Below, one piece after another: positions 1 to 11,661 of a stretch of DNA of 11,661 nt. Position numbers and translations under genes: made by a program. Positions within the stretch are counted from its first letter, which is position 1. Each line of letters opens with the position of its first letter. The notes beneath the pieces are model-generated. The model did not search any database. It saw only the letters and a list, made by a program, of their open reading frames with translations, and had not been told where the DNA came from. The stretch is from NCBI GenBank assembly GCA_913058165.1, contig CAJXQV010000018.1, positions 1 through 11,661 on the forward strand, written 5' to 3'. The DNA is from an uncultured Chromatiales bacterium (lineage in GTDB: Bacteria; Pseudomonadota; Gammaproteobacteria; Steroidobacterales; GCA-2729495).

Positions 1-43
1 TTGCCTCTTGTCTCGTGGGCTCGGAGATGTGTATAAGAGACAG
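1..43. other. Illumina Nextera read-2 adapter with i7 index (library artefact)
   Basis: Bases 10-43 match the Nextera transposase read-2 adapter, ending in the 19-base Tn5 mosaic end (25-43, AGATGTGTATAAGAGACAG). Bases 2-9 (TGCCTCTT) equal the oligo form of Nextera index N711, and base 1 would be the last base of the P7 flow-cell arm. Genomic sequence therefore begins at 44. The match is seen directly; the index name is recalled from the published Illumina adapter set. It is not a natural Tn5 or IS50 end. Confidence 0.97.
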
Positions 44-448
44 GTCCTGACTTTTGGCGCCATGCGCCTTCAAGATTTCGAAAATAATGTCTTGTTTGCG
101 TGACCGGGCAAGACCTTCAAGACCCATTGAGCTAGCCAGTGCTACCAGTTCGGCTACCTGCGTGTTCTTCAGTTCGTTAAGGTGCAGAAGGTTCTTGTTC
201 TTCTCCAGCTCATCTTTACGAATGATGTCGTTCTCAGTAAATGTGCCGAACTCTTCGCTATCCGGGCGACGCCGACGACCGCGGGTTTTATTACCGCCCT
301 TGGCGCCATCACCACCTTTATTGTGGTTAGAACGATTACCGCCACGATTATTGCCGCCTTTGCTACCACCGCCACCGCCACTGCCATCGCCATTGCTATT
401 GCCGCCACCAGCACCGGAACGAGCAGAACTTCCTAAATAACCTCTCAC
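44..448 (-). CDS. rho: Transcription termination factor Rho, N-terminal part (3' end cut by adapter)
   Basis: Rho is the hexameric RNA helicase that ends transcription at C-rich sites. Only 135 residues are present; the primary RNA-binding and ATPase domains lie beyond the contig end. Residues 90-129 are a clear Rho N-terminal helical domain ([16 protein letters not shown], then [11 protein letters not shown]), close to the E. coli start of MNLTELKNTPVSELI. In front lie about 89 extra residues: a Gly/Asn/Ser/Arg-rich low-complexity stretch (6-56), an RRRR cluster (58-61) and a charged linker. The start is GTG at 448-446. It overlaps the trxA stop TGA as GTGA and has GGAG 8 nt upstream (460-457), so translation is probably coupled to trxA. 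Gene order trxA-rho is the gammaproteobacterial norm. Other frames are also open over the low-complexity part, but only this frame joins the conserved Rho domain. Confidence 0.93.
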
Positions 449-765
449 AGGTTCTTCTCCAGAAATTCCGCTAACTGTTTCTTGGACACCGCACCTACCT
501 GCTGAGCCTCAACAACTCCGTTCTTAAACAAAATAAGTGTCGGAATGCTGCGAATGCCATATTGCTGTGGCGTTTTCGGGTTTGCGTCAACATCGACCTT
601 CGCAATATTCAGCCGGCCTTCATACTCGGGGGCCAGCTCTTCAAGGATCGGACCAATCATTTTGCAAGGACTGCACCACTCTGCCCAGAAATCGACCAGA
701 ACAGGTACCGCTGACTCCATGACATCAGACTGAAAACTCGTATCGCTTACGTGCGCTATGCTCAT
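445..765 (-). CDS. trxA: Thioredoxin TrxA with CSPC active site
   Basis: This is a cytoplasmic dithiol-disulfide oxidoreductase, reduced by thioredoxin reductase, that supplies electrons to ribonucleotide reductase, PAPS reductase and oxidised proteins. It has 106 residues, a normal thioredoxin length. The redox motif is W30-C31-S32-P33-C34-K35, the buried Asp is D25, and the cis-proline loop is S73-I74-P75-T76. The first X of CXXC is Ser rather than the usual Gly, and the codon on the minus strand is clearly AGT. The N-terminus carries no signal peptide. A promoter with near-consensus boxes lies directly upstream (796-824), giving a leader of roughly 25 nt. The stop codon overlaps the rho GTG start. 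Divergence from rhlB matches the known trxA/rhlB arrangement. A divergent thioredoxin paralogue is the only alternative, and the rho linkage argues against it. Confidence 0.95.
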
Positions 766-795
766 ATTTCACTTTCGCTATATAAAATTTGGGAA

Positions 796-824
796 ATTAT
801 TGGGAAGTTTAAGGCTATTGACAA
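796..824 (-). promoter_or_regulatory. Predicted sigma70 promoter of trxA-rho
   Basis: On the minus strand TTGTCA (824-819) is followed after exactly 17 nt by AATAAT (801-796). Each box differs from consensus at one position. Transcription would start near 789, about 25 nt before the trxA ATG. This is read by eye from sequence only. Confidence 0.6.
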
Positions 825-952
825 AAAATGCTGTATTTGAATTTGGCCGGGAAATCGGCATGGGCTATAAGCCCTGAGTGTGTATTCGCTGCTTAAGCCA
901 GTGTCTCCCCAAAAGACACACTTAAACAGTCACCTAAATCTTCAGTAAGAAT

Positions 953-961
953 TGCTATAAC
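953..961 (+). promoter_or_regulatory. Possible extended -10 promoter for rhlB
   Basis: TGCTATAAC is an extended -10 element (TGn followed by TATAAC, 5 of 6 to consensus). No good -35 box stands 16-18 nt upstream. If used, the rhlB leader would be about 205 nt long, and it would contain the inverted repeat at 1081-1096. Confidence 0.3.
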
Positions 962-1080
962 GTTTTATTACGCCACTAATGAAGGTTTGCGCCGAATCAG
1001 GCACAATGCACTGCGATCTAGGGTTTGGGCTTAAAGTCTAACCCAACACAGGTCGTGTTCTGGCTCTTCGATTCGGCGGG

Positions 1081-1096
1081 TGCGGTTAAAACCGCA
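1081..1096. repeat. Perfect inverted repeat upstream of rhlB
   Basis: TGCGGTT-AA-AACCGCA is a perfect 7-bp dyad about 80 bases before the rhlB start. It could be an operator, or a leader hairpin of 6 bp with a 4-base loop. No T tract follows, so a terminator is unlikely. Confidence 0.4.
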
Positions 1097-1174
1097 AGTC
1101 GTTAACCAATTTGACCCCTTCCGGAACAATATTGCAAGTGCTATTGGCACTTTTTAAGGGAATACTGCAGCACC

Positions 1175-2464
1175 ATGAGTGAATCAAAAACCCCAGAAGC
1201 AGATATCAGCTTCGCCAGTCTCGACCTTCCTGAAGAACTTCAGGCAGGCATCCGCAAAACAGGCTTTACCCATTGCACGCCGATTCAAGGGCAAACACTG
1301 CCCATTGCACTCAGTGGCAAAGACGTCGCCGGTCAGGCGCAAACAGGCACGGGCAAAACAGCCGCATTCCTGATTGCTACATTCAGCCATTTGTTGCGCA
1401 ACCCGTTGCCCGCCGACCAGGCAACTGACAAAAACCCACGCGCAGTCATCCTGGCACCTACCCGCGAACTCGCATTGCAAATTCACTCGGACTGCGGGTC
1501 ACTTGGTGCGGCCACAGGCTTACGTTGTCAGGTGGTCTTTGGTGGCGCCGATTACGACAAGCAACGAGACAAACTCCAAGCGGGCGTTGATGTGCTGATC
1601 GGTACACCGGGTCGATTTATTGACTACCTCAAGCAAGGTGTATTCAACCTGAATTCTGTTCAGGTAATGGTGCTAGATGAGGCCGACCGTATGTTTGACC
1701 TGGGTTTCATCAAAGACATCCGCTACGTCATGCGCCGTCTGCCGCCGGCAGATATGCGGCTTAATCTGCTGTTCTCAGCAACGCTCAACCAAAAGGTTCT
1801 CGAGCTGGCCTATGAGCACATGAATGATCCGGTTTCGGTTCGAATTGAACCGGAAAAAGTGACCGCCGACAAGGTAACTCAGGCCGTCTACTTCCCGGGC
1901 AACCACGAAAAGCAGCGCTTGCTCGTTAACCTACTGCGCGAAGTGGACGCACAGCGAACCATGGTGTTCGTTAACATGAAACACCAGGCAGAAAAAGTTG
2001 CCGTACTGCTATCCGCGAACGGCTTTAGTGCGTCAGCTATATCGGGCGACGTGCCACAGAACAAACGTATGCGGATGCTGGAATCTTTCCAGTCGGGTGA
2101 ACTGGCTATTTTGATTGCAACCGACGTTGCATCACGCGGCTTGCATATTGATGGAGTCACTCACGTGGTTAACTACGACCTGCCTCAGGATTGCGAAGAC
2201 TACGTGCATCGTATCGGACGAACTGCGCGCGCCGGCGCCTCCGGCGATGCCATTAGCTTTGCCTGCGAAAGCTATGCAATGACTATGCCCGACATCGAAA
2301 AATACATTGGGTTTTCGATTCCGGTTAAGCCCATTACACCAGAACTTCTGGCCGAAGTGACTGTTCCAAAAATGCCGCCCCGCAAACGCAGCGGACCATC
2401 AAAAGGCGGCGCAGGTGGCCGTGGCAGACCGCACAGCGGTGGTGGACAGCACCGCAGACGTTAG
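1175..2464 (+). CDS. rhlB: ATP-dependent RNA helicase RhlB (DEAD-box)
   Basis: RhlB unwinds structured RNA and, in E. coli, feeds it to the RNase E degradosome; it acts in the cytoplasm at the inner-membrane-associated degradosome. The protein has 429 residues, close to the E. coli length. Motifs are in order: Q motif (F31, PIQ 36-38), motif I AQTGTGKT 55-62, Ia PTRELA 95-100, Ib TPGR 144-147, II DEAD 168-171, III SAT 201-203, IV VFVN 264-267, [12 protein letters not shown] 315-325, [12 protein letters not shown] 345-354. The stretch [11 protein letters not shown] and the C-terminal SIPV region are RhlB-like rather than SrmB- or RhlE-like. The tail after 400 is basic and Gly-rich (RGRP, HRRR), typical of RNA-binding tails. 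The ribosome-binding site is weak: AAGGGA at 1156-1161 lies 13 nt from the ATG. Divergence from trxA-rho is conserved synteny. The gene converges on yrfG with 29 bases between stops. Confidence 0.96.
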
Positions 2465-2493
2465 ACTGCGCTTAAAGCTCTAAGGGTTTCAGG

Positions 2494-3204
2494 TCAAACA
2501 GGTTCCGGGGCATTCATCGCCCCGGGACCTAATAGTTCATCAAGGCTGTGCACCGATGCGAAGGTTTCAATCACACGGGCGGGCAGGCTTGTATCGGGGC
2601 GCTCAACCGCAACCACCCGATCAATTCCGTAGTCTCTCGCAGCACGCAGCACCGACAAGCTGTCGTCAACAAACAAACTTCTGCTGCGATCAAACCCCAA
2701 ACTAGCCTGCAGCGCGGGCCAAAACTCCGCTCGCTCTTTCGGATAGCCGAACTCATGCGATGTGACCATGCCATCAAAATAGTGGTCAAAATCCACCGCT
2801 GATAATTTAACCCGCAGGGCTTCCGGATGCGCGTTTGTCACAAGAATTAACCGCCGATGGCTTTTTTGTACGGCCTCCAGAAAGCGGCGGGTATCTGGCA
2901 AAAAGCCCACCTTATGACCAATAGACTGTTTGAGCGCCGCCATATCCAGATCCAGAGCTTCGCTCCAGTACTCGAGGCAATACCACTCGAGGCTGCCCTC
3001 TTTAGCCGCGAAGAGCTCGAAGAGGTCGGCGCGGGCGTCAGCCTCGGAGATATCACGCTTTAACGCTATGCGAGCCGGCACCAGTTCCCGCCAGAAGTAA
3101 TGGTCGAAGGCCAGATCAAGCATGGTGCCGTCCATATCAAGCAGGACGGTGTCGCAATGACCCCAATCGACACTTCGCTGCTTTGCTTTATTTCCCTCGG
3201 TCAT
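2494..3204 (-). CDS. yrfG: GMP/IMP nucleotidase YrfG (HAD superfamily)
   Basis: This is a HAD-family phosphatase; the E. coli homologue hydrolyses purine nucleoside monophosphates such as GMP and IMP. It has 236 residues. HAD motif I is D23-M-D25-G-T, motif II is in LVTNAH (T123), motif III lysine is K156 (YPKE) and motif IV is the V179-D180-D181 acidic pair. The stretch DTVLLDMDGT followed by LAFDHYFW and WYCLEYWSE matches YrfG very closely and separates it from Gph and NagD phosphatases. The cap domain lies between motifs I and II (about residues 35-110). The ribosome-binding site is poor, with only GGA abutting the ATG. It is divergent from cysQ with 55 bases between starts. In related bacteria nudE commonly lies next to these two genes; no nudE is present here. 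The C-terminal codons lie inside a strong hairpin (2501-2529). Confidence 0.9.
   Translation of the reverse strand: MTEGNKAKQRSVDWGHCDTVLLDMDGTMLDLAFDHYFWRELVPARIALKRDISEADARADLFELFAAKEGSLEWYCLEYWSEALDLDMAALKQSIGHKVGFLPDTRRFLEAVQKSHRRLILVTNAHPEALRVKLSAVDFDHYFDGMVTSHEFGYPKERAEFWPALQASLGFDRSRSLFVDDSLSVLRAARDYGIDRVVAVERPDTSLPARVIETFASVHSLDELLGPGAMNAPEPV
2501..2529. terminator. Strong hairpin at the rhlB/yrfG convergent junction
   Basis: GGTTCCGGGGC and GCCCCGGGACC form an 11-bp stem with one G-U-type mismatch and a 7-base loop. It overlaps the last codons of yrfG and lies 37 bases past the rhlB stop. Neither side has a proper T tract, so it may protect 3' ends or act with Rho rather than as a classical intrinsic terminator. 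Confidence 0.4.
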
Positions 3205-3235
3205 TCCGATACTTTACGGCATTCGCTATCGATTG

Positions 3236-3247
3236 TGGTTGCAACCA
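3236..3247. promoter_or_regulatory. Perfect 12-bp palindrome in the yrfG-cysQ divergent promoter region
   Basis: TGGTTGCAACCA is a perfect 12-bp palindrome, 12 bases before the chosen cysQ start and about 31 bases before the yrfG start. Its position in a 55-base divergent spacer fits an operator serving one or both genes. I do not recognise the regulator. Confidence 0.35.
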
Positions 3248-3259
3248 ACAGGCCATCCC

Positions 3260-4057
3260 ATGCAGACAAACCTGAAACAACTCATCCCCGACGTTCTCAC
3301 CATTGCCCGTGAAGCGGGGCAGGATATCCTGGAGATCTACCAGAGTGATATCGACGTAGAAACCAAAGCCGATGATTCACCTTTAACCGCCGCCGATCGC
3401 GCAGCGCATAACCGCATTGTTGCCGGACTGACCGCGTTAACACCCGGCATTCCGATTCTGTCGGAAGAGTCTGTTGTTATACCTTTTGCGGAACGGTCAG
3501 GCTGGAAGGAATACTGGCTCGTCGACCCACTCGATGGCACCAAAGAATTTATTAAAAAGAACGGTGAGTTCACCGTTAATATTGCGCTGATCCAGGGGCA
3601 TAAGTCTGTGCTTGGGGTTGTGCATGTCCCCGATAAAGACACCGACTATTTTGGCTGCACTGAAACCGGCTCATTTATACAGCGCGCGGGCGAAGCTGCC
3701 ATCACAATTCGCGTAACGACTCCGGCACCGTCCCCTGTGCGTGTCGTTGGCAGTCGCTCACACCGTGGTGAGCTTGTTGACGCCTATCTGAAAAAGCTGG
3801 GTTCACACGTGATGGTATCCATGGGCAGTTCGCTAAAGCTGTGCCTGGTCGCAGCAGGGGAAGCAGACGTCTACCCCCGCCTCGGCCTGACATCAGAATG
3901 GGACACCGCCGCCGCACAGGCTATAGTTGAATGTGCCGGTGGCTGCGTTATCGGCCTCGATGCCAAACCACTGCTGTATAACGCGAAAGCAGACATTCTG
4001 AACCCACATTTCATTGTTTATGGCGATGGCTCAAAAGACTGGACCCGCTATCTGTAA
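3260..4057 (+). CDS. cysQ: 3'(2'),5'-bisphosphate nucleotidase CysQ
   Basis: CysQ removes the 3'-phosphate from PAP (and PAPS), the by-product of sulfate assimilation and of 4'-phosphopantetheine transfer, so PAP does not build up and inhibit sulfotransferases and RNases. It is a lithium-sensitive, magnesium-dependent member of the inositol monophosphatase fold. The protein has 265 residues. Metal-binding motifs are S68-E69-E70, D89-P-L-D92-G-T94 and W213-D-T-A, preceded by ADDSPLTAAD at 37-46. The stretch YWLVDPLDGTKEFIK with NGEFTVNIALI is the CysQ signature, as opposed to SuhB. ATG at 3260 was chosen because homologues start just before this helix; an upstream in-frame TTG at 3233 would run through the palindrome and add nine unlikely residues. 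The ribosome-binding site is weak. It is divergent from yrfG. Confidence 0.94.
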   Translation: MQTNLKQLIPDVLTIAREAGQDILEIYQSDIDVETKADDSPLTAADRAAHNRIVAGLTALTPGIPILSEESVVIPFAERSGWKEYWLVDPLDGTKEFIKKNGEFTVNIALIQGHKSVLGVVHVPDKDTDYFGCTETGSFIQRAGEAAITIRVTTPAPSPVRVVGSRSHRGELVDAYLKKLGSHVMVSMGSSLKLCLVAAGEADVYPRLGLTSEWDTAAAQAIVECAGGCVIGLDAKPLLYNAKADILNPHFIVYGDGSKDWTRYL

Positions 4058-4084
4058 GGTGAAATAACGCCCTCAAGATGTCGC

Positions 4085-4113
4085 TTGGGAGACCCATGAA
4101 AGACTGCTAGAAT
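4085..4113 (+). promoter_or_regulatory. Predicted extended -10 promoter of the ydcH-like gene
   Basis: TTGGGA (4085-4090) and TAGAAT (4108-4113) are separated by exactly 17 nt, and the -10 box is preceded by TGC, giving an extended -10 element. Transcription would start near 4120 and leave a leader of about 110 nt before the next gene. It lies 28 bases after the cysQ stop, so the small gene need not depend on cysQ transcription. Confidence 0.55.
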
Positions 4114-4228
4114 GCTCTCAAGCTACCTGCAAAGGCTCCGGAACAATAGTAGCCGCATAAAAATACCCGGACAGACCGACAGGAACAACCCGCAGGTCAA
4201 TATCCCAAGAAGTTACTGCTGATGCAGT

Positions 4229-4471
4229 ATGAGCGATAGTACTGATTGTAAATTCATGAGTGATAACGTCGAAACCAGCGTATTCCGTGCCCGCTCCCGC
4301 CTTAAAGAGTTGCGGGTTGCGCATCATGATCTTGATATCTCGATTCATGAGCTATCAGTCAATCCGAACATCGACCTGCTAAAGATCAAACGCCTGAAAA
4401 AACAGAAACTCCGCATCAAAGACATGATTGTCCGCATTGAGAGCCAGTTAATTCCAGACCTCAACGCGTAA
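4229..4471 (+). CDS. YdcH/DUF465 family small protein
   Basis: This is a small charged protein of 80 residues (71 if the second ATG at 4256 is used). The core reads LKELRVAHHDLDISI, then LKIKRLKKQKLRIKD and IESQLIPDLNA, which is the helix-turn-helix hairpin pattern of the DUF465 (YdcH) family with its characteristic RLKK-KL-LKD segment. The family is widespread in proteobacteria and has no settled function. The predicted fold is two amphipathic helices forming a coiled-coil hairpin, with no signal peptide or membrane segment. Neither ATG has a convincing ribosome-binding site; the two starts give similar N-termini (MSDSTD and MSDNVE), suggesting a small local duplication. An 8-bp inverted repeat (GACCTCAA 4457-4464 and TTGAGGTC 4484-4491) brackets the stop codon and may protect the 3' end. 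An antisense reading frame over 4118-4348 was judged a shadow. Confidence 0.8.
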   Translation: MSDSTDCKFMSDNVETSVFRARSRLKELRVAHHDLDISIHELSVNPNIDLLKIKRLKKQKLRIKDMIVRIESQLIPDLNA

Positions 4472-4585
4472 ATGCTCGGCTGCTTGAGGTCCTCGCCAAC
4501 TGCCGTATCCAGATGCTTGTCGGAACTCCTTACATATAAGGAAGATTCACAAGCCTTTGTTTCTAATGGATAATCGAAGCAGTTC

Positions 4586-4601
4586 TGTGATGCCTGTCAC
4601 G
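4586..4601. promoter_or_regulatory. CRP/Vfr-like dyad
   Basis: TGTGA-TGCCTG-TCACG matches the CRP-family core TGTGA-N6-TCACA at 9 of 10 positions. It is centred about 217 bases before the predicted small-RNA start, so it would act at a distance or on another transcript. A second dyad, GTGA-N8-TCAC (4713-4728), has the wrong spacing for CRP. Confidence 0.35.
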
Positions 4602-4607
4602 ATAGTG

Positions 4608-4672
4608 CTGCGCCAGCATGTCGAAAAAAAAGACAATACGCCAAAATGCCCAGTGAAGAACCGCTGGCGCAG
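4608..4672. repeat. Twin inverted 10-mers, candidate sigma54 activator sites
   Basis: CTGCGCCAGC (4608-4617) recurs perfectly as GCTGGCGCAG (4663-4672), 55 bases away, or about five helical turns. The left copy is itself near-palindromic (TGCTG-CGC-CAGCA, 4606-4618). The copies are centred near -197 and -142 relative to the predicted start at 4810, within the usual range for enhancer-binding-protein sites. Which activator would bind is unknown; it does not match the NtrC consensus TGCACC-N5-GGTGCA. A long-range RNA stem is the alternative reading. Confidence 0.5.
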
Positions 4673-4730
4673 AGCATAACGAGCGGTCGCCGCGCATCGC
4701 CTGGGGGAAATAGTGAGACTGGCATCACAC

Positions 4731-4743
4731 TAAATAATTGATT
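4731..4743 (-). promoter_or_regulatory. IHF binding site (perfect consensus)
   Basis: On the minus strand the sequence reads AATCAATTATTTA, a full match to WATCAANNNNTTR. It is centred about 73 bases before the predicted start at 4810, between the paired activator sites and the -24/-12 promoter. IHF bends DNA there in many sigma54 promoters. A 13-base degenerate match can arise by chance, so position is the stronger argument. Confidence 0.6.
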
Positions 4744-4783
4744 TTCCGACTTTAGTTAAATCGAAGCACTTACGACATTTAGC

Positions 4784-4799
4784 TGGCACGCATTCTGCA
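4784..4799 (+). promoter_or_regulatory. Sigma54 (RpoN) -24/-12 promoter
   Basis: TGGCACGCATTCTGCA matches the consensus TGGCACG-N4-TTGCW at every fixed position except one (C for the first T of TTGC). The GG and GC pairs have the correct spacing. Transcription should start about 12 nt past the GC, near G4810. No ATG or plus-strand protein gene follows; a structured segment and an intrinsic terminator do. Confidence 0.75.
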
Positions 4800-4809
4800 A
4801 GATACAAGT

Positions 4810-4929
4810 GACACTAAAACTCGTATCAATAACAAGAAGGTTTATTTATAAACCCTTGCTTCGCTCTCTGGAGTTTTAGCTCGTCCGTTCCGTGCCAATA
4901 AAACCCGCCGTCAGGCGGGTTCTTTTTTT
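4810..4929 (+). ncRNA. Predicted sigma54-dependent small RNA, about 120 nt
   Basis: The segment lies between a sigma54 promoter and a strong intrinsic terminator. It folds into three elements. CTAAAACTC (4814-4822) pairs perfectly with GAGTTTTAG (4871-4879), a 9-bp stem. Inside it, CAAG-AA-GGTTTA (4833-4844) pairs with TAAACC-CTTG (4849-4858) across a UUUA loop, with an AA bulge. The third is the terminator hairpin. Single-stranded parts are GTATCAATAA (4823-4832), the CU-rich CTTCGCTCTCTG (4859-4870), which could pair with GGAG-type ribosome-binding sites, and a linker at 4880-4901. A poly-U end suits Hfq. It contains no ATG; the only short frame starts at GTG 4808 without a ribosome-binding site. 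By eye it does not match Qrr, GlmY/GlmZ, CrcZ or RsmY/Z. Existence is inferred; the motifs and pairings are seen. Confidence 0.7.
4902..4929 (+). terminator. Rho-independent terminator of the small RNA
   Basis: AACCCGCC-GTCA-GGCGGGTT forms a perfect 8-bp stem with a 4-base loop, followed by C and seven T (4923-4929). In the other direction the hairpin is followed by TTTTATT, so it could also stop transcripts from the convergent hydrolase gene, which ends 130 bases away. Confidence 0.93.
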
Positions 4930-5058
4930 GCCTCAACCTAAGTACTAACGGCCTTCAGCCTGATCGTCCGATGCCACTGCAGACTCTGCGGGTGCATGGG
5001 CATCCGTATCTCACGGCAATCAGCAATACCAACAAGAAAATCTTGTTCGGAACAACTA
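4930..5058. other. Spacer between the terminator and the hydrolase 3' end
   Basis: No gene is seen. The spacer holds a nested dyad (GATGCC 4970-4975 with GGCATC 4999-5004, enclosing GCAG/CTGC) and a perfect hairpin AACAAGA-AAA-TCTTGTT (5031-5047). The second lies 11 bases past the hydrolase stop on the minus strand and may act as a weak terminator or 3'-end stabiliser, although its T tract is poor. Confidence 0.4.
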
Positions 5059-5580
5059 TTAGCCTTTTCCATGACTGGCCAAAAACTGTTGAAACAAAGC
5101 CTTCAGCCGCTCTAGACTATCCGCATCACCAAGACCATGGTCCCCCGCTAAAAGGGTAAACCGCCCCTGGCATTCCAACGCAAACCGCAAACCATTACGA
5201 TACGGTATAACCTCATCACGCCAGCCGTGCACAAGGGTTGCTTGGCAGCGCAATGGCAACGGGTTAAACGCCTCGTAGCCCGGCACATAAATTGCTGTGG
5301 CCATCAGGAACAGGCCGGTAACCGCAATACGGTGGGCGACGGCAGCGCTCACTGCAGCGCCCATACTGCTGCCCACAAGCAGCACCGGTGTGGGTTGTTG
5401 CATGCACCATGTAAAGAGCTTCTCGATACGGTCTGCGGGATCATCGATACCACGATAATCAAGTGATTCAACACGCCAGCCGGCCTGCTCAGCCAGCGGC
5501 GTTAGCGCCCTGATTTTTGTGCCGTCGGGACCGCCCTCCTGACCGTGAGAAAAGCACACTACTCCTCGTTGCGAACTCAT
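5059..5580 (-). CDS. Small alpha/beta hydrolase
   Basis: The protein has 173 residues, short for the alpha/beta-hydrolase fold but complete in its catalytic set. The nucleophile elbow is G70-S71-S72-M73-G74 with Ser72 as nucleophile, the acid is probably D122 in HGWRDEVIP, and the base is H148 in GDHGL. An early SHGQEGGP loop (11-18) would form the oxyanion region. It looks most like the YqiA / dienelactone-hydrolase-like small esterases; the substrate is not recognisable. There is no signal peptide, so it is cytoplasmic. It starts 3 bases after the stop of the symporter gene on the same strand, so the two are almost certainly co-transcribed and translationally coupled. The ribosome-binding site is weak, in line with coupling. 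With an oxoprolinase next door it might act on an amide or ester related to the transported substrate, which is inference. Confidence 0.85.
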   Translation of the reverse strand: MSSQRGVVCFSHGQEGGPDGTKIRALTPLAEQAGWRVESLDYRGIDDPADRIEKLFTWCMQQPTPVLLVGSSMGAAVSAAVAHRIAVTGLFLMATAIYVPGYEAFNPLPLRCQATLVHGWRDEVIPYRNGLRFALECQGRFTLLAGDHGLGDADSLERLKALFQQFLASHGKG

Positions 5581-5583
5581 TAA

Positions 5584-7005
5584 CTAAACATCCGCCACAG
5601 CCCTCTCACGACCAAGCCAGGCCACTGCAAAGGCGACCAGGAATGGCACCACCCGCTCAACAATGTCGCCTGGGGTATTCGGCATCCAGTTAAAAACAAC
5701 GGTTAAACCAAAGCCCAGCCAAAGGCTTATCAACGCCGGCGTACGGCGAATGCGCACATTCGCAATGAACAGCAGCACCATGGGGCCGAATGCGGCGCCT
5801 AGCGCATGCCAGGCGAACAACACCCGGTCAAAAATTGATGACGGCAGGAACAAAGAAATTGCGCAGGCGATAACCGTCACCAATGTCACCACAATCCTCG
5901 AGTCGGTAAGCACTTTGTCATGCGCACGACTGTCTGTAAGATTCCAGTCACGCGCAATAGATGATGCCGCCACCAGCAGCTGGCTGTCGGCTGTCGACAT
6001 GATTGCCGACAGCACGCCGGCAATCATCACTCCGGCAATTACCGGCGGCAGCAACTGCTGGGTTGCATAAAAGAAAATCTGCTCTTCATTACCCGTGGTT
6101 GGAAACAATACCCTCGCCGACCAACCAAGAACTAGCATGCCGCTGAACACAATAGATGCCCAGCCAACAGCAATAATCCTGCCCTGACGTAAGCTCGCAT
6201 CATCCTTAATGGCCATAAAACGATTCATTACATGAGGCTGGCCGATATACGCGACACCCGGACTGAGCATGCCAAACACAAAACCCACTGCGGCAAGGCC
6301 GCTGTACTTACCGGTAAAACTGAGAAAAACCTCATCCTCCATACCGGCCATTCCAGCCCACAAGCCTGAAAACCCGCCGACTTCCAACAGACACAGCACC
6401 GGCAACAAGGCGGCCACCGATACCATTAGCACGGCTTGCACGGCATCGGTAACCGCAACGGCCCAAAAGCCGCCAATAAGGGTGTACACCAACACGATGG
6501 CAGCACCAAAAAGGATGGCCACGGTCGGAGCCATGCCAAAGCTGCTGGAGAATGCGAGGCCGGCGCCCTGAAACTGCGCCGCAATGTAGAACATAAGGCT
6601 AACCAGAACGATGATCGAAGCAGAGCGGATCACCACGTTGCTGCCATCACGGTCGTAACGTCCAAATAGAAGTTCGGACAAAGTCACTGCATCGTCGCGC
6701 TCGGCTGCCTGTCGCAGGCGCGGCGCTACATAGGTCCAACTGAATACATAACCGCCGAGCACTCCCGGCAAGAACCAGAAGGCCTCCATGCCCACAGCAT
6801 AAGCAGTACCGCTGACACCCAACAACGACCATGCGGATGACGAACTGGCCGAAGCACTGAGGCTCGCAACCCATGGCCCAAGCTGACGACCACCGAGGAA
6901 ATAATCCTCCTGATCGATGGTGCGCTTCTGTGCCCAGACACCGATCAATACCAACACGATCATGTAGGCAACAAGCGTTATCATGATCCAAAAAGAATCA
7001 GTCAT
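5584..7005 (-). CDS. Sodium:solute symporter, PutP-like (SSF family)
   Basis: This inner-membrane transporter has 473 residues and about 12-13 hydrophobic segments with the LeuT-type fold of the SSF family. Family landmarks are DYFLGGRQLGPW (34-45), LIGGFWAV followed by TDAVQ (177-190), GQPHVMNRFMA (255-265) and the sodium-site helix AIMSTADSQLL (334-344, with A334, S337 and T338). Overall it resembles proline symporter PutP, but PutP Asp55, reported as important for sodium-coupled uptake, is replaced by Ser55 in the run ASASSSSAW. Transport of proline itself is therefore doubtful. The start ATG has GAGGA 12 nt upstream. The gene is divergent from the 5-oxoprolinase gene and is followed by the alpha/beta hydrolase with 3 bases between. 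5-oxoproline or a related cyclic or amino-acid amide is the likely cargo by context; no sequence motif fixes the substrate. Confidence 0.9.
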   Translation of the reverse strand: MTDSFWIMITLVAYMIVLVLIGVWAQKRTIDQEDYFLGGRQLGPWVASLSASASSSSAWSLLGVSGTAYAVGMEAFWFLPGVLGGYVFSWTYVAPRLRQAAERDDAVTLSELLFGRYDRDGSNVVIRSASIIVLVSLMFYIAAQFQGAGLAFSSSFGMAPTVAILFGAAIVLVYTLIGGFWAVAVTDAVQAVLMVSVAALLPVLCLLEVGGFSGLWAGMAGMEDEVFLSFTGKYSGLAAVGFVFGMLSPGVAYIGQPHVMNRFMAIKDDASLRQGRIIAVGWASIVFSGMLVLGWSARVLFPTTGNEEQIFFYATQQLLPPVIAGVMIAGVLSAIMSTADSQLLVAASSIARDWNLTDSRAHDKVLTDSRIVVTLVTVIACAISLFLPSSIFDRVLFAWHALGAAFGPMVLLFIANVRIRRTPALISLWLGFGLTVVFNWMPNTPGDIVERVVPFLVAFAVAWLGRERAVADV

Positions 7006-7128
7006 TTATAAAGATCATCCTCGTAAACTTCCTGCAGCATCGCAAATTTGAACATCAGCGGCAACACGAACCCATCATTACGACCGATGCAATACAATGC
7101 CAACTCCCAACTGACATACATGGAATCG
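7006..7128. promoter_or_regulatory. Divergent promoter region of symporter and oxoprolinase
   Basis: These 123 bases must hold promoters for both directions. I see no near-consensus -35/-10 pair on either strand, which would fit activator-dependent expression. In-frame TTG (7048), ATG (7087) and ATG (7120) precede the preferred oxoprolinase start, so part of this stretch could be coding. Confidence 0.4.
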
Positions 7129-10100
7129 ATGAGCGATAACTGGCAATTCTGGATTGATCGCGGCGGCACATTCACCGATGTGATTGCCCGCGAGCCCTGC
7201 GGAAAATTACGTATTCAAAAACTGCTGTCAGATAATCCATCGATGTACGCCGATGCCGCTGCCGAAGGCATTCGCCGTTTTCTGAGCAAAGCAGAGTCAC
7301 CTAGGGTCAGTTTTATCAAGATGGGCACAACTGTTGCGACGAATGCGCTGCTCGAACATGCCGGTGAGGCGGTAGCATTGATTACCACCCGCGGCTTTGC
7401 AGATGCATTGAAAATTGGCAACCAGAGTCGTCCGGATATTTTCGCGCTCAATATAAGTAAACCACCGCCGCTCTATGACGCTGTATTTGAAGTCGGTGAA
7501 AGAGTTTCTGCCGATGGCACTGTGCTGCAGGAGCTTGATGAACCCACGGCACGGGATATCTTGGAAAACATCTGTGCTAGCGGCATTCGCAGTGTCGCCA
7601 TATGTTTGCTGCACAGCTATCTGTTTCCCCTGCATGAACAACGACTGTTTGAATTGGCGCGGCAAGCCGGCATTCAGCACATCTCTGTGTCACACCGGTT
7701 AAGTGGCTTACAGCATTTCATCAGTCGTGGACAAACCACCGTAGCCGATGCCTACGTCACTCCGGTGCTCAGCAAATACATTAAAAGTTTTCGGCAGGCG
7801 CTGGCAGCCAATAAACACACACCGGCATACTTTTTAATGATGCAAAGTAACGGCGGCATGGTTGTTGCCGATAAGTTATGCGGCAAAGACAGCATCCTGT
7901 CGGGCCCAGCCGGTGGCATGGTGGGTATGGCAGCCGCAGGCAAGCGCGCAGGCCTGACGCGTCTCATCGGCTTTGATATGGGCGGTACATCCACTGATGT
8001 ATCTGTGTATGACAACGGTCATGAACTCAGTCGCGAAACCGAAATTGGCGGCAGTTTTATTCAAACGCCTATGATCAATATTCACACTATTGCTGCTGGT
8101 GGCGGCTCGGTTCTGAGCTATGCAGACAGTCGCTTGCAGGCAGGCCCCGATTCGGCCGGTGCTTTCCCCGGGCCATTGTGCTATCTGAACAGCGGCCCGC
8201 TGACCGTTACCGATGCCAATCTTCTGACCGGACACATACAGGCAAGCGCCTTTCCAGCTGTGTTTGGTCCTTCGGGCTCCGAGCCCTTAAGTATCGACAG
8301 CGTTAAAGACGCCTTCGCCGCACTGACACGAACCATCAACTCCTCCAAGGGATTGGCATACACCCCAGAACAAACGGCCTGCGGATTTATCCGTGTTGCC
8401 ACCGAGAGCATGGCCAACGCAATACGACACATCACCGGCCAACAGGGGAAGAATCCGGCGGACTTTACTCTGTGTTGCTTCGGTGGCGCAGGCGGGCAGC
8501 ATGCCTGTGCTGTTGCAGAACTGCTGGGTATCAGGCAAATCCTGATTGACCCGTTTGCCAGCGTGCTGTCAGCCTACGGCATTGGAATTGCCCCGGTCAG
8601 CAGGGTTAAGCAATTGACAGTTAACCTACCCGTGGAAGGCGGCACCGAGCAACTTGCCGCAACAATCGACCAACTCCGAGCCGAGTGCGAAGCTGCATTA
8701 CCCGCTCAGGATATCGATCCGGCAACGCTCCGGTCAGTGGCTCGTTTGTTTATTAAAGTTAGCGGTAGCGATAACACCGTGCCCGTGAGCACTCCTATGC
8801 TTGAAACCCTGCGGAAGGATTTTGCCGATGCACACAAGCAACGGTTTGGTTTTTGCCCGGCGATCGACGCCGTTCTTCTAATAGACAGCATCGAAATTCA
8901 AACAACCGCAGAAACCCTGGCGACCACCACAGGCACTCTGGAGACGGAGGCATTGGCGCATGCACCAAGCACTGCTGAGGTCTATCTCGATGATAAATGG
9001 CAGACCATTCCATGCATCACACTCGAATCCATTGTTAGTGGCGAAGAACTCGCGGGACCTGCGCTAATCGTTGAGGCCAACTCAAGCATCATGCTGCCGC
9101 AGGGTTGGAAGGCGCATGTAAATACAGGCCTGCAGCTGTTACTCAACCAGCATGAAACTCGTTCGCAGGCCACTTCTAACCCCGAAGTAGCCGACCCGGT
9201 ATTGCTGGAAATATTCAACCGACGCTTCATGCACATTGCCGCTCAAATGGGTGATGCGCTGCAAGCATCCGCCCGATCTACCAACATCAAAGACCGGCTG
9301 GACTTCTCTTGCGCCCTATTCAATAACGCCGGCGAACTCATCGCTAATGCACCTCATATACCGGTTCATCTCGGCTCGATGGACAGCTGCGTACAAGCCT
9401 TATTAGAGCAGCACCGCAGTGGCTTTATGCAAGGCAATAGCTATATCAGCAACTCGCCGTTCTCGGGGGGCACCCACCTGCCCGACATCACTGTTGTATC
9501 GCCACTGCTCGATGAAACCACCGGCGAGATCCAGTGCTTAATCGCATCGCGCGCGCATCACGCCGATATCGGTGGCATTAGTCCCGGATCGATGCCAGCA
9601 AACAGTCACTCCATTTCAGAGGAAGGTATTATCTTTGATGGTTTTTGTATTGTCAGTGATGGCGTTATGCGTGAGCAGGCTCTGCGTGACCGCCTGACCG
9701 AAGGGTCGCTGCCCGCCAGAAACCCCGAGCAGAACATTGCAGACCTAATGGCCCAGCTGGCGGCCAACACGCAAGGTCAGAGACTCTTTAAAAATCTGCA
9801 GGACGAGATGGGCGCTGCGACAGTGACCCACTATATGGAGCATGTGCTCGATAATGCCGAACAGGTTATTCGTACGGCGATACAAGGCCTGAGCGGCGGC
9901 AGCTATAGCTATGAAATGGATAGCGGCGAAGCGATCACTGTCGCTATACATATCGACCACAGCCAGCGCTCGGCAACCATAGATTTCAGCGGCACCAGTC
10001 CGCAGAGCCCAACTAATTTTAATGCCCCGGCAGCGATATCTAGAGCGGCCGTCATGTATGTGTTCAGAACCCTTGCACAAAAGCCTATTCCACTGAACGC

Positions 10101-10716
10101 GGGTTGCCTGCGGCCATTGACCATTGTGCTTCCGGAAGCATCGCTGTTAAGTCCGGATAACAAGGCTGCGGTTGTGGCAGGAAACGTTGAAACATCGCAA
10201 TGCATTGTCGACACGTTGTTTGCAGCACTTGGCGTATTGGCCGCATCACAGGGCACTATGAACAATCTGACATTCGGCAATGCCATGCACCAGTATTACG
10301 AAACGTTGGGTGGTGGCTCAGGAGCGGGCGCCGATTTTGATGGTTGCGATGCCGTACAAACCCACATGACCAACTCACGACTCACCGACATCGAAATTCT
10401 AGAATCGCGCTACCCGGTAAGAGTGGCCGAGTTTTCGATTCGAGCTGACTCCGGTGGAGCGGGCAAGCATTGCGGCGGCAATGGACTTATCCGGGAGTTT
10501 GAATTTCTCGAGGCTATGGAAGTGTCGATATTGTCGAACCACCGACGCATCGCGCCATTCGGACTGCACCATGGCGGCTCTGCGGCAACCGGAATTAACC
10601 TGCTAAAACAGGGCGAAACCAACAGTGTGTTGAGTGCAACTGCCACAGTGGCAGTGCAGCCCGGTGACCGGGTGCGCATTGTGACTCCCGGCGGCGGCGG
10701 TTACGGCAAGGCGTGA
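7129..10716 (+). CDS. 5-oxoprolinase, ATP-hydrolysing (fused HyuA-HyuB)
   Basis: The enzyme opens 5-oxo-L-proline (pyroglutamate) to glutamate at the cost of ATP. With this start it has 1195 residues, near the size of single-chain oxoprolinases (eukaryotic OPLAH about 1290). The HyuA half (1 to about 600) begins [12 protein letters not shown] (7-18), a phosphate-binding loop; a second actin-like motif [14 protein letters not shown] lies near 281-294. The HyuB half runs from about 688 to the end and holds [24 protein letters not shown] followed by [20 protein letters not shown], and [10 protein letters not shown] near the C-terminus, all typical of the family. ATG 7129 was chosen because homologues start a few residues before [12 protein letters not shown] 7120 and 7087 and TTG 7048 are in frame and cannot be excluded. 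It is divergent from the symporter. A related hydantoinase or oxoamide specificity is possible, but the fused form favours oxoprolinase. Confidence 0.92.
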
Positions 10717-10771
10717 ACCCGGTTCATTGCGGACATATTCGGCGTGACCGCACTTTCTGTTAGGCATGAAC
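10717..10771. other. Convergent spacer, no clear terminator
   Basis: Fifty-five bases separate the convergent stops of the oxoprolinase and quinone oxidoreductase genes. A loose GCGG...CCGC dyad is present, but there is no stem followed by a T tract. Termination is probably Rho-dependent or lies inside the opposing gene. Confidence 0.4.
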
Positions 10772-11613
10772 TTACGGTCGCAACACAATTGAACCGCTGG
10801 TGCGACGCGCTTCCAGGTCAGCGTGCGCCTGTGCAACATCAACTAACGCATACTCATGATTAATTGAAACGTTTACCGCCCCACTAGTGAGCACTGAGAA
10901 CAAAGCATCGCGTGCAGCATGCAGGCCGGCCTCATCGGCAATAAAGTCAAATAACACCGGACGGGTTAGATACAAAGACCCACGGGCCGCGAGCTCCAGC
11001 GGCGAAAAGGGTTTAACCGGACCTGAGGCGTTGCCATAAGTCACCATCGTGCCATGGCGCCGCAAACAATCCAGCGATTGAATAAACGTATCCTGACCCA
11101 CCGAGTCATACACAGCGGCCACCCCGGCAGCACCCGTTAACTCGCGCACCCGGGCAACAAAATCAGGATCACCGGCCATTACTATTTCGGCACAGCCATT
11201 AGCGCGCGCCAACTCAGCTTTTGCTTCAGTGCTAACAACGCCGATAACGCGGGCGCCTAAGCTATGCGCCCATTGCGATGCAATCAACCCAACACCGCCG
11301 GCGGCCGCATACAACAAAACGGTGTCGCCGGCTTGCACGCGATAACTTTTAAACAATAAGTACCAAGCTGTAAAACCTTTCAACATTGCCGCAGCTGCTG
11401 TTGCTTCATCAATACCCTCAGGCAAAACAACAACACGGTTAGCTGCAACAACCCGTTCTGATGCATATGCACCCGGTGGCTGACTGGCATACGCCACCCG
11501 ATCACCGATAACCACTCCGGTCACACCGGAACCAACCGCAGTCACTGCACCGGCCGCCTCAAGGCCCAAACCCGCAGGCATTTTCAGCGGGTATAAGCCA
11601 GAGCGGTGATAGG
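10772..11613 (-). CDS. qorA: NADPH:quinone oxidoreductase (QorA type), 5' end cut by adapter
   Basis: This is a zinc-free medium-chain dehydrogenase/reductase that passes electrons from NADPH to quinones, usually as a one-electron zeta-crystallin-type reductase. The reading frame continues past the internal ATG at 11581 with YHRSGLYPLK up to the adapter junction at 11613, and this matches the E. coli QorA region around residue 46. About 45 N-terminal residues are therefore missing. Motifs are GLGLEAAG, GDRVAY, the nucleotide-binding AAAGGVGLIA (about 11308-11280), YDSVG, SLDCLRRHG and RTSGSIVLRP at the C-terminus, as in the E. coli QorA ending. No structural or catalytic zinc cysteines are seen. 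It converges on the oxoprolinase gene and shows no obvious link to it. A close MDR paralogue is the main alternative. Confidence 0.92.
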
Positions 11614-11661
11614 CTGTCTCTTATACACATCTGACGCTGCCGACGATCTACTCTGTGTAGA
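11614..11661. other. Illumina Nextera read-1 adapter with i5 index (library artefact)
   Basis: Bases 11614-11632 are the Tn5 mosaic end (CTGTCTCTTATACACATCT), followed by the rest of the read-1 adapter to 11646, then TCTACTCT (11647-11654), the reverse complement of index AGAGTAGA (S504), and the start of the P5 arm. Genomic sequence ends at 11613. This is not a natural insertion-sequence end. Confidence 0.97.

Follow-up and report, generated by a model that had tools for sequence, protein, structure and literature searches.

CrcZ, a nutrient-control RNA of Pseudomonas and its nearest relatives, is, with its companions CrcY and CrcX, the closest described system to the small RNA gene reported here. 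There are six A-rich stretches in CrcZ, whose first 151 nt bind Hfq at its distal face (PMC4063720). The crcZ gene sits downstream of cbrAB (PMC8871633), and the subsites of CbrB are TGTTAC/GTAACA (PMC6296734). In the portions cited here, the CbrAB system is called exclusive or unique to Pseudomonads or the Pseudomonadaceae (PMC6296734, PMC8871633), and Pseudomonas and Azotobacter are the only hosts named for CrcZ, CrcY and CrcX (PMC8871633).

Here, we investigated positions 4784–4929 of an 11,661-nt stretch of DNA (the window), which is the whole of contig C18 from an uncultured gammaproteobacterium; its assembly amounts to 1.69 Mb, is 72.7% complete, and is broken into 345 contigs. An earlier note on this DNA had proposed an undescribed sigma54-dependent small RNA at this place. 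That proposal holds up, as no Rfam family matches and the promoter and terminator are kept in the genus and, with a different RNA sequence between them, in the family. With moderate confidence, we take the segment to be a sigma54-dependent gene for a regulatory RNA that binds Hfq, most likely as a decoy in the family at large and in a one-tract form in the window’s genus.

The small RNA gene

The gene is positioned 3′ of cysQ and a DUF465 gene, not of cbrAB. Its upstream neighbors are trxA, rhlB, a GMP/IMP nucleotidase gene, cysQ, and the DUF465 gene; downstream, on the other strand, are an alpha/beta hydrolase gene (a weak match) and then a sodium/solute symporter gene. Elsewhere in the window, positions 7048–10716 hold a single long frame that fuses hydantoinase A and B domains. 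The features of the gene are as follows.

4784–4799, + strand: sigma54 -24/-12 promoter, TGGCACGCATTCTGCA, read from the sequence; invariant in three congeners, with an equivalent in 28 of 29 testable family loci
4810–4929, + strand: predicted small RNA of ~120 nt, from the predicted +1 to the terminator; fold z -3.91, 97/120 columns invariant in three congeners
4814–4822, + strand: 5′ arm of the closing stem, CTAAAACTC, pairing with 4871–4879
4827–4840, + strand: A-rich motif of the Hfq distal-face type, CAATAACAAGAAGG, (ARN)4, with an excess of AANAANAA; AATAATAAGAAGG in both congeners
4833–4858, + strand: inner hairpin of the predicted fold, in a register that differs among congeners
4871–4879, + strand: 3′ arm of the closing stem, GAGTTTTAG, pairing with 4814–4822
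4881–4896, + strand: mostly unpaired element, TCGTCCGTTCCGTGCC, invariant in congeners and counterpart of TCCGCGCCCATCC in relatives
4902–4929, + strand: intrinsic terminator, AACCCGCC-GTCA-GGCGGGTT followed by C and T7, found by consensus scan

The sigma54 promoter consensus is TGGCACGN4TTGCA. TGGCACGCATTCTGCA has the GG-N10-GC spacing and a single mismatch to this consensus, so the near-perfect -24/-12 promoter described in the earlier note is indeed there at 4784–4799, and direct reading places the closing stem and terminator just where they had been described. Promoter geometry predicts a +1 at ~4810. The predicted fold of the 126-nt segment 4810–4935 has an energy of -33.4 kcal/mol; 200 dinucleotide shuffles average -21.6 (sd 3.0), and none is as good (z -3.91); when the segment is cut to 120 nt, z is -3.77 and 1 of 200 shuffles is as good. 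The congener folds have z scores of -2.42 (L002) and -2.47 (L003), each with 4 of 200 shuffles as good.

The Rfam search suggested by the earlier note returned no family match in the window: at gathering score, no covariance model hit, including those of CrcZ, Qrr, GlmY/GlmZ, and NrsZ. A relaxed threshold gave 30 matches in the window, all below cut-off, and the best by bits and by E-value fell on the terminator hairpin. In the open-licence literature on CrcZ, the phylogeny of CrcZ/CrcY, sigma54/RpoN-dependent small RNAs, Hfq sponges, and RF01675, the RNA is not described in the titles and abstract starts of the matches listed. This literature yielded nothing on CrcZ outside Pseudomonas, and the matches listed for sigma54/RpoN-dependent small RNAs included a glutamine synthetase 3′ UTR RNA and nothing on the window RNA.

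Conservation among congeners

The congeneric loci L002 (95%) and L003 (87%) have the RNA in the same place, and both keep the promoter, stem, A-rich stretch, and terminator. Across the three congeners (window, L002, and L003), invariant columns make up 16/16 of the promoter, 13/13 of the 5′ stem, and 97/120 of the whole RNA. The flanks of the same three give 92/139 for the intergenic segment 4601–4739, 66/129 far upstream, and 44/129 in the downstream intergenic region. Checked against these homologues, the -24/-12 boxes and closing stem of the original description are kept, but its 10-bp inner hairpin is not. A hairpin is located at 4833–4858 in the window; L002 and L003 lack its exact 10-bp bulged form and have hairpins of 5–6 bp in other registers at that place. 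The L002 terminator contains a C-A mismatch. Among the three congeners, the closing stem has no pair that is changed on both sides, and covariation within the genus is therefore uninformative: the stem is conserved, not proven by covariation.

The CU-rich stretch 4859–4870 had been put forward as an element that could pair with ribosome-binding sites. We do not favor this role, as 9/12 of its columns are invariant in the three congeners versus 12/13 for AATAA[C/T]AAGAAGG and 16/16 for TCGTCCGTTCCGTGCC, a modest difference. A covariance model built from the three congeners (R1) recovered only the genus, with six further matches at 29–35 bits. The R1 match in G010 overlaps L005; L004, L005, and L006 share the terminator only. 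It was synteny that led to the wider family.

Distribution in the family

An equivalent promoter is found 3′ of cysQ at 28 of 29 testable family loci, whereas the 32 cysQ loci sampled from 12 other families of the order all lack it. The 28 consist of 19 from the first 20 regions (L077–L096), six more (L216–L221), and the three congeners; L215 and L234 were too short to count. In 19 of the 20 loci L077–L096, a TGGCA-type sigma54 promoter leads into a segment that carries A-rich tracts, in most cases a TCCGCGCCCATCC-like element, and a GC stem ahead of T7–9. These family RNA segments are terminator-ended, extend 126–241 nt after the promoter, and mostly carry two (AAN)n/(ARN)n tracts. Each copy was taken to end at its first run of at least six T, and a GC-rich stem precedes the T-run in the listed copies. 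TCCGCGCCCATCC, the counterpart of TCGTCCGTTCCGTGCC, is kept in most family copies, and L085 and L086 are identical over the RNA. The cysQ and hydrolase genes lie near each other in many family genomes; the cysQ-hydrolase locus of G002 (L077) has neither promoter nor RNA. A remnant-like GTGTCAAGCATTCTTACA is present at that locus.

Model R2 covers the 3′ part of the RNA, was built from 21 sequences, and uses filters that lose some weak matches. It matches 29 of 40 family genomes and none of the 356 genomes from elsewhere in the order. Training sequences came from 21 of the 29 genomes and none from the other eight, one of which (G018) is identical over the RNA to a training copy. R2 misses the three genomes of the window’s genus and G037, and adding these brings the count to 33 of 40. 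Among the remaining seven, G002 is negative, and in six (G015, G017, G025, G026, G032, and G036) no full cysQ match was found. A sequence-pattern scan of genome contigs returned 33 loci, with A-rich tracts before the match in 17 and none in 16. All but one of the 17 tract-bearing loci also have the promoter, and the exception, L110, ends at a contig edge. These 17 matches come mostly from MAGs labelled Gammaproteobacteria, Chromatiales, or Nevskiales, with a few labelled otherwise.

A-rich tracts and their display

AANAANAA, a sequence of the Hfq distal-face type, occurs 96 times in 21 RNA bodies; over 1000 rounds, dinucleotide shuffles gave 11.5 (sd 3.7) and never more than 25. The window RNA has two occurrences against a shuffle expectation of 0.06 (p 0.003), and its longest ARN run is four (p 0.036); among the bodies, only L079 falls short of significance for AANAANAA (p 0.13). 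The longest ARN run is the weaker evidence, with p < 0.05 in only 13 of the 21 bodies. The window RNA carries one A-rich tract, compared with mostly two in family copies and three to four clusters in the second RNA described below.

Since MAFFT misaligned the tract hairpins, we scored tract stems directly against shuffled flanks. The first tract is looped out by a 5–7 bp stem (p ≤ 0.005) in 10 of 27 RNAs, and the enclosing stems vary among genomes in a compensated way (GCCCG/CGGGC, GCCTG/CAGGC, GGCCC/GGGCC, and ACCTGAT/ATCAGGT). Four further tracts have an enclosing stem at p 0.04–0.05, and 33 of 47 tracts, the window’s included, have none at p < 0.05. In 27/27 RNAs, the tracts are more unpaired than the rest of the molecule (mean 0.86 vs 0.61), which is partly a matter of mere A-richness; the window tract is partly paired in the predicted fold (unpaired probability 0.61). 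The TCGTCCGTTCCGTGCC/TCCGCGCCCATCC element has unpaired probabilities of 0.51–0.98 in the 25 of 27 RNAs that have a pattern match; in a few of these, the pattern matched another AAGCCCA stretch.

Translation starts, called with our own simple gene caller, were searched for A-rich sites. None was found at 312 genes of G019 (400 kb, ~1/8 of the genome; controls 1 and 0), and four were found at 327 genes of the window’s genus (390 kb, pieces of G012 and G011; controls 8 and 9). With no A-rich enrichment here, the targets that a CrcZ-type decoy would free were not seen; the decoy mechanism is thus an inference, and the RNA may act by base-pairing instead.

Hfq and Crc-like proteins

An Hfq gene is present in 12/12 genomes searched. 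The Hfq sequence reads YLVNGIKLQG in nine of these and FLVNGIKLQG in the three of the window’s genus (L189–L191), a change from Y to F at what we take to be the distal-face tyrosine. In G012, a congener that is 98% complete, none of the three PF03372 proteins looks like Crc. L164 is closer to an AP endonuclease (2jc5, 298 bits) than to Crc (4jg3, 230 bits), and it has QE, GDWN, and SDH where Crc has QD, GSLY, and SQH. L171 is closest to exonuclease III 2jc4/6fk4, and L177 is without a PDB match. The L164-like proteins of G003 (by PDB search) and of G007 and G019 (by sequence only) keep the same nuclease residues as L164. As an observation in its own right, L162, L163, L164, and L168 represent a Crc relative that retains nuclease residues, with 2jc5 as the closest solved structure for L163 and L164.

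The upstream control region

The region 5′ of the promoter contains several motifs, which were first spotted in an alignment and then counted in those same loci.

4518–4534, + strand: enhancer-like site 1, TGTCGGAACTCCTTACA, GTCG-N8-KACA; at -265 from the -24 box here, mostly ~-256 in the family
4586–4600, + strand: CRP-like site, TGTGATGCCTGTCAC, GTGA-N6-TCAC; 6 of 22 family occurrences are at this farther place
4619–4635, + strand: enhancer-like site 2, TGTCGAAAAAAAAGACA, GTCG-N8-KACA; at -164 here, mostly ~-155 in the family
4713–4728, + strand: inverted repeat, GTGAGACTGGCATCAC, N8 form at -71; relatives have the CRP-like N6 form here
4749–4762, + strand: conserved element just 5′ of the promoter, here ACTTTAGTTAAATC, aligned with the TTnTGTCAAA-like element of relatives

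GTCG-N8-KACA occurs 49 times in 27 upstream regions, most often around -256 and -155, versus 0.2 in mononucleotide shuffles; the upstream region of L002 has no exact site. GTGA-N6-TCAC occurs 22 times versus 0.09 in shuffles, with 16 occurrences at -69/-70 and six at -188 to -199, and the exact N6 form stands at -69/-70 in 16 of the 27 regions. A TTnTGTCAAA-like element is found at -33 in 19/27, and the window is not matched by that pattern. CbrB half-sites (TGTTAC/GTAACA) are absent from all 27 regions (≤330 nt each), where shuffles lead one to expect 2.5. Two NtrC-like sites were found in the 27.

RpoN is present in 20 of 21 relatives, the sole miss being the window’s own incomplete genome. 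PF00158 matched in 14/14 control genomes, so this domain by itself is uninformative. Reading sequence and neighbors by eye, we count three true enhancer-binding proteins in G012: NtrC, PilR, and a PAS protein. None of the three could be named as the activator; the PAS-protein promoter and the pilin promoter carry different-looking repeats. A PrsR-like protein was found in G000 and G011 and not in G012.

Other sigma54-type promoters were seen along the way. At L141–L143, L139, L138, and L133, ACGGAATTCCGT-like repeats and such a promoter stand ahead of a short frame; at L141–L143, the promoter is divergent from the gene of a PAS-domain enhancer-binding protein, and a miaE-like gene (named by eye) adjoins. 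At L148, L149, L158, and L159, GTGAC...GTCAC-like repeats lie 5′ of sigma54-type promoters near genes for enhancer-binding proteins, and in L148 and L149, pilin genes come after the promoters.

A second RNA

The enhancer-like site at the first RNA led us to a second sigma54-type RNA. In five genomes, TGTCGN7TKACA occurs at 43 places versus 34 for a reversed-pattern control (congeners 5/5, 10/9, and 9/14; G007 9/4; G019 10/2). Sixteen of the 43 places were inspected, and the second RNA lies at four. In G011, G012, G007, and G019, the enhancer-like site is 91–92 bp before TGGCACGNNNNTTGCT. All four loci (L264, L265, L272, and L276) have the gene on the reverse strand, with a sigma54-type promoter at 659, 719, 716, and 708 of that strand, respectively. 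Past the promoter, the predicted RNA runs for 216–236 nt; it contains three to four clusters of A-rich tracts and ends in a terminator. It has a conserved closing helix in which one pair shows a two-sided change (4/24 pairs over the whole consensus). The next frame resembles an ABC-transporter ATPase, by eye, in L264, L265, and L276. The second RNA was not found in the window’s own incomplete genome. At gathering score, Rfam gave no matches in 20 family loci and the four second-RNA loci. Across 802 kb (G019, G012, G011, and the window), at least two AANAANAA lie within 250 nt at only three of 45 promoter-like sites, those of the window RNA, of its copy in G012, and of the second RNA in G012.

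Proposed function and alternative readings

Judging from sequence, the sigma54-type gene, present in most of the family, very probably makes an RNA that associates with Hfq. Conservation, spacing, motifs, promoter, and terminator are read from the sequences, whereas that the gene is transcribed, that Hfq binds, how the RNA acts, and which activator and signal switch it on are inferences. As to its function, we lean slightly toward a CrcZ-like Hfq decoy, in reduced form in the window’s genus. An enhancer-binding protein would switch the gene on from the two GTCG-N8-KACA sites, which lie ~155 and ~256 bp upstream in the family and 164 and 265 bp upstream in the window, probably with a CRP-type regulator alongside and some nutrient signal as trigger. 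The RNA would offer its A-rich (ARN)n tracts to the distal face of Hfq. Family RNAs, along with the second RNA in four genomes, would thereby occupy Hfq and relieve other Hfq-dependent regulation, as CrcZ does, in this case with no CbrB sites and, it appears, no Crc. The copy in the window’s genus would have shrunk to one tract, and its single tract and long closing stem suggest that it may have shifted toward ordinary base-pairing. More tentatively, and with somewhat less than even confidence, we propose that the two RNAs form an independently evolved, sigma54-controlled Hfq decoy system, similar to CrcZ/CrcY and without CbrB or Crc.

A trans-acting base-pairing sRNA under sigma54 control, whose A-rich tract would serve only to tether Hfq while the TCGTCCGTTCCGTGCC/TCCGCGCCCATCC element is the mRNA seed, would account for several of the same observations. 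That element is invariant in the three congeners as TCGTCCGTTCCGTGCC, kept in most family copies as TCCGCGCCCATCC, and predicted to be unpaired (0.51–0.98) in 25 of 27 RNAs; the lack of A-rich enrichment at translation starts fits as well, and a conserved C-rich element next to the terminator suggests the same. However, tethering would not require so many tracts, their looped display, or a tract-rich second RNA that shares the enhancer-like site, and we consider this reading possible but rather doubtful.

We also considered three other possibilities: a 5′ leader, the gene of a small protein, and a promoter that yields no functional transcript. A GTG frame of 23 codons (4808–4879) does overlap the RNA, but it starts 2 nt 5′ of the predicted +1 and is disrupted in L003 by a 4-nt deletion. 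The next long downstream gene is on the opposite strand, and promoter and terminator recur across the family; the three possibilities together seem very unlikely. Least probable in our view is a true, diverged member of CrcZ/CrcY sharing an ancestor with Pseudomonas. Such descent would explain the shared design of sigma54 promoter, A-rich tracts, terminator, and two RNAs in four genomes. Against it, there is no Rfam match at gathering score, with CrcZ (RF01675) reaching 14.7 bits near the second RNA of L264 versus a cut-off of 95; the 27 upstream regions hold no CbrB half-site; the gene neighbors differ; and none of the 32 cysQ loci sampled in 12 other families of the order has the RNA 3′ of cysQ.

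If such an independently evolved two-RNA decoy system is real, Hfq titration by A-rich RNAs would be a recurring way to rewire Hfq regulation, independent of Crc. Family RNAs of CrcZ design that lack CbrB sites, with G012 yielding no Crc, would uncouple the decoy principle from the partners it has in Pseudomonas and offer a natural experiment on whether Hfq is sufficient by itself. The upstream motifs, at their nearly fixed distances, provide a handle on the activator and signal.

Comparison with known systems

Qrr, GlmY/GlmZ, and NrsZ have in common with the window RNA a sigma54 promoter leading to a short, structured RNA with a terminator. Compared by Rfam score alone, all of them stay below gathering score in the window. 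MgrR and other class II Hfq-dependent small RNAs touch Hfq at a second place in addition to the terminator tail. A second contact of this kind is predicted in the window’s family as well; unlike the class II RNAs, family copies have long (AAN)n tracts, some of them in hairpin loops, and a sigma54-type promoter.

The earlier note had stated that the RNA resembles none of Qrr, GlmY/GlmZ, CrcZ/CrcY, and NrsZ, and here we differ. The family RNAs do depart from CrcZ in length (~120–230 nt vs 407), in lying 3′ of cysQ and the DUF465 gene rather than 3′ of cbrB, and in their upstream sites, which include no CbrB half-sites in 27 family regions; the window genus’s RNA also has one tract only. However, like CrcZ, CrcY, and CrcX, they have a sigma54 promoter with upstream enhancer sites and a terminator, family copies carry repeated A-rich tracts fitting the distal face of Hfq, and there are two such RNAs per genome, here in four genomes. 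Although membership in CrcZ fails, the family form has a CrcZ-like design.
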